Part shown: positions 1 through 64,000 of the stretch, piece by piece
How the letters are laid out: every line of letters starts with the position of its first letter
Numbering within the stretch: the stretch's first letter is position 1
From: Erwinia pyrifoliae DSM 12163
Lineage (GTDB): Bacteria; Pseudomonadota; Gammaproteobacteria; Enterobacterales; Enterobacteriaceae
Direction of reading: 5' to 3'
Length of the DNA: 64,000 nucleotides
Assembly (NCBI RefSeq): GCF_000026985.1
Contig: NC_017390.1
Span: 917,363-981,362, forward strand
Notes under the pieces: model-generated
Told to the model about the DNA's origin: nothing
What the model saw: only the letters and a program-made list of their open reading frames with translations
Database searches by the model: none
Position numbers and translations under genes: made by a program

Positions 1-1518
1 AAGCCGGTGGTGATCCTGGCGCATACCGTGAAAGGTTACGGTATGGGTGAAACCGCCGAGGGCAAAAACATTGCTCACCAGGTGAAGAAAATGAACATGG
101 ATGGCGTACGCTACATCCGCGATCGTTTCAACGTGCCGGTTGACGATGCCAACATCGAAAAACTGCCGTACGTAACTTTCGAAAAAGGTTCAGACGAGTA
201 TAACTACCTGCACGGCCAGCGCGAAAAACTGGGCGGTTACCTGCCAACGCGTGAAGCGACATTCAGCGAGAAGCTGGAAATGCCGGCGCTGGAAGACTTC
301 CGCCAGCTGCTGGATGAGCAGAACAAAGAGATCTCAACCACTATCGCTTTCGTGCGCGCCCTGAACGTGATGCTGAAGAACCCGTCGATCAAAGATCGCC
401 TGGTGCCAATCATCGCCGACGAAGCGCGTACCTTCGGTATGGAAGGCCTGTTCCGCCAGATTGGTATTTACAGCCCGAACGGCCAGCAGTACACCCCGCA
501 GGATCGTGAGCAGGTTGCTTACTATAAAGAAGACGAGAAAGGTCAGATCCTGCAGGAAGGGATCAACGAACTGGGGGCAGGCGCATCCTGGCTGGCGGCG
601 GCAACGTCTTACAGCACCAACAATCTGCCGATGATCCCGTTCTATATCTACTACTCGATGTTTGGCTTCCAGCGTATCGGCGATCTGTGCTGGGCAGCGG
701 GCGACCAGCAGGCGCGCGGCTTCCTGGTCGGCGGCACCTCCGGTCGTACCACCCTGAACGGCGAAGGTTTGCAGCACGAAGATGGTCACAGCCACATTCA
801 GTCGCTGACTATCCCGAACTGTATCTCTTACGACCCGGCTTACGCCTATGAAGTGGCGGTCATCATGCATGACGGCCTGGTGCGCATGTACGGTGAAGCA
901 CAGGAAAATATTTACTACTACATCACCACGCTGAACGAAAACTACCATATGCCTGCTATGCCGGCCGGTGCAGAAGAGGGTATCCGTAAGGGTATCTATA
1001 AGTTGGACACGATTGAAGGTAGCAAAGGCAAGGTACAGCTGCTGGGTTCAGGCTCTATTCTGCGTCACGTCCGTGAAGCGGCAGAGATTCTGGCGAAAGA
1101 CTATGGCGTGGGTTCTGACGTGTACAGCGTGACCTCGTTCACCGAACTGGCGCGTGACGGTCAGGACTGCGAGCGCTGGAATATGCTGCACCCAACCGAG
1201 GAAGCCCGCGTGCCGTACATCGCTCAGGTGATGAACGATGCCCCAGCCGTGGCGTCTACCGACTACATGAAACTGTTTGCCGAGCAGGTGCGCAGCTTTA
1301 TTCCAGCCAGCGACTATCGCGTACTGGGTACTGACGGTTTCGGTCGTTCAGACAGCCGTGAAAATCTGCGTCACCACTTCGAAGTGGACGCATCTTACGT
1401 AGTGGTTGCCGCGCTGGGTGAACTGGCTAAACGTGGCGAAATCGACAAGAAAGTGGTAGCAGAAGCTATCGCTAAATTCGATATCGATGCTGATAAAGTT
1501 AACCCGCGCCTGGCATAA
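1..1518 (+). CDS. aceE: Pyruvate dehydrogenase E1 component, C-terminal part
   Basis: This is the 3' part of the thiamine-diphosphate-dependent E1 subunit, which decarboxylates pyruvate and acetylates the lipoyl groups of AceF. The reading frame is open from base 1, so the true start lies left of the window. About 505 of the usual roughly 887 residues are present. The text matches enterobacterial AceE closely, including the stretches [18 protein letters not shown] and [19 protein letters not shown]. It ends with TAA 14 bases before aceF, so the two are one operon, as in E. coli. The regulator pdhR and the aceE promoter lie outside the window. Confidence 0.98.
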
Positions 1519-1532
1519 GAGGTAATAGAGTA

Positions 1533-3131
1533 ATGGCTATCGAAATTAATGTTCCTGATATCGGGGCGGACGAAGTTGAAGTCACCGAGATCCTGGTCAA
1601 GGTTGGCGACACGGTAGAAGTTGAGCAGTCGATACTGGTAGTTGAAGGCGACAAAGCCTCAATGGAAGTGCCTTCGCCGCAGGCTGGCGTGGTGAAAGAG
1701 ATCAAAATCGCCACCGGCGACCGGGTTGAAACCGGTAAACTGATTATGATCTTCGAAGCGGCTGGCGATGCGCCTGCACCGGCAGTGGCTGAAGAGAAGC
1801 AAGAGGCGGCTCCGGCCGCTGCTGCTGCGGCCCCGGCGGCTGCCAGCGCGGCAAAAGAAGTGAACGTACCGGATATCGGCGGCGACGAAGTTGAAGTGAC
1901 CGAGATCATGGTCAAAGTCGGCGACAAGGTTGAAGCGGAACAGTCGATCCTCACCGTTGAGGGCGACAAAGCCTCAATGGAAGTGCCTGCACCATTCGCC
2001 GGTACGGTTAAAGAGATCAAAATCAGCGCTGGCGATAAAGTCAGCACCGGTTCTCTGGTAATGGTCTTTGACGTTGAGGGCGCAGCGCCTGCTGCGGCTC
2101 CGGCGGCGAAAGCTGAAGCGCCAGCACCTGCTGCGGCTAAGCAGGAAGAAAAAGCCGCTCCGGCAGCGGCTCCTGCTAAAGCGGAAGCGAAGTCTGAATT
2201 TGCAGAAAACGATGCCTACGTGCACGCCACGCCGGTTATCCGCCGTCTGGCGCGTGAATTCGGCGTTAACCTGGCGAAGGTCAAGGGCACCGGACGCAAA
2301 TCACGAATTCTGAAAGAAGACGTGCAGAGCTACGTCAAAGACGCGGTGAAACGCGCCGAAGCACCGGCGGCTGCCGGTGGCGGAATGCCGGGCATGCTGC
2401 CGTGGCCGAAAGTGGACTACAGCAAGTTTGGTGAAGTTGAAGAAGTGGAGCTGGGCCGCATCCAGAAAATCTCTGGTGCCAACCTGAGCCGTAACTGGGT
2501 GATGATCCCGCACGTTACCCACTTCGACAAAACCGATATCACCGACCTGGAAGCGTTCCGCAAACAGCAGAACGCCGAAGCAGAGAAGCGCAAGCTGGAC
2601 GTGAAGTTCACCCCGGTGGTGTTCATCATGAAAGCCGTTGCCGCTGCGCTTGAGCAAATGCCGCGCTTTAACAGCTCGCTGTCTGAAGATGCGCAGAAGC
2701 TGACGCTGAAAAAATACATCAACATCGGCGTGGCGGTTGATACGCCAAATGGCCTGGTGGTGCCGGTATTTAAAGACGTCAACAAGAAAGGGATTGTTGA
2801 GCTGTCGCGTGAACTGACCGCCATCTCGAAAAAAGCGCGTGATGGCAAACTAACCGCCGGCGAAATGCAGGGCGGCTGCTTCACCATCTCCAGCATTGGC
2901 GGCCTGGGGACGACCCACTTTGCGCCAATCGTTAACGCGCCGGAAGTGGCTATCCTTGGCGTCTCCAAGTCGGCGATGGAGCCGGTGTGGAATGGTAAAG
3001 AGTTTATGCCGCGTCTGATGATGCCGATTTCGCTCTCCTTCGACCACCGCGTGATCGACGGTGCGGACGGTGCGCGCTTCATTACCATCATTAATAACAC
3101 CCTGGCCGACATCCGCCGTCTGGTGATGTAG
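1533..3131 (+). CDS. aceF: Dihydrolipoamide acetyltransferase E2 of pyruvate dehydrogenase
   Basis: This is the E2 core of the pyruvate dehydrogenase complex, which transfers acetyl groups from lipoyl-lysine to CoA. It has 532 residues. Two lipoyl domains are visible, with GDKASMEVP motifs at Lys41 and Lys146, separated by Ala/Pro-rich hinges. A peripheral subunit-binding domain lies at about 229-266, followed by the catalytic domain with HRVIDG at His505 near the C-terminus. E. coli AceF has three lipoyl domains and about 630 residues, so this is a two-lipoyl form, which is common in other bacteria. The start ATG follows a purine-rich site (AGAGGTAA) 14 bases after aceE. Confidence 0.97.
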
Positions 3132-3142
3132 GACCATTGATT

Positions 3143-3164
3143 AAGGCCGGCGTAAGCCGGCCTT
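3143..3164 (+). terminator. Hairpin downstream of aceF
   Basis: AAGGCCGGC and GCCGGCCTT form an 8-9 bp GC-rich stem with a short TAA loop, 11 bases after the aceF stop. The following GTTGT is a poor U-tract. It may act as an attenuator or mRNA stabiliser between aceEF and lpd rather than a strong terminator. Confidence 0.6.
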
Positions 3165-3190
3165 GTTGTAAAGATTCGTGGCACCGTGGT

Positions 3191-3218
3191 TTGCAGTTTA
3201 TTAACAATTCTGTAAACT
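3191..3218 (+). promoter_or_regulatory. Candidate lpd promoter
   Basis: TTGCAG (3191-3196) and TAAACT (3213-3218) are separated by 16 bases, a reasonable sigma-70 arrangement. It lies upstream of the ERIC-like element and lpd. E. coli lpd is known to have its own promoter between aceF and lpd, which fits this position. The transcript would include the whole ERIC-like element in its 5' untranslated region. Confidence 0.4.
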
Positions 3219-3260
3219 CTTGCGGTGAACGCGTCCCGGTGGATAAAGGACGTTGAATAA

Positions 3261-3386
3261 TATACCCAAAATAACTGGAGCTGCATCAAGGCGGCAAGGG
3301 AGCGAGTCCCGATGAGCTTACACCGGTAAGTGATTCGGGCGAGCGAACGCAGCCAACACAGATGCAGATTCAGGTATGACGGGTAT
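3261..3386. repeat. ERIC (IRU) element
   Basis: The 126-base segment starts TATACCCAAAATAACT and ends ATGACGGGTAT. It contains the ERIC core GAGCTTAC...GTAAGTGATT and the conserved GCAGCCAAC segment. Length, ends and internal order match the enterobacterial repetitive intergenic consensus from memory. Its imperfect inverted ends would fold into a long hairpin in RNA. It lies in the lpd 5' untranslated region, only about 35 bases before the start codon. Confidence 0.85.
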
Positions 3387-3423
3387 CAGTCTGACCCGCC
3401 GGACTATCAAATAAGAGGTCATG

Positions 3424-4851
3424 ATGAGTACAGAAATTAAAACTCAGGTCGTGGTACTTGGGGCAGGTCCTGCAGGCTACTCTGCCGCCTTCCGTGCAGC
3501 GGATTTAGGTCTGGAGACCGTTATCGTTGAGCGCTACAGCACCCTGGGCGGTGTTTGTCTGAACGTTGGCTGTATCCCTTCTAAAGCCCTGCTGCACGTT
3601 GCCAAAGTGATTGAAGAAGCCAAATCGTTGGAAGCACACGGCATTGTCTTCGGCAAGCCGCAGACTGATATCGATAAAGTGCGTGGCTGGAAAGAAAAAG
3701 TCATCTCTCAGCTGACCGGCGGTTTGGCCGGTATGGCGAAAGGCCGTAAGGTCAACGTGGTTAACGGCCTTGGTAAATTCACCGGTGCCAACACGCTGGA
3801 AGTGACCGCAGAAGAGGGTTCAAAAACCACCATCACTTTCGACAATGCGATTATCGCCGCCGGTTCGCGTCCTATTGAACTGCCGTTTATTCCGCATGAA
3901 GATCCGCGCGTTTGGGATTCAACCGATGCGCTGGAGCTGAAAGAAGTGCCGGAACGCCTGCTGGTAATGGGCGGCGGCATTATCGGCCTGGAAATGGCTA
4001 CCGTTTATCATGCGCTGGGTTCACAGATCGACGTGGTAGAGATGTTTGATCAGGTGATCCCGGCTGCGGACAAAGACGTGGTGAAAGTGTTCACCAAACG
4101 TATTTCTAAGCAGTTCAACCTGATGCTGGAAACCAAAGTGACCGCCGTTGAAGCGAAAGAAGACGGTATCTATGTCACGATGGAAGGCAAAAAAGCGCCG
4201 TCCGAACCCCAGCGTTACGACGCGGTGCTGGTCGCCATTGGTCGCGTACCTAACGGTAAAGGTCTGGACGCGGGCAAAGCCGGTGTTGAAGTCGACGACC
4301 GTGGCTTTATCCGCGTTGATAAGCAGATGCGTACCAACGTGCCGCACATTTTCGCCATCGGCGATATCGTTGGTCAGCCGATGCTGGCGCACAAAGGCGT
4401 GCATGAAGGCCACGTCGCGGCAGAAGTGATCTCCGGTAAGAAACACTACTTCGACCCGAAAGTGATCCCGTCTATCGCCTACACCGAGCCGGAAGTTGCC
4501 TGGGTCGGTCTGACCGAGAAAGAAGCGAAAGAGCAAGGCATCAGCTATGAAACGTCCACCTTCCCGTGGGCAGCTTCAGGCCGCGCCATCGCTTCCGACT
4601 GTGCAGACGGCATGACCAAGCTGATCTTCGACAAAAACACCCATCGTGTGATCGGCGGTGCGATTGTCGGCACCAACGGCGGCGAGCTGCTGGGTGAAAT
4701 CGGTCTGGCTATCGAGATGGGCTGTGATGCGGAAGATATCGCGCTGACCATCCACGCGCACCCAACCCTGCATGAATCGGTTGGCCTGGCGGCGGAAATC
4801 TTCGAAGGCAGCATTACCGACCTGCCAAACCCGAAAGCGAAAAAGAAATAA
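3424..4851 (+). CDS. lpd: Dihydrolipoamide dehydrogenase E3
   Basis: This FAD enzyme reoxidises dihydrolipoamide with NAD+ for the pyruvate and 2-oxoglutarate dehydrogenase complexes and glycine cleavage. It has 475 residues and is almost identical to E. coli Lpd. The FAD-binding GAGPAG motif lies at about 13-18. The redox disulfide motif GGVCLNVGCIPSK places Cys45 and Cys50, and the C-terminal HAHPTLHE supplies the active-site His-Glu pair. Two in-frame ATGs sit side by side. The second (3424) gives the conserved MSTEIK start and better spacing (5 bases) from AAGAGG. It is separated from aceF by about 290 bases holding a candidate promoter and an ERIC element. Confidence 0.97.
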   Translation: MSTEIKTQVVVLGAGPAGYSAAFRAADLGLETVIVERYSTLGGVCLNVGCIPSKALLHVAKVIEEAKSLEAHGIVFGKPQTDIDKVRGWKEKVISQLTGGLAGMAKGRKVNVVNGLGKFTGANTLEVTAEEGSKTTITFDNAIIAAGSRPIELPFIPHEDPRVWDSTDALELKEVPERLLVMGGGIIGLEMATVYHALGSQIDVVEMFDQVIPAADKDVVKVFTKRISKQFNLMLETKVTAVEAKEDGIYVTMEGKKAPSEPQRYDAVLVAIGRVPNGKGLDAGKAGVEVDDRGFIRVDKQMRTNVPHIFAIGDIVGQPMLAHKGVHEGHVAAEVISGKKHYFDPKVIPSIAYTEPEVAWVGLTEKEAKEQGISYETSTFPWAASGRAIASDCADGMTKLIFDKNTHRVIGGAIVGTNGGELLGEIGLAIEMGCDAEDIALTIHAHPTLHESVGLAAEIFEGSITDLPNPKAKKK

Positions 4852-4872
4852 CCCGCGATTGGTGTAGAAAAT

Positions 4873-4896
4873 AACGGCTCCTGCGGGGGCCGTTTT
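4873..4896 (+). terminator. Rho-independent terminator of lpd
   Basis: ACGGCTCC and GGGGCCGT form an 8 bp stem (one G-U pair) with a short loop, followed by TTTT. It lies 21 bases after the lpd stop, ending the pyruvate dehydrogenase gene cluster. Confidence 0.75.
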
Positions 4897-4904
4897 GTAT
4901 TTCT

Positions 4905-4930
4905 GCGGCAAAATAGCGTATCTTTGCCGC
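4905..4930. promoter_or_regulatory. Inverted repeat before the SDR-bioMNY operon
   Basis: GCGGCAAA (4905-4912) and TTTGCCGC (4923-4930) are perfect 8-base arms separated by 10 bases. They lie 27 bases before the GTG start of the SDR gene. This is the right place for an operator of the SDR-bioM-bioN-bioY operon. It does not resemble the BirA operator. A hairpin in the leader RNA is the alternative. Confidence 0.35.
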
Positions 4931-4957
4931 CTTTGAATAGCGATTGAAAGGCGCGTT

Positions 4958-5662
4958 GTGTCCGAAAAAGTTGCCCTGATCACCGGTGCCTCCCGTGGTA
5001 TCGGTCACCATCTTGCCCGCCATTTTTATGCGCAGGGCTATCAGCTGATTTTAGTGGCGCGTGATGCGCAGCGGCTGGCATCCTTTGCCGCCACCCTTGA
5101 TGCGGCACGCGTGCAGACGCTGGCGCTGGATCTCTGCGACCATCCGGCGGTGGCGCAGCGGCTACAGCTGGCGCTGGCAACGCATCAGCAGCTTGATGTG
5201 CTTGTCAACGCCGCCGGGATTTTCCGCCCCGGCTCAACGCAAACCCCGCTGTCAGACTTCAGCGCGCTGCTGGCGACCAACGTCACCGCCATCCATCACC
5301 TTTGCCAGCTGTGTACCCCGTGGCTGCTGAAATCGGCGGCAGGGCGCATCTTCAACCTTGCCTCGATCGGCGGCGTGCAGCCGTACGGCAGCGTTGCCAG
5401 CTATGCCGCCAGCAAACATGCGTTGGTGGGCTACAGCCGCTCGATTGCCCGCGAGCTGGGCATGCAGGGGATTAAGGTCACCACGCTGTGCCCGGACGTG
5501 GTGGATACCGATATGGCGCAGGGCAGCGGCTTTGAGGCAGACGAGATGCTGTCCACCGCCGATATCTGTCGCGCCGTCGATTTTGTTATGTCGCTGTCGC
5601 CTGCTGCCGTGGTCGATCTGCTGACCATCGGGCGTCAGCCGCGCCCGCGTCAACCCGCCTGA
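4958..5662 (+). CDS. SDR-family oxidoreductase
   Basis: This is a 234-residue classical short-chain dehydrogenase/reductase. It has the NAD(P)-binding motif TGASRGIG near residues 9-16, NAAG near 84-87, and the catalytic set Ser136, Tyr149 and Lys153 (SYAASK). An arginine in VARDAQR after the second strand suggests NADPH. It starts with GTG 6-8 bases after AAAGG. The substrate is unknown. By position it is the first gene of an operon with bioM (13-base gap), and acyl-CoA enzymes lie downstream, so a 3-oxoacyl thioester reductase is plausible but unproven. Many SDRs act on other alcohols or ketones. Confidence 0.85.
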
Positions 5663-5675
5663 TTCAGGAGCTTCC

Positions 5676-6350
5676 ATGCTGGAACTGCAGGGAGTATCGC
5701 ACGCGTTCGCTGAGCGCCAGGTACTCAACAACATCAATCTACAACTGACTGAAAAGCGTATTGGCATCGTCGGCAGCAATGGCTGCGGCAAAAGTACCTT
5801 TGCCCGCTTGCTGAACGGCCTGCTGCTGCCGAAGCAGGGCGAGGTGCGGGTCGATGGCCTGAATACCCGCCAGCATGGCAAAGCGGTGCGACGTAAAGTG
5901 GGTTTTGTTTTTCAGAACCCGGATAACCAGATTGTTTTTCCGCTGGTGGAAGAGGATCTGGCTTTCGGCATGAAGAATCTCGGGCTGTCGAAAGCGACGA
6001 TCCGCGAGCGTACCGACGCCGCGCTGGCGCGTTACGATATGCAGGATCTGCGTCAGCATCCGGCACATCTGTTAAGCGGTGGACAAAAGCAGCTGCTGGC
6101 GATTTCGGGGGTGCTGGTGATGGAACCGCAGTATATCGTGTTTGACGAACCGACCACGCTGCTCGATCTGCGCAACAAGCGCCGCATTGCCGAAGCCATC
6201 GCCGGGTTGGATCAAACCGCCATTGTGGTATCGCACGATCTGGACTTCTTGCAGGATTTTGACCGCGTGCTGGTATTTGAAGGCGGGCAGGTGGTGGCAG
6301 ATGATATCCCCGCCGTGGCGCTGAATGCCTATATCAGGATGATGTCATGA
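5676..6350 (+). CDS. bioM: ECF biotin transporter ATPase, BioM/CbiO family
   Basis: This 224-residue ABC ATPase is the ATP-hydrolysing A component of an energy-coupling factor importer. Walker A is GSNGCGKST at about 33-41. The signature is LLSGGQKQ, Walker B is YIVFDEPTT, and the switch histidine is in VVSHDLDFL. It is followed by bioN with a 4-base overlap and then bioY, which assigns biotin as substrate. A CAGGAG ribosome site precedes the ATG. The family resembles cobalt and nickel transporter ATPases, so the substrate call depends on the neighbour bioY. Confidence 0.9.
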
Positions 6351-6964
6351 CGGTAAGTGATTACCAGCCCGGCGATTCAGCCATCCACCGCCTGCCGCCG
6401 GGGATCAAAATCCTCGCGCTGGCGGTGACGGGCACGCTGCTGTTTGTTTTTCCCCGGCTGGCATTTGCCGTTGCTGTACTGTTTGTCATTGCGCTGTGTT
6501 ATCCGCTGGCGCGTATTCCGGGGCGTACCCTGCTGCTGCAACTCAAGCCGCTGTTGTGGCTGTTGCTACTGCTGTTTGCCGTGCAGTGGTGGATGGTGAG
6601 CTGGCAGTCGGGCCTGCTGGTGATAGTGCGCCTGGCGGCATTAATGCTGATGGCGGCGCTGGTGACGCTAACCACCCGCACCAGCGCGATGATCGAGGCG
6701 CTGGAGAAAGGCCTGTTCTGGCTGCGCTTTATGCGCATCAACCCGGCAAAAATCAGCCTGGCGCTGGCGCTGGCGTTACGCTTTATCCCGGTGCTGGCGG
6801 CCATTACGCTTGAGGTGCGCGAAGCGCAAAGAGCGCGCGGGTTGGATCACAGCATTCTGGCCGTGGCCGTGCCGGTGATGGTGCGTACCCTGAAAATGGC
6901 TGATGATATCGCCGCTGCGCTGGAAGCCCGCGCTTACGACCCGCAGCCGCAACGTAAAACCTGA
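6347..6964 (+). CDS. bioN: ECF biotin transporter transmembrane component, BioN/EcfT family
   Basis: This 205-residue membrane protein is the T component that couples BioM to the substrate-binding BioY. About five hydrophobic segments are visible, for instance around [18 protein letters not shown] and [16 protein letters not shown]. The C-terminal coupling region carries two Ala-Arg motifs (AQRARGLD and [10 protein letters not shown]), which are the family signature for contact with the ATPase. Its start overlaps the bioM stop by 4 bases, indicating translational coupling. Confidence 0.9.
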
Positions 6965-6974
6965 GAGAGTATTT

Positions 6975-7514
6975 ATGTCCACCAAAGATATTGTCTATAT
7001 CGCGCTGTTTGCCGCCATGACGGCGGCGCTGGGCCTGTTCCCGGCCTTCAACCTGCCGGTGATTGCGGTGCCGATCACCGCCCAGTCAATGGGCTGCATG
7101 TTTGCCGGGGCAATTGCCGGCGCGAAACGCGGCGCGCTGGCGATGGTGCTGTTTGACCTGCTGGTGGCCATCGGGCTACCGCTGCTGGCCGGAGGGCGCG
7201 GCGGGTTTGGCATCTTTATTGGCCCAGGCGCTGGCTTTATCCTCGCCTGGCCGCTGGCGGCGCTGCTGATTGGCTGGCTTTATCGTCGCAGCCTGCATTC
7301 CCTGACGTGGGTGAAAGAGCTGCTCATTGTCGCGCTGGGTGGGCTGGTACTGGTCTACTCAATGGGCATTCCCTGGATTGCTGCCGTGGCGGGCATCTCC
7401 CTGAAGCAGGCGGCCGTTGCCTCGCTGGGCTTCCTGCCGGGGGATCTGCTGAAAGTGGTGCTGGTGGTGGCTATCGTCCGCACGGTGCGGCGCGCCTGGC
7501 CAACGCTGGAATAA
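6975..7514 (+). CDS. bioY: Biotin transporter substrate-binding protein BioY
   Basis: BioY is the membrane S component that binds biotin. The 179-residue product has about six hydrophobic helices. It has the family pattern IAVPITAQSMGCMFAG near the N-terminus, a glycine-rich LAGGRGGFGIF loop and GPGAGFILAWPLAA. The start chosen (ATG at 6975, MSTKDIVYIALFAA) follows GAGAG at a good distance. A longer frame reaches back to 6903 inside bioN, but it would add an unrelated polar stretch. E. coli imports biotin with YigM, so an ECF importer is a lineage difference. Confidence 0.93.
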   Translation: MSTKDIVYIALFAAMTAALGLFPAFNLPVIAVPITAQSMGCMFAGAIAGAKRGALAMVLFDLLVAIGLPLLAGGRGGFGIFIGPGAGFILAWPLAALLIGWLYRRSLHSLTWVKELLIVALGGLVLVYSMGIPWIAAVAGISLKQAAVASLGFLPGDLLKVVLVVAIVRTVRRAWPTLE

Positions 7515-7523
7515 CGCCGTACA

Positions 7524-7549
7524 GGCGGGGCGGGATTTTCCGCTCCGTC
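7524..7549. terminator. Hairpin between convergent bioY and oxidoreductase gene
   Basis: A 10 bp stem (two G-U pairs) with a 6-base loop starts 10 bases after the bioY stop and ends just before the stop of the opposing gene at 7555. No U-run follows on either strand, so termination strength is uncertain. Confidence 0.4.
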
Positions 7550-7554
7550 CGTGC

Positions 7555-8541
7555 TTACAGCCGCAGTAAAATCTTGCCTTTCAGCTCACCCGACCTTACC
7601 GCCGCCACCGCCTTATCAATCCCGGCCAGCGCATACTCGGCGACAATCTCTGTGGCAATCACCCCGTCACGGATCAGCGCCATCACTTCATCGATTTTAC
7701 TTTGTACCACCGCCTTGTCGTGGCCGTGTACCCACATGCGCAGATGGAAATGGGAAAAACGAATGTCGGGGCGACTGCGCCAGAAGGCGGGCGGGATCGG
7801 CTGACCCGACAGCAGGCCATAGTGAATAAACTGCCCGCCGGGAGCCAGCGCCCGGGCCAGCGTCAGCGACTCATCGCCGCCGATACAGTCGAAGATCGCC
7901 GCCACGCCGCCGCTACGTTGCAGGGCGGCCAGCGCCTGAGGATAATCCGGCGCGCTGCTGTTCAGCAGACTTTGGGTGGCGTAACCGGTAAACAGCCTGA
8001 GGTTTTCCGCCTTACGCACGATGGCAACCGGCTCCAGCCCCATATGGTTGGCGATGCGGATCAGCATTTTGCCGATAGCTGAATTGGCCGCATTGATCAT
8101 AATGCGCATACCGGGCGTGAACTCCAGCGCTTCACTCAGCATCAGCAGCGCGGTCATCGGATTGACGTAGCCGGTGGCCGCCTGGCGATCGCTGACGAAA
8201 TCGGGCAGGGTAAAACACCAGCGCGCGGCGCTGTCTTTGTAGTTTTGCCAGGCTCCCATGCTGCCCACCGGCAGCACGCGCTGGCCAACCGCCAGCGCCG
8301 GGTCGTTGCTTTGGCAGATGCTGCCCACGCCTTCAAAGCCGGGTACAAAAGGCAGGGCAATACGCGAGCGGTAGGCACCGGAAAGGGTAATCACATCCGA
8401 AGGGTTGATGGTGGCAAAAGACATTTTTACCCGCACCTGGCCGTCGGCAAGTTCAGGCAGTTCGGCCTGCTCAAGCCGCAGGATATCCTCGATATTACCG
8501 AACTCGCGGACCATCGCTCTGGTGAATAAACTGGCTTTCAT
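7555..8541 (-). CDS. MDR-family oxidoreductase, enoyl-thioester reductase-like
   Basis: This is a 328-residue zinc-independent medium-chain dehydrogenase/reductase. The N-terminal ATINPSDVITLSGAYR and LPFVPGFEGVG resemble trans-2-enoyl-CoA/ACP reductases of the MECR/ETR type and quinone oxidoreductases. The nucleotide-binding region around NAANSAIGKML takes the place of the usual AXXGXXG motif. No catalytic zinc ligands are seen. It is divergent from the thioesterase-ligase-thiolase operon, sharing a 46-base promoter region with a BirA-like half-site. Together with the neighbours it could supply the final reduction of an acyl elongation cycle. That role is inference, and a quinone reductase is the alternative. 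Confidence 0.8.
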   Translation of the reverse strand: MKASLFTRAMVREFGNIEDILRLEQAELPELADGQVRVKMSFATINPSDVITLSGAYRSRIALPFVPGFEGVGSICQSNDPALAVGQRVLPVGSMGAWQNYKDSAARWCFTLPDFVSDRQAATGYVNPMTALLMLSEALEFTPGMRIMINAANSAIGKMLIRIANHMGLEPVAIVRKAENLRLFTGYATQSLLNSSAPDYPQALAALQRSGGVAAIFDCIGGDESLTLARALAPGGQFIHYGLLSGQPIPPAFWRSRPDIRFSHFHLRMWVHGHDKAVVQSKIDEVMALIRDGVIATEIVAEYALAGIDKAVAAVRSGELKGKILLRL

Positions 8542-8565
8542 GGTATCTTTTCTTCAGTGTATTTA

Positions 8566-8574
8566 GGTTTACAG
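8566..8574. promoter_or_regulatory. BirA-operator-like half-site in divergent promoter
   Basis: GGTTTACAG matches 8 of 9 bases of the right arm of the enterobacterial BirA operator (GGTTTACAA). The expected left arm, about 15-16 bases upstream, is poor: TGGTATCTT at 8541-8549 matches only about 4 of 9. It lies between the divergent oxidoreductase and thioesterase genes and close to the bioMNY operon. A functional biotin repressor site is possible but not established. Confidence 0.3.
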
Positions 8575-8587
8575 GTGGGTGTTTTTT

Positions 8588-9022
8588 ATGCAGCAGCGCA
8601 ACAGCGAAACGTTTCGCATTTCAATGCGCGATATCGATTTAAATGGCCATGTGCATAATTCGGTCTATTTAGATTACTTTGAAGATGCGGTGGTCAACGC
8701 CTTTCGTCGCTACCATCTGCTGCCGTTATTCCGCCCGCAGAGCGCTGGCGTAGCCTATCATGTGAAAAAATGTGAGGCAACGTTCCACCATCCGCTGACG
8801 GTGGATGATGAAGTGATGCCACAGGTGGCTGTCGCAAAACTGGGCAACAGCAGTTTAATTTTCTCTATCCAACTGTTGCTGGCGGATAAAAGCACTCTCT
8901 GTGCCGAAGGAAAACTCATTTGGGTTTGCGTTAATCCGCTGGATAATAAACCCTGCCCGATCCCGGATGAAACCCGTGCCGCGTTGCGCCAGCACCTGCC
9001 ATTTATTGAGGCCAGCGCCTGA
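8588..9022 (+). CDS. Acyl-CoA thioesterase, hotdog (4HBT) family
   Basis: This 144-residue single-hotdog protein has the family signature around RDIDLNGHVHNSVYLDYFE, where the Asp and the downstream Asn/His lie in the active-site helix region. It probably hydrolyses acyl-CoA or acyl-ACP. The start ATG at 8588 has AGGTGGG 8 bases upstream. A GTG nine bases earlier is in frame but lies on that ribosome site. Its stop overlaps the start of the acyl-CoA ligase (TGATG), so the two are translationally coupled. The pairing of thioesterase and ligase suggests acyl-chain release and re-activation. Confidence 0.85.
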   Translation: MQQRNSETFRISMRDIDLNGHVHNSVYLDYFEDAVVNAFRRYHLLPLFRPQSAGVAYHVKKCEATFHHPLTVDDEVMPQVAVAKLGNSSLIFSIQLLLADKSTLCAEGKLIWVCVNPLDNKPCPIPDETRAALRQHLPFIEASA

Positions 9023-10524
9023 TGCCGGTACAGGATCGCGTGCAGCGGCATGCGGCAAAAAAGCCCCATGACGATGCGCTGAATATCGATGGCGAGACGC
9101 TAAGCTGGCTGCAGCTGTGGCAAAGTTCAAACGCGTTGTATCAGCATCTTTGCAGGCTGTCGTTAGCCACGGGCGTGGTGGCGATCGCCAGCGCTAACGA
9201 TATCACCTTTCCCGTTGCCTGGCTGGCGGCCACCGCCCGGCCGTTTACGGCGGTGGTTATCGATCCGCTGACGCCGGAAGATAATCTGCGCGACATATTG
9301 AATCGCCTGAAACCGGACCTGCTGCTGCTGCAACGCCAGAATCACCGGCTGATCGCGCTGGCGCAGCGGCTGGAGATCCGCTGGCTGGCGCTGGATGGCT
9401 GGCAGCATGCGCAGCCGGTCGCCGACGATGACGCTTTCTGCGCGGATATGCAGGCGGCAACGCCGTTTCTGATCGGCTTTACCTCCGGCACCACCCGTCT
9501 GCCAAAGGCGTTTATCCGCTCGCGTCGATCCTGGCGTTGCAGCTTTGAAAACGGTGTGGAGATCTTCCGGCTGGCGCATGCCCCGTCAACGCTGTTCCCC
9601 GGCCCGCTGTCGCACGGTATCGGGCTTTACTGCCTGAATGAAACCCTGTATGCGGGCGGCTGTTTTTACAGCACCGCGCGCTGGCAGCCGCAGGCGGTGC
9701 TGATGCTATTGGCGCAGCAGCAGATTGAGCGCCTGGTGGTGGTGCCGACGATGATCGCCGGGCTGGCCGCCGCCGCCGCGCAGTCAGATTATCCCGGCTT
9801 GCGCTCTCTGCTCAGCGCCGGAGCCAAGCTGGAGCTTAATCACTGGCGTCTGGCGAGGGCGTTGTTCCCGCAGGCGGTGATGCAGGAGTATTACGGCGCC
9901 TCCGAGCTGGGCTTTGTTGCCGTCTCCACCCTCGATGATGACAACATCAGCACATCGCTGGCCAGCGTCGGGCAGGCTTTTCCCGCGACGGAAATCACCA
10001 TCCGCAATGACGAGGGTGAATTATTGCCCGCCGGGCAGCCGGGCACTATCTGGCTGGCCAGTGAACAGATTATCGACGGCTATTTATGGGGCGATGACGA
10101 CAGCGCCTTCAAAAAACGGCCGTGGGGAGCCACGGTTGCCGATATCGGTTATCTCGACGCGCAGCAGCGCCTGCATATTATCGGCCGCCGGGGAAATATG
10201 ATCCTCAGCGGTGGCAATAATATCTATCTGTCTGAAGTTGAATCAGTGATTAAAAGCCTGCCCGGCGTGACGGAAGCGGTGGTGATTGCGGTCGATGATG
10301 CTTATCTGGGGAAAAAAATGGTGGCGGTGATTGAAGCCGCTGACGATGTTATCCACCAGCTGCCGCAGCAAAGTTGCCCGTTGCTGGCAAAATACAAACT
10401 GCCGCGTCACTACTACCAGATTAAACGCTGGCCGCTAACGTCGGGCGGGAAAATCAAACGCGCCGAGCTGGAACAGAGGATCAAAGATGGCAGCTATACA
10501 GAGCTTACTGAATTATCAGCCTGA
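9022..10524 (+). CDS. Acyl-CoA ligase, AMP-binding (ANL) superfamily
   Basis: This 500-residue adenylate-forming enzyme probably activates a carboxylic acid to its CoA thioester. The P-loop is FTSGTTRLPKAF, the central motif is EYYGASELGFVA, and the hinge region is DIGYLDAQQRLHIIGRRG. The catalytic lysine motif GGKIKRAEL is close to the C-terminus. It overlaps the thioesterase by one base and the thiolase by 38 bases. The arrangement acyl-CoA ligase plus thiolase next to BioY recalls the Bacillus subtilis yhfU-yhfT-yhfS genes. The acyl substrate cannot be told from the sequence. Confidence 0.88.
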   Translation: MPVQDRVQRHAAKKPHDDALNIDGETLSWLQLWQSSNALYQHLCRLSLATGVVAIASANDITFPVAWLAATARPFTAVVIDPLTPEDNLRDILNRLKPDLLLLQRQNHRLIALAQRLEIRWLALDGWQHAQPVADDDAFCADMQAATPFLIGFTSGTTRLPKAFIRSRRSWRCSFENGVEIFRLAHAPSTLFPGPLSHGIGLYCLNETLYAGGCFYSTARWQPQAVLMLLAQQQIERLVVVPTMIAGLAAAAAQSDYPGLRSLLSAGAKLELNHWRLARALFPQAVMQEYYGASELGFVAVSTLDDDNISTSLASVGQAFPATEITIRNDEGELLPAGQPGTIWLASEQIIDGYLWGDDDSAFKKRPWGATVADIGYLDAQQRLHIIGRRGNMILSGGNNIYLSEVESVIKSLPGVTEAVVIAVDDAYLGKKMVAVIEAADDVIHQLPQQSCPLLAKYKLPRHYYQIKRWPLTSGGKIKRAELEQRIKDGSYTELTELSA

Positions 10525-11683
10525 GGATGACCGGCAGCCGGTGATTGTGGCCGCCCGCCGTACTCCTGTCGGCAGGGCTTATGGTTCTCTGGCCAGCGTG
10601 CCGCCGGAGGCGCTGCTGGCCCCGCTGTTTAACAAACTGCTGCCAGCAGGTATGACGGCGATTGATGAGGTGATTATCGGCAACGCCACCGGCGGCGGCG
10701 GCAATATTGCGCGGCTGGCGGCGCTGGCGGCGGGCGTGCCGATGACCGTGCCTGCCGTAACGGTGGACAGGCAGTGCGGCTCCGGGCTGGAAGCGGTGAT
10801 TAACGCCTGTCGGCTGGTGCAGGCCAGGGCGGGCGAATGCTATCTGGCCGGCGGCGTAGAGAGCGTCAGCAACGCGCCCTGGCGGGTGGAGAAGCCCGCC
10901 ACGCTAAAGCAGATGCCGCGCTTTTACCCTCGTGCACGTTTTTCACCGGATGAGATCGGCGATCCGGACATGGGCATCGCCGCGGAAAACGTCGCGCGTC
11001 AGTGCGCCATCAGCCGGGAACGCCAGGATCGCTTTGCGCTGCGCAGCCACCAGCGCGCGCTGGCCGCCGCGCAGCAGGGCGCATTCCGTGAGGAGATCGT
11101 CCCGCTTAACCTGGGCCATTGCCTGGTCGAAAATGACGAGTGCCCGCGCCCCGGCACCTCGCTGGCGCAGCTGGCGGCATTACCGCCGGTATTTGCCGCC
11201 GATGGCTCGGTGACGGCGGGTAACTGCTGTCCGCTGAATGACGGGGCTGCGCTGCTGCTGGTGATGAGCCGACGCAGGGCGCGGGAGTGCGGATTTACCC
11301 AGGGGCTGCTGTTTGCCGATGCCTGTAGCGCAGGCGTTGACCCGAATTTACTTGGCCTCGGCCCGGTTCCCGCCACGGAAAAACTGCTGCGGCGTCAGCC
11401 GGGCCTGACGCTGGACGGGGTTGAGGTCATTGAGTTCAATGAAGCCTTTGCCGCCCAGGTGCTGGCATCGGTTGATGCACTGGGTATAGATGAACACAGG
11501 ATCAACCAGCAGGGGGGCGCTATTGCTTTGGGGCATCCGTACGGCGCTTCCGGGGCGATAATGGTGACGCGGCTGTTCAGCCAGCTGGTCAGCCAGCGGC
11601 AGAGCGAAGGCTACGGCCTGGCGATGCTGGGAATAGCTGGCGGGCTGGGGCTGAGCGCATTGTTTAAGGGCGTGCAGCTGTAA
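10487..11683 (+). CDS. Thiolase-family acyltransferase lacking the second catalytic cysteine
   Basis: This 398-residue thiolase-fold enzyme carries the nucleophile in DRQCGSGLEAV (Cys97), NEAFAAQ, and the catalytic histidine in ALGHPYGASGA (His350). In typical thiolases the C-terminal motif CxGGGxG gives a second cysteine that acts as acid/base. Here the aligned motif reads GIAGGLG, with Gly382 in place of Cys. Activity may therefore differ from standard acetyl-CoA acetyltransferase or 3-ketoacyl-CoA thiolase. The start ATG has AGAGGA at good spacing and overlaps the ligase gene by 38 bases. Confidence 0.85.
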   Translation: MAAIQSLLNYQPEDDRQPVIVAARRTPVGRAYGSLASVPPEALLAPLFNKLLPAGMTAIDEVIIGNATGGGGNIARLAALAAGVPMTVPAVTVDRQCGSGLEAVINACRLVQARAGECYLAGGVESVSNAPWRVEKPATLKQMPRFYPRARFSPDEIGDPDMGIAAENVARQCAISRERQDRFALRSHQRALAAAQQGAFREEIVPLNLGHCLVENDECPRPGTSLAQLAALPPVFAADGSVTAGNCCPLNDGAALLLVMSRRRARECGFTQGLLFADACSAGVDPNLLGLGPVPATEKLLRRQPGLTLDGVEVIEFNEAFAAQVLASVDALGIDEHRINQQGGAIALGHPYGASGAIMVTRLFSQLVSQRQSEGYGLAMLGIAGGLGLSALFKGVQL

Positions 11684-11684
11684 A

Positions 11685-12467
11685 TCAGCGCCCCTGCCAC
11701 TGCGCGGCGCGCCGTTCGGCAAACGCACGCAGGCTTTCCTGGTAATCCTCGCTGCGCTGTAACTGCTGCAACTCCCTGTCGCTCTGCTGGCTGATATCGG
11801 CTGCCAGCGCCTGGTTCAGCAGGGCATTGCAGGCCTGTACCGCCAGCGGCGCGGCCTGGTTGAGGCGTTCAGCCAGCGCCAGCGCGGCGTCTGCCAGCCG
11901 TTCTGCATTCACCACCTGGTTAAATAAGCCCAGCGCCAGTGCGCGCCTGGCATCCATCGCTTCTCCGGTCAGTAGCAGCTCACGCGCAATATTCGGCGGC
12001 AGAAGCGCTGCCAGCTGGCTAATGGCTCCGCCCAGCGGCAGCAGTCCGTGGCGCACTTCCGGCAGAGCGATATGCACCTGCTCGCTGGCGACGATAAAAT
12101 CACACGCCAGCGCCATCTCCAGCCCGCCGCCCATAGCATGGCCGTTGAGCGCCGCAATCCAGATTTTACGCCGTGGCAGATGCTGGAGCGGATGATAGCC
12201 GCCGCTGGAGTTACGCAGCCCCTCACCGCCGTGGGAGAACGCTACGTGCAGATCTGCGCCGCTGCAAAACGCCTCGCCGCCAGCGGTCAGGATAACCGTA
12301 CGCACCGCCGACTGCCGTTCGCACCAGTTCAGCCACTGCTCCAGCTCGCCAACCATCTGCGCATTATAGGCATTGCGCCGGGCAGGGCGATTCAGCGTCA
12401 GGCGCACCACATGCTCAGCCGGGCGATCGCACAGCACCAGTCGGGTTATCGGTTTATCAGCATTCAT
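11685..12467 (-). CDS. Enoyl-CoA hydratase/isomerase (crotonase) family protein
   Basis: This 260-residue crotonase keeps both hydratase glutamates, Glu117 in MGGGLEMAL and Glu137 in ALPEVRHG, and the oxyanion-hole loops around FCSGADL and HAMGGG. It probably hydrates an enoyl-CoA. The ATG at 12467 is chosen because the crotonase fold begins soon after it and it gives the usual length. A GTG at 12512 would add 15 residues, and neither start has a strong ribosome site. It converges on the thiolase gene with a one-base gap, so it is transcribed separately but completes the nearby acyl-CoA gene set. Confidence 0.85.
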   Translation of the reverse strand: MNADKPITRLVLCDRPAEHVVRLTLNRPARRNAYNAQMVGELEQWLNWCERQSAVRTVILTAGGEAFCSGADLHVAFSHGGEGLRNSSGGYHPLQHLPRRKIWIAALNGHAMGGGLEMALACDFIVASEQVHIALPEVRHGLLPLGGAISQLAALLPPNIARELLLTGEAMDARRALALGLFNQVVNAERLADAALALAERLNQAAPLAVQACNALLNQALAADISQQSDRELQQLQRSEDYQESLRAFAERRAAQWQGR

Positions 12468-12549
12468 TACGGCTTTCGCTAAGGATTGGCAGACAGCGTG
12501 AGAGTGTATCACGCCGCAGTCTGCAACCCGGAAAGCGCCAACGAAAAAA

Positions 12550-12579
12550 AGGCAGGGGCGGTTAACTCCCTGTCTTTTT
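12550..12579 (-). terminator. Bidirectional Rho-independent terminator
   Basis: AGGCAGGG (12550-12557) and CCCTGTCT (12568-12575) form an 8 bp stem with one G-U pair. Seven A residues lie before it and TTTTT after it, so it can end transcription on either strand. On the minus strand it lies 17 bases after the stop of the small membrane peptide ORF. Confidence 0.7.
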
Positions 12580-12595
12580 CAAGTTCCTTCAACCC

Positions 12596-12691
12596 TTACG
12601 GGCGCCCGGTCAGTTGCTTAATGGTAACGATAATCAGCAAACTGACGTGCAGTATCTGCAACGTCAGCAGGATTGCTCCCTGCGTTATCAC
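12596..12691 (-). CDS. Candidate 31-residue single-TM peptide, type I toxin-like
   Basis: A short ORF reads M/V-ITQGAILLTLQILHVSLL and then IIVTIKQLTGRP. This is one hydrophobic helix with a basic tail, typical of type I toxin peptides such as TisB, DinQ or Ldr in general form. An exact AAGGAG ribosome site (12698-12703) lies 6 bases before the GTG start. An ATG at 12697 abuts that site directly, so GTG is preferred. A strong terminator follows. The upstream 150 bases are non-coding and contain an opposite-strand terminator, consistent with an antisense RNA. I do not recognise the family. Confidence 0.4.
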   Translation of the reverse strand: MITQGAILLTLQILHVSLLIIVTIKQLTGRP

Positions 12692-12832
12692 CTGCATCTC
12701 CTTGATAAAGGAGCGTGCGCGCAGCCGGTGAATGCTGTTGGGCTACCCTTCACGGCGCGTACCGGTTGTTAGCAGGTACAGGCAGCACCGTTGCGCAAAG
12801 CGGCCACCAACCGCTGCGGAACAGGAATCAAC

Positions 12833-12857
12833 CCGGTCTTACAAACCGGTTTTTTTT
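12833..12857 (+). terminator. Rho-independent terminator of a possible plus-strand small RNA
   Basis: CCGGT and ACCGG form a 5 bp stem with a 7-base loop, followed by eight T residues. No plus-strand gene ends nearby: the closest is the thiolase at 11683, already followed by a convergent gene. It is therefore best explained by an unannotated plus-strand RNA from about 12710 onwards, antisense to the leader of the small peptide gene. Confidence 0.5.
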
Positions 12858-12929
12858 CGTCTTTACGCTGCCATTTCCGCTATATTGAAGATGTTCACTC
12901 AGCCGTTTGCCCCGCATATGTGGCCGTGT

Positions 12930-13046
12930 ATCAAGCCGATTTTCCCTGCTTTAAGTCGCGAATCCGTGCGCGCTTTAGAGTGGGAAAAAGTTGGTAGAAA
13001 TATGGAGTGGTAAAAAACTTTCTAAGATCAGTGAGATAGTTTTAGA
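12930..13046 (+). promoter_or_regulatory. Leader of CRISPR array 1 (type I-E)
   Basis: An A/T-rich run with TGGTAAAAAACTTTC and ending TTTTAGAG immediately precedes the first repeat. The array 2 leader ends similarly (TTCTAGAG) and shares a GTGG-AAAAAAC segment. In type I-E arrays the leader is 5' of the repeat orientation seen here and carries the promoter and integration signals. The left boundary is approximate. Confidence 0.6.
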
Positions 13047-13747
13047 GTGTTCCCCGCGTGAGCGGGGATAAACCGCCTCGCGTCCGTGCGGGGCTTTGCT
13101 ATCATTAGTGTTCCCCGCGTGAGCGGGGATAAACCGTTTATGACGCTGATTATTATCAGGCTAACCATGTGTTCCCCGCGTGAGCGGGGATAAACCGCCG
13201 GAAATTTATTTGTGAGTCGGGGAATTTGGGTGTTCCCCGCGTGAGCGGGGATAAACCGCGGGTTAAATGACGTCATGGCGACAGCATGAAGTGTTCCCCG
13301 CGTGAGCGGGGAATAAACCGAGTATCGAATAACGTTACCGTGGCCACCATCCGTGTTCCCCGCGTGAGCGGGGATAAACCGGGGAGAACTTGCTTATTAT
13401 CTCAAACAAAGCGGTGTTCCCCGCGTAAGCGGGTATAAACCGCCGTGTTGAAGCCATTGGTGTTACCTCTATTTGTGTTCCCCGCGTAAGCGGGGATAAA
13501 CCGGACGTAACAGTAAATGCGCCGGTTCGCGACAAGTGTTCCCCGCGTGAGCGGGGATAAACCGAGGTTAGAAACGAACAAGTCGGCATCAACGCCGTGT
13601 TCCCCGCGTGAGCGGGGATAAACCGCTTTGATGATAATTTTCTTGCTTCTATTACTAGTGTTCCCCGCGTGAGCGGGGATAAACCGTCCCGCTTTCACAC
13701 AGGCCGGGATTAGCCGCTGTGTTCCCCGCGCCAGCGGGGATAAACCG
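13047..13747 (+). CRISPR. CRISPR array 1, type I-E, 12 repeats and 11 spacers
   Basis: The 29-base repeats start GTGTTCCCCGCG, continue TGAGCGGGGATAAACCG and recur every 61 bases (32-base spacers). The repeat at 13291 has one extra A (30 bases). The repeats at 13414 and 13475 read GTAAGC in the loop, and the one at 13414 also has a base change in the stem. The last repeat (13719) has the CCAGC loop form and marks the leader-distal end. The array therefore reads left to right. It lies about 1.8 kb upstream of cas3 and about 9.5 kb from cas1-cas2. Its loop sequence (GTGAGC) differs from array 2 (GTATGC). Confidence 0.98.
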
Positions 13748-13826
13748 CTGGTACATTTATCCCTACCGTTCTATGATTAATGCGAATCGCACGATCTGTG
13801 CTAATAGCATGATTAAGGAGGAGACC

Positions 13827-14081
13827 ATGTTAAGTTTTACCGCCAATCAGGCGAAAACGCAGTTTGGGGATTTGATGACCAAAGCGCAGCGTGAGCCGGT
13901 TAGCATCACCTGTAATGGCCGTCCTGCGGTTGTTGTCGTTCCTGCCGAAGATTACGCGGTGCTTGAACAGCTGAAGCTGGAGGCTTTACGAACCAGGCTG
14001 ACCCGCTCCATAGCCCAGATGGAAGCCGGACAGGTTCACGATGGTGACGCGGTGTTCGACGAGTTGATGAAGGATCTGTAA
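13827..14081 (+). CDS. Type II antitoxin, Phd/YefM family
   Basis: The 84-residue protein MLSFTANQAKTQFGDLM... has the N-terminal DNA-binding fold of Phd/YefM antitoxins, with the motifs NQAKTQFGDLM and GRPAVVVVPAEDY. Its charged C-terminal part would bind the toxin. The start ATG follows AAGGAGGAG at ideal spacing. Its stop overlaps the ATG of the ParE-like toxin by one base, the usual coupled arrangement. It begins 80 bases after the last repeat of CRISPR array 1. Like its relatives it probably represses its own promoter. Confidence 0.88.
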   Translation: MLSFTANQAKTQFGDLMTKAQREPVSITCNGRPAVVVVPAEDYAVLEQLKLEALRTRLTRSIAQMEAGQVHDGDAVFDELMKDL

Positions 14082-14392
14082 TGGGAAAATTCACACTCAC
14101 GGATGATGCTAAAGAGGATATGAAGGAAATAAGGGCATATTCTGTTCAGCAATGGAATAAGGAGGTGGCGAAAGTCTACCTGGAAGGGATGCGCCTTACC
14201 ATGCAGATGCTGGCGAATCATCCTGATATTGGTGATGATGTCAGCGATCGGTTAGGGGCAGGGGTGCGCAGCTGGCTTTATCAAAGTCATCATCTGTACA
14301 TTGTGTCGGCGAGTGCTGGCGTGACCGCGATCGGCATTCTGCACCAAACCCGCCTGCCATCGACATTGAAGAAGCGTGAAATTTCAGATTGA
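14081..14392 (+). CDS. Type II toxin, ParE/RelE superfamily
   Basis: This 103-residue toxin begins MGKFTLTDDAKEDMKEIRAY, the typical ParE pattern in which an N-terminal strand is followed by a helix. It ends with VTAIGILHQTRLPSTL, matching the ParE C-terminal strand (IxxILHxxR). It pairs with the Phd-like antitoxin just upstream. ParE proteins poison gyrase and RelE proteins cleave mRNA. The ILHQ ending favours ParE, but the target is not proven by sequence. Confidence 0.87.
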   Translation: MGKFTLTDDAKEDMKEIRAYSVQQWNKEVAKVYLEGMRLTMQMLANHPDIGDDVSDRLGAGVRSWLYQSHHLYIVSASAGVTAIGILHQTRLPSTLKKREISD

Positions 14393-14487
14393 CACACAAT
14401 TTAAATGACAGGCATTCGGTAAAACGTCCACTATGCCAAATTTCGTCAAAAAGGCGTAAAAAAGCCGGAATAATCGGGCATTGAGCG

Positions 14488-14826
14488 TCATTTTAGTATG
14501 TTATAGCGGTAGAGTTGCTTGTCAAAGTCCTGCTTCATGCTGATGAAAAGCAGTATTTCGATATGTTCACCATCGAAATCATAAAGCAAGCGATATTCGC
14601 TTTCCACATCAAGTCTTTCACGTAACATCAATCCGCGATCGGATAGATGTGCGTTAAAGCGGTATCTTTCAGGATCTTCCTTAATGTTTTTTATGGAGTC
14701 CATCAGGAGACGTTCAACCAAACTTGCCGCTTGTTGTGCCCCGATACTTCCGCTTTTAAATGATTCAATATCTTGTAAACATTGATACGCCATCGGCGCG
14801 ACTGCGATTGAATACTGTTTTGACAC
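14488..14826 (-). CDS. Type II toxin, RelE/ParE superfamily
   Basis: This 112-residue protein starts with GTG (MSKQYSIAVAPMAYQCLQDI) after AGAGG at 6 bases. It has the RelE-like order of an N-terminal strand, helices, and a C-terminal sheet with YRLLYDFDGEHIEILLFIS. It is the second gene of a two-gene operon, 14 bases after the antitoxin. The start and arrangement (antitoxin first) fit a RelBE-type module. It converges on the ParE gene across a 95-base gap. Confidence 0.8.
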   Translation of the reverse strand: MSKQYSIAVAPMAYQCLQDIESFKSGSIGAQQAASLVERLLMDSIKNIKEDPERYRFNAHLSDRGLMLRERLDVESEYRLLYDFDGEHIEILLFISMKQDFDKQLYRYNILK

Positions 14827-14840
14827 TCAATACCTCTCTG

Positions 14841-15110
14841 TTATTTTCTTGCGGCACGTAACCTCTCTACAACGTCTTCAGGAGACATGCCTTTGCCATC
14901 TGCGATCTCCTTTTTAGCCATCATGGCCAGCTTAAAAAGGGCATTTATATTTCTTTCCTGCTCGATTTCTCTCAGTTCAGCCTGGCGTTCTGCTGCGGTC
15001 TGAATAAATAACTCTGCTACTCCGTTTTTCGTTATGTACATACCTCCTTCAAAACTTTGCGCATTTCCAAGACTGTCTCTGGCGAGCTTCTGGGACATGG
15101 TCTGATTCAT
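14841..15110 (-). CDS. Putative antitoxin of RelBE-type pair
   Basis: The 89-residue protein starts MNQTMSQKLARDSLGNAQSF with GTGAG 6 bases upstream. It has a short strand region (GGMYITKNGVAELFIQT), then a long charged helix with AAERQAELREIEQE. This layout is like Phd/RelB antitoxins that fold on the toxin. A longer open frame extends upstream to 15272, but the extra 54 residues look non-coding and span a perfect palindrome, so they are not included. It is expected to neutralise the downstream toxin and to autoregulate. Confidence 0.7.
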   Translation of the reverse strand: MNQTMSQKLARDSLGNAQSFEGGMYITKNGVAELFIQTAAERQAELREIEQERNINALFKLAMMAKKEIADGKGMSPEDVVERLRAARK

Positions 15111-15171
15111 ATTTTTCTCACTTAAAATGAGATCCACTGGTGAGAGCAGCAATCTCTGTTCCTTGATGAAG

Positions 15172-15191
15172 GCTTTGCTACGTAGCAAAGC
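15172..15191. promoter_or_regulatory. Perfect 20-base palindrome
   Basis: GCTTTGCTACGTAGCAAAGC is fully self-complementary with no loop. It lies 62 bases upstream of the start of the minus-strand antitoxin gene and 360 bases upstream of cas3. It is a likely operator, perhaps for autoregulation of the toxin-antitoxin operon. No poly-T follows on either strand, so a terminator is unlikely. Confidence 0.5.
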
Positions 15192-15554
15192 GGGTTTCTC
15201 ACTTGCGCTGCGAGGGCATCGCATAGCTAAAGTATACCTCTGTGTGGTGGAATTGAGTACAAATTTATACACGTATACATGGGCGGTTTCTTAATCCCTC
15301 TGCGGGAATACGGTAAAACGCCCATATTACCGAATCGCCGCACTTATCGGCCCCGTTGCTGTAGATAACCCTAAATGTCGTGGTTTTCGCCGAAGCCCTC
15401 TCCAACATTCATCTTAAATCGCATGATATTTTCATCAGATTTTTCTGAATTGTTCTATAGTTGTTACCAGGCGAGACGTGCTCAATACCCGCGTACCAGC
15501 TACTGACGGGTTGCCTGTCTTATTAATGGAATATAACGGTCGTAAAGGGAGCTT
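15192..15554. other. Non-coding region upstream of the type I-E cas operon
   Basis: No credible gene is seen. The last 120 bases are A/T-rich and should hold the cas3 promoter. GGGAGCTT just before the ATG at 15555 supplies the ribosome site. CGGTAA and TTACCG (around 15310-15331) form an inverted repeat with 10 bases between. No clear sigma-70 hexamers could be chosen with confidence. Confidence 0.5.
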
Positions 15555-18188
15555 ATGAATTCACCGCCTGGGTACTATCGCTACTGGGGTAAGGCAATAG
15601 CCGTTACCCCCGAGGGTGAAACAGCCTGTCATTTACTCCCCTGGCACTGTCTGGATGTTGCCGCCGTTGCGGCGCGCTGGTGGGATAACAGCCCCAGCCT
15701 GAGATCGCAGTTTTCAGCCGAATCAAGCCCGGCTCCCCAGGTCAGAGCCTGGGTGCTGTTTTTTGTCGCGCTGCATGATTTCGGTAAATTTGATATCCGC
15801 TTTCAGGCTAAAGCGCCTGCCGCACTGCGTATCCTCAATCCTGATGGCCTGAATATTTCCGGCAGACTGCCGCCGTGGGATCACGGTAAAGGCGGCGTAT
15901 TGTGTCTGCGTAATGATTTCCGCGAAAACCCAGCGTCAGATGATTCGCTGCTGTCATTTCTTGATGAAGCGCCGCACAGCAAACAGGCGTGGTTTCCGTG
16001 GATGGAAGCGGTTGCCGGGCACCACGGCTATGTGGTGCGTGAGTATGATCTCTCCGATGAAGTAATGAATTACCCTCCGGGTTTGCAGGGCAGGGCGGAC
16101 GCCGACAGGCAGGCGCGTATGGCGTGGCTACAGGCGCTGGAAAGGTTATTTTTGCAGCCTGTCGGTCTCTGCCTGCAGGACAACCCGCCGCCGGTTTTTC
16201 CTCTTTTGGCCGGTTTTTGTTCGGTATCAGACTGGCTGGGATCCTGGAGCAGTGAGGAGACCTTCCGCTACCAGTCATCCGTTGAATCGCTGGATAACTA
16301 TTTCGCCCAGCGCTATGCGTGCGATGCGGCCATCGTGCTGGAGCGCAGCGGCCTGGTGGCGCAGGTGAAACCCTGGTCAGGGGTGGCTGCGCTGCTGGAA
16401 AAAGGGCATGCCCCACGGCAGCTGCAAACCCTGGTTGACCGCCTGCCGGAGCAGCCTGGCCTGACGTTAATTGAAGCCCCTACCGGCTCGGGTAAAACCG
16501 AGGCTGCCCTGGCCTATGCCTGGCGCTTGCTGGCAGGCGGTCAGGCGGACAGCATTATTTTTGCCCTGCCCACTCAGGCCACGGCCAATGCCATGTATTC
16601 ACGCCTTGAACGTCTGGCTACGCAGCTGTTTGAGCGGCCTAACTTTATTCTGGCACATGGCTATGCGCGCTTTAATCCGGTCTTTGGCGCGGTGAAGCAG
16701 CGCGCGGCTAACGTGCAGCAGGCTGAAGAGGGCTGGGCGCAGTGCTGCGAATGGCTGAGCCGTGGTAGTAAACGCGCATTTCTCGGGCAAATCGGCGTCT
16801 GTACCGTCGATCAGGTGCTGATTTCGGTGCTGCCGGTCAAACACCGTTTTATCCGTGGTTTTGGTCTTGGGCGTAGCGTGCTGCTGGTGGATGAGGTGCA
16901 CGCCTATGACAGCTACATGTATGGCCTGCTGGAAGCGGTACTGCGGGCGCAGTCTGCCGCTGGTCAGAGTGCGCTGTTGCTGTCCGCCACGCTGCCTGGA
17001 CACCTTAAGCAACGTCTGCTGGCTACTTATCCCGTTGATAATGCTGCTCAATTATCGTCAGAATATCCGCTGGTGACATGGCGTGGGCAAACGCAACAAC
17101 GTCATTTTGACCTGTCAGCCACCCCCGAACATCTGCCTGCTGAAACCACTCTGCTGCTGGAACACCGCTATCTGGCCGAGAGCGAACCTGATGAGTTATT
17201 GCTGCAAGAGATGGTGGACGCCGCCGCTGCGGGCGCACAGGTTTGCCTGATTTGTAATCTGGTGGATGTTGCGCAGAAAACCTGGCAGCGGCTGATGGCA
17301 TACGGCCAGGCAGAGGTGCTGCTGTTTCATGCGCGTTTTACCCTCACTGACCGTATTGCCAAAGAACAGCAGGTGCTGGAGTACTTTGGCCCGCACGGCA
17401 ACCGGCGGCAGGGGCGCATTCTGGTCGCCACCCAGGTGGTTGAGCAGTCGCTGGATGTCGATTTCGACTGGTTGATCACCCAGCTTTGCCCGGTGGATTT
17501 ACTGTTTCAGCGCGGTGGGCGTTTACATCGCCATCAGCGCAACCGGCGTCCGGCCGGGTTCAGCCAGCCGCTGCTGACGGTGCTGTTGCCCGATGCAGAG
17601 GGCTACGGGCGTAGCGGCTATATCTACGGCAACACCCGCGTGATGTGGCGCACCCAGCAACTGATTGAAGCACAGGGTGCTACGCCGTTGCCGTTTCCGG
17701 CCGCCTGGCGGCAGTGGATCGAACCTGTCTACCGCCCCGAAACCGATGATGCAGAACCCGTCTGGGTGCAGGAAGGTTATCGGGCCTGGGAACAGAAAGA
17801 GTTTGAGAAGCGGGCCAGCGCCCGTCTGATGCTAAAACAGGCAGAGCACGCCACGCCGTTTTCTGACAATGACCAACCGGTGCGGGCATTGACCCGCGAC
17901 GGGGAGATGAGCGTGGCGGTTATCCCTTATTACCACAGCGAACACGGCAAGGTGCTGCTGGATGGCCAGGTACTGGATCGGCTGTCTGAGCTGGCGCGCC
18001 CGGAGGCGCTGGTACTGAACCTGGTCAACGTTCCACACAGCTGGCAAAGCGCTTTTCTACAGCCGATGGATGAGCAGGGCATTATCTGGCTGCCAGGGCA
18101 TTTGGTTGATGAAAAAACCGAATTTACCGGGAAAGGTCAGTATCACTTTACCTACAGTCACCACGAGGGAATGGAGAAGACAGGATGA
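15555..18188 (+). CDS. cas3: CRISPR-associated helicase-nuclease Cas3, type I-E
   Basis: This 877-residue protein degrades target DNA after Cascade binding. The N-terminal HD nuclease shows FVALHDFGKFD (His74-Asp75) and AVAGHHG. The SF2 helicase part shows Walker A APTGSGKT at about 309-316, the DEVH box at 446-449, LLSATLP, and motif VI LFQRGGRLHRH. Its stop overlaps the start of cse1 by 4 bases, so cas3 belongs to the same operon as the Cascade genes. In E. coli K-12 cas3 is separated from casA by a regulated intergenic region, so expression control is probably different here. Confidence 0.97.
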   Translation: MNSPPGYYRYWGKAIAVTPEGETACHLLPWHCLDVAAVAARWWDNSPSLRSQFSAESSPAPQVRAWVLFFVALHDFGKFDIRFQAKAPAALRILNPDGLNISGRLPPWDHGKGGVLCLRNDFRENPASDDSLLSFLDEAPHSKQAWFPWMEAVAGHHGYVVREYDLSDEVMNYPPGLQGRADADRQARMAWLQALERLFLQPVGLCLQDNPPPVFPLLAGFCSVSDWLGSWSSEETFRYQSSVESLDNYFAQRYACDAAIVLERSGLVAQVKPWSGVAALLEKGHAPRQLQTLVDRLPEQPGLTLIEAPTGSGKTEAALAYAWRLLAGGQADSIIFALPTQATANAMYSRLERLATQLFERPNFILAHGYARFNPVFGAVKQRAANVQQAEEGWAQCCEWLSRGSKRAFLGQIGVCTVDQVLISVLPVKHRFIRGFGLGRSVLLVDEVHAYDSYMYGLLEAVLRAQSAAGQSALLLSATLPGHLKQRLLATYPVDNAAQLSSEYPLVTWRGQTQQRHFDLSATPEHLPAETTLLLEHRYLAESEPDELLLQEMVDAAAAGAQVCLICNLVDVAQKTWQRLMAYGQAEVLLFHARFTLTDRIAKEQQVLEYFGPHGNRRQGRILVATQVVEQSLDVDFDWLITQLCPVDLLFQRGGRLHRHQRNRRPAGFSQPLLTVLLPDAEGYGRSGYIYGNTRVMWRTQQLIEAQGATPLPFPAAWRQWIEPVYRPETDDAEPVWVQEGYRAWEQKEFEKRASARLMLKQAEHATPFSDNDQPVRALTRDGEMSVAVIPYYHSEHGKVLLDGQVLDRLSELARPEALVLNLVNVPHSWQSAFLQPMDEQGIIWLPGHLVDEKTEFTGKGQYHFTYSHHEGMEKTG

Positions 18189-19708
18189 ACTTATTGACCG
18201 ATGACTGGATCCCCGTGCGCCCGCTGAGCGGCGGCGAAGGCCAGCAAATCACCCTACAAACGCTGTTATGTGACGATCGGCGCTGGCTGGTGGCACTGCC
18301 GCGTGACGATATGGAAATGGCCACCTTTCAGCTGTTGGTCTGCCTGCTACAAACGCTGTGGATGCCGTCTGACGCGCAGCAGCTGGTCCAGCGGATACGC
18401 CAGCCGCTGAGCGCCCGGGAGTTTGCCGATGGCGTTGCCGGTTGGCAACAGGCTTTCGATCTTAACCATCCGCAGCAGCCGTTTATGCAGGTGAGAGGCG
18501 TGGCGGCGAAAGAGGTGACCGGGATGGATAAGCTGCTGGTCGGGTTAACCGGTTCAACCAGTGGCGCTTTCGTCAACCAGTCCGGCCAGGGCAAGGCGCT
18601 GTGTAGCGGCTGTACGGCGATTGCGTTATTTAACCAGGCCTGTAATGCGCCGGGTTTCGGCGGCGGCTTTAAGAGCGGCCTGCGCGGCGGCTCCCCGGTG
18701 ACCACGCTGGTACAGGGGGACTGTTTGCGTACCACCCTCTGGTTCAACGTGCTGAGTGAAACCACGCTGGATGAATTCTGCCCTGACTGGCGTGAGCAGC
18801 GGGCGCAGCCGTTCACCTGGCAGCAGCCGATAAAAAAAGATCAGGCCATTGCGGGCAGCAGTATCGGCCTGGCGCGCGGGCTGTTCTGGCAGCCCGCCCA
18901 TATTGAGCTTAGCCCGCCAGACGGCGCGGGCCAGTGCAGCGCCTGTGGGCGTATGGCCAGCCAGCGTTATCGCAGCTTCCTGAAAGAGAAATTCAACTTT
19001 ACCGTCAATGGCCTGTGGCTGCATCCGCACTCTCCGCTGATCCAGCAAATCAAGAAAGGGCAGGTGGAGTGGCGCTATATGGCGTTCAGTACGCCAGCCC
19101 CCTCATGGACGCAGATCGGCCGTCTGCTGATCGAGCAACAGGTCAATAAACAGCAGGAGGGACGCCGGGTGGCGACCACGGTTGAGCAGGCGCGCATGCT
19201 GAGCAGGGGGCGGGCATTGCGCCTGATGATCGGCGGCTACCGTAATAACCAGGCTTCAATTATTGAGCGCCGCCATGAGGTGCTGCAGTTTAATCAGGGC
19301 TGGCAGCACGCCATGCCGGTGATTAACGAAATTGTTAACCTCGGGCTGGAATACCGCAAGGCGCTGCGCACGGCATTATGGATCTTTGCTGAAGGAGCAA
19401 AAGAGAGCGATATCAAGGGGGCTGGCGTTGCGCTGCATGAGAAGGTCGATCCGCAATATTACCGGCAAAGCCATGCGCGGGTGCTGAATTTACTGGCGCA
19501 GATTGATTATCAATCGCCGCTGCCACAGCTTGAGCAGTTCCAGACGCAGCAGCAGCAGCTGTGCCAGCAGCTGTTTAACGACCTCACCGCGCCCTATGCC
19601 CACCATCCGAAATTAATCTGCTCGCTGGCGAAAGCCAGAAGATATCTGATGAGCAGCCTGGCCAAACTTAAACCGCAAGGAGAACACCTTCATGGAGCAG
19701 CCGTTTAA
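18185..19708 (+). CDS. cse1: Cascade large subunit Cse1 (Cas8e/CasA)
   Basis: The 507-residue large subunit recognises the PAM and recruits Cas3. It starts MNLLTDDWIPVRPLSGG, the family hallmark. It carries the glycine-rich region APGFGGGFKSGLRGGSP near residues 155-175 and cysteine pairs (CSGC and CSACGRM). It overlaps cas3 by 4 bases and cse2 by 17 bases, showing tight coupling in the operon. Length fits the family (about 500). Confidence 0.96.
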   Translation: MNLLTDDWIPVRPLSGGEGQQITLQTLLCDDRRWLVALPRDDMEMATFQLLVCLLQTLWMPSDAQQLVQRIRQPLSAREFADGVAGWQQAFDLNHPQQPFMQVRGVAAKEVTGMDKLLVGLTGSTSGAFVNQSGQGKALCSGCTAIALFNQACNAPGFGGGFKSGLRGGSPVTTLVQGDCLRTTLWFNVLSETTLDEFCPDWREQRAQPFTWQQPIKKDQAIAGSSIGLARGLFWQPAHIELSPPDGAGQCSACGRMASQRYRSFLKEKFNFTVNGLWLHPHSPLIQQIKKGQVEWRYMAFSTPAPSWTQIGRLLIEQQVNKQQEGRRVATTVEQARMLSRGRALRLMIGGYRNNQASIIERRHEVLQFNQGWQHAMPVINEIVNLGLEYRKALRTALWIFAEGAKESDIKGAGVALHEKVDPQYYRQSHARVLNLLAQIDYQSPLPQLEQFQTQQQQLCQQLFNDLTAPYAHHPKLICSLAKARRYLMSSLAKLKPQGEHLHGAAV

Positions 19709-20162
19709 CGCCGAGACGTTATATCAAAACTGGTCAGAGCTTGATCCGGGAAGTAAGGCAAAAATAAGGCGCGCCACGCGGCCGGACGATCTGATGGATA
19801 TCCCCGCCTTTTATCTGCTGGTGGCTCCCTCCGGCTGGCCGCAGCATCGTTACGCCCTGCTGCGGATGGCGTTTTGCCTTTCGGCCGGAAAGATCAGGCT
19901 CAGCGAAGATAAGCAGCAAAGTATTGGCCGCGCATTCGCTGAGAAAGGTATCAGCCAGCCGCGTATTTTTCAGGTGATACGCGCTGATTACCCTAACGAT
20001 ATGGTGCAGCTGCGGCGCTTGATTATTCATGCCGAACCTGAGGTTTACTGGCCCGCTTTCGCCCGGCAGCTGTATGGCTGGTATCAAAGCGATCGGCGTA
20101 AATTACTGGAAGATTTTGTTTTAACTACCGCTAACAAGCCATCACGTAAGGACGCTAAATGA
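19692..20162 (+). CDS. cse2: Cascade small subunit Cse2 (Cas11e/CasB)
   Basis: This 156-residue, mostly helical protein forms the small-subunit dimer that holds the non-target strand. The typical features are [21 protein letters not shown] near the N-terminus and the basic C-terminal part. It starts inside the end of cse1 and its stop overlaps the cas7 ATG by 4 bases. The position between cse1 and cas7 is standard for type I-E. Confidence 0.94.
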
Positions 20163-21253
20163 ACAACTTTATCAATTGCCATGTGCTGATTTCCCACAGC
20201 CCCTCCTGCCTGAACCGCGATGATATGAATATGCAGAAAGACGCCGTTTTTGGCGGCAAGCGGCGCGTGAGGATCTCCAGCCAGAGCCTGAAACGCGCGA
20301 TGCGTAAAAGCGCCTATTATCAGCAGCACCTCGGTGACTCAAGCATGCGCACTATTCATCTGGCGGATCTGCGCCATGTTGTTCATGCCCGTCTGGCAGA
20401 TAAACACACTGCCGACATTATCGATAAGGCGCTGAGCTTACTGAGTGGCAAAACCATTGATGGCGCAGAAAAAATTGATGGCGGTGCCGTTTCACCCTGG
20501 GTGATGGATGAAATTGACTGGTTTTGCCAGCAGTTAACCCTGCCGGAGTATGCCGACTTCGACGAAAAAAAGTGGACAAAGCTGCTGAAAGAGCAAATTA
20601 ATGCGCTGCGCGCCACGTTAAATAATGCGGTAGATGTGGCACTGAGCGGGCGCATGGCAACCAGCGGCCTGATGAGCGAAGTGGGTAACGTTGACGGGGC
20701 GATGTCCGTGGCGCATGCCATCACCACCCACGCCGTCGAGGCCGATATCGACTGGTTTACCGCCGTTGACGACCTGAAAGAGACCACCGGCGCGGCGCAC
20801 CTCGGCACCCAGGAGTTTTCCTCCGGGGTGTTTTACCGTTATGCCAGCCTGAATCTCAGCCAGCTGCAGCAGAACCTCGGCGGCGCAACTCGTGAGCAGG
20901 CGCTCACTATTGCCGCCCACCTGGTCCATATGCTGGCCACCGAGATCCCCGGTGCCAAACAGCACAGTTTTGCCGCGTTTAACCCCGCCGACCTGGTGAT
21001 GGTGAATTTCTCTGACTTCCCGCTTTCGCTGGCAAATGCCTTTGAACAGCCGGTGGTGGCGAAAAAGGACGGTTTTCTGCAACCTTCGGTGGCAGCACTT
21101 AATGATTACTGGGCGCGCGTTGCTGCTGGTTATGGCATTGATGGCCCCACTGCGCAGTTCAGCCTGGCAGAGAGCGCGATGCCTGTCGGCGTGCAGCGTA
21201 TGGCGGGGCTGGCAGCATTAAAAACATGGGTGAGCAGTCACGGCGAGGGATAA
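20159..21253 (+). CDS. cas7: Cascade backbone subunit Cas7e (Cse4/CasC)
   Basis: The 364-residue backbone protein polymerises six times along the crRNA. It has the conserved N-terminus [19 protein letters not shown], the [14 protein letters not shown] segment and [13 protein letters not shown]. The thumb and palm sequence is close to E. coli CasC. It overlaps cse2 by 4 bases and ends 2 bases before cas5. Confidence 0.96.
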
Positions 21254-21255
21254 CA

Positions 21256-21912
21256 ATGACCGATTACCTGATTATGCGCTTGTGCGGACCGATGCAGGCG
21301 TGGGGGCTACCGGGTTTTGAAGCCACGCGTCCCAGCGCCCCCTTCCCCACGCGCAGTGGCCTGCTGGGCCTGTTAGGGGCATGCCTCGGGATCCCGCGTA
21401 GCGATCGCACCGCCTTGCAGCAGCTGGCAGACAGCGTGCGTTTTGCCGTGCGCTGTGACGATGACCGCCCATATCAAACGGTGAGCCGCGTTGACTTTCA
21501 CACCGTGCAGGATGCCAGAAAAGAGCATGGTAGCCTGAAAAGTAATGACACTATCCTCACCTGGCGCGAATACCTCTACGATGCCGCTTTTACCGTCGCG
21601 CTGTGGACTCCGGCAGCGGATAAACCGGGCTACACCCTGGAACAGCTGAAAATTGCGCTGCAAAAGCCGGTGTTCACCCCTTATCTTGGGCGGCGCAGCT
21701 GCCCCTTATCGCAACCGCTGTTTTACGCGCAGCAGCAGGCGCAACATCCCGGTCAGGCCCTGAGCGAGGCCTCACCGGGTAAAGGGGTGATTTACAGTGA
21801 AATGGCGATAAGCGGTAACGAACGTCGACTGACCATGCGTGATGAACCCTTAATCCACTTGCCACGCCAGTTTGCCAGCAGAACCTGGTATGCCATCGCG
21901 GGGGAACAATGA
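21256..21912 (+). CDS. cas5: Cascade subunit Cas5e (CasD)
   Basis: This 218-residue subunit binds the 5' handle of the crRNA. The start is placed at ATG 21256 (MTDYLIMRLCGPMQAWG), because this is the conserved Cas5 beginning and it follows cas7 by 2 bases. A frame open from 21226 would overlap cas7. The motif RPSAPFPTRSGLLGLLGACLG is the Cas5 glycine-rich region. Its end overlaps cas6e by 4 bases. Confidence 0.95.
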   Translation: MTDYLIMRLCGPMQAWGLPGFEATRPSAPFPTRSGLLGLLGACLGIPRSDRTALQQLADSVRFAVRCDDDRPYQTVSRVDFHTVQDARKEHGSLKSNDTILTWREYLYDAAFTVALWTPAADKPGYTLEQLKIALQKPVFTPYLGRRSCPLSQPLFYAQQQAQHPGQALSEASPGKGVIYSEMAISGNERRLTMRDEPLIHLPRQFASRTWYAIAGEQ

Positions 21913-22511
21913 TCTACTTAAGCCAGATTGACGTTCCCTGGAGTTGGGCAAAAGACCCCTATCAAATGCATCGTGCGCTGTGGCAGCTGTTTCCCGATCG
22001 GCCGTCCGATCGGCGCGACTTTCTGTTCCGTGTTGAAACCCGCCATGCCGGTTCAGGGCAGCGGGTACTGCTGCAATCGCCGCAGTTACCGCAGAATTGC
22101 GCGGCGGCAAAGGTGCTGGCCAGCAAGGTGATGCATCTGAATCTGTCACCCGGCCAGCGTCTGCATTTCAGGCTGCGCGCTAACCCGGTGAAAACCATCA
22201 AAGATAAACGGGGGCGTTTAAACAGTCGGGGAGAGGTGAAAAGCTGTCGCGTTCCGCTGATAGACGATAACCAGTTGATGCAATGGCTGGTGCGCAAGCT
22301 GGAGGGCGCGGCCGTCTTAAACAGCGCCTCGGTGAGCAAAGAGCCAGCGCTCTGCTTCAATAAGCAGGCGGTGGCAGGAAAAATACAGCCGGTCTGTTTT
22401 GAGGGGATACTCCAGGTGACCAGTGAAACGCACTTTTATCAATGTATGGCTGACGGTATCGGACCGGCGAAAAGCATGGGCTGCGGGATGTTGTCCATCG
22501 CCCGTGCCTGA
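21909..22511 (+). CDS. cas6e: crRNA endoribonuclease Cas6e (CasE)
   Basis: The 200-residue Cas6e cleaves the pre-crRNA in the repeat stem and stays bound to the 3' hairpin. It has the start MIYLSQIDVP, a His in YQMHRALWQLF that matches the catalytic His region, and a C-terminal glycine-rich loop GIGPAKSMGCGMLSIAR typical of Cas6. It is the last Cascade gene. A 50-base gap with a new ribosome site separates it from cas1. Confidence 0.95.
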   Translation: MIYLSQIDVPWSWAKDPYQMHRALWQLFPDRPSDRRDFLFRVETRHAGSGQRVLLQSPQLPQNCAAAKVLASKVMHLNLSPGQRLHFRLRANPVKTIKDKRGRLNSRGEVKSCRVPLIDDNQLMQWLVRKLEGAAVLNSASVSKEPALCFNKQAVAGKIQPVCFEGILQVTSETHFYQCMADGIGPAKSMGCGMLSIARA

Positions 22512-22561
22512 GCGGCCTGGATAAGTTAAGCGGCACAATACGGAATGTTACCGGAGGTTTT

Positions 22562-23789
<1,228 letters not shown>

Positions 23790-23879
23790 TAGGTGAAAAC
23801 GGTGCTTTTTCAGACAGGATAATCTGGTAGATTTTAGCGGGTGGAAAAAACCTTTATAATTTAAGTGGTTGGTTCTAGA
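23790..23879 (+). promoter_or_regulatory. Leader of CRISPR array 2 (type I-E)
   Basis: This is a 90-base A/T-rich stretch between cas2 and the first repeat, with TTATAATT about 30 bases before the array and TTCTAGAG at the junction. It occupies the standard leader position next to the adaptation genes. The TTATAAT hexamer is a plausible -10 element for pre-crRNA transcription. Confidence 0.65.
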
Positions 23880-24825
23880 GTGTTCCCCGCGTATGCGGGG
23901 ATAAACCGCCTTCCAGCCCTCTGAGTGAGGGCTTTCCGTAGTGTTCCCCGCGTATGCGGGGATAAACCGGCTTAATGCCTTTGCCGATGCATTTTCCTTT
24001 TGTGTTCCCCGCGTATGCGGGGATAAACCGACAGTCAACCAGTACCACTCCATTTTTTTCGTGTGTTCCCCGCGTATGCGGGGATAAACCGAAAGTTTGG
24101 CAGATGCGCTACAAGATTGAAGGGTGTTCCCCGCGTATGCGGGGATAAACCGGAAAAAATATCCGACCTCCGCGAAAAGCAGGAGTGTTCCCCGCGTATG
24201 CGGGGATAAACCGCCTGGTTGTAGGAGTGGGGCCGACCCGTACCGGGTGTTCCCCGCGTATGCGGGGATAAACCGGCCACTAGAATCAGCAGCCCGCATC
24301 AATTGCCGTGTTCCCCGCGTATGCGGGGATAAACCGACGGATGTTGATATTGGGGACGTAATAGGTTGGTGTTCCCCGCGTATGCGGGGATAAACCGGTC
24401 AGGTAAAAGGACACTCGGTGGAAATAATTGTGTTCCCCGCGTATGCGGGGATAAACCGCATGGCCACCCGGCCAACCACGATCCAGTTATGTGTTCCCCG
24501 CGTATGCGGGGATAAACCGCTGCAATAGCAGTACTCGTGCCTTTTTCTTATGTGTTCCCCGCGTATGCGGGGATAAACCATATGAATGAATATCTACGCA
24601 GTAAATGGGAATGTGTTCCCCGCGTATGCGGGGATAAACCGGTGATCTGCGCTGCTTCTGCCACTGTGCATTCGTGTTCCCCGCGTATGCGGGGATAAAC
24701 CGTTGTCGCAATCGCTGCTGGTGAGTGGTTCGTGGTGTTCCCCGCGTATGCGGGGATAAACCGTGCGGGTTGGCCAGATTGGGCGCACGGCTCATGTGTT
24801 CCCCCGCATATGCGGGGATAAACCG
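23880..24825 (+). CRISPR. CRISPR array 2, type I-E, 16 repeats and 15 spacers
   Basis: The 29-base repeats start GTGTTCCCCGCG, continue TATGCGGGGATAAACCG and recur every 61 bases. One spacer (24214-24246) is 33 bases rather than 32. The repeat at 24552 ends CCA instead of CCG. The last repeat (24796-24825) has an extra C and a base change in the stem loop, marking the leader-distal end. The array is downstream of cas2 in the same orientation, so it is the array most likely to gain spacers. Confidence 0.98.
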
Positions 24826-24852
24826 ATGAAGGTCGTTACCACGCAATATGTA

Positions 24853-25323
24853 TTATTGACAGATGCTAAGCGGGCCTCCTTTTAAACCAGCCAGAATACA
24901 GCTATCTCTGTAGCGAAAAAGGTGTATTTGTCCGGTAAATCCCTCTTTGGCTGGTGGGTCGATATATTTCCCCATGCGTGGGTCGCTGGTTAAAATGCCT
25001 GCTATTCTGAATGACTTAACGGTATTGACATTAATTGAGTCGTAATTGAAGCGGCGTTCAGTTTCGATAGTTCTTTCTGAAGAAAATTCATCTATTTTTC
25101 CCTGTGGACCACCAATTGATACTTGTGCAGAGTACCTGTGTTCCTGTCCACCCCGATAGGTAAACCAGGTGCTGCGACTGATAATATACCGGTCAGGTTC
25201 ATCGTAAATGATAATGCTTTTAGAAATGCAATCCTCCATATTGGAAAGTATTATCCACGGGGCGAAGAACCATCCGCAAGAAAATAATATGACGGCGGCA
25301 ATAAAGAAGTAACAGCGCCTCAT
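24853..25323 (-). CDS. Small single-pass membrane protein, partner of the ToxR-like regulator
   Basis: This 156-residue protein starts MRRCYFFIAAVILFSCGWFF, an uncleaved signal-anchor at about 4-22, followed by a periplasmic domain of about 130 residues. Its start overlaps the stop of the membrane regulator gene by 4 bases. A ToxR-like regulator followed by a small membrane protein recalls ToxR-ToxS and TcpP-TcpH pairs, where the partner stabilises the regulator. I recognise no specific family, so the role is inferred from position and topology. Confidence 0.75.
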   Translation of the reverse strand: MRRCYFFIAAVILFSCGWFFAPWIILSNMEDCISKSIIIYDEPDRYIISRSTWFTYRGGQEHRYSAQVSIGGPQGKIDEFSSERTIETERRFNYDSINVNTVKSFRIAGILTSDPRMGKYIDPPAKEGFTGQIHLFRYRDSCILAGLKGGPLSICQ

Positions 25324-26069
25324 GAATGATAATCCCCTTTGACAGTAACGGAGGTGCAGTGACTACCTTCGCTACCGATTTCCTCATTGCAAAGATAAAA
25401 TGAAGTGTTTCCAGCCCATGAGTTGTTCAGATAAACGTACTTCATATCGCTGGCATTGACGAGCTTGTTGTCTAACCAGTAATTAATTTTTGAGGCCGCG
25501 CTTTCATAAGGAGCCTGATTTTTACGATAAAAATAAAATCTGCCCTCTTTTTCTTCCGCCTGATGATAATTAACTTCTGTTATCATGATTTGCTGACGAG
25601 TATAGAGTCCGGCCAAAAAAAATATAACAAAGAGGGAGGCGAATTTAGCAAATGGTAACAGAGATGTAACAGTAGAATAAAGGTGAGTATGCCGGTATGT
25701 GCCTTGTTTTTTCATGGATGGCACGCTGCTTTCAATATCAACACAGTTATGACTGGCGTGGGCGGTCAGTAAGATGATACTGCCTTCTTGCAGAATATGC
25801 CCTTTTCTCGCCTGTGTTGTTAACGTGCTGGGGGGGAGTCCGGCATCTTCGAATGCACGCCTCAATCGATAAAGGCTCTGCCTGACTGCGCTATCAGAAA
25901 CTGTCACCCCACGTTTAATCCAGCACTCTTCTAACAACTTCTCTCTTCTTATGAATTTACCTTCATTTTTCACCAGATAGTCCAGGCATCTTCCTTCCTG
26001 TAGGGTTATTTTAATACTCATTTTATCATTACTCAAAATACAATTTTCGGGTTCAAAATACACGCGCAT
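25320..26069 (-). CDS. Membrane-anchored winged-helix transcription regulator, CadC/ToxR type
   Basis: This 249-residue protein has an N-terminal OmpR-type winged helix at about 10-100, with LQEGRCLDYLVKNEGKFIRREKLL-type residues and SAVRQSLYRLRRAFEDAG as the recognition region. One membrane segment follows (FAKFASLFVIFFLAGLY, about 145-163). The periplasmic domain is about 85 residues and has two cysteines (YLCNEE and HCTSV) that could form a disulfide. An AAAGGG site lies 8 bases before the ATG. DNA binding by an anchored regulator suggests direct control by an envelope signal. Targets are unknown. Confidence 0.85.
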   Translation of the reverse strand: MRVYFEPENCILSNDKMSIKITLQEGRCLDYLVKNEGKFIRREKLLEECWIKRGVTVSDSAVRQSLYRLRRAFEDAGLPPSTLTTQARKGHILQEGSIILLTAHASHNCVDIESSVPSMKKQGTYRHTHLYSTVTSLLPFAKFASLFVIFFLAGLYTRQQIMITEVNYHQAEEKEGRFYFYRKNQAPYESAASKINYWLDNKLVNASDMKYVYLNNSWAGNTSFYLCNEEIGSEGSHCTSVTVKGDYHS

Positions 26070-26704
26070 TTGTGCTGCCCTTTAAAAGTATAAGGTTTGC
26101 TAATTATAGTTAAAAGCGGTGTTCCAGGGAATGGTTATTTCTGTATCCGTACTGTTAGCTCATCAATAATTAGCATTTTAATACATGTAACAAGGTTTTT
26201 TTATTAAGTAACAACTAAAATTTACTCGATCAGGGCTTCGTGGGTGATTTTTCTTTGATGTTGAGTTTTTTATTCTGATGAATTTGATGTGAATAGCGGC
26301 CGGTTTGTATCAGATTTCAATGTTCAGTGCGGTTTCTACATACTGTGCGAAAATTGGGTGTTTTGACGATGGATTATTTTTCAGCTAAAGGCCGTCCGTT
26401 AATCAACGGTGCTGGCTGGCTAACATCTTTGCGTTAGTAATCTTTGCGCCAGTACCGCTTCTGTTCTTCCAGGTAAATTCTTAATTTTTGCAAGGTAACC
26501 GTGAATGCGTCACTCATTTTAAATTCACTTAGCTCATTGTGATACGAAGAATATATATACGCGTGTGAAAAATTAAAGAATTTATCATTGATTAAAAAGT
26601 ATAATTTATATGTTTTCTTCAAAAAATCGGTTAAATAACCTGATAAATCCTTCTTCAGCTTGTTGAAGATATGACAGAAATGATGTTGCTATTTTGTAAA
26701 CGGA
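26070..26704. other. A/T-rich intergenic region between regulator and acnB promoter
   Basis: This 635-base stretch is clearly more A/T-rich than the housekeeping genes around it. No convincing gene is seen. One minus-strand frame (26434-26622) is described separately with low confidence. It may hold the promoter of the ToxR-like operon near 26080-26150. It marks the right end of accessory block A. Confidence 0.5.
26434..26622 (-). CDS. Doubtful small hypothetical ORF
   Basis: A 62-codon frame with a TTG start encodes an aromatic and lysine-rich peptide beginning MKKTYKLYFLINDKFFNFSH. There is no ribosome site, the composition follows the local A/T richness, and I recognise no family. The C-terminal LRIYLEEQKRYWRKDY could be a short charged helix. 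It is listed only because it is the longest frame in this gap. Confidence 0.2.
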   Translation of the reverse strand: MKKTYKLYFLINDKFFNFSHAYIYSSYHNELSEFKMSDAFTVTLQKLRIYLEEQKRYWRKDY

Positions 26705-26733
26705 TTAACAAGTTGATGAATTCCTGCTATGCT
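26705..26733 (+). promoter_or_regulatory. Candidate acnB promoter
   Basis: TTAACA (26705-26710) and TATGCT (26728-26733) are spaced by 17 bases, a good sigma-70 pattern. They lie about 110 bases upstream of the acnB GTG start, leaving a long 5' untranslated region. AcnB is known to bind its own message in E. coli, so the leader could matter. Confidence 0.5.
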
Positions 26734-26841
26734 GACCCCCGCAAAACCGGGCACCTCACCCCATGCATGAGATTGTTCTTACTGTAAGCTGCGACTGAGG
26801 TAACCCGGTATGCCAAATACAATGAGAGCGAGGAGAACGTC

Positions 26842-29439
26842 GTGCTAGAAGAATACCGTAAGCACGTTGCCGAGCGTGCCGCCCAGGGAATCGTTCCTAA
26901 ACCATTAGATGCTTCCCAAATGGCCGCGCTGGTTGAACTGCTAAAAGCCCCTCCTGCGGGTGAAGAAGAATTTCTGTCCGATCTGTTAACTAATCGAGTG
27001 CCGCCGGGCGTTGACGAAGCGGCGTATGTCAAAGCCGGTTTCCTGGCCGCCGTCGCGAAAGGTGAAGCGACTTCTCCTCTGGTTACTCCTGAACAAGCGG
27101 TTGAACTGCTGGGCACCATGCAGGGCGGTTATAATATTCATGCGCTGATTGACGCGCTTGACGACGAAAAGCTGGCTCCGCTTGCTGCTGAGTCCCTTTC
27201 CCACACGCTGCTGATGTTTGACAACTTCTATGACGTTGAAGATAAAGCGAAAGCGGGCAATCCACATGCCAAAAAAATTATCCAGTCGTGGGCTGACGCC
27301 GAGTGGTTCCTGAAACGCCCTAAGCTGGCAGAAAAAATCACCGTCACCGTGTTTAAAGTGACCGGCGAAACCAATACGGACGACCTCTCTCCGGCACCGG
27401 ATGCCTGGTCGCGCCCGGATATTCCACTGCACGCGCTGGCAATGTTGAAAAATGCCCGTGAAGGCATCGAACCGGACGATGCAGGTAACGTAGGCCCAAT
27501 CAAACAGATTGAACACCTACAGGAAAAAGGTTTTCCTTTGGCTTACGTCGGTGACGTGGTTGGCACCGGTTCTTCGCGTAAATCGGCCACCAACTCGGTG
27601 CTGTGGTTTATGGGCGATGATATCCCCAACGTGCCAAATAAAAAGGGTGGCGGCGTGTGCCTGGGCGGCAAGATCGCACCCATTTTCTTCAACACGATGG
27701 AAGATGCTGGCGCGCTGCCGATTGAAGTGGACGTAGACCGTCTGAATATGGGCGATGTGATTGATATCTATCCTTATAAAGGTGAAGTGCGCAACCATGA
27801 AACAGGCGAAGTGCTGGCTAACTTCGCGCTGAAAACGGAAGTGCTGCTGGATGAAGTGCGCGCCGGTGGCCGTATTCCACTGATTATCGGCCGTGGCCTG
27901 ACCACCAAAGCGCGCGAATCTTTAGGCCTGCCACACAGTGACGTGTTCCTGCAGGCGAAAGACGTTGCGGCCAGCACGCGTGGTTTTTCACTGGCGCAGA
28001 AGATGGTGGGCCGCGCATGCGGCGTTGAAGGGGTCCGCCCCGGCGCTTATTGTGAACCGAAAATGACGTCGGTTGGTTCTCAGGACACCACCGGCCCAAT
28101 GACCCGTGATGAACTGAAGGACCTGGCCTGTCTGGGCTTCTCTGCGGACCTGGTGATGCAGTCCTTCTGTCATACTGCTGCCTATCCTAAGCCGGTGGAT
28201 GTGACTACTCACCACACTTTGCCAGACTTTATTATGAACCGTGGCGGCGTGTCGCTGCGCCCGGGCGATGGCATTATCCATAGCTGGCTGAACCGTATGC
28301 TGCTGCCGGATACCGTTGGAACCGGCGGCGATTCCCACACCCGTTTCCCAATTGGTATCTCTTTCCCGGCGGGTTCTGGTCTGGTTGCTTTCGCTGCTGC
28401 CACCGGCGTGATGCCGCTGGATATGCCAGAGTCGGTCCTGGTACGCTTCAAAGGCAAAATGCAGCCGGGTATTACCCTGCGCGATTTGGTTCACGCCATT
28501 CCGCTGTATGCCATCAAAGCAGGTCTGCTGACCGTGGAGAAGAAGGGTAAGAAAAATATCTTCTCCGGCCGCATCCTTGAAATCGAAGGGCTGCCGGACC
28601 TGAAAGTGGAGCAGGCCTTTGAGCTGTCGGATGCCTCCGCAGAGCGCTCTGCCGCTGGTTGTACCATCAAGCTGGGTAAAGATCCGATTATCGAGTATCT
28701 CAACTCGAATATCGTCTTGCTGAAGTGGATGATCTCTGAAGGGTACGGCGACCGCCGTACTATTGAGCGCCGCATTCAGGGCATGGAAAAGTGGCTGACC
28801 GATCCTCAACTGCTGGAAGGCGATGCAGACGCGGAATATGCGGCGGTGATCGATATCGATCTGGCAGAGATCAAAGAACCAATTCTGTGTGCGCCGAACG
28901 ATCCGGACGATGCGCGCTTGCTGTCTGACGTGCAGGGCACCAAAATTGACGAGGTGTTTATCGGTTCGTGCATGACCAACATTGGTCACTTCCGCGCTGC
29001 CGGTAAGCTGCTGGATAGCCATAAAGGCCAGCTGCCTACCCGTTTATGGGTAGCACCACCAACTAAGATGGATGCGGCGCAGCTCACCGAGGAAGGCTAT
29101 TACAGCGTGTTCGGTAAAAGCGGGGCGCGCATTGAAATCCCGGGCTGTTCGCTATGCATGGGGAACCAGGCGCGGGTAGCGGACGGTGCGACCGTGGTGT
29201 CGACCTCAACGCGTAACTTCCCGAACCGTCTTGGCACCGGCGCTAATGTTTACCTGGCATCTGCCGAGCTGTCAGCGGTGGCATCGCTGCTGGGTAAACT
29301 GCCTACGCCAGCTGAGTATCAGGCGTTTATGGATCAGGTAGATAAAACTGCCGTTGATACCTATCGCTATCTGAATTTCGACCAGCTAACGCAATATACT
29401 GACAAAGCGGATGCGGTGATTTTCCAGACGGCGGTTTAA
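26842..29439 (+). CDS. acnB: Aconitate hydratase B
   Basis: This bifunctional aconitase/2-methylisocitrate dehydratase of the TCA cycle contains a 4Fe-4S cluster and has 865 residues. The GTG start ([16 protein letters not shown]) follows AGGAGA and matches the E. coli protein. The order is HEAT-like domain, swivelling domain, then the catalytic domains. The cluster cysteines are in [15 protein letters not shown] and [10 protein letters not shown] near residues 710 and 769-772. It lies downstream of accessory block A. In E. coli it follows lpd with only yacH between. Confidence 0.98.
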
Positions 29440-29458
29440 TCCTCCGTCAATACTGAAA

Positions 29459-29484
29459 AGCCGGGCGCAGTCCCGGTTTTTTTA
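29459..29484 (+). terminator. Rho-independent terminator of acnB
   Basis: CCGGG and CCCGG (29461-29475) form a stem with a 5-6 base loop, followed by seven T residues. It lies about 20 bases after the acnB stop. Confidence 0.8.
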
Positions 29485-29612
29485 CGCCTGCAATAAAAGC
29501 GCTGTTTTTCCACAAGCAGGCTGCGATAATGCGCGCCAACGCTCAGTATTGACCCGCCAGACGCGCAAAATGGTTCGAGCGTGCGCAGTTAACTGGCCGG
29601 AAGGAAAGCGCT

Positions 29613-29975
29613 ATGGAATATGAATTTTTATCTGATATCACCGGGGCAGTGAAGGTGCGCATGTCGATGGGGCATGAGGCGGTCGGCCACTGGTTCAACG
29701 ACGAAGTCAGTGGCAACCCAGAAATCCTTGCCGAGGTGGAAGCGGCAATAGCGCAGGTTAAAGGCAGCGAACGGCAATGGCAGCGGGTCGGACGTGAGTA
29801 CACGCTGCTGCTTGATGAAGAAGAAGTCATGATCCGTGCTAATCAGCTTGGATTTGAAGGGGATGAAATGGAAGAAGGCATGGCCTACTACGATGAAGAG
29901 AGTCTGTCATTCTGTGGCGTAGAAGACTTTTTAATGGTTATTGCCGCTTACCGGGCTTTTTTATTGGGGCGCTAG
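29613..29975 (+). CDS. yacL: UPF0231 family protein YacL
   Basis: The 120-residue acidic protein matches E. coli YacL along its length, e.g. [20 protein letters not shown] and [17 protein letters not shown]. The function is unknown. It has its own ribosome site (GGAAGG) and lies between acnB and the convergent speD, the same place as in E. coli. Nothing unusual is visible. Confidence 0.95.
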
Positions 29976-30026
29976 CGGGGGCGTCTACGCCGTGTCTGAA
30001 CGGAACGCCAGGCTGGCGGGATCAAG

Positions 30027-30048
30027 ACAAAAGCGGCCTGGCGGCCGC
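30027..30048 (-). terminator. Terminator of speE-speD
   Basis: GCGGCC (30033-30038) and GGCCGC (30043-30048) form a 6 bp stem with a 4-base loop. Read on the minus strand it is followed by TTTTGTC, 15 bases after the speD stop. Confidence 0.65.
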
Positions 30049-30062
30049 CTGGTAATATGATG

Positions 30063-30866
30063 TTAACCAAAAGCCGGGATATTACGACCGTAGTAAATTT
30101 CCCGCATTTCTTTCCACAGCAGGCCGGTAATGCGTTTATGTTCCTGTGCGCTAAGCTCTTCGGGTTTGGTGTTAAACAGGTAGTGTTTAAGGTCAAACTC
30201 TTTCAGCATCATCTTGGTGTGGAACATATTCTCCTGATACACGTTCACATCCATCATGTCATACATTGACTTCATATCTTCCGACATGAAGTTCTGAATC
30301 GAATTGATTTCGTGATCGATAAAATGCTTCACCCCGTTCACATCGCGGGTAAAGCCGCGTACGCGATAATCGATGGTGACAATGTCCGATTCCAGCTGGT
30401 GAATTAAGTAGTTCAGCGCCTTTAACGGCGAAATCACGCCACAGGTCGACACTTCAATATCCGCGCGGAAGGTACACAAGCCACCTTCGGGATGGCTTTC
30501 CGGGTAGGTATGTACGCAGATATGGCTTTTATCCAGATGCGCAACGACCGAATTCGGCAGCGGGCCGGGATGCTCCGATGTGTCAATATCACGCGGGTCG
30601 ATCGGTTCTTCGCTAACCAGAATAGTGACGCTGGCACCCTGTGGTTCATAATCCTGACGTGCAATATTCAGCACGTTAGCACCGATAATCGAGCAGGTTT
30701 CACTGAGGATTTCGGTCAGGCGGTTAGCATTGTACTGCTCATCAATGTACGCAATATATCCGTCGCGTTCAGCTTCAGTGTTCGCGTAACAGATATCGTA
30801 GATACAAAAACTCAGGCTTTTGGTCAGGTTGTTGAAGCCGTGTAGTTTCAGCTTTTGCAATTTCAT
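30063..30866 (-). CDS. speD: S-adenosylmethionine decarboxylase proenzyme
   Basis: This pyruvoyl enzyme makes decarboxylated AdoMet for spermidine synthesis. It has 267 residues, about the length of E. coli SpeD (264). The self-cleavage site is the Lys-Ser pair in [16 protein letters not shown] (Lys113-Ser114). The catalytic Cys in [15 protein letters not shown] is present. Translation starts at ATG after AAGGGGG, 21 bases downstream of speE, so speED form one operon. Confidence 0.97.
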
Positions 30867-30887
30867 TCACCCCCTTAAAATGCCCGG

Positions 30888-31745
30888 CTAGTTTGCCAGC
30901 GCATTCAACAGATATTGCGGCAGGGCAAAGCTGCCAGTATGGATTGCCGGATTGTAATAACGGCACTTCAGGCCTGCTTCAGTGAAGCGCGCGGTCAGTG
31001 TGGCCGTGTCCAGCTGGCGTAGCGCAGGATTGTCGCTTGCCCAGGCAAAGGTCATGATCCCGCCGTAGTAGGTCGGAATGGCTGCCTGGTAGAAACTGAC
31101 ATCGCCAAAATAGTGGCTCAGCTTACGATGGCTGTTAACCGCTTCATCCTGCTGCAGGAAACAGACGCCGTTTTGTGCCACAAAAATGCCGTCCTGATGC
31201 AGACAGCGGCGACATCCCTGATAAAATTCTGAAGTGAACAGACTTTCTCCCGGCCCGATCGGATCGGTGCAGTCAGAGATAATCACGTCAAACTTATCAC
31301 TGGTTTGATTAACGAAGTTGACACCGTCATCTATTACCAGCTCGAAACGTGCATCCGCGTAGGCTCCGGCGTTATGGTTCGGCAGATACTGCTTGCAGAA
31401 CGTCACCACGCCCGCATCGATTTCAACCATAGTAATCTGTTCGATATTTTTATGGCGGCACACTTCGCGCAGCATAGCGCCGTCACCGCCACCAATAATC
31501 AGCACGCGCTTCGCGTTGCCGTGGGCCAGCAGGGGAACGTGAGTCATCATCTCATGATAAATAAACTCATCGCGTTCGGTGGTTTGCACTACGCCGTCCA
31601 GCGCCATAACGCGACCCAGGGCAGCATTTTCAAATATAATCAGATCCTGATGATCGGTCTGTTCGCGATAAACGACTTTGTCGACAGAAAAATACTGTCC
31701 AAATCCGGCATGAAGCGTTTCATACCACATTTCATTAGCGGCCAT
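30888..31745 (-). CDS. speE: Spermidine synthase
   Basis: This 285-residue aminopropyltransferase moves the aminopropyl group from decarboxylated AdoMet to putrescine. It has the Rossmann motif [13 protein letters not shown], the acidic VEIDAGVV and the gate motif [15 protein letters not shown] with the catalytic Asp. It is the first gene of the speE-speD operon. Confidence 0.97.
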
Positions 31746-31845
31746 AGTGGGGCATTCCTCGTCACGAAAATGGGCGCAGTATGATAGCTATTAATCACCG
31801 TAGTTGCACGGTCAACCTGTCTGCGGAGGAGGGGAGGGTAAAAAG

Positions 31846-32193
31846 TTACTTCACCCAGGCCAGAAGATTCAGCGAGTCGCGTGCCAACGATTTGCATTTT
31901 GTATCGTTAGGAACGGCAATCCCACTGAGGTCACGGTAGCTGTCTTCACCCAATGCTTTCATATTGAAACTGCTGTAATTGGTTAAATCCCAACGATTTT
32001 GCTGGGCAAAAAAGACCAGCGCACGGCGTATCTGGGCGTCAGGAAGGTCCCGATAGCCACAATCATTTTTCAAATAAACAAATACGGCGGTTAAATCAGC
32101 CAGATCTTCTGCTTCCGGCTCGCTCAGGGCGAAGCTGGTGGAAGTGAAGCCAAACAGCCCTGACAGCAACAGAGCCTTGATGCTTTTCTTCAT
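31846..32193 (-). CDS. yacC: Secreted protein YacC
   Basis: This 115-residue protein starts MKKSIKALLLSGLFGFTSTS with a signal peptide probably cleaved after SFA. The mature part matches E. coli YacC (LSEPEAEDLADLTAVFVYLK, ALGEDSYRDLSGI) and has two cysteines that could pair in the periplasm. An ATG 39 bases upstream is in frame but would bury the signal peptide. Function is unknown. The gene is next to cueO, as in E. coli. Confidence 0.92.
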   Translation of the reverse strand: MKKSIKALLLSGLFGFTSTSFALSEPEAEDLADLTAVFVYLKNDCGYRDLPDAQIRRALVFFAQQNRWDLTNYSSFNMKALGEDSYRDLSGIAVPNDTKCKSLARDSLNLLAWVK

Positions 32194-32306
32194 GGTTATT
32201 CTCATACGTCTGCAATCATCAGACGTTAGCACAGTTCACGCCGGGCACCAGCCACTTTTACCGTAGAATATTCCTGAAGTCGGTTTTCACTGCTTTTATG
32301 ACAAGC

Positions 32307-32337
32307 TTGACCTTCACGCAGGGGCAGGGTTTATGCT
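32307..32337 (+). promoter_or_regulatory. CueR-type promoter of cueO
   Basis: The -35 TTGACC (32307-32312) and -10 TATGCT (32332-32337) are separated by 19 bases, the over-long spacer typical of MerR-family activators. The spacer holds the imperfect dyad ACCTTCA...GCAGGGT, resembling the CueR box. It lies 35 bases upstream of the cueO start codon, as expected for copper-induced expression. Confidence 0.75.
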
Positions 32338-32371
32338 GCAAGTTGATGCCAGCCGAAAAAAGGAATGGAAG

Positions 32372-33967
32372 ATGCAACGTCGCGATTTTATCAAACTCTC
32401 CGCTGCATTGGGCGCAGCGGGCGCTCTGCCAGTATGGAGCCGCGCGTTGATGGCGGCAGAGCAGCGCCCGCTATTACCCATCCCCACCTTACTTACCCCC
32501 GATGCGCGCAGTGAAATCAGTCTGACGGCTCAGGCCAGCAGCAGCGGCTGGCGCGGCTGGGGATATAACGCTAACCTGCCTGGCCCTGCTCTCCAGCTGG
32601 AGCGCGGCAAGGAAGTCAATATAACGGTTTATAACCGCCTGCCTGAAGCCACCACGGTGCACTGGCACGGCCTGGAAGTGCCGGGCGACATCGACGGTGG
32701 GCCACAGGCGCGCATTGAGCCAAATCACAGCCGTCGCGTTACCTTCACCCCCGATCAGCCAGCGGCAACCTGCTGGTTCCACCCGCACCAGCACGGTCGC
32801 ACCGGTTTTCAGGTGGCGCAGGGGCTGGCCGGGCTGGTGCTGATCGCTGACCCGGAAAGCGGCAAGCTGCTGCTGCCAAAACAGTGGGGCATCGATGATA
32901 TCCCGGTGGTTCTGCAGGACAAGCGCCTGAGCGCCGACGGCAGCCGCATCGATTATCAGCTGGATATCATCAGCGCGGCGGTAGGCTGGTTTGGCGATAC
33001 CATGCTGACTAACGGGGCGATTTACCCGCAGCACGGCGTACCGCGCGGCTGGCTGCGGCTGCGTTTGCTGAACGGCTGCAATGCGCGCTCGCTTAACCTG
33101 ACGACCAGCGATAAACGGCCGATGTATGTGATTGCCAGCGACGGCGGGCTGCTGGGCGAACCGGTGCAGGTCAGCGAGCTGCCGATGATGCCGGGCGAAC
33201 GTTATGAAGTGCTGGTGAATACGACTGATGGTAAAGCGTTTGATCTACAAACCCTGCCGGTGCGGCAAATGGGCATGACGCTGGAACCGTTCAACCAGCC
33301 GCTGCCGGTACTGTCGCTTGTACCCTTGCTGGTACAGGCAAGCGGCACGCTGCCGGATAAGCTGGCCTCTCTGCCCGCTATGCCATCCTCGCAGGGGCTT
33401 AACACCCGCTGGCTACAGCTGATGATGGACCCGGAGCTGGATAGGCGCGGTATGCAGGCGCTAATGGATAAATATGGTCATGCGGCGATGGCAGGCATCA
33501 GCATGGATGCGCACGGCGGGGGCAAAAAGGCGGGCGCGAACAACCACGATATGTCTTCGATGGATCACGGAAAGATGGCCACGATGAACCACGGCAGTTC
33601 CGCTCAGCAACAAGAGTATGATTTCCACAATGGTAATCAGATCAACGGCATGGCGTTTAATAGGGATAAACCTTCATTTGAGGTTAAGCGGGGCGTTTAT
33701 GAGAAGTGGACGATCTCGGGCGAAGGCGATGAGATGCTGCACCCGTTCCATATTCACGGCACCCAGTTCCGCATCCTGTCGGAGAACGGCAAGCCCCCGG
33801 CCGCGCATCGTAGCGGCTGGAAAGATACGGTGCGCGTTGAGGGCTGGCGCAGCGAGGTGCTGGTGCGCTTTAATCACCCGGCAGACAGGGCGCATGCCTA
33901 TATGGCGCACTGCCATCTGCTGGAACATGAAGATACCGGGATGATGCTGGGTTTTACCGTAGCGTAA
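32372..33967 (+). CDS. cueO: Multicopper oxidase CueO
   Basis: This periplasmic cuprous oxidase is involved in copper tolerance. It has 531 residues from ATG 32372, which begins with the Tat signal [17 protein letters not shown]. The copper-binding motifs are [31 protein letters not shown] and [14 protein letters not shown] methionine- and histidine-rich insert around residues 380-415 ([17 protein letters not shown]) is the regulatory copper-binding loop of CueO. An earlier ATG at 32333 is in frame but would precede the twin-arginine motif. The upstream promoter fits CueR control. Confidence 0.96.
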
Positions 33968-34019
33968 TAAAAGTGGGTGGCTGCAGCGGGATAATTGTCG
34001 GAACATGGTTAACGCCTCG

Positions 34020-34152
34020 CGTACCCTTTTTTTTCGTCCGTCCTCAACCTATTGATTTATATCGCGTGGTTGTCAGGGTGAAAAAAAAGGGTTAAGCACA
34101 ATAAAGTGGAAAAAAGTGAATGCGGTAAGCCGTTTAGCGCTGTAGAGTAACG
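34020..34152 (+). promoter_or_regulatory. Leader of CRISPR array 3 (type I-F) with IHF site
   Basis: The leader contains a perfect 12-base inverted repeat, CCCTTTTTTTTC (34024-34035) and GAAAAAAAAGGG (34080-34091). Between the arms an exact match to the IHF consensus lies on the minus strand (plus-strand CAACCTATTGATT, 34045-34057). The site ends 96 bases before the first repeat. The same layout and distance recur at array 4. In type I-F systems IHF bends the leader to direct spacer integration. Confidence 0.65.
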
Positions 34153-34780
34153 GTTCACTGCCGCACAGGCAGCTTAGAAAATCACCGCTTCCCCCCTACC
34201 TTTGCAGTCTCGGTTCACTGCCGCACAGGCAGCTTAGAAATGCCGGACAGCGTGATGATTTTCAATAAACCAGTTCACTGCCGCACAGGCAGCTTAGAAA
34301 GTTCCAGGCTTGCCGCACATCACCAGCCCACCGTTCACTGCCGCACAGGCAGCTTAGAAAATTGACGAAATTTTGACAACGCTGAAACTGCCGTTCACTG
34401 CCGCACAGGCAGCTTAGAAACCCGTTGTGGCTCAAAGCCGGAGATCAGCACCGTTCACTGCCGCACAGGCAGCTTAGAAATCTACGGCGAGTAGAAAATA
34501 ACTATCAAGCAGGTTCACTGCCGCACAGGCAGCTTAGAAAGGAAACGAACAGCGTTTTCCACTGCATTAATGGTTCACTGCCGCACAGGCAGCTTAGAAA
34601 CATTCGTCTTGCCATCTCTTCGACCGGCAGCAGTTCACTGCCGTACAGGCAGCTTAGAAACGGGATAGCGCCGGGAAAATCAGTTGCAACGCGTTCACTG
34701 CCGTACAGGCAGCCTAGAAACTGAAACCGTCAGGTTCCGGGTACTTTTTCTTGTTCACTGCCGCACTGCCAGCTTAGAAA
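34153..34780 (+). CRISPR. CRISPR array 3, type I-F, 11 repeats and 10 spacers
   Basis: The 28-base repeats start GTTCACTGCCG, carry CACAGGCAGC and end TTAGAAA. They recur exactly every 60 bases from 34153 with 32-base spacers. The repeats at 34633 and 34693 read GTACAG, and the latter has CCTAG. The repeat at 34753 is changed to CACTGCC. A further degenerate copy starts near 34814 (GTTCCCTGCCGTACC), so decay is at the right and the leader is at the left. The array is upstream of cas1 in the same orientation. Confidence 0.98.
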
Positions 34781-34841
34781 TAGACCGGTGCTTTTTTCTG
34801 TGAGCCGGTAGAGGTTCCCTGCCGTACCGCCAGACAGCGTA

Positions 34842-35204
34842 TAGCGTTAAACACGCTCCACACCGGCTCTTTTAAAATAAATTCCCTCATCCATAGCTAT
34901 ATCAATTATTGCAGATCAGAAAAAAATATCCACTGGCGCTATCATCAGATCAGGCGTACGATGAACGGGTTGAAATTTTACTGCTGAACAAGCAGCTTAG
35001 AAAATAGCGATATATATTATTGATAGTTAATGATTTTTCACTGCCGTGCAGGCAGTTATAAATATATTTGCAACGGTTCTCGCTGCCTGCGGTTGCGTTA
35101 AAACCGTATTGAAAGATAAGCAAAGAGGTATGTAACTTTCCAGCCAATATCATCATTTCACAGATATCCGGGAAGCAAATAACCGCTTCACAAGGAAGCG
35201 CCAT
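34842..35204. other. Region between array 3 and cas1
   Basis: About 360 bases hold no gene. The left part is unique sequence. The middle contains the degenerate mini-array (34976-35063). The right 140 bases should contain the cas1 promoter, and a ribosome site AAGGAAG lies about 10 bases before the ATG at 35205. Confidence 0.6.
34976..35063 (+). repeat. Degenerate type I-F mini-array (two pseudo-repeats, one pseudo-spacer) upstream of cas1
   Basis: Two repeat-like 28-mers start at 34976 and 35036, exactly 60 bases apart like the true array. They leave a 32-base A/T-rich pseudo-spacer (35004-35035). The first has CTGCTGAACAAGCAG in the hairpin and ends CTTAGAAA, about 5 changes from the array repeat. 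The C-to-T and G-to-A changes in its stem compensate, so the hairpin is intact. The second keeps TTCACTGCCGTGCAGGCAG but has lost the CTTAGAAA end. Such an element could be processed by Cas6f into one crRNA-like RNA. Confidence 0.7.
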
Positions 35205-36182
35205 ATGGAAATGATTAAGCCCTCCGATTTAAAAACCATTCTGCACTCAAAACGTAGCAATATTTATTATCTGCAATACTGCCGGGTGCTGGTGAACGGC
35301 GGCCGGGTGGAATATGTTACTGACGAAGGTAAACAGTCTCTGTACTGGAATATTCCTATCGCCAACACCACTGTGGTGATGCTGGGTACCGGTACATCGG
35401 TAACCCAGGCGGCGATGCGTGAGTTTGCCCGCGCCGGGGTCCTGGTCGGGTTTTGCGGCGGCGGCGGAACTCCGCTGTACGCGGCCAATGAAGTTGAGGT
35501 CGATGTCTCTTGGCTGAATTCACAAAGTGAATACCGCCCCACGGAATATCTTCAGCACTGGGTCAGCTTCTGGTTTGATGAGCAGAAGCGGCTCAGCGCC
35601 GCCATCGCCTTTCAGCATGTGCGCATCAGTCAGATACGCCAGGCATGGCTGGGCAGTAAAATGATGCGTGAGCATAAATTTGCCATCAGCGAGCCTCAGT
35701 TGACCGGGATCCTCGACCGATTCGAGCAAGGTCTGGCGCGCTGTAATAACAATACCGATCTGCTGGCACTTGAAGCGGTAATGACCAAAGCGCTGTATAA
35801 ACTGGCGGCACAGGCGGTAAGCTACGGCGATTTTATCCGTGCCAAACGCGGAGGCGGCATTGATGCGGCAAACCGTTTCCTCGATCATGGTAATTATCTC
35901 GCCTACGGCCTGGCGGCGGTGGCCTGCTGGGTGATTGGCTTACCGCACGGGCTGGCGGTGCTGCATGGTAAAACCCGTCGCGGTGGGCTGGTGTTTGACG
36001 TGGCTGACCTGATCAAGGATGCATTGATTTTGCCTCAGGCTTTTCTTGCCGCGATGGCCGGAGAAGAGGAGCAGGAGTTCCGTCAGCGCTGCCTGACCAG
36101 CCTGCAAAATGCGGAAGCGTTGGATACCATGATTGCCGCGCTGGAAGCCACCGCCCGACAGTACAGCCAGGTGGGAAAATGA
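35205..36182 (+). CDS. cas1: CRISPR integrase Cas1f
   Basis: The type I-F Cas1 integrase has 325 residues. It begins MEMIKPSDLKTILHSKRSNIYYLQYCRV, the family start. It contains ALEAVMTKALYK, with the catalytic Glu, and GLPHGLAVLHGKTRRGGLVFDVADLIKDA, with the catalytic His and Asp. Its stop overlaps the cas2-3 start by 4 bases. It lies downstream of array 3 and the degenerate mini-array. Confidence 0.97.
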   Translation: MEMIKPSDLKTILHSKRSNIYYLQYCRVLVNGGRVEYVTDEGKQSLYWNIPIANTTVVMLGTGTSVTQAAMREFARAGVLVGFCGGGGTPLYAANEVEVDVSWLNSQSEYRPTEYLQHWVSFWFDEQKRLSAAIAFQHVRISQIRQAWLGSKMMREHKFAISEPQLTGILDRFEQGLARCNNNTDLLALEAVMTKALYKLAAQAVSYGDFIRAKRGGGIDAANRFLDHGNYLAYGLAAVACWVIGLPHGLAVLHGKTRRGGLVFDVADLIKDALILPQAFLAAMAGEEEQEFRQRCLTSLQNAEALDTMIAALEATARQYSQVGK

Positions 36183-39100
36183 ATATTTTATTGATCGCCC
36201 AGTGTAACAAACGTGCGCTGGAAGACAGCCGCCGTATTCTCGATCAGTTTGCCGAACGTAAAGGCGACCGCAGCTGGCAAACGGCAATCACTCAGCAAGG
36301 ATTGCTGACGCTGCGTAAGCTGCTGCGCAAAACCGCGCGGCGTAATACCGCCGTGGCCTGCCACTGGATTAAAAGCAACGGTCAGAGCGAACTGCTGTGG
36401 ATTGTTGGCAACCTGCGCCGTTTTAACGCGCAAGGCGCGGTGCCTACGCATACCACCTCGCGTGATGTGCTGAAAAGCGCTGATGAAAACAGTTGGCACA
36501 GCGTGGAGGCTGTCAGCCTGCTGGCCGCTATTGCCGGGCTGTTTCATGATTTTGGTAAGGCCAACAGTCTGTTTCAGCAGATGCTTGTCGGGAAAAAAGG
36601 GGTAAAAAGCTTTCAGCCTTACCGCCATGAGTGGGTTTCGCTGCGGCTGTTCTGTGCCTGGGTCGCGGGGCGTGACGATCGGGCGTGGATCGCCGCCCTT
36701 AGTGACATTGGGCCACAGGATGAGCAGGCGATGCTGGCCGGGTTGCAGAAAGACGGTTTGATGCCAACCAAAAATCCTTTTGACCCCTTACCGCCGGTAG
36801 CTCGCGTGGTGGCGTGGCTGATCCTCTCACATCACCGTATGCCGGTTTACCCGAAAAAGGATGATTTACCGCCGCAGATGACCTGGCTGCCACCGGAACT
36901 GGAACACTGCGATGGCTGGCTGACCAGGGAGCTGGATGCGCTGTGGAATGCCCTCAATCATCATCATGACTGGAAACCCGCCGAACTTCAGGCGCAGTGG
37001 CAGTTCCCGCAGGGAACGCCGATGCAAAGCGGCCGCTGGTGCGGCAAAGCGCGTAAGATGGCACAGCGCCTGCTGGCCCAGCCGGCATGGCTGGCACAAA
37101 TCGATATCAATCAGCGCTTCAGCTGCCATATGGCGCGGCTGGCATTAATGCTGGCCGATCACGTTTACTCTCGGCAAGCGGCCACGCCGGGCTGGCAGGA
37201 CGCGGACTGTCTGCCGTATGCCAATACCGACAACGGCAGGCCGAAGCAGCGGCTGGATGAGCATAACATTGGCGTGGCGCAAAATGCCCTGCTGCTGGCG
37301 CGCAGCCTGCCGCATTTACGCAAAACCCTGCCGGCGATCGCCCGCCATAAGGGATTTAAAAAACGCAGTGAGAACTCAACATTCCGCTGGCAGGATAACG
37401 CCTGGCAGGCGACCTGCAATCTGCGCGATCGTGCCTTTCAACAGGGTTTTTTCGGCATCAATATGGCCTCGACCGGCTGCGGTAAAACCTTTGCCAATGC
37501 GCGCATTATGTATGCACTGTCCGATGAGCAAAAAGGGTGTCGCTTTGCGGTGGCGCTGGGCTTGCGAACCCTGACGCTGCAAACCGGCGATGCGCTGCGT
37601 GAAAAGCTGAAGCTGGAACAGGACGATCTGGCGGTACTGGTGGGTTCACAGGCGGTGACGCAGCTGCATCAGCAGGCTAAAGATAGCCCCACGCCGCCTG
37701 TCCCCGGTAGCGAGTCGGCCGCACCGCTGCCGGAGGAAAACCAGTACGTCAGCTACGAAGGCAGCCTTGATGACGGGCGCTTAAGCCGCTGGCTAAAGGA
37801 TAGCCCCCGGATAAATAAACTGCTGAGCGCCCCGGTACTGGTTACTACTATCGATCATTTAATCGGCGCGACCGAAGGGCTGCGCGGTGGCAAGCAGATA
37901 GCGCCAATGCTGAGACTGCTAACCTCGGATCTGGTGCTCGACGAACCGGATGATTTTGATATCGAGGATCAGCACGCGCTGTGCCGACTGGTGAACTGGG
38001 CGGGTATGCTGGGTTCGCGCGTACTGCTCTCCTCGGCAACCCTGCCGCCCGCGCTGGTGCTGGCGCTGTATAACGCTTACCGCAGCGGGCGCGAGGTTTT
38101 CCAGCACGCCTGTGGCCTGCCCGTCGACGGCAATATTTGCTGCGCATGGTTTGATGAAAATGCGGTGCTTACAGAGGATCTGCGCCTGCCGCAAGAGTTT
38201 ATGCAACAGCATCAAGAGTTTGTTGCGAGGCGGGTCAGCTGGCTGGCTAAGCAGCCGGTACTGAGGCGTGGCTGGATAGCGCCGGTGGCTCCCCCCGCCC
38301 GTGATGATGGGACAATTTACCGCCATATGGCGCAGGTGATTTTGCAGTCGATGATGACGCTGCATCATGCTCACCATCAGCGCCATCCGGTTTCGGGCAA
38401 GACGATATCGACAGGCGTGATCCGTCTCGCCAATATCAATCCGCTGGTGGCGGTGGCTCAGCAGCTGCTGGCGACCGGGGCGGCGGAAGATACCCATATC
38501 CACTACTGTGTTTATCATAGCCAGCACCCGCTGGCGATGCGTTCGCATTTTGAACAGCGGCTGGATGCCACCTTAACCCGCCATCAGCCCGAGGCGATCT
38601 GGCAGGTGGCGGAGATCGCCGAAGCGCTGGAACAACATCCGCAGCAGCATCATCTGTTTGTGGTGTTGGCGACCTCGGTAGCGGAAGTGGGCCGCGATCA
38701 CGACTACGACTGGGCGATTGCCGAACCCAGCTCGATGCGCTCGCTGATCCAGCTGGCGGGCAGGGTACAGCGCCATCGTCAGCAGGAAGCACAGAGCGAA
38801 AATATCCATATGTTGCAGCAGAATATTCGCTCATTAAAGGCGCGGGATAGCCAAAAGCCTGCTTACTGCCAACCGGGGTTTGAGCACAAAGACTATATGC
38901 TGGCGAGCCACGATTTACAGCAGATTCTGGACAAAGAACAGTATCAGACAATCAGCGCCATCCCACGTATTCAGCAGCGCCGGGAGGCGAAGAAACGCCA
39001 ACCCTTTACTAATCTGGCCGATCTGGAACACCAACGGCTGATGGTGGAATTGCAGGGAAAGCAGGACAAGAAGGACAAGCAGGTAAAGCAGGATAAGCCG

Positions 39101-39490
39101 CTGCCATACTGCGCCGCGTTGTGGTGGCGCGAACAGGCCAGCTGGTGCGGTGAAATGCAGCGGCATAAGCCGTTTCGTCAGTCGCAGCCTGAGGATATGC
39201 ACTTTATGCTGATAGCTGAGGAGGGTGATCAGCCAGAAATATGGCAGCCTGACGATGGCCCGTCCGGGCGCAAACAGAGCATGATGACATATCCCGACCT
39301 GACGTTCGCCGCCGGGATCAGCGCCTGGATTGCCCCGGACTATCAGCAGGTCTGGCAGCAGCTGGCCGACAGCCTGACGATGGAGCTGGAGGAGGTCAGT
39401 CTGCGCTTTGGTGAAATTATGCTGCGGAGCGGCCGCGACGACGAAATATGGCATTTTCATCCGCTATTAGGCGTGTTTAAGGCGCAGTAG
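36179..39490 (+). CDS. cas3f: Cas2-Cas3 fusion nuclease-helicase, type I-F
   Basis: This 1103-residue fusion has an N-terminal Cas2 domain (about 1-90, MNILLIAQCNKRALEDSRR), an HD nuclease and an SF2 helicase. HD residues are His123-Asp124 in LFHDFGK, with ILSHHR downstream. Walker A is ASTGCGKT at 430-437, the DExD motif is DEPD at 588-591, motif III is SSATLPP, and motif VI is QLAGRVQRHR. It acts both in spacer acquisition with Cas1f and in target degradation. In known I-F loci csy1 follows directly. Here a 1.1 kb insert with brnTA lies between them. Confidence 0.97.
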   Translation: MNILLIAQCNKRALEDSRRILDQFAERKGDRSWQTAITQQGLLTLRKLLRKTARRNTAVACHWIKSNGQSELLWIVGNLRRFNAQGAVPTHTTSRDVLKSADENSWHSVEAVSLLAAIAGLFHDFGKANSLFQQMLVGKKGVKSFQPYRHEWVSLRLFCAWVAGRDDRAWIAALSDIGPQDEQAMLAGLQKDGLMPTKNPFDPLPPVARVVAWLILSHHRMPVYPKKDDLPPQMTWLPPELEHCDGWLTRELDALWNALNHHHDWKPAELQAQWQFPQGTPMQSGRWCGKARKMAQRLLAQPAWLAQIDINQRFSCHMARLALMLADHVYSRQAATPGWQDADCLPYANTDNGRPKQRLDEHNIGVAQNALLLARSLPHLRKTLPAIARHKGFKKRSENSTFRWQDNAWQATCNLRDRAFQQGFFGINMASTGCGKTFANARIMYALSDEQKGCRFAVALGLRTLTLQTGDALREKLKLEQDDLAVLVGSQAVTQLHQQAKDSPTPPVPGSESAAPLPEENQYVSYEGSLDDGRLSRWLKDSPRINKLLSAPVLVTTIDHLIGATEGLRGGKQIAPMLRLLTSDLVLDEPDDFDIEDQHALCRLVNWAGMLGSRVLLSSATLPPALVLALYNAYRSGREVFQHACGLPVDGNICCAWFDENAVLTEDLRLPQEFMQQHQEFVARRVSWLAKQPVLRRGWIAPVAPPARDDGTIYRHMAQVILQSMMTLHHAHHQRHPVSGKTISTGVIRLANINPLVAVAQQLLATGAAEDTHIHYCVYHSQHPLAMRSHFEQRLDATLTRHQPEAIWQVAEIAEALEQHPQQHHLFVVLATSVAEVGRDHDYDWAIAEPSSMRSLIQLAGRVQRHRQQEAQSENIHMLQQNIRSLKARDSQKPAYCQPGFEHKDYMLASHDLQQILDKEQYQTISAIPRIQQRREAKKRQPFTNLADLEHQRLMVELQGKQDKKDKQVKQDKPLPYCAALWWREQASWCGEMQRHKPFRQSQPEDMHFMLIAEEGDQPEIWQPDDGPSGRKQSMMTYPDLTFAAGISAWIAPDYQQVWQQLADSLTMELEEVSLRFGEIMLRSGRDDEIWHFHPLLGVFKAQ

Positions 39491-39530
39491 ATCGCCAGCC
39501 TTGCTCTACGCGCTACCGGTCACAGAGACT

Positions 39531-39564
39531 TTGACTTTATCTTTTTTGTAGGTACATTAATGTA
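39531..39564 (+). promoter_or_regulatory. brnTA promoter with overlapping palindromic operator
   Basis: TTGACT (39531-39536) and TACATT (39553-39558) are separated by 16 bases. The -10 lies within the perfect palindrome TACATTAATGTA (39553-39564), which runs into the brnT start codon. This is a good candidate for the operator bound by the BrnA antitoxin. The promoter starts 40 bases after the cas2-3 stop, so brnTA has its own transcription. Confidence 0.6.
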
Positions 39565-39842
39565 TGGATATCTGCTACGATCCTGACAAGGATGTGAAAA
39601 ACAGACGTAAGCACGGCTATTCGCTTGCCGACAGCGCCTTGCTGGACTGGGATGAGATGGTCGTATATGAAGATAATCGGCAGCCTTATGATGAGATCCG
39701 GTTGATTGGTTTAACCTATGGCCTTGCCCGGCTGGGTAACAGAATTTTTTCCGTCTGTTTTACCGAGCATGAAGAGGTTTACCGGATAATCAGTTTGCGC
39801 CTTGCCACCAGGAAGGAGATTCAGCGTTATGCCGAAACTTAA
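39564..39842 (+). CDS. brnT: BrnT family toxin
   Basis: This 92-residue RelE-fold ribonuclease toxin has the BrnT pattern: an N-terminal strand (MDICYDPDKDVKNRRKHG) with the RKHG motif, followed by SLADSALLDWDEMVV, a GLARLGNRIFSVCFTE central sheet and the terminal ISLRLATRKEIQRY. It overlaps brnA by 14 bases. The toxin-first order is typical of BrnTA. It sits inside the I-F cas locus, between cas2-3 and csy1. Confidence 0.9.
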   Translation: MDICYDPDKDVKNRRKHGYSLADSALLDWDEMVVYEDNRQPYDEIRLIGLTYGLARLGNRIFSVCFTEHEEVYRIISLRLATRKEIQRYAET

Positions 39843-40125
39843 GCCGGGAACCGTCTTCCCCAGCGCAGAAGAAGACGCAAAAATTTATGCCGCCGTGGCG
39901 GATGATGAAGACAGCATGCTGCTGGAAGATCCGCAGCTGAAACTGACGCCGTTGAAAAAGCGCGGTCGTCCGCAAAAAGCACAGCCGAAGATTGCGGTAA
40001 GCGTGCGCTATACGCCAGAGGTGATCAGCGCGTTTAAAGCATCAGGCGCGGGCTGGCAAACGCGGATGGATGTGGCGCTACAGGACTGGTTAAAGACCCA
40101 TCGGCCAACAGAAATAAAACTTTGA
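39829..40125 (+). CDS. brnA: BrnA family antitoxin
   Basis: This 98-residue antitoxin starts at ATG 39829 (MPKLKPGTVFPSAEEDAKIY), overlapping brnT. The N-terminal acidic part would bind BrnT. The C-terminal part is a ribbon-helix-helix-like DNA-binding domain (KIAVSVRYTPEVISAFKASG then WQTRMDVALQDWLKTH), as in BrnA. It should neutralise BrnT and repress the promoter at 39531-39564. An upstream in-frame ATG at 39802 lies within brnT and lacks a better ribosome site. Confidence 0.88.
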   Translation: MPKLKPGTVFPSAEEDAKIYAAVADDEDSMLLEDPQLKLTPLKKRGRPQKAQPKIAVSVRYTPEVISAFKASGAGWQTRMDVALQDWLKTHRPTEIKL

Positions 40126-40173
40126 AGAAAAGAGAACGGCATCCGTAAGGGTGCCGTTTTTACTATAAAAATC

Positions 40174-40256
40174 AATAATTTCTGCCTGTACGGCAGTGGA
40201 AAAAGCAAAAATAGATATTTTAAATTTATTTCTAAGCTGCTTGTTCAGCAGTGCTG
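40174..40256 (-). repeat. Second degenerate type I-F mini-array, inverted, after brnA
   Basis: On the minus strand a pseudo-repeat spans 40256-40229 and shares 23 identical bases (CTGCTGAACAAGC... to TTAGAAA) with the one at 34976-35003. A second one begins at 40201 with CCACTGCCGTACAGGCAG. The two are 55 bases apart, giving a 27-base A/T-rich pseudo-spacer. It points towards brnA and cas2-3, so it is inverted relative to the left copy and the two bracket cas1-cas2-3-brnTA. The hairpin stem CTGCT/AGCAG is intact. Confidence 0.65.
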
Positions 40257-40583
40257 GCAAGAGTACAGCATAACTTTTCCCGCTATCAAGATTTTTAACC
40301 ATGTCGGGCCAGAATCTCTGGCTCCCATTCCCCGAGCGTAAAAATTCAGCAAATCTGGTGGCACTGGGTCTCAGTCTGAGGTATATTTGTGGGATAGTTA
40401 TTTTATATTTAGGGGTTAAGTTTTGGGTGCGCTGCTTAGAAATATACTTTGGGTCGTTATAGGTTTGGCTATCATAATACTGGCGTGTAATTCGCGAGTT
40501 GATTCTCTCAGTATTAACGTTAACTTAAATATCATAAAGTTATAGCGATTTTGGAGTTTAATCCGCACATAAAAGGAGACCAT
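40257..40583. other. A/T-rich region upstream of csy1
   Basis: There is no gene of ordinary size. It contains a third repeat-like fragment (GCTGCTTAGAAA, 40431-40442), a possible 40-codon hydrophobic ORF (40423-40545) and the palindrome TTAACGTTAA (40514-40523). It also has the ribosome site AAAGGAG (40572-40578) for csy1. It should hold the promoter of csy1-csy2-csy3-cas6f. Confidence 0.6.
40423..40545 (+). CDS. Candidate 40-residue hydrophobic peptide upstream of csy1
   Basis: A frame starting with TTG, 7 bases after AGGGG, encodes MGALLRNILWVVIGLAIIIL followed by ACNSRVDSLSINVNLNIIKL. This is a basic N-terminus, one membrane helix and a possible lipobox-like LAC. A TAA two codons upstream fixes the start. 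Codon 6 is a rare AGA that comes from a CTTAGAAA repeat-like fragment, and codon 8 is a rare ATA. The stop is 38 bases before csy1. No family is recognised, and it may be a chance ORF in A/T-rich DNA. Confidence 0.3.
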   Translation: MGALLRNILWVVIGLAIIILACNSRVDSLSINVNLNIIKL

Positions 40584-41933
40584 ATGCTGCGAGAGACCTT
40601 AGCGTCTTTTATCACCAGCTATATTGCCGCCCGGAAAACGGCAAAGCTGGAAGCTTTCGATAAAGAGAGCGCGAAAAAACTGGCCGCGTTAGCGTCAGAG
40701 GATCAAATCAGCGTACTGCGCCAGCAGCTTCAGCAGCAGCGTGCCGAGCTGGAGCAAAAGTACCAGCCGCAGGCCTGGCTTAGCGATGCCGCCAGCCGCG
40801 CCGGGCAGATCAACCTGGTCACCCACGCGGCAAAATTTACCCATAGCGATGCCCGCGGCAGCAGCATATTTGCCAGCAGCAGTGTCCAGCATGAAATGTA
40901 TCTCTCCACCGCAGCCCTGCAAAAACCGGCGCTTGATGTCGTTGGAAACGCGGCAATTCTTGACGTTGCCAAACTGCTGCAAACTGAGGTGGAAGGGAAC
41001 TCATTAATTGCCAGCCTGCAACGCGGCGACTACTCCGCGCTGGAGTCGCTGACCGATAACCCGGAACTGTGCGCCAGCTGGGTCAATGGATTTAAGCAGG
41101 TGCTGGTTGACCGCCAGCCGGCCAGCCATAAGCTGGCCAAACAGATCTACTTTCCCATTGCTGACGGGCAGTATCATCTGCTCAGCCCGCTGTTCTCTTC
41201 CGCGCTGGCTCATGCCCTGAATCAACGTATTATCAGCGCCAAATTTAGTGAAGAAGCCAAAACGGCGCGAGCCGCCCTGAAGGCGAAAAGCTGGCATGAC
41301 GGCCCGGTAGTTGCTTATCCGGGCACCGCCATCACCCAGTTTGGCGGCACCAAGCCGCAGAATATTTCCTATTTAAACAGCGTGCGCGGCGGGAAAGTCT
41401 GGTTATTGCCCTGTGCGCCGCCGGTGTGGCAAACCCAGAGTCAGCCGCCGTCACAGCACAAATCGATCTTTAACTTTTCCAACGACTTTTCCCGCCAGTC
41501 CTGGCCGGTTATTCAGCGACTGAAGCACTTTTTACGCAGGGTCAAAACGCTGGACAGTACGCTGGACATTCGCCAGCAGCGCCTGGCGATGACCGATGAG
41601 ATTATCGATATCCTGTTTAACTATGTGGCCGGGTTGCAAAACCAGACGGATCTGCGTGGCTGGAGCGCACATCCTGACTGCGTACTGAAACGTTCGCAGC
41701 AGCTGTGGCTTGACCCGTGGCGCAGCCAGGATGATGCGGAATTTCAGTTCGAGCGTGAGGGCGGCGACTGGAAAAACGAAGTGGCGCGCGATTTCGGCCA
41801 CTGGCTAAGCCGTCATTTACACAGTGACAAGCTGAATATGGGCGAGACGGAACGCCGCCACTTCTCCACCGCTCCGCTGTTTAAGCAGCGGCTGCGCGAG
41901 CTGGAAAAAGACCTTGCGGAGGATCTGTCATGA
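40584..41933 (+). CDS. csy1: Csy1 (Cas8f), type I-F Cascade large subunit
   Basis: This 449-residue large subunit of the Csy complex recognises the PAM with Csy2. It starts [18 protein letters not shown] after AAAGGAG. It contains [21 protein letters not shown], the hallmark of Csy1. An in-frame ATG at 40551 lies upstream of the ribosome site and is not used. Its stop overlaps the csy2 ATG (ATGA). Confidence 0.96.
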
Positions 41934-42874
41934 GCGCGCTGATTGTCTTACGCCATCTGCGGGTGGAAAACGCCAATGCCATTGCCGGCCTGACCTGGGG
42001 CTTTCCGGCCATCACTCATTTCCTCGGCTTTACCCATGCCTTATCGCGCAAGCTACAGCAGAGCCACAATATCACCCTGTCCGGCTGCGGGGTGATTTGC
42101 CATCAGCAGCAGGTGCATGCCTATACATCAGGGCAAGACTACTGGTTTGCCCTCACCCGTAATCCATTGACCAAAGAAGCAAAAATCGCCGCCTTTAATG
42201 AAGAGGGGCGGATGCATATGACGGTTTCGCTGCTGGTGGAGTGCCACGGCAGCATTGTCGGTGGCGAACAGGGGGCAGCAGAGCTGATGCAAACGCTGGC
42301 TAATCTGTGCCAGCGTTTCCGGCTGGCTGGCGGTACGGTCACCTCGGTCGGCCAGGTGCAGATAAGCGGCTGGCCGCAGGATGACGGTGAGACGCGCAGA
42401 ATAATGCGCCGCCTGCTGCCCGGTTTCGCCTTGCTGGATCGCTCCGCGCTGCTGGCGGCACATCATAGCCAGCCGCCGCAGGCGGAGATGCTGGATACCT
42501 GGCTTGATTTTGCCGCCTTAAAAATGCAGGCGGATGACGGGGCCACGCCAGCGGACGGCAACGTGCAGTGGCAATACCAGCCGAAACCCGGCACCGGCTA
42601 TCTGGTGCCGCTGATGACCGGCTATCGCGCCATCTCGCCGCTCTGTCCGCCGGGAGAGGTGGCCAACAGCCGGGATAACGAAACGCCGTTTCGTTTTACC
42701 GAGGCCGTGTACGGCGTGGGCGAGTGGCGCGGGCTGCACCGCATTGATGATTTACGCCATCTGCTGTGGCGCTATCACCATCAGGACGAGTATTACCTGT
42801 GCCGCAGCGAAGAAACAGCGTGCGACCAGGATTATCCTGACGACGATGAAGATGATGACATCAACTACAACTAA
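41930..42874 (+). CDS. csy2: Csy2 (Cas5f)
   Basis: This 314-residue Cas5-like subunit binds the crRNA 5' handle with Csy1. The start [20 protein letters not shown] and the next segment [20 protein letters not shown] match the family. It ends in an acidic tail ([10 protein letters not shown]). It overlaps csy1 by 4 bases and is followed by csy3 after 23 bases. Confidence 0.96.
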
Positions 42875-42897
42875 TTTGACTTTATAAGGAAATAATC

Positions 42898-43902
42898 ATG
42901 GCTAAATCAGCTATTAAAACCGCCTCCGTGCTGGCCTTCGAGCGCAAGTTATCTAACTCTGATGCCATTATGCTGGCTGGCAAATGGCAGGACGAGCAAA
43001 ACTGGACGCCGATAAAAATTCAGGAGAAAGCGGTGCGCGGCACCATCTCCAACCGCCTGAAAAACGCCATCGCCAGCGATCCGCTAAAACTGGATGCGGA
43101 GATCCAAAAACCGAATCTTCAGAGGGTTGATGTGGCCGCGCTGCCTTATAACTGCGACAGCTTAAAAGTCTGCTTTACCCTGCGGGTGCTGAGCGGCCTT
43201 GCCACACCGGCGGTATGTAACGACAGGGCGTACCAGGCAGCGCTGGCTGCGGTGATTGACGGCTATATTGCCCGGCACGGCTTCAGCACGCTGGCCGCGC
43301 GCTACGCTGAAAACATCGCTAACGGGCGCTTCTTATGGCGCAACCGCCTGGGTGCCGGGCGAATTGCGGTGCAGGTGACCAGCGGCGAAAAATGCTGGCA
43401 GTTTGACAGCTATGACTACAGTCTGCAGGCATTCAGTCAGCCACAGGGAGATTTACTGGAGCTGGCACAGGCGATTGAACAGGGGCTGAGCGGTAACAGC
43501 TTTGCGCTGTTTAACGTTGAGGCCCGGGTGTATCTCGGCAACGGTCAGGAGGTCTTCCCTTCGCAGGAGCTGGTGCTGGATGGCAACAGTAAAAAAAGCA
43601 AGCTTCTCTACCAGATTGACGGCACGGCGGCCATCCACTCGCAGAAAATTGGCAATGCGCTGCGCACCATCGATAGCTGGTATCCGGACGCGGATGAACT
43701 GGATGAAGGGCCGATCTCCGTTGAACCTTATGGCTCGGTGACCAGCCGGGGCATCGCTTACCGTCAGCCGATAAAGAAAATGGATTTTTATAACCTGCTG
43801 GATAACTGGGTGACCAAAGATAAAGAACCGGATACGGAGCAGCAGCACTACGTGATGGCTATTTTGATCCGTGGTGGCGTATTCGGTGAGAAAAGCGAGT
43901 AG
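42898..43902 (+). CDS. csy3: Csy3 (Cas7f), backbone subunit
   Basis: The 334-residue backbone protein coats the crRNA spacer as six copies. It has the family start [20 protein letters not shown] and [13 protein letters not shown]. It also has [18 protein letters not shown] and the C-terminal [14 protein letters not shown] ribosome site (AAGGAAA) precedes the ATG. Confidence 0.96.
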
Positions 43903-43910
43903 GGGGCTTT

Positions 43911-44465
43911 ATGGATCATTATCAGGATATTCGCGTGCGGGTGGATGAGGAGAACGGTGAAGCGGTGCTGCTGGCACAGGTATTTATGCATCTGCATCAG
44001 GTACTGATGCGGGCGGCGAATGGCCGTATCGGTATCAGCTTCCCCAATGTAAAGCGGACGCTGGGCGACCGCATCCGGCTGCACGGCACGCTGGATGATT
44101 TAAGCGCACTACAGCAAAGCGGCTGGAATAAGTGTCTTAGGGATTATATCGCCTGTAGCGATATCGCCCCGGTTCCGAAGGGGGCGGCGTGGCGCACCGT
44201 CCGGCGCGTCCAGGTGAAAAGTAGCGCTGAACGCCTGCGCCGCCGTTCGGTAAATAAAGGCTGGCTAAGCGAACAGGAAGCCGCAGAGCGAATCAGCGTA
44301 CTCAACGAGCAGCGCAGTAATTTGCCGTTTTTGCAGATAAAGAGTGGTTCTAATGGTCAGGCCTGGCGGCTGTTTATTGAACATGGCTCGCTGGTATCTG
44401 CCCCCAGCGATGGCAGCTTTAGTTCCTATGGGTTAAGCGCCGCTGCTACCATCCCCTGGTTTTGA
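43911..44465 (+). CDS. cas6f: crRNA endoribonuclease Cas6f (Csy4)
   Basis: This 184-residue ribonuclease cuts the I-F repeat at the base of its hairpin. The catalytic histidine is His29 in VFMHLHQVL, the same number as in Pseudomonas Csy4. The arginine-rich helix that reads the RNA stem is seen in [15 protein letters not shown]. It ends [11 protein letters not shown], a typical C-terminus. It follows csy3 by 8 bases and ends the operon, just before the leader of array 4. Confidence 0.96.
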
Positions 44466-44594
44466 CCCTTTTTTTTCGGCTAACGCTAACCTGTTGATTT
44501 CAGGTGGCGTTAGCATAGCGGTTTAAAAAAGGGTTTTACTGCGCATTTTAGGTTTTTAACTTGTTTTATAGCGAGTTAGTCTGCTTTACTAACG
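44465..44594 (+). promoter_or_regulatory. Leader of CRISPR array 4 (type I-F) with nested inverted repeats and IHF site
   Basis: Three nested inverted repeats are visible: ACCCTTTTTT/AAAAAAGGGT, GCTAACGC/GCGTTAGC and ACCTG/CAGGT, centred near 44500. They contain an exact IHF consensus on the minus strand (plus-strand TAACCTGTTGATT, 44487-44499). It ends 96 bases before the first repeat, the same distance as at array 3. The left arm of the outermost repeat touches the cas6f stop, so the structure could also terminate the cas operon. Confidence 0.65.
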
Positions 44595-44922
44595 GTTCAC
44601 TGCCGTACAGGCAGCTTAGAAATCGGCGCTGCCGCTGCTCAAACTCGCCGTGCTGTTCACTGCCGTACAGGCAGCTTAGAAAACCATCACTGACAGCGAA
44701 GCCCGGAATAAACCCTTCACTGCCGTACAGGCAGCTTAGAAAAGTCCCGGCACCACCTCAGCGCCCAGCCCTGTGTTCACTGCCGTACAGGCAGCTTAGA
44801 AAAGCTAGAGGGGGTAAATAGCGTGGACTACAGCGTTCACTGCCGTACAGGCAGCTTAGAAAAAGTCGCGAACAGATTTCGGGGGGTTTTTGCAGTTCAC
44901 TGCCGCACAGGCAGCTTATTAA
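44595..44922 (+). CRISPR. CRISPR array 4, type I-F, 6 repeats and 5 spacers
   Basis: The 28-base repeats start GTTCACTGCCG, carry TACAGGCAGC and end TTAGAAA, every 60 bases. The third (44715) starts with C instead of G. The last (44895) has GCACAG and ends CTTATTAA, marking the leader-distal end. The main repeat form is GTACAG, while array 3 is mostly GCACAG. The array reads away from cas6f, in the same direction as the operon. Confidence 0.98.
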
Positions 44923-45261
44923 GGATTCAATAACCCATTCCCTTGCCTGAGTGTATGCTATGCACCACGGGCTTCTCGTTAAATGCACATTATGCTGACA
45001 GGCAGAAAATATGTTATCCGTGGCGCATCTCTGGCAGCGCCAGCTGTTCCATCGGTGCGCCTGACCTTACCTGTGCAGTGCAGTCTCACCGCCGTTGTAT
45101 GCGGAAATTATTAAGACGGTTGTTTCACGGCAGTTAAATCAGCTGAATGTAAATAAGAAAAACCCCCGGTTAAAGTTCTTAATTTGAGCATTTTTATCGC
45201 GGGTTTTTTCACGGTTTTTTTACAACTCATTAAGAATAATCTTATATATATTTTGTGCTCA
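44923..45261. other. Region between array 4 and small ORF, no clear gene
   Basis: No intact gene is found. A short plus-strand frame around 45080-45175 reads like the end of a protein (SPPLYAEIIKTVVSRQLNQL) but has a stop shortly upstream, so it may be a gene remnant. ACCCCCGG and CGCGGG with TTTTTT (45160-45213) form an imperfect terminator-like structure. Confidence 0.4.
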
Positions 45262-45468
45262 TCATTTCGGTGTTGAGGTTGTTTTTAGATTTTTTCGATC
45301 AATAATTTCCGGAATTTTCACTTGGAGTTGGCCATTTTTTTTTCTTCTTTTTCTTCGATAGTAGCTTCGCCGGTAGTGCAATTGCCGTTTTTTGATTTGA
45401 ATGAAATGCAAAGTTAAACTAAATACGCTAACAAAAAGCAGAATAAGTATTGATATAATTCCTAACAT
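45262..45468 (-). CDS. Small basic membrane protein, hypothetical
   Basis: This 68-residue product has an N-terminal membrane helix (MLGIISILILLFVSVFSLTL) and a very basic cytoplasmic tail with RRSYYRRKRRKK. An AAAGGA ribosome site lies 10 bases before the ATG. No family is recognised. The gene is A/T-rich like the neighbouring LuxR-type gene and is divergent from it. Confidence 0.4.
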   Translation of the reverse strand: MLGIISILILLFVSVFSLTLHFIQIKKRQLHYRRSYYRRKRRKKNGQLQVKIPEIIDRKNLKTTSTPK

Positions 45469-45645
45469 TTACAGATATCCTTTCCAGTAAATCAGGGGGG
45501 GACATTAACATAAATTTAAATTTGAATGATTCAACCTACTTGTGCAGCCCGATTGAGTTGGATCTATGGTATTGAAATTGATCTGTTTTTAGGTTTTGAT
45601 ATGGGTCGTAAGGGAATGATACAAATTGGTATTTGAGAGGGAGTC

Positions 45646-46323
45646 ATGAATATTTACACTCAAAAGTTGTCTTCGCGAAAAAAGGTCGTTTTAGTAACGG
45701 ACGATCGCTATTTTTATTTAGGCATTAAGTCCGCCAGCATGAGTAATTTGGCAATAACAGCTCTGGGGTTTGACAGGTTCATGGATGAAAGCGTCAGTGC
45801 AGATGCACTGGTAGTAGTAGATATGCTCTCATGGGCTTTTTTCAAACCAAGCAATGAAACGTCTTTTTATGAAAAAATGATAAAAAATAAAAAACCTGAA
45901 GATGTGGTTATGCTGACGTCAAATATCTTCCAGGAGGTCATAACAGACATGCTTTATCCCGGTTTATGCAAAGTTGACAGGAAGTTGAGTCTGTCATTTT
46001 TCTCAGAATTGTCTGCAAATAAAATCAGAAGGAATTCTGCCAGGTGGTGCCCTGCTTTTGCAAAGAAACGTGGCCTGACAAACAGGGAAATGAATATTAT
46101 TCTTGAGCTTTTCAGGGGCGGTAAAGAAGATGAAATTAGTATGCAGCTAAATATTTGTCAAAAAACAGTCAGTGCTCATAAATTATCAGCCTTGTCTAAA
46201 GTAGGTTGCAAGAATATTTCTCATTTCTTTCTACTGGGCAGGCCGTTCTACAGGGATCTCAAGTTCTTGTTAAGCCCACGCAGAAATAGTCTCTCTGGAG
46301 AGGGGTTTTCCGTGTCTCAATAA
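45646..46323 (+). CDS. LuxR-family transcription regulator
   Basis: This 225-residue protein has a C-terminal LuxR/FixJ helix-turn-helix at about 142-190. It contains GLTNREMNIILELFRGGKED, followed by EISMQLNICQKTVSAHK, where the recognition helix includes KTVSAHK. The N-terminal part (about 1-125) looks like a degenerate receiver domain and I do not see a phosphorylatable Asp in a standard context. It starts at ATG after GAGAGGGAG. Low G+C suggests acquisition. Its targets are unknown; proximity to the I-F locus makes cas genes one candidate. Confidence 0.8.
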   Translation: MNIYTQKLSSRKKVVLVTDDRYFYLGIKSASMSNLAITALGFDRFMDESVSADALVVVDMLSWAFFKPSNETSFYEKMIKNKKPEDVVMLTSNIFQEVITDMLYPGLCKVDRKLSLSFFSELSANKIRRNSARWCPAFAKKRGLTNREMNIILELFRGGKEDEISMQLNICQKTVSAHKLSALSKVGCKNISHFFLLGRPFYRDLKFLLSPRRNSLSGEGFSVSQ

Positions 46324-46637
46324 ATTTTTAACGGAAAAGAAAATTTCAATTGAGAAGGGTCTGGTATAACAGGCTTGAGCCAAAATATGCACTCACCAGC
46401 TTACACGCAAGCGAACGATGCGCCAGTCGCCCGCTAAAGGAGCAAATGGCCCATTGAAGAAAATAAGCCTGACAAACTATGCGATAAATGCAGCTTCTTC
46501 ACTCGATTGGCGTGCAACCCGGCGGATATGGCTATCCGCCGGGCGTCTCTGAGCCCGGATTTGCCGGTCGTGTTAATGCCTGCTGCACTTTTGCTGGTGA
46601 GGGTAGCGCCCGACGACGAAAGATTTGCCCATCGCCC
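46324..46637. other. Intergenic region between convergent luxR-type gene and PLP enzyme gene
   Basis: About 310 bases lie between convergent genes with no ORF that looks real. The only notable structure is the 26-base hairpin at 46518-46543, described separately. It marks the right end of accessory block B before the conserved hpt region. Confidence 0.5.
46518..46543. repeat. Perfect 11 bp inverted repeat
   Basis: CCCGGCGGATA and TATCCGCCGGG with a 4-base loop form a very stable hairpin about 95 bases downstream of the minus-strand PLP enzyme gene. No U-run follows on either strand. It could block exonucleases at the 3' end of the message or be a REP-like unit. Other copies were not seen in the window. 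Confidence 0.5.
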
Positions 46638-47918
46638 TTACTTATTCAGCGCCAGCCGCAGATCCTCGATTAAATCATCCTTATTCTCAATGCCAATCGA
46701 CAAACGAATGGTGGAGGCTTTAATACCAATTCGTTCACGCACCGCCGCATCTACCCCCGAATGGGTCGTGCTGGCGGGGTGGCTGGCAAGGGACTCGGTG
46801 CCACCCAGACTGACGGCCAGCTTAAAAAGCTGCAGGCCGTTGAGGAAGCGGAATGCTGCATCCTGACCGCCGCAGATATCAAAAGAAAAAGTCGACCCGG
46901 CACCGCTGCACTGGGCGCTGTAAATTTTACCTGCCGCAGAGTCTGGACAGAGGAACGGCAGATAGTGGATCTGTTCGACCTGAGGATGGCTACGCAGGAA
47001 CTCCGCCACCGCAGCAGCATTGTCGCCAGCGCGCTCCATGCGCAGCGCCAGGGTTTCCAGCGAGCGTCCAATCATCCAGCTGGAGTGCGGGTCGAGCTGC
47101 GTACCGATAGCGCTGCGCAGTGCCTTCACCTGACGGATCAACGCCTGATTGCCCATCGCCGCCCCGGCAATCAGATCCGAGTGGCCACCCACATACTTGG
47201 TCAGCGAGTAGAGCGAGATATCCGCGCCGTGTTCCAGCGGGCGAGAGAATAGCGGGCCGAGCAGGGTATTATCGCAGGCGATCACCGGACGGTGCTGCTG
47301 CTGCCGTTCAATACGATCGGCCACGCGCTTCATTAAGGCGATATCCACCAGGCTGTTGGTCGGATTAGCAGGGGACTCAATCAGGATCGCCGATACGCGC
47401 CCCTTTGCCAGCGCTTTATCTGCCGCAGCCTGCACTGAAGCTTCATCGATTCCGTCGGCAAAGCCGACGGCGGCAACGCCGAGGTTGCCGAAGGTTTTAC
47501 CGAGCAGCGTCTCGCTACCCCCGTACAGCGGCTGCGAATGCAGGATGGCGTCACCGGGCCGGACAAAAGTTAATAACGTAGTGGCGATAGCGGACATGCC
47601 GGACGAGAACAGCGCCGCGCTTTCGCTGCGTTCATAGATAGCCAGCCGGTCCTCAACAATTTCGCTGTTGGGATGATTAAAACGCGAATAGACCAGCCCG
47701 TTGCCCTCTCCGGCAGGCGGTTCACGTCTTCCGGACACATAGTCAAAGAAATCGCGCCCTTCTTCAGCACTGTTGAATACGAAAGTTGAAGTCAGAAATA
47801 CCGGCGGTTTAACCGCGCCTTCGGATAACGCCGGGTCATAGCCGTAATTCAGCATCTGGGTTTCAGGCTGAAGTTCGCGCTGGCCAATATGGGTTTTTTT
47901 TGAATGTGAGGAAGACAT
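46638..47918 (-). CDS. Cys/Met metabolism PLP-dependent enzyme (cystathionine gamma-synthase family)
   Basis: This 426-residue fold-type I PLP enzyme has [43 protein letters not shown] and ESPANPTN. The Schiff-base lysine is in [15 protein letters not shown]. Members make or cleave thioethers such as cystathionine or methionine. The exact reaction cannot be told. It is longer at the N-terminus than MetB. The start at ATG 47918 ([12 protein letters not shown]) follows AGGAGA. An ATG 33 bases upstream is in frame but lacks a site. It lies between the I-F block and hpt and may be part of the insertion. Confidence 0.85.
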
Positions 47919-48171
47919 CTGATCTCCTGCCATAGCGGGGTATTTTATCATTATGGCTGCCAGGCTAACATGTGGCCAGGTACGGCGGTAAATGAATAAT
48001 TACTCTAAGGTTAAAACAATTTTCGATATGAAATATGGATGAATTTACATATAGCAGTCTGCATGTCTGTCATGGTGCATGGATCTGCTGCGTTGCGCAA
48101 CGATGGGGGTAAAGGCCGCTAAGTGTGATAAACTTCCTCGCTTTCCTTGAGCAATCGACGAACTGCTACTT

Positions 48172-48708
48172 ATGAAACACACTGTTGAAGTTATGATCTC
48201 CGAAGCGGAGATCGCCTCCCGAATTACCGAGCTGGGCAAGCAAATCAGCGAACATTACCGCAACAGCGGCAGTGATATGGTGCTGGTTGGCCTGCTGCGT
48301 GGCTCGTTTATGTTTATGGCGGATCTTTGCCGCGCTATTGATGTTTCACACGAAGTCGATTTTATGACCGCTTCAAGCTACGGCAATGGCACCACCAGCA
48401 ACCGCGATGTCAAAATCCTCAAAGATTTGGATGAAGATATTCGCGATAAGGATGTGCTGATCGTTGAGGATATTATTGATTCAGGTAATACGCTGAGCAA
48501 AGTGCGTGAGATCCTTAGCCTGCGCGGACCGAAATCGATGGCGATTTGTACCCTGCTGGATAAACCTTCAAGGCGCGAAGTGGCTGTGCCGGTAGAGTAT
48601 GTTGGCTTTGCCATCCCTGACGAATTCGTCGTCGGTTACGGTATTGATTACGCCCAGCGCTATCGCCATTTGCCGTACGTCGGCAAAGTGGTGTTGCTGG
48701 ACGAATAA
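48172..48708 (+). CDS. hpt: Hypoxanthine phosphoribosyltransferase
   Basis: This purine salvage enzyme converts hypoxanthine and PRPP to IMP. Its 178 residues match E. coli Hpt throughout ([14 protein letters not shown]). The PRPP-binding motif is [14 protein letters not shown] and the flexible loop is TASSYGNGT. It is convergent with can, with a terminator between them. Confidence 0.97.
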
Positions 48709-48742
48709 TTCCCGCAAGCCTGTGCAACAGCACAATCAACCA

Positions 48743-48761
48743 AGGCCGGAGCTTCCGGCCT
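48743..48761. terminator. Hairpin between convergent hpt and can
   Basis: AGGCCGGA and TCCGGCCT form a perfect 8 bp stem with a 3-base loop. It lies 34 bases after hpt and 46 bases from the can stop. U-tracts are weak on both strands. Confidence 0.6.
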
Positions 48762-48807
48762 GTTATATCATCTGCGGCGGTGGCAAACGCCCGGGGAACC
48801 GGCGGTC

Positions 48808-49470
48808 TTACGGGTTGAGATCGGGATCGTTGAGCAGATTGGCAATGCCCTGGCGGTAACGCTGTTCCAGTATTTCGCGGTTGGTGGCCGTGACTTCCAG
48901 GTCGCGCAGATACCCGTCCTGAATGCCGTACACCCAGCCATGAATGTTGACGTTCTGACCACGCTTCCAAGCTGACTGCATAATGGTGGAGTGACCCAGA
49001 TTATAGACTTGCTCAATAACATTAATTTCACACAGCTTATCGACGCGTTTCTCTGGCGGCAGTTCTCCCAACAGCGCGCTATGCTTGTACCAGAGATCGC
49101 GGATATGCAGCAGCCAGTTGTCAATCAGGCCCAATTCCGGGTTTTCCAGCGCGGCCTGAACGCCGCCGCAGCCGTAGTGACCGCAGATAATAATGTGTTC
49201 CACTTCCAGCACTTCGACCGCGTACTGCACCACTGAAAGGCAGTTTAAATCAGTGTGGACAACCAGGTTGGCGACGTTGCGGTGAACGAACAGTTCGCCC
49301 GGCTCCAGCCCGGTCAGACGCTCGGCGGGTACGCGGCTGTCTGAACAGCCAATCCAGAGAAAACGGGGTTTTTGCGCCAGAGAGAGGCGCTCGAAAAAGC
49401 CGGGATCTTCCTCTTTGAGCAGCCTGGACCACCGGCGATTGTTGCGTATAAGGGTATTAATGTCTTTCAT
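48808..49470 (-). CDS. can: Beta-class carbonic anhydrase
   Basis: This zinc enzyme interconverts CO2 and bicarbonate. It has 220 residues, the same as E. coli Can. The zinc ligands are Cys42 and Asp44 in [10 protein letters not shown] and His98 and Cys101 in CGHYGCGG. The start at ATG 49470 ([14 protein letters not shown]) is supported by homology. The open frame extends 50 codons further upstream, but that part is unrelated and hydrophobic. It is divergent from yadG. Confidence 0.97.
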
Positions 49471-49698
49471 TATGGGGGCGACCAATAGCTCAAAATGCGT
49501 GGCAGTAATATAGGCCAGCGCAGCGTAATTGAAAACGACTAACAAGAAACCGATAGCGGTAATAATTTGAGTGGCATAAAAGTGGCAGGTGCTGAATCCC
49601 GATAAACTGACTACAGTCAATAATTGAGATCAATCACCGTTGCTAAGGCAAAAGCCGCTGAAAATGTCGCGGATACATAACAGGGCACTTTTTAACTT

Positions 49699-50625
49699 AT
49701 GACTTATGCACTGGAACTTGAAAAGCTGACCAAAACCTATCAGGGCGGGGTTCAGGCGCTACGGGGCATCGACCTTGCCGTCGAAGCCGGCGACTTCTAT
49801 GCTCTGCTCGGCCCCAACGGCGCGGGTAAATCGACCACCATTGGCATTATCAGCTCGCTGGTGAATAAAACCGCAGGTAAGGTGCGGGTGTTCGGCTATG
49901 ACCTGCAAAAGGACGTGGTTAACGCGAAACGGCAGCTGGGGCTGGTGCCGCAGGAGTTCAACTTTAACCAGTTTGAAACGGTATTGCAGATTGTGGTTAG
50001 CCAGGCCGGGTTATACGGCGTGGAAAAAACGGTCGCGCTGAAACGGGCAGAAAAATACCTGACGCAGCTGGATCTGTGGGGCAAACGTAACGAGCGAGCG
50101 CGTATGCTGTCGGGCGGCATGAAACGCCGCCTGATGATCGCCCGCGCCCTGATGCATGAACCGAAGCTGCTGATCCTGGATGAACCGACCGCCGGGGTTG
50201 ATATTGAGCTGCGTCGCTCGATGTGGACCTTTCTGCAGCAGTTAAATGCGCAAGGAACCACCATCATTATGACCACGCACTATCTGGAAGAAGCTGAAAT
50301 GCTGTGCCGCAATATCGGCATCATCCAGCACGGTGAATTAGTAGAAAATACCTCGATGAAGGCGCTGCTGGCTAAGCAGAAATCGGAAACCTTTATTTTG
50401 GATTTAGCGGCGAAAAGCCCGCTGCCGCAGCTGGAAGGTTTCCAGTATCGCCTGACCGATACCTCAACCCTGGAAGTGGAAGTGCTGCGCGAGCAGGGGT
50501 TGAACAGCGTATTCAGCCAGTTAAGCCACCAGGGCGTGCAGGTTTTAAGTATGCGCAACAAGGCAAACCGCCTTGAGGAGCTGTTCGTTGACCTGGTAAA
50601 CGGTCGCAGTGGAGACAAAGCATGA
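49699..50625 (+). CDS. yadG: ABC transporter ATP-binding protein YadG
   Basis: The 308-residue ATPase of an ABC-2 type exporter has Walker A LGPNGAGKST, signature LSGGMKRRLMIARAL, Walker B LLILDEPTAG and the His in TTHYLEE. It is nearly identical to E. coli YadG. The substrate is unknown. It overlaps yadH by 4 bases. Confidence 0.96.
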   Translation: MTYALELEKLTKTYQGGVQALRGIDLAVEAGDFYALLGPNGAGKSTTIGIISSLVNKTAGKVRVFGYDLQKDVVNAKRQLGLVPQEFNFNQFETVLQIVVSQAGLYGVEKTVALKRAEKYLTQLDLWGKRNERARMLSGGMKRRLMIARALMHEPKLLILDEPTAGVDIELRRSMWTFLQQLNAQGTTIIMTTHYLEEAEMLCRNIGIIQHGELVENTSMKALLAKQKSETFILDLAAKSPLPQLEGFQYRLTDTSTLEVEVLREQGLNSVFSQLSHQGVQVLSMRNKANRLEELFVDLVNGRSGDKA

Positions 50626-51392
50626 CACATTTGTACTGGGTGGCCCTGAAGAGTATCTGGGGTAAAGAGGTTGACCGTTTTGCACGTATCTGGATCCAGA
50701 CGCTGGTGCCGCCGGTTATCACCATGACGCTCTATTTCATTATTTTTGGCAATCTGATCGGTTCACGTATCGGTGAAATGCACGGCTTTAGCTATATGCA
50801 GTTTATCGTGCCGGGCCTGATTATGATGGCGGTGATCACCAACGCCTATGCCAACGTGGTCTCTTCATTTTTCAGCGCCAAATTCCAGCGCAACATCGAG
50901 GAGCTGCTGGTGGCTCCGGTGCCAACGCATGTGATCATTGCCGGCTATGTTGGCGGCGGCGTGGCGCGTGGGATCTGCGTGGGCGTACTGGTTACGGCCA
51001 TCTCGCTGTTTTTCGTGCCGTTTCACGTTCACTCCTGGCTGATGGTGGCGGTCACGCTGCTGCTGACGGCGATACTGTTCTCGCTGGCGGGCCTGCTGAA
51101 CGCGGTGTTTGCCCGCACCTTTGATGATATCAGCCTGATCCCGACCTTTGTGTTGACGCCGCTAACCTATCTTGGCGGCGTGTTTTACTCGCTGACGCTG
51201 CTGCCACCGGTATGGCAGATGGTGTCGAAGCTGAACCCGATCGTCTACATGATCAGCGGCTTCCGTTACGGATTTCTTGGAATAAACGATGTGCCGCTGG
51301 CGTTTACCCTCGGCGTACTGGTGGTGTTTATCCTGGTGTTTTATGTGCTGGTATGGTTTTTGATCCAGCGCGGAAGCGGGCTGCGCACCTGA
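50622..51392 (+). CDS. yadH: ABC-2 type transporter permease YadH
   Basis: This 256-residue inner-membrane permease has six predicted helices, with the conserved YMQFIVPGLIMMAVITNAYA and LGGVFYSLTLLPPVWQ segments. It partners YadG. The start overlaps the yadG stop, which implies coupled translation. Confidence 0.96.
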   Translation: MTHLYWVALKSIWGKEVDRFARIWIQTLVPPVITMTLYFIIFGNLIGSRIGEMHGFSYMQFIVPGLIMMAVITNAYANVVSSFFSAKFQRNIEELLVAPVPTHVIIAGYVGGGVARGICVGVLVTAISLFFVPFHVHSWLMVAVTLLLTAILFSLAGLLNAVFARTFDDISLIPTFVLTPLTYLGGVFYSLTLLPPVWQMVSKLNPIVYMISGFRYGFLGINDVPLAFTLGVLVVFILVFYVLVWFLIQRGSGLRT

Positions 51393-51399
51393 TGATATG

Positions 51400-51431
51400 A
51401 AAAAGGGCCGAACGGCATCACCGTACGGCCC
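51400..51431 (-). terminator. Terminator of panD
   Basis: GGGCCG-ACGG and CCGT-CGGCCC pair with a 5-base loop. Read on the minus strand the hairpin is followed by TTTTT. It lies about 30 bases after the panD stop and just after the end of convergent yadH. Confidence 0.75.
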
Positions 51432-51460
51432 CTGTCTGGCAGCAAACCTGCCGCGCTAAA

Positions 51461-51841
51461 CTACGCGACCTGAACCGGTACCGCCTTCGCCACGCGCTTC
51501 ATTTGGTTGTCACCTTCGAAATAGGCCACTTCAGGCTGCCATTCCCGCGCCTGCTCGTCCGGCATCTGCACGTAAGAACAGATAATCAGCAGGTCGCCCA
51601 CACAGGCACAGCGCGCTGCCGCGCCGTTCACCGAGATGATTTTTGAACCACGTTCAGCGGCGATGGCGTAGGTAGAGAAGCGCTGGCCGTTATTGACGTT
51701 ATAAATATCGATAGCTTCATATTGCAGGATGCCACAAGCGTCGAGAAAATCCTGGTCGATGGCGCAGGAGCCTTCGTAATTCAGGTCTGCCTGGGTGACT
51801 TTCACCCGGTGGAGTTTGCCCTGCAACATAGTACGATTCAT
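51461..51841 (-). CDS. panD: Aspartate 1-decarboxylase proenzyme
   Basis: This pyruvoyl enzyme makes beta-alanine for pantothenate. From the second of two adjacent ATGs it has 126 residues ([15 protein letters not shown]), as in E. coli, and the self-cleavage pair is Gly24-Ser25 in YEGSCAIDQ. The first ATG (51844) would add one residue, and both lie within range of a CAGAG site. It is 60 bases downstream of panC. Confidence 0.96.
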
Positions 51842-51904
51842 CATTCATTACTCTGCAATCAATTCAAAAACGGACGCCAGTATTATCTGAACAGGCGCTG
51901 CTGT

Positions 51905-52759
51905 CTACTGCGTGAGATCAACCTGCTGATTATCAATCAGGCGTGCTTTACCGAGCCATGCCGCCATTAAAATCACCGCCCGCTGGCTGTCGACATTCAG
52001 CGGCAGCAGCGTGTCGGCATCGACTATCGCCAAGCCATCGGCCCGTAAGCCCTTTTCAGCCAGCGCGCTTTCGGCATTAGCGATCATCTCTTCAATATGG
52101 CGCTCTCCCTGACCGAGCCGTTCAGCGATTTGCTGCATCACGTTACTTAGCCCGGGGGCGATTTTACGCTCGTCCGCCGTCAGATAACCGTTGCGCGAAC
52201 TGAGCGCCAGGCCATCTTTGGCACGTACGGTGGGCACGCCGACAATCTCAATATCGTAGTCCATATCCGCCACCATTTTGCGGATCAGCGCCAGCTGCTG
52301 GTAATCTTTTTCACCGAAACAGGCGAGATCCGGCTGCACCAGGTTAAACAACTTGCTGACGAGGGTGGATACGCCGCGAAAATGACCGGGGCGACTGGCA
52401 CCTTCTAACAGGGTGGACAGGCCGGGAACATCAACGAAGGTCTGTCCATCCAGCCCGTGAGGGTAGATATCAGCGGGAGCCGGGGAGAACACCAGATCAA
52501 CGCCACGGCGGTTCAGCTGCTCGCAGTCTTCCTGCAGGGTACGCGGGTAGTGCGCCAAATCTTCAGCACGTTCAAACTGCATCGGATTAACAAAGATCGA
52601 CACGATCACAATATCCGCACGCTCACGCGCTTCATCGACCAGCGTCATATGCCCGTCATGCAGGTTGCCCATGGTAGGGACCAGCGCAATACGTTTGCCG
52701 TCCTGGCGCCAGCGCCGCACTTCACGGCGCAGCATCGGCAGGGTTTCAATTATCAGCAC
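51905..52759 (-). CDS. panC: Pantothenate synthetase
   Basis: The 284-residue ligase joins pantoate and beta-alanine with ATP. The nucleotide-binding signature is [14 protein letters not shown], and the KMSKS-like part is [10 protein letters not shown]. It lies in the order panB-panC-panD on the minus strand, 15 bases after panB. Confidence 0.97.
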
Positions 52760-52774
52760 GCTGTTGCTCCTTGG

Positions 52775-53569
52775 TTACTGAAAGCTGTGTTGTTCAGCCG
52801 GGTAGCGACCGGCTTCGACTTCTGCCACATACTGACGCACGGCGGCACGAATGTCTCCGGTTTCGGCGAGGAAGTTTTTGGCAAACTTAGGAATATGGCC
52901 GCCGGTAATTCCAAAGGCGTCGTGCATCACCAGGATCTGACCGTCGGTGGCATTACCAGCACCAATGCCGATAACCGGCACGGCCAGCGCTTCGGTCACG
53001 CGTTTCGCCAGCGCCACCGGTACGCACTCCAGGACCAGCAGCTGCATACCTGCTGCTTCCAGCGCCAGCGCATCCTCCAACAGGCGATCGGCGGCTTCAG
53101 CATCACGCCCCTGCACTTTGTAACCACCAAAGATATTCACCGACTGCGGCGTCAGGCCAAGATGGCCACAGACCGGAACGGCACGCTCGGTAAGCTGTTC
53201 AACCGTTTCCGCCAGCCATTTTCCGCCTTCCAGTTTGACCATATTCGCCCCGGCGCGCATCAGCTGCGCCGCGCTGTCAAAGGTTTGCTCCGGCGTGGCG
53301 TAGCTCATAAACGGCAGATCGGCGAGCAGCAGCGCTGCGGGCGCCCCACGGCGCACCGCCTGGGTATGGTAAACAATATCGGCAACGGTCACCGGCAGCG
53401 TCGACTGCTGGCCCTGTACCACCATGCCCAGCGAGTCGCCGACCAGCAGCACCTGAATGCCTTCGTCGGCAAACAGGCGGGCAAAGCTGAAATCATAAGC
53501 GGTGAGGGTGGCGAATTTATGCCCCTGCTGCTTCCACTGGCGTAACGTCGAGACGGTAGTCGGTTTCAT
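52775..53569 (-). CDS. panB: 3-methyl-2-oxobutanoate hydroxymethyltransferase
   Basis: This enzyme makes ketopantoate, the first step of pantothenate synthesis. The start at ATG 53569 ([15 protein letters not shown]) gives 264 residues, as in E. coli. An upstream in-frame ATG at 53629 would add 20 unrelated residues. The conserved parts are [22 protein letters not shown] and [14 protein letters not shown]. Confidence 0.97.
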
Positions 53570-53647
53570 TATATCCTCATCACGAATCTTCTGTTTGGCG
53601 TATTTTAAAGCAATGAAATTGGGGTGCATAGCCGATGGACAAGCTGC

Positions 53648-54127
53648 TCACCAGGGGCGAATGGCACTGCTGTCGAGGGTAGCCAATATATTAGCCAGCT
53701 GCCTGCCGTTCGGCAGGCAGAGTGCGGGCGCGATCTCCAGCAGCGGCACCAGCATAAAGGCACGGTTATGCATATCGTAATGCGGCACCGTCAGGCGAGG
53801 CGTGTTTAGCGTCCGATCGCCGAACAGCATCATATCAAGGTCAAGCGTGCGTGGTCCCCAGCGGTGCGCCTTGCGTACGCGCCCCTGTTCCCGCTCAATA
53901 CGTTGGGTATGGTCGAGCAGTGTTTCAGCATCAAGCCGGGTATCGAGCGCCACCGCCGCGTTGAGGAAATCGGGCTGGTCCGGGGGACCATAAGGTGGCG
54001 TGCGGTACAGAGAAGAGGTAGCCACCAGCTGACAATCAGGGATAGCCGCCAGCGCATCAAGCGCGGATTGCACCTGATGCAGCGGGTCGGCCAGATTACT
54101 GCCCAGCGCCAGATAAACGCGGGTCAT
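53648..54127 (-). CDS. folK: HPPK, folate biosynthesis pyrophosphokinase
   Basis: This 159-residue enzyme pyrophosphorylates 6-hydroxymethyl-dihydropterin. It has the family marks [31 protein letters not shown] and [15 protein letters not shown]. The start overlaps the pcnB stop by 4 bases, so the two are co-translated as in E. coli. Confidence 0.97.
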
Positions 54128-55554
54128 TGCTGGCGATTGCTGTTGCTGCTATCGCGACGTGCGTTGCCGGGGGCGCGTTTGCGTGGACGGCGGGTGCGAT
54201 GGCGCGGAATCGGATCGTCCCCGAGGGTGTTCATCATCGTCTTCTGCTGCGGCGGTGCGGAAACCTGGAACTCGCTCCACCAGGTGGTCAGACGCTGCAA
54301 CTCATGGTTATTTTCCACTTCGGCGCGCAGCGCCAGCAGATCGTAGGCGGCACGGAACTTAGGATGTTCCATCAGCTTCCACGCGCGTTTACCGTGGCGG
54401 CGTGACAGGCGCAGCTGCAGCTGCCAAATATCGCGCACCAGCGTGGTAATACGTTTGGGGACAGCCAGTGAGCGGCAGGTTTCATCCAGCACCTCATTCA
54501 TCGCCAGCGCGAAGGCGTCGTAATAGGCGAGGCCGCTCTCCTGAGCAATTTTCTGTGCCATTTCCAGCTGGGGATACCAGAACATCGCGGCAAACAGGAA
54601 GGCCGGATTAACGCGCATCTGATTATGGATGCGCGTATCGGTATTTTTCAGTACCAGCAGGATCATCCGCTCCATATTGCTGTCACCCTGTTCGGTGAAG
54701 CAGCGGGTGATAATCGGGAACAGCGGCTGGAACAGCTGGTATTCCAGCAGCTTAAGATAAGTGCTGTGCCCATAACCGGCCTGTAGCAGCTTCAGCGTCT
54801 CTTCGAACAGGCGCGCCGGGGGGATATCGTGCAGCAAGGTGGCCAGGCGCGGGATCGGTTCAGCGGTCTCAGCGGCGATGCTCATATCCAGTTTGGCGGC
54901 AAAGCGCACCACGCGTAGCATGCGCACCGGATCTTCGCGGTAGCGGGTTTCCGGGTCACCAATCATACGGATGATGCCCTGCTGCAAATCGCTCAGCCCA
55001 CCGACATAATCACGCACCGTGAAATCGGCAACGTTGTAATAAAGACTGTTAATCGTCAGATCGCGGCGCTGCGCATCATCTTCAATCGAGCCAAAAATAT
55101 TGTCGCGCAGCAGCATGCCATTTTGGTCACGCTGTGAGCTGTTACGGTCTTCAACCACCTGCTGTTCGGCTTCGTGGTGCCCACGGAAGGTGGCAACCTC
55201 GATAATTTCCGGGCCAAACATCACATGGGCAAGGCGGAAACGGCGACCGACCAGACGGCAGTTGCGGAACAGCTTACGCATCTGATCCGGCGTGGCATTG
55301 GTGGTCACATCGAAGTCTTTCGGCTTTGTACCCAGCAGCAAATCGCGCACGCCGCCGCCAACCAGGTAGGCTTCATATCCGGCCTTATTCAGGCGATACA
55401 GCACCTTGAGGGCATTTTCACTGATGTCCTTGCGCGAGATGTTATGAGCGTCGCGTGGGACGATCGCCATCTGACGCACCTGTGCGATCTCAGCGGGAGC
55501 CACTTCTTCGCGACTGAGGACTTTCCGGCAAAAATTAGCAACTCGGGTAAAAAT
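54124..55554 (-). CDS. pcnB: Poly(A) polymerase I, initiated at AUU
   Basis: This enzyme adds poly(A) tails to RNA and promotes decay. The active-site motif is [18 protein letters not shown], with the catalytic Asp pair. The conserved N-terminus [17 protein letters not shown] starts at ATT (55554-55552), four bases after GAGGTGT. E. coli pcnB is known to start at AUU with the same context. This gives 476 residues. An ATG 21 bases upstream would add MSLSRCP and lies before the ribosome site. The C-terminus is Arg-rich ([18 protein letters not shown]). Confidence 0.93.
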
Positions 55555-55612
55555 GGGACACCTCGATAGTGACAAAAAAATCTAATCGATAAAAATAGCG
55601 GCTAATCATAGC

Positions 55613-56521
55613 TCAGAGTGAACCGTTTGAGAATGCCGAAGTCGCCGTATGCGTCAGCATGGCATCGTTTCTGGGAATATAAGCCTGCTTCCAACCGCTC
55701 GTTGCCTGTTTTAGCAACGTGGCGACGGTGATATCCCGCCAGTCATCGTTCACCGTCTGGCCGAGAAAACGCAGAGCCTGCACCAGTGACGGACGCGGAT
55801 CGCCCGCCGGCAATGGCGGCGCATGATTCTGCTTGGAAAGCTTATTGCCATCGTGATTGATCGCCAGCGGCAGATGTAAATAGCGCGGGGCAGGCCAGCC
55901 AAACTGCTGAAATAACGTGATTTGCCGCACCGTTGGCTCAATCAAATCCGCGCCGCGTACCACCTCGGTGATGCCCTGAAAGCGATCGTCCACCACCACC
56001 GCCAGATTGTACGCAAACAGCCCATCCCGGCGATGAATAATAAAGTCTTCCTGCGCCAGTTTCGCCTCCGCCTGGATGCAGCCGCGCAGCCTGTCGTGAA
56101 AGGACAGTACCGGGTAGTCCACTTTCAGACGTATAGCGGCATGTTCAGAGCCGTGGTGCAGATTTCGGCAGTGGCTGTCATACAGCCCTTCGCATTGCTG
56201 AATGCGCCTGCGGCTACAGGTGCAGTAGTAGCTCAGCCCCTGCTGCTGAAGATGGTCAAGCGCTGCGCGGTAAGCCTCATGGCGCTGCGACTGCCACAGT
56301 ACTTCGCCGTCCCATTGCAGACCGTGGTCTTCCAGCTGTTGCAGGATACGCGCTGCCGCACCGGGCACTTCACGCGGCGGGTCAATATCTTCGATACGTA
56401 CTCGCCAGGCGCCGTGCTGCGCGCGCGCCTGTAGATAACTGCCTAAGGCCGCAATCAGGGAGCCAAAATGCAGATCGCCGGAGGGGGATGGGGCGAAACG
56501 CCCAATATAGGATGATGACAT
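55613..56521 (-). CDS. gluQ: Glutamyl-Q tRNA(Asp) synthetase
   Basis: This paralogue of glutamyl-tRNA synthetase glutamylates queuosine on tRNA-Asp. It has 302 residues, with [16 protein letters not shown] as the HIGH-like motif and [11 protein letters not shown] as the KMSKS-like motif. The zinc cysteines are in [13 protein letters not shown] and YDSHC. It lies between dksA and pcnB, as in E. coli. Confidence 0.96.
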
Positions 56522-56591
56522 GTTGAGAAAAGATGGGCAGTGAAGCGCAAACGGAAGCCGTCTCTTGCTTCACTGCACAATCTACAGGCCG

Positions 56592-57047
56592 TTAGCCGGC
56601 CATCTGTTTTTCGCGGATTTCCGCCAGCGTTTTACAGTCGATGCACAGATCGGCGGTAGGACGCGCTTCAAGACGACGGATACCAATTTCAACGCCACAG
56701 GATTCACAGTAGCCAAAATCGTCGTCTTCAACCTTTTTCAGGGTTTTTTCAATCTTCTTAATCAGCTTGCGTTCGCGGTCGCGGTTACGCAGTTCAAGAC
56801 TGAACTCTTCTTCCTGGGCGGCACGGTCGACCGGATCCGGGAAGTTAGCCGCTTCGTCCTGCATATGTGTGACCGTACGATCGACTTCATCCCGAAGCTG
56901 ATTACGCCACGCTTCAAGAATTTTCTTGAAGTGCTCCAGCTGGGCCTCATTCATATACTCTTCGCCAGGCTTCTCTTGATACGGCTCCACCCCAGCGATG
57001 GCGAGAATACTCAGTGACGATGTTTTACGGTTTTGCCCTTCTTGCAT
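56592..57047 (-). CDS. dksA: RNA polymerase-binding transcription factor DksA
   Basis: DksA enters the secondary channel of RNA polymerase and works with ppGpp. From ATG 57047 it has 151 residues, as in E. coli ([15 protein letters not shown]). The coiled-coil tip carries DPVDRAAQ. The zinc finger has CESC and CIDC. An in-frame ATG 21 bases upstream is not supported by homology. A minus-strand -10-like TATAGT lies at 57076-57071. Confidence 0.97.
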
Positions 57048-57353
57048 GTTGTGTCTCCTGGATAACACGCACTATACACCCTTCATTATTCAGGGGGCAG
57101 GGGCGTAAGCCCTTTGCTGCACGCCGAAATACTCGGGTATCGATCCCACTAGGGGGAAAAAAACAGGCCGCTATAAATAACAGAAGCGGACAAGGTTAGC
57201 AATTATTCCTGAACGTGTCTTGACAGGCATGTGAGGAAAAGCGTATCTGGCGACTTGCTGTCCACCTGCAAACCACCGCTACACCCTTTAGTTGTAAGCA
57301 GTCGGTAAACGGCAGAGTCAGAAGCGCCGTATAAAAGCAAATCGCGCTGCATT
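57048..57353. other. Intergenic region between sfsA and dksA
   Basis: About 305 bases hold no gene. The part next to dksA should contain its promoter (TATAGT on the minus strand, 57076-57071). The rest is unremarkable, and no strong terminator after sfsA was identified. Confidence 0.5.
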
Positions 57354-58058
57354 TTACAACTCCCCTTTCAGGCTGCCCCGCAGCTTTAGCCCCAGCGGGG
57401 ATAACTGCGCTTTATAGCACACAACTTCGACACCGCTTTGCCGCGCCTGTTCCAGCAATTCGGCGTAATGCGCGTCAATATGATGCGCCGGTAAAACGTC
57501 GTTAATACCCGAATGCAGCACGGCGAAAAACAGCACCGCTCGCTGGCCTGACTGGGCGATATGACTGAGTTCGCGCAGATGCTTTTGTCCACGCGTGGTG
57601 ACCGCATCCGGGAAATAGCCCTGACCCTGCTGCAACAGCGTGACCGATTTGACTTCAATATAGCAGTTGCGGCGACTGTCTGCCCGTAAGAGAAAGTCAA
57701 TCCGGCTGTTTTCGCTGCCGTATTTCACTTCAGGCTGCAGCGTCTGGTAACCTGCCAGCTCCGCTATCTGCCCGGCGTTCAGTGCTTCACGTACCAATGC
57801 GTTGGCGCGCAGGGTATTGACGCAAATCCAGTGGCCCTCTTGCGTCTCGGTCAGCTCCCAGCTGTGCGGATATTTGCGCGTCAGGCTGGCCGAAGTGGAG
57901 TACCAGACGGTATCGCCCGGCGTGGCGCATCCGGTCATCGCCCCGGTGTTGGCGCAATGAATGGTCAGCGCTTCTCCCTCGGGAGTTATCACGTCCGCCA
58001 GAAAGCGTTTGTAGCGTTGCACCAGCCGCGCCGGGCGGAGAGCGGGGCTAAAATCCAT
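57354..58058 (-). CDS. sfsA: Sugar fermentation stimulation protein SfsA
   Basis: This 234-residue protein matches E. coli SfsA, e.g. [20 protein letters not shown] and [18 protein letters not shown]. It has a nuclease-like fold with [18 protein letters not shown] and [10 protein letters not shown]. The precise role is unsettled. ATG 58058 ([12 protein letters not shown]) gives the E. coli length. An ATG two codons earlier is possible. It lies 9 bases after thpR. Confidence 0.95.
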
Positions 58059-58067
58059 AAGCATTCC

Positions 58068-58595
58068 TTAAAATAGTGGCCATGCGGCAACTTCTTTATA
58101 GCGGGTACGCCCGGCGGCGAACTGCGACTGAAACAGCACAAAACGCTCTACGGCCAGCGACCAGCGGAAGTTGCGCGCCGGCAGCGCCAGCGGCTGGGTA
58201 GCGTGGCGCAGTAAGGTGACATGGGGATGAAACGGCTGCGCAGTTTGCGCACAGCCGCTGCGCGCTGCCTGTGAGCGTAATAACTGTGCCAGCTGCAGCA
58301 GCCCGCGCGGCGCCTGGCGCGGCCCCAGCCAGACCACGCCGGATCGTGGCCAGTGTCCGGCATCATCCAGCGTCAGGGAAAAAGAGGGCTGCTGAATGCG
58401 CCCGGCCAGCTGCATCAGCGCCCGTGCTTTTTCATCACTGACTTCACCAAGGAATGCCAGCGTTAAATGTAGCGCACCGGCCGCCACCGGGCGTCCGGCT
58501 TCCGCCGGGAAGGTTTCTGCACGCCAGCGGATAATGCTCTGTTTACACGCATCCGGCAGTTGCAGACCAAAAAACAGCCGTTTTACTTCGCCCAT
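58068..58595 (-). CDS. thpR: RNA 2',3'-cyclic phosphodiesterase
   Basis: This 175-residue 2H phosphoesterase (formerly LigT) has its two H-x-T-x motifs in LHLTLAFLGEV (His43) and FHPHVTLLRH. It opens 2',3'-cyclic phosphates and can ligate tRNA halves in vitro. It is co-directional with sfsA and divergent from hrpB. Confidence 0.95.
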   Translation of the reverse strand: MGEVKRLFFGLQLPDACKQSIIRWRAETFPAEAGRPVAAGALHLTLAFLGEVSDEKARALMQLAGRIQQPSFSLTLDDAGHWPRSGVVWLGPRQAPRGLLQLAQLLRSQAARSGCAQTAQPFHPHVTLLRHATQPLALPARNFRWSLAVERFVLFQSQFAAGRTRYKEVAAWPLF

Positions 58596-58672
58596 CCGCT
58601 CCTCCGGTAAATCAAACGCGCCAATGCTACAATGCGCAGCAGATTAAGACCATGTCGTTATGGAGCCAAAAC

Positions 58673-61111
58673 GTGAGTTCATTACCGGTCAGCGCCGTAT
58701 TACCCGAGCTGTTAACCGCGCTGCAATCTTCACCCCAGATCCTGCTGGCGGCCCCGACCGGGGCGGGTAAATCGACCTGGCTACCATTACAAATCCTGCA
58801 ACTGGCCGGTTTTAAGGGGCGTATTCTGCTGCTGGAACCGCGCAGGCTGGCGGCGCGCAATGTCGCCCAGCGGCTGGCGGAACAGCTGGGCGAAGAGCCG
58901 GGGGGCATCATTGGCTATCGCATGCGCGGCGAAAGCCGTAGCGGAGCCAATACCCGGCTGGAGGTGGTGACGGAAGGGATACTGACGCGCATGCTGCAGC
59001 GGGACCCGATGCTGGAAGGGGTGTCACTGGTTATCCTCGACGAATTCCACGAGCGCAGCCTGCAGGGCGACCTGGCGCTGAGCCTGCTGCTCGACGTGCA
59101 GACCGCGCTGCGCGACGATCTGCGCGTGCTGATTATGTCGGCGACGCTGGATAATTCGCGCTTAAGCGCCTGGTTGCCCAATGCCCCGCTGATCGCCTCG
59201 GCCGGGCGCAGCTGGCCGGTTGAACGCCGTTATCTGCCGTTGAACGGCAGTCTGCGTTTTGAAGAAGCGGTGGCTCGTCAGACCAGCCAGCTACTGCGCG
59301 AAGAGCCGGGATCGCTGCTGCTGTTTCTGCCCGGCGTGGCGGAAATTCAGCGCGTGCAGGCCCAGCTGGCCGGACCGATCGCCAGCGATGTCGATCTCTG
59401 CCCGCTGTATGGCGCGCTGTCGCTGGCGGAACAGCGCCGGGCTATCCTGCCGTCTCCGGCGGGGAGGCGTAAAGTAGTGCTGGCAACCAACATTGCTGAA
59501 ACCAGCCTGACCATTGAGGGCATCCGTCTGGTAGTGGACAGTGCGCTGGAGCGCAGCGCGCAGTTTGACGTGCGCAGCGGACTCACCCGCCTGCAAACCC
59601 AGCGCGTCAGCCAGGCCTCAATGACCCAGCGCGCGGGGCGCGCCGGGCGACTGGAGCCGGGCATCTGCCTGCACCTGCTGGCGCAAGAACAGGCGGAGCG
59701 TGCGGCGGCGCATAGCGAACCTGAAATACTTAACAGCGATCTCTCGGCGCTGTGGCTGGATCTGTTGCAGTGGGGCTGCCACGATGTCAGCCAGCTAAAC
59801 TGGCTGGATGTGCCGCCGCCAGCCGCCATTGCCGCCGCCCAACGGCTGCTTTTACAGCTGGGGGCAACCGACAGCGACGGCAGGCTGACGGCCAGCGGGC
59901 GCAACATGGCGGCGATCGGCAGCGAGCCGCGTTATGCCGCCCTGCTGATTGCCGCCGGAGATAATGCGGACGCGGTCGCCACGGCGGCGCAGCTGGTGGC
60001 AATGTTGGAGGATCCGGTGCGGGGATCGGTCGACTTGCGTGACGGTTTCCAGCGCCAATTGCCGCAGTGGCAGCGGCGTGCGCACCAGCTTCGTCAGCGC
60101 CTGAATATCAGCGGCGGCAGGGCGGATGAAGAACATCTGCCCGCGCTGTTGGCCGCTGCCTTTCCTGACCGCATCGCCCGGCGGCGCGGCGCGGAAGGGC
60201 GCTATCAGTTGGCTAACGGCAGCGGTGCTGTGCTTGATCGCGAAGATGGCCTGACACGTTATGAATGGCTGATTGCGCCCGCTCTGTTACAGGGCAATGC
60301 CCAGCCGGATGCGCGCATTTTGCAAGCGCTGCCGTTGGATATCGACCTGCTGATCCGCCAGTGCCCTGCGCTGGTACAGCAGCAAACCGAGGTGGAGTGG
60401 GACGAGGAAAAAGGCACGCTGCGCGCCTGGCGACGTGAGCAAATTGGCCAGCTGGTACTGAGGTCACAGCCGCTGGCGAAACCTGACGAAGACGAGCTGC
60501 ACGCGGCGATACTGCGCTGGGTAAGGCAGAGAGGATTATCGGTGCTTAACTGGACGCCGCAGGCCGAACAGCTGCGGCTGCGGCTGCTGTGTGCCGCGCA
60601 GTGGCTGCCAGAGGGCGACTGGCCAGCCGCCGACGAGAGCGCGCTGCTGGCTTCGCTGGAACAGTGGCTGCTGCCGGTGATGCGTGGCGTGCGTGATGCA
60701 AAAGGGCTGCGCCAGGTGGATATCGCCAGCGCATTATTATCATTACTGACATGGGCGCAGCGTCAGCAGCTGGATAGTGCGCTGCCAACTCATTACACTG
60801 TGCCGACCGGAAGCCGCTTGCCGATCCACTATTATCAGGATAAGCCCCCGACGCTGGCGGTACGCCTGCAGGAGATGTACGGTGAGGCGCAAAATCCGTG
60901 CATCGCACAGGGGCGCGTGGCGCTGGTGCTGGAGCTGTTGTCCCCGGCGCAGCGCCCGCTGCAGATAACGCGCGATCTGGCCGGATTCTGGGCCGGTGCC
61001 TGGCGCGAAGTACAGAAAGAGATGAAAGGGCGCTATCCTAAGCATCTGTGGCCTGATGACCCGGCCAATACCTTACCCACACGGCGGGTGAAAAAGTTTT
61101 CCACGCCGTAA
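58673..61111 (+). CDS. hrpB: ATP-dependent RNA helicase-like protein HrpB
   Basis: This DEAH-type helicase has 812 residues from the GTG at 58673 (MSSLPVSAVLPELLTAL), which has GGAG 7 bases upstream and matches the E. coli start. An in-frame ATG at 58652 precedes that site. Motifs: LAAPTGAGKST, LDEFHERS, IMSATLDN and QRAGRAGR. It ends with the HrpB C-terminal domain (KGRYPKHLWPDDPANT). Its cellular role is not well known. Confidence 0.95.
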   Translation: MSSLPVSAVLPELLTALQSSPQILLAAPTGAGKSTWLPLQILQLAGFKGRILLLEPRRLAARNVAQRLAEQLGEEPGGIIGYRMRGESRSGANTRLEVVTEGILTRMLQRDPMLEGVSLVILDEFHERSLQGDLALSLLLDVQTALRDDLRVLIMSATLDNSRLSAWLPNAPLIASAGRSWPVERRYLPLNGSLRFEEAVARQTSQLLREEPGSLLLFLPGVAEIQRVQAQLAGPIASDVDLCPLYGALSLAEQRRAILPSPAGRRKVVLATNIAETSLTIEGIRLVVDSALERSAQFDVRSGLTRLQTQRVSQASMTQRAGRAGRLEPGICLHLLAQEQAERAAAHSEPEILNSDLSALWLDLLQWGCHDVSQLNWLDVPPPAAIAAAQRLLLQLGATDSDGRLTASGRNMAAIGSEPRYAALLIAAGDNADAVATAAQLVAMLEDPVRGSVDLRDGFQRQLPQWQRRAHQLRQRLNISGGRADEEHLPALLAAAFPDRIARRRGAEGRYQLANGSGAVLDREDGLTRYEWLIAPALLQGNAQPDARILQALPLDIDLLIRQCPALVQQQTEVEWDEEKGTLRAWRREQIGQLVLRSQPLAKPDEDELHAAILRWVRQRGLSVLNWTPQAEQLRLRLLCAAQWLPEGDWPAADESALLASLEQWLLPVMRGVRDAKGLRQVDIASALLSLLTWAQRQQLDSALPTHYTVPTGSRLPIHYYQDKPPTLAVRLQEMYGEAQNPCIAQGRVALVLELLSPAQRPLQITRDLAGFWAGAWREVQKEMKGRYPKHLWPDDPANTLPTRRVKKFSTP

Positions 61112-61237
61112 ACTTGCGCAACTCTGACGGATATCACGCAGCAGCCTGATGATTCAGAAGGTTCTGCTTCCGCAAAGGCCGTTGTGAGAAGAGAGTAGTC
61201 GGCCCGGCCGACGCCAGCCCCTGGAGAAATGAAACAC

Positions 61238-63754
61238 ATGTCTGACGATCGCGAACCTATCGGGCGCAAAGGAAAGCAGCCCCAGCCACCGCGTAACAAA
61301 GCGGGGCGAGGTCGCCGCAGGGAACCGCAGTATGATGATTATGACGATCGGGATGATGACCTGGATGACGAGGAGATAACCCCGGTGCCACGTAAAGCAA
61401 AAGCACGCCCGGCGCGTAAAAAAAGAGGCTGGTTAGGCCTGTTCATTAAACTTTTTCTGATTTTCGTTATGGCGATGGCGGCCTATGGCTTCTGGCTTGA
61501 CGGCCAGATCCGCAGCCGTATCGACGGTAAAGTCTGGCAGCTGCCGGCCACGGTGTATGGGCGCATGGTCAGTCTTGAGCCGGGCATGTCCTATAACAAA
61601 AAAGAGACGATCGCGCTGCTGGAGGGCACACAGTATCGCCAAGTGACGCGCATGACGCGCCCCGGTGAATTTACCGTGCAGGCCAACAGCATTGAGATGA
61701 TCCGCCGTCCGTTTGATTTCCCTGACAGTAAAGAGGGACAAATACACGCACGCCTTAGTTTCAGCAACGATCGCCTGAGCGAGATCAAAAACCTCGAAAG
61801 TGGCCGTGATTTTGGCTTCTTCCGTCTCGATCCACGCCTGATCACCATGCTGCAATCGCCGAACGGCGAGCAGCGCCTGTTTGTGCCGCGTGCCGGTTTC
61901 CCGGATCTGCTGGTGGACACGCTGGTGGCAACCGAAGACCGCCACTTCTATCAGCACGACGGTATCAGCTTCTATTCGATTGGCCGCGCCTTCCTCGCCA
62001 ATATCACCGCCGGACGCGCCGTGCAGGGGGGAAGTACCCTGACCCAGCAGCTGGTGAAAAACCTGTTCCTGACCAACGAACGCTCGCTGTGGCGTAAAGC
62101 CAACGAAGCCTATATGGCGCTGATCATGGACGCGCGCTACGGCAAAGATCGCATTCTTGAGCTCTATCTGAACGAGGTGTATCTCGGCCAGGCGGGCAGC
62201 GATCAGATCCGTGGCTTCCCGCTGGCCAGCCTGTACTACTTTGGCCGTCCGGTCGATGAGCTGAGCCTTGACCAGCAGGCGCTGCTGGTCGGTATGGTGA
62301 AAGGCGCATCGCTCTACAACCCGTGGCGTAACCCGAAGCTGGCGCTGGAACGCCGTAACCTGGTGCTGCGCCTGCTGCAACAGCAGAAGGTGATTGACGA
62401 AGAGCTGTACGCGATGCTCAGTGCGCGCCCGCTGGGCGTGCAGCCGAAAGGTGGCGTGATCACCCCGCAGCCCGCCTTTATGCAGATGGTGCGTAACGAG
62501 CTGCAGGCCAGCCTTGGCGATAAAGTGAAGGATCTGTCCGGGGTGAAAATCTTCACCACGCTCGATCCGGTATCGCAGGATGCCGCCGAAAAATCGGTGG
62601 AAGAGGGCATCCCGGCGCTGCGTAAACAGCGCGGCCTGAACGATCTGGAAACCGCAATGGTGGTGGTCGATCGCTTCAGCGGCGAAGTGCGCGCTATGGT
62701 CGGCGGTGCCGATCCGCAGTTTGCCGGTTATAACCGTGCGCTACAGGCGCGGCGTTCAATCGGCTCACTGGCGAAACCGGCTACCTATCTCACCGCCCTG
62801 AGCCAGCCGGATGCTTATCGCCTCAACACCTGGATTGCCGACAATCCGCTGGCGCTGAAACAGCCAAATGGCCAGGTGTGGAAGCCGCAGAACGATGACC
62901 GCCGCTTCAGCGGCCAGGTGATGCTGGTGGATGCCCTGACCAACTCAATGAACGTGCCGACGGTCAACCTCGGCATGACGCTGGGGCTGCCGCAGGTAGT
63001 GGATACCTGGACCCGTCTGGGCGCGCCGAAAGATCAGCTGCAGCCGGTTCCGGCGATGCTGCTGGGGGCGCTGAACCTGACTCCGATTGAGGTGGCTCAG
63101 GCGTTTCAGACCATCGCCAGCGGCGGCAGCCGTGCGCCGCTGTCGGCACTGCGCTCGGTGATTGCCGAAGATGGCAGCGTGCTGTATCAAAGCTTCCCGC
63201 AGGCGGAACGCGCGGTGCCGGCCCAGGCGGCTTATCTGACGCTGTACAGCATGCAGCAGGTGGTTGACCACGGTACGGCGCGCGCGCTGGGAGCAAAATA
63301 CCCTAAAGCGACCCTGGCGGGGAAAACCGGGACGACCAACAACCTGGTGGACAGCTGGTTCGCCGGTATCGACGGCAAAGAGGTGACGATTACCTGGATT
63401 GGCCGCGACAATAACCAGCCGACCAAACTGTACGGTGGCACCGGGGCGATGCAGCTTTACCGTCGCTACCTGGAAAACCAGGCCCCGCTGCCGCTGATAC
63501 TGAACCCGCCGGAAGATATTGCGCCGATGAACGTCGACTCTGCCGGTAACTTCGTCTGCGACAGCGCCAGTAGCAGCTGGCGTCGTCTGCCGGTGTGGAC
63601 CACGGATGCCAGTGCGCTCTGCCAGCAGCAACAGCAGCAGCAGCAACATATGTTGCAACAGCAGGATCAGCCACCGCAGCAGCAGGACCAGCAGAACCAG
63701 CAGAAAGATGCTAACGGGGTCGCTGGCTGGATCAAAGATATGTTTGGTCAGTAG
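61238..63754 (+). CDS. mrcB: Penicillin-binding protein 1B
   Basis: This bifunctional class A PBP carries out glycan polymerisation and peptide cross-linking. It has 838 residues from ATG 61238 ([13 protein letters not shown]). An ATG three codons earlier lies only 2 bases after GGAG. There is an acidic cytoplasmic tail, then one membrane helix ([20 protein letters not shown], about 70-90). The UB2H region is followed by the GT51 domain with [12 protein letters not shown] and [13 protein letters not shown]. The transpeptidase has [11 protein letters not shown] and KTGTTNN. The C-terminal tail is a glutamine-rich stretch. In E. coli LpoB activates this protein. Confidence 0.97.
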
Positions 63755-63772
63755 CCGCTCGCACGCCGCTCA

Positions 63773-63803
63773 GTGAAAAAGCCGGATAACCGGCTTTTTC
63801 ACT
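63773..63803 (+). terminator. Rho-independent terminator of mrcB
   Basis: GTGAAAAAGCCGG and CCGGCTTTTTCAC form a 13 bp stem with a short ATAA loop. It starts 19 bases after the mrcB stop, and the 3' arm supplies the T-run. Confidence 0.85.
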
Positions 63804-63926
63804 TTATTTTTAACAGGCGGTCATCCTTTTTGGCTGCTGTGGGGCAAACACGTTATCGATTGAAGGATTTAATTTTTTTTTGACTTATGCGATGCTTAAA
63901 CCCGGTTAATCAAAAGGATGCAGGCC

Positions 63927-64000
63927 ATGCCCGATTTTTCCCGTTGTACCTTCACGGAAGGCAGCGTGACGCTGCCGGAAGGCTACAGCGACCGCACCGT
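63927..64000 (+). CDS. DUF1795/DcrB-like protein, N-terminal part (possible T6SS Eag chaperone)
   Basis: The last 74 bases encode MPDFSRCTFTEGSVTLPEGY then SDRT, open to the window edge. The pattern T-F-T-E-G-x-x-x-L-P-E-G-Y/W-x-D is the start of DUF1795/DcrB-like proteins, which include Eag adaptor chaperones of type VI secretion effectors. AAAAGG precedes the ATG by 9 bases. In E. coli the gene after mrcB is fhuA, so a different neighbourhood begins here. Only 24 residues are visible, so the assignment is tentative. Confidence 0.5.
   Translation, partial: MPDFSRCTFTEGSVTLPEGYSDRT

Follow-up and report, generated by a model that had tools for sequence, protein, structure and literature searches.

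Two pairs of degenerate type I-F repeats face each other across cas1, cas2/3 and a brnTA toxin-antitoxin pair in Erwinia pyrifoliae DSM 12163. An earlier note on this DNA had read them as crRNA-like RNAs that repress toxins or cas promoters, or as relics of terminal repeats that once moved the module. Here, we asked what these mini-arrays might target, how far they recur in related loci, and which reading they fit. The window (the whole stretch analysed, 64,000 nucleotides) contains the following features; G032 is a related genome, and Rfam scores refer to the CRISPR-DR4 family with its cut-off of 35 bits.

34153..34780, plus strand: CRISPR array 5' of cas1 (evidence includes an Rfam scan)
34891..34924, plus strand: left self-target, CC PAM 34891-34892 and protospacer 34893-34924; core kept in G032
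34905..34932, minus strand: weak promoter-like site TGGATA-16-AATAAT over the left target, directed away from cas1; hexamers the same in G032
34976..35003, plus strand: left first degenerate repeat, stem CTGCT/AGCAG, handle CTTAGAAA at 34996-35003; Rfam 36.0 bits
35004..35035, plus strand: left spacer, 32 nt; first 19 nt the same in G032
35036..35062, plus strand: left second repeat, stem CTGCC/GGCAG kept, handle lost; Rfam 25.3 bits, below cut-off
35205..36182, plus strand: cas1 (type I-F)
36179..39490, plus strand: cas2/3 (type I-F)
39564..39842, plus strand: toxin gene, brnT family
39829..40125, plus strand: antitoxin gene, brnA family
40174..40201, minus strand: right second repeat, stem CTGCC/GGCAG kept, handle lost
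40202..40228, minus strand: right spacer, 27 nt
40229..40256, minus strand: right first degenerate repeat, stem CTGCT/AGCAG, handle CTTAGAAA at 40236-40229; Rfam 30.5 bits, below cut-off
40262..40289, minus strand: promoter-like site of the right mini-array, TTGATA-16-TGTACT with an extended -10, present in three genomes
40358..40387, plus strand: predicted csy1 promoter GTGGCA-18-TATATT; hexamers kept in three genomes, DNA between them variable
40380..40413, minus strand: right self-target, CC PAM 40413-40412 and protospacer 40411-40380
40584..44465, plus strand: csy1, csy2, csy3 and csy4 (cas6f), crRNA-processing and effector genes
44595..44922, plus strand: CRISPR array 3' of csy4 (evidence includes an Rfam scan)

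Two degenerate mini-arrays and their self-targets

Both repeat pairs lie where the earlier note had placed them, at 34976 and 35036 on the plus strand with the 60-base period it had given, and at 40256 and 40201 on the minus strand with a period of 55. The compensated stem and the exact handle (at 34996 and 40236) that it had seen in both first repeats are present as described. The first repeats do share an identical stretch, as it had claimed, but this runs to 24 bases (ACTGCTGAACAAGCAGCTTAGAAA) and not 23; the 23-base core occurs at two places only in the genome (≤2 mismatches). The left first repeat is the one that scored above the Rfam cut-off, and the right second repeat had no entry in the CRISPR-DR4 results. 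Two degenerate mini-arrays are therefore confirmed.

Each spacer matches DNA beside its own mini-array. The left spacer pairs with 34893-34911, directly upstream of the left mini-array, at guide positions 1-5, 7-10 and 13-19, with mismatches at 6, 11 and 12. This target scored 13.5 with its CC PAM, a value reached in none of 5000 dinucleotide shuffles of the adjoining DNA (best 10). The right spacer, on the minus strand, pairs with 40411-40394, between the right mini-array and csy1, at positions 1-5, 7-13 and 15-18, with mismatches at 6 and 14 (score 12.5 with its CC PAM; 0 of 5000 shuffles as high, best 11). The two targets are alike in having the type I-F CC PAM, a paired stretch at 1-5 and a mismatch at position 6. 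For both guides the best CC-PAM target within the 64 kb is the one beside the element itself, and a search of the whole 4.07-Mb genome (≤2 mismatches, the spacer itself aside) gave no second target for either. The inward orientation of the mini-arrays is explained by where each target lies. Both look like functional self-targeting guides.

Upon inspection of the target on the csy1 side (csy1 is the type I-F cas8), we noted that the -10 hexamer and the predicted start of the csy1 promoter-like site fall within it. The number of promoter-like sites in the csy1 region is at chance level (two found, shuffle mean 2.0), and this site ranks 12th and 10th in two relatives by matrix scan. The predicted start of the right mini-array itself lies no more than 1 nt from the first repeat in three genomes. 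In G032, the seed of the right guide and its target are altered together, at positions 4 and 11.

On the cas1 side, the left element and the target core are conserved in G032 while their flanks have diverged. Promoter predictions for the region upstream of cas1 placed no plus-strand promoter over the left target; the best-scoring plus-strand site near cas1, with its predicted start at -60, lies outside it. The minus-strand site that does overlap the target is outside the best 12 of the matrix promoter scan, and the number of promoter-like sites in the left region is again at chance level (two found, shuffle mean 1.1).

Mini-arrays in related loci

The first set comprised 77 loci, leaving out eight in which cas3 or csy1 had no match and two whose genes overlap. 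The Cas1f genomes numbered 63, with G147 and G049 left out besides the window's own. Duplicates were removed before counting (L106, L108 and L111, repeating L003, L004 and L027); later counts also drop L115, L116, L117 and L119, of which L117 and L119 remain in the second-set figure below. In the first set, a mini-array matching its own gap was found in 30 of the 42 loci whose cas2/3-csy1 gap is at least 120 bases (the rearranged L017 left aside); none of the 35 shorter gaps contains a mini-array. The second set gave 21 of 31 further loci with a gap of at least 120 bases. Among long-gap loci, 12 of 42 and 10 of 31 failed the mini-array/target test, and no element at all was found in 8 of 42 and 10 of 31, respectively. 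Three first-set loci (L034, L037 and L062) carry mini-array-like repeats without a significant target, although L062 scores 12.5 with a wider search region, its miss being an edge effect. When we searched for the handle only, all five stem pairs were present in 46 of the 51 sites with a target score of at least 10; in L120, L152 and L153, which have strong targets, the 5-base stem is missing when the loop length is kept fixed. The earlier note had proposed comparing relatives for covariation, and this was borne out: csy1-side seed and target co-vary among close relatives, and the first-repeat stems of different lineages are set apart by compensating base changes.

Pairing between csy1-side guides and their targets follows a one-in-six rhythm. 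In the 35 of 41 non-redundant elements that have one CC plus 1-5 site (the other six were excluded), positions 7-11 are paired in 163 of 175 cells and positions 13-17 in 134 of 175, and pairing falls at position 6 (12/35), 12 (8/35) and 18 (15/35). Lapses at 6, 12 and 18 are a feature of Cascade guides. The pattern across relatives is thus indirect evidence, drawn from sequence only, that these guides may act through a Cascade-type effector complex.

By contrast with the csy1-side guide, which is of a known and common kind, the cas1-side guide looks rare. It occurs in 2 of 143 loci, the window genome and G032, and is absent from a third close relative; the earlier sets had given the same two in 87 loci and none in 59. 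Other rows scoring at least 6 in the 87-locus scan included L029 (15) and L073 (9, P 0.010), which we took for repeat matches within arrays, and L022 (7, P 0.010), taken for a weak hit by a canonical-repeat spacer. Six further out-of-gap hits in the 143-locus scan, from which repeat-motif-containing targets had been filtered beforehand, were judged to lie inside CRISPR arrays.

Proposed action of the guides and rival readings

We consider it likely that both guides are Csy-dependent repressors of the DNA beside their own mini-arrays, the right one acting on csy1-4 and the left one putatively on cas1-cas2/3. Once transcribed, each mini-array would yield a single crRNA-like guide: cleavage by Cas6f behind the first hairpin would expose CUUAGAAA as the 5' handle, and the 3' end would come from the second hairpin. 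Loaded with this guide, a Csy complex would then sit on the CC-PAM target just upstream of the mini-array it came from, where the 17-19 paired bases should suffice for stable binding while the PAM-distal part stays unpaired. With that part unpaired, the complex would fail to recruit Cas2/3 and would instead block transcription. On the right, the guide would occupy the predicted csy1 promoter and keep expression of csy1-4 low, an autorepression of the CreR type. The left guide would likewise occupy DNA upstream of itself and of cas1, giving cas1-cas2/3 a feedback guide of their own. Repression by both would lift in the presence of ordinary crRNAs or anti-CRISPRs, or if Cascade were lost. As a proposal, the left guide may be a second feedback guide on the unit of mini-array, cas1 and cas2/3; the predicted promoter that overlaps its target points away from cas1.

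Since the left target carries a leftward promoter-like site, the left guide might instead repress a transcript leaving this site on the minus strand, such as an array antisense RNA or a CreTA-like small toxic RNA, and not cas1. The hexamers are identical in G032 despite differing DNA between them, and the layout of the right element is the same, with a target upstream of the mini-array and a promoter directed away. Nevertheless, we regard this as unlikely: the site is weak in the promoter scan, no small ORF common to both genomes reads leftwards from it, and the DNA on that side is unconserved, being the array tail in the window and a Tlde1-domain gene with a downstream ORF in G032. CRISPR array tails degenerate, and the left element lies about 200 bases past the point where recognisable array repeats stop in the window, as a functionless, decayed tail of the upstream array might. 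We disfavour this improbable origin, since the element shares its 24-base end with the csy1-side element and not with the array repeat, and G032 retains it about 1.2 kb beyond the end of that array, with the first 19 nt of the spacer and the target core conserved. Its intact parts are just those needed for one guide, and none of 502 ordinary array spacers scored 8 or more against its own gap.

Two readings concern the genes that the elements enclose. A BrnTA-family pair lies between the elements, and is found in all three Erwinia loci sharing the csy1-side repeat; toxin cargo under crRNA-like control has been described (PMC12737573), so the guides could be CreA-like antitoxins silencing brnT. 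This role is very improbable and was rejected, as neither guide targets the brnT neighbourhood: in the 5' region of brnT the left guide scores 3 at most with a CC PAM and the right guide 2, compared with 13.5 and 12.5 where they are proposed to bind, and with any PAM they reach 5.5 and 4.5. Moreover, 27 of the 30 element-bearing loci of the first set gave no hit to brnT with an E-value of 1e-4 or less. Of the earlier proposal of crRNA-like RNAs in a type I-F locus, then, the CreR form stands, with a csy1-side target at a promoter-like site and many relatives of the same design, and the CreA role towards brnT falls. The terminal-repeat relics of a mobile module fared worst. Inverted orientation and a shared 24-base sequence do flank cas1, cas2/3 and brnTA, but that sequence is a Cas6f-type hairpin with its handle, no transposase was seen among the genes between the pairs, the two spacers differ and are each matched to adjoining DNA, and the csy1-side element is widespread in relatives that lack the cas1-side partner. 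We give this reading almost no credence.

Relation to known RNA regulators

The preferred reading, in which both guides repress adjoining cas genes, invites comparison with known systems. Standalone-repeat mini-arrays, reportedly described by Shmakov et al. in 2023, are said to match cas8 promoters and toxin-antitoxin cargo, with one type I-F1 case by experiment; the csy1-side element is apparently of this kind. It also fits the known CreR class, with a repeat pair suited to one crRNA-like RNA (first hairpin and handle as well as second hairpin intact, the rest degenerate), a CC-PAM target at 40411-40380 over the predicted csy1 promoter kept in three genomes, and brnTA as an untargeted neighbour, so that it appears uncoupled from the toxin. 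CreR RNAs are crRNA-like autorepressors of cas operons, and in the passages of PMC12737573 drawn on here they share with the csy1-side element the degenerate repeats, the partial spacer match beside a PAM, the cas operon promoter as target and the absence of a toxin-gene aim. The same passages describe no second, adaptation-side guide, whereas here two guides with different spacers occur in one locus, one of them on the cas1 side. That guide has a conserved CC-PAM target of its own, with no plus-strand cas1 promoter found there.

CreA of CreTA/CrePA is likewise a crRNA-like RNA with a partial target match that uses Cascade for repression; it silences a toxin promoter (PMC12737573), and neither guide here has a target at brnT. 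Racr RNAs, described in the passages drawn from PMC10651486 as phage RNA anti-CRISPRs made of solitary repeats, resemble our elements in being type I-F repeat-like and Cas6f-processed (processing is predicted here), but differ from these repeat pairs, which have a self-matching spacer and lie in a chromosomal cas locus. In two scans of viral contigs (26 and 2 stretches with the guide 5' ends), a CTGC-type repeat stem was found in none of the 28; in two, of unrelated sequence, at least four chance pairs precede the handle.

Because the 24-base repeat end is common to both elements, one mini-array probably arose by copying of the other, with its spacer re-aimed. More tentatively, and with somewhat less than even confidence, we suggest that the locus holds a pair of distinct CreR guides, the first serving the effector operon and the second, copied from it and re-aimed, serving the adaptation and nuclease genes cas1 and cas2/3, so that the two arms of type I-F immunity would be fed back independently, with guide lengths in this class stepping by about 6 bases as though the repressing complex had lost whole Csy3 subunits.

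Collectively, the csy1-side guide is a well-supported addition to a known class of RNA regulators and brings many new relatives to it, and the one-in-six pairing adds evidence for guide action within a Cascade-type complex. If the cas1-side guide controls spacer uptake, the separate throttling of adaptation and interference would become testable in this locus, as would the evolution of a new regulatory guide by copying of a repeat and re-aiming of its spacer.

Two mini-arrays and their self-targets

We confirmed both repeat pairs that the earlier note had placed in the type I-F locus, at 34976/35036 on the plus strand (left, cas1 side) and 40256/40201 on the minus strand (right, csy1 side). 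The identity claimed between their first repeats also held, except that the shared stretch is 24 bases long rather than 23. The elements and the sites they match are as follows.

34893–34911 of protospacer 34893–34924, plus strand: left target, matched at guide positions 1–5, 7–10 and 13–19
34976–35003, plus strand: left first repeat, followed by a 32-base spacer and a second repeat starting at 35036
40256–40229, minus strand: right first repeat, followed by a 27-base spacer and a second repeat starting at 40201
40358–40387: promoter-like site for csy1, with its –10 element and predicted start within the right target
40411–40394, minus strand: right target, matched at guide positions 1–5, 7–13 and 15–18

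The hairpin of the first repeats departs from that of the array repeats, and their 23-base core occurs at only these two places in the genome with up to two mismatches. Rfam scored the left first repeat over its cut-off and the right one slightly under. Hairpin and handle are intact in both first repeats; the second repeats have kept the hairpin and lost the handle. The parts kept in each mini-array are thus those predicted to make one guide RNA, and nothing beyond. Between csy1 and the right target there is a further handle-like piece without a hairpin, GCTGCTTAGAAAT (40431–40443, plus strand), which is partly conserved in Erwinia piriflorinigrans (L003) and in a second relative, G032.

Type I-F complexes flip out one guide base in six and so do not read position 6. 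The spacers were compared with both strands of the 64-kb window using a score that disregards every sixth position. Their own spacers aside, the best site for each guide adjoins its element and carries a CC PAM, and position 6 is mismatched in both targets. None of 5000 dinucleotide shuffles of the adjoining DNA reached the observed scores of 13.5 (left; shuffled maximum 10) or 12.5 (right; shuffled maximum 11). Across the whole genome, each target pattern with up to two mismatches found only the target and the spacer, which speaks to uniqueness and gives no independent P value, since the patterns were derived from the observed targets.

Csy1-side elements among relatives

Loci were gathered from a Cas1 scan of genome contigs (the best 80 of 569 loci, skewed to close relatives), a search of 37 genomes of the genus (nine more full-length type I-F Cas1 loci beside our own genome) and a search of the order (Cas1f in 63 of 394 genomes, 60 of them fetched). 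In a first set, whose sources include the best 80 of 569, cas1, cas2/3 and csy1 stand in order at 77 loci. The cas2/3–csy1 gap is shorter than 120 bases at 35 of the 77, none of which has a mini-array there; of the 42 longer gaps, 30 hold a mini-array with a spacer matched within that gap at P = 0.005, the lowest value that 200 shuffles allow. The rearranged locus L017 would have made 31 and was omitted; repeats without a significant match were seen in three other long gaps and none in eight. Mini-array-like gap repeats at two Yersinia loci, L034 and L037, have no significant self-target (P = 0.085 and 0.876) and are possibly decaying elements. The second set gave a mini-array matching its own gap in 21 of 31 long gaps, a count that includes two duplicates of first-set genomes (L117, L119). 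Ordinary array spacers never matched their own gap at a score of at least 8 (0/502; 31 loci). When only the handle was searched for, all five stem pairs were present at 46 of 51 sites scoring at least 10, four pairs at two, and none or one at three; target scores lay between 6 and 10 at three sites and under 6 at 37.

Spacers vary between lineages, yet each matches its own target. Spacer and target change alike: between the window and G032, the right guide and its target both differ at position 4 (A to T) and position 11 (A to G), positions 7 (G, T, C) and 1 (C, C, T) differ in both among the Photorhabdus loci L006, L007 and L013, and joint changes occur at position 2 (L139 versus L140) and position 4 (L133 versus L141). 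Unmatched differences occur too, such as a mismatch at position 8 in L006.

The 51 elements were reduced to 41 by removing similar spacers. To guard against bias, targets were picked solely from CC and positions 1–5, which gave a single site in each of 35 elements. Matches numbered 12/35 at position 6, 163/175 at positions 7–11, 8/35 at position 12, 134/175 at positions 13–17 and 15/35 at position 18, falling to about chance past position 20. The Fisher P value for position 6 against 7–11 in these 35 elements (1 × 10–13) is optimistic because related genomes stay in the set; the shape of the pattern is clear nonetheless. In 40 elements, the distance from the handle to the second stem clusters at about 19, 24–25, 30–31 and 35 bases, and a period of 6 was the strongest of nine tried (Rayleigh P = 2 × 10–4; smooth-null P = 2 × 10–4), although the clusters are broad, the elements are related to one another, and at 32 the right guide of the window itself falls off the steps. 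Steps of about six bases would fit the dropping of whole Csy3 subunits.

Proposed control of csy1 and probable cargo of the gap

The arrangement of the right guide over the predicted csy1 promoter is that of CreR, a crRNA-like autorepressor of cas operons. The promoter-like hexamers are conserved in the window, G032 and E. piriflorinigrans, whereas the 18 bases separating them differ. Promoter-like sites are as numerous as in shuffles and the csy1 site ranks only 12th and 10th in the relatives, so these hexamers are no more than suggestive. Another promoter-like sequence, TTGATA-16-TGTACT, lies directly before the right mini-array and is identical in all three. A conserved inverted repeat with a T run (~40133–40162), seen by eye and absent from the terminator scan, closes the toxin–antitoxin pair brnTA, so csy1 probably has a promoter of its own.

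Neither guide has a target near brnT or within the pair, which gives no support to the toxin control raised earlier; brnTA, found at three loci among those examined with it as query, looks like cargo. Toxin–antitoxin genes in the gaps include BrnT/BrnA (window, 39564–40125), ParE-like (L006, L072) and AbiEi/AbiEii-like (L107) genes. The L107 guide has its self-target not beside csy1 but upstream of the AbiE genes, hence it may control them as well. We also noted a conserved ORF of ~104–120 aa directly 5' of csy1 at L130, L132, L133, L136, L138, L143, L146 and L148, all from one family of the order (f27); those of these loci in which a target was detected have a plus-strand mini-array and the target upstream of this ORF. 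The one protein tested (L130) had no Pfam match.

The cas1-side element

Among 143 loci (1.82 Mb), self-targeting mini-arrays lay in the cas2/3–csy1 gap in 48 cases and outside it in eight, six of these within arrays and two being the cas1-side element of the window and G032. A pattern search of the genus found this element in the same 2/37 genomes only; it is absent from E. piriflorinigrans. That species joins G032 in the cas1–cas3 tree (support 1.00), and the csy1 tree places it with the window (0.95); these groupings make loss in E. piriflorinigrans likelier than a gain common to the window and G032. G032 has kept the element together with the target core CCATAGC-AT-T-AATTATT, and position 6 is among the target bases that vary.

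To the right of the left target, both genomes have the mini-array and then cas1, and the window scan found no plus-strand terminator-like site between target and cas1; to the left lies the array tail in the window and a Tlde1-domain gene in G032. This conserved right side without a terminator-like site, beside a differing left side, argues most simply that the mini-array and cas1–cas2/3 would form the unit under the left guide. A serious rival is that the guide acts on a leftward transcript, because no plus-strand promoter was found beneath the left target and a weak leftward promoter-like site lies there in both genomes. In G032 (L105, 1553–2200, plus strand), the Tlde1-domain gene and a 99-aa ORF after it lie between the CRISPR array and the left mini-array.

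Two other traces of Cas1 were seen. A distant match in the window (~22601–23371, plus strand; 25–31% identity, E about 1 × 10–4) suggests another CRISPR-Cas locus there. A 47-residue type I-F cas1 remnant, 91% identical, lies at G009:C53:173552-173692 (L114) in a relative that lacks a full copy, with no type I-F mini-array seen in the 20-kb stretch.

We found no paper on a cas1-side guide among the open-licence literature. Collectively, the csy1-side element belongs to an already described class, and the cas1-side element is a variant, found in two genomes.
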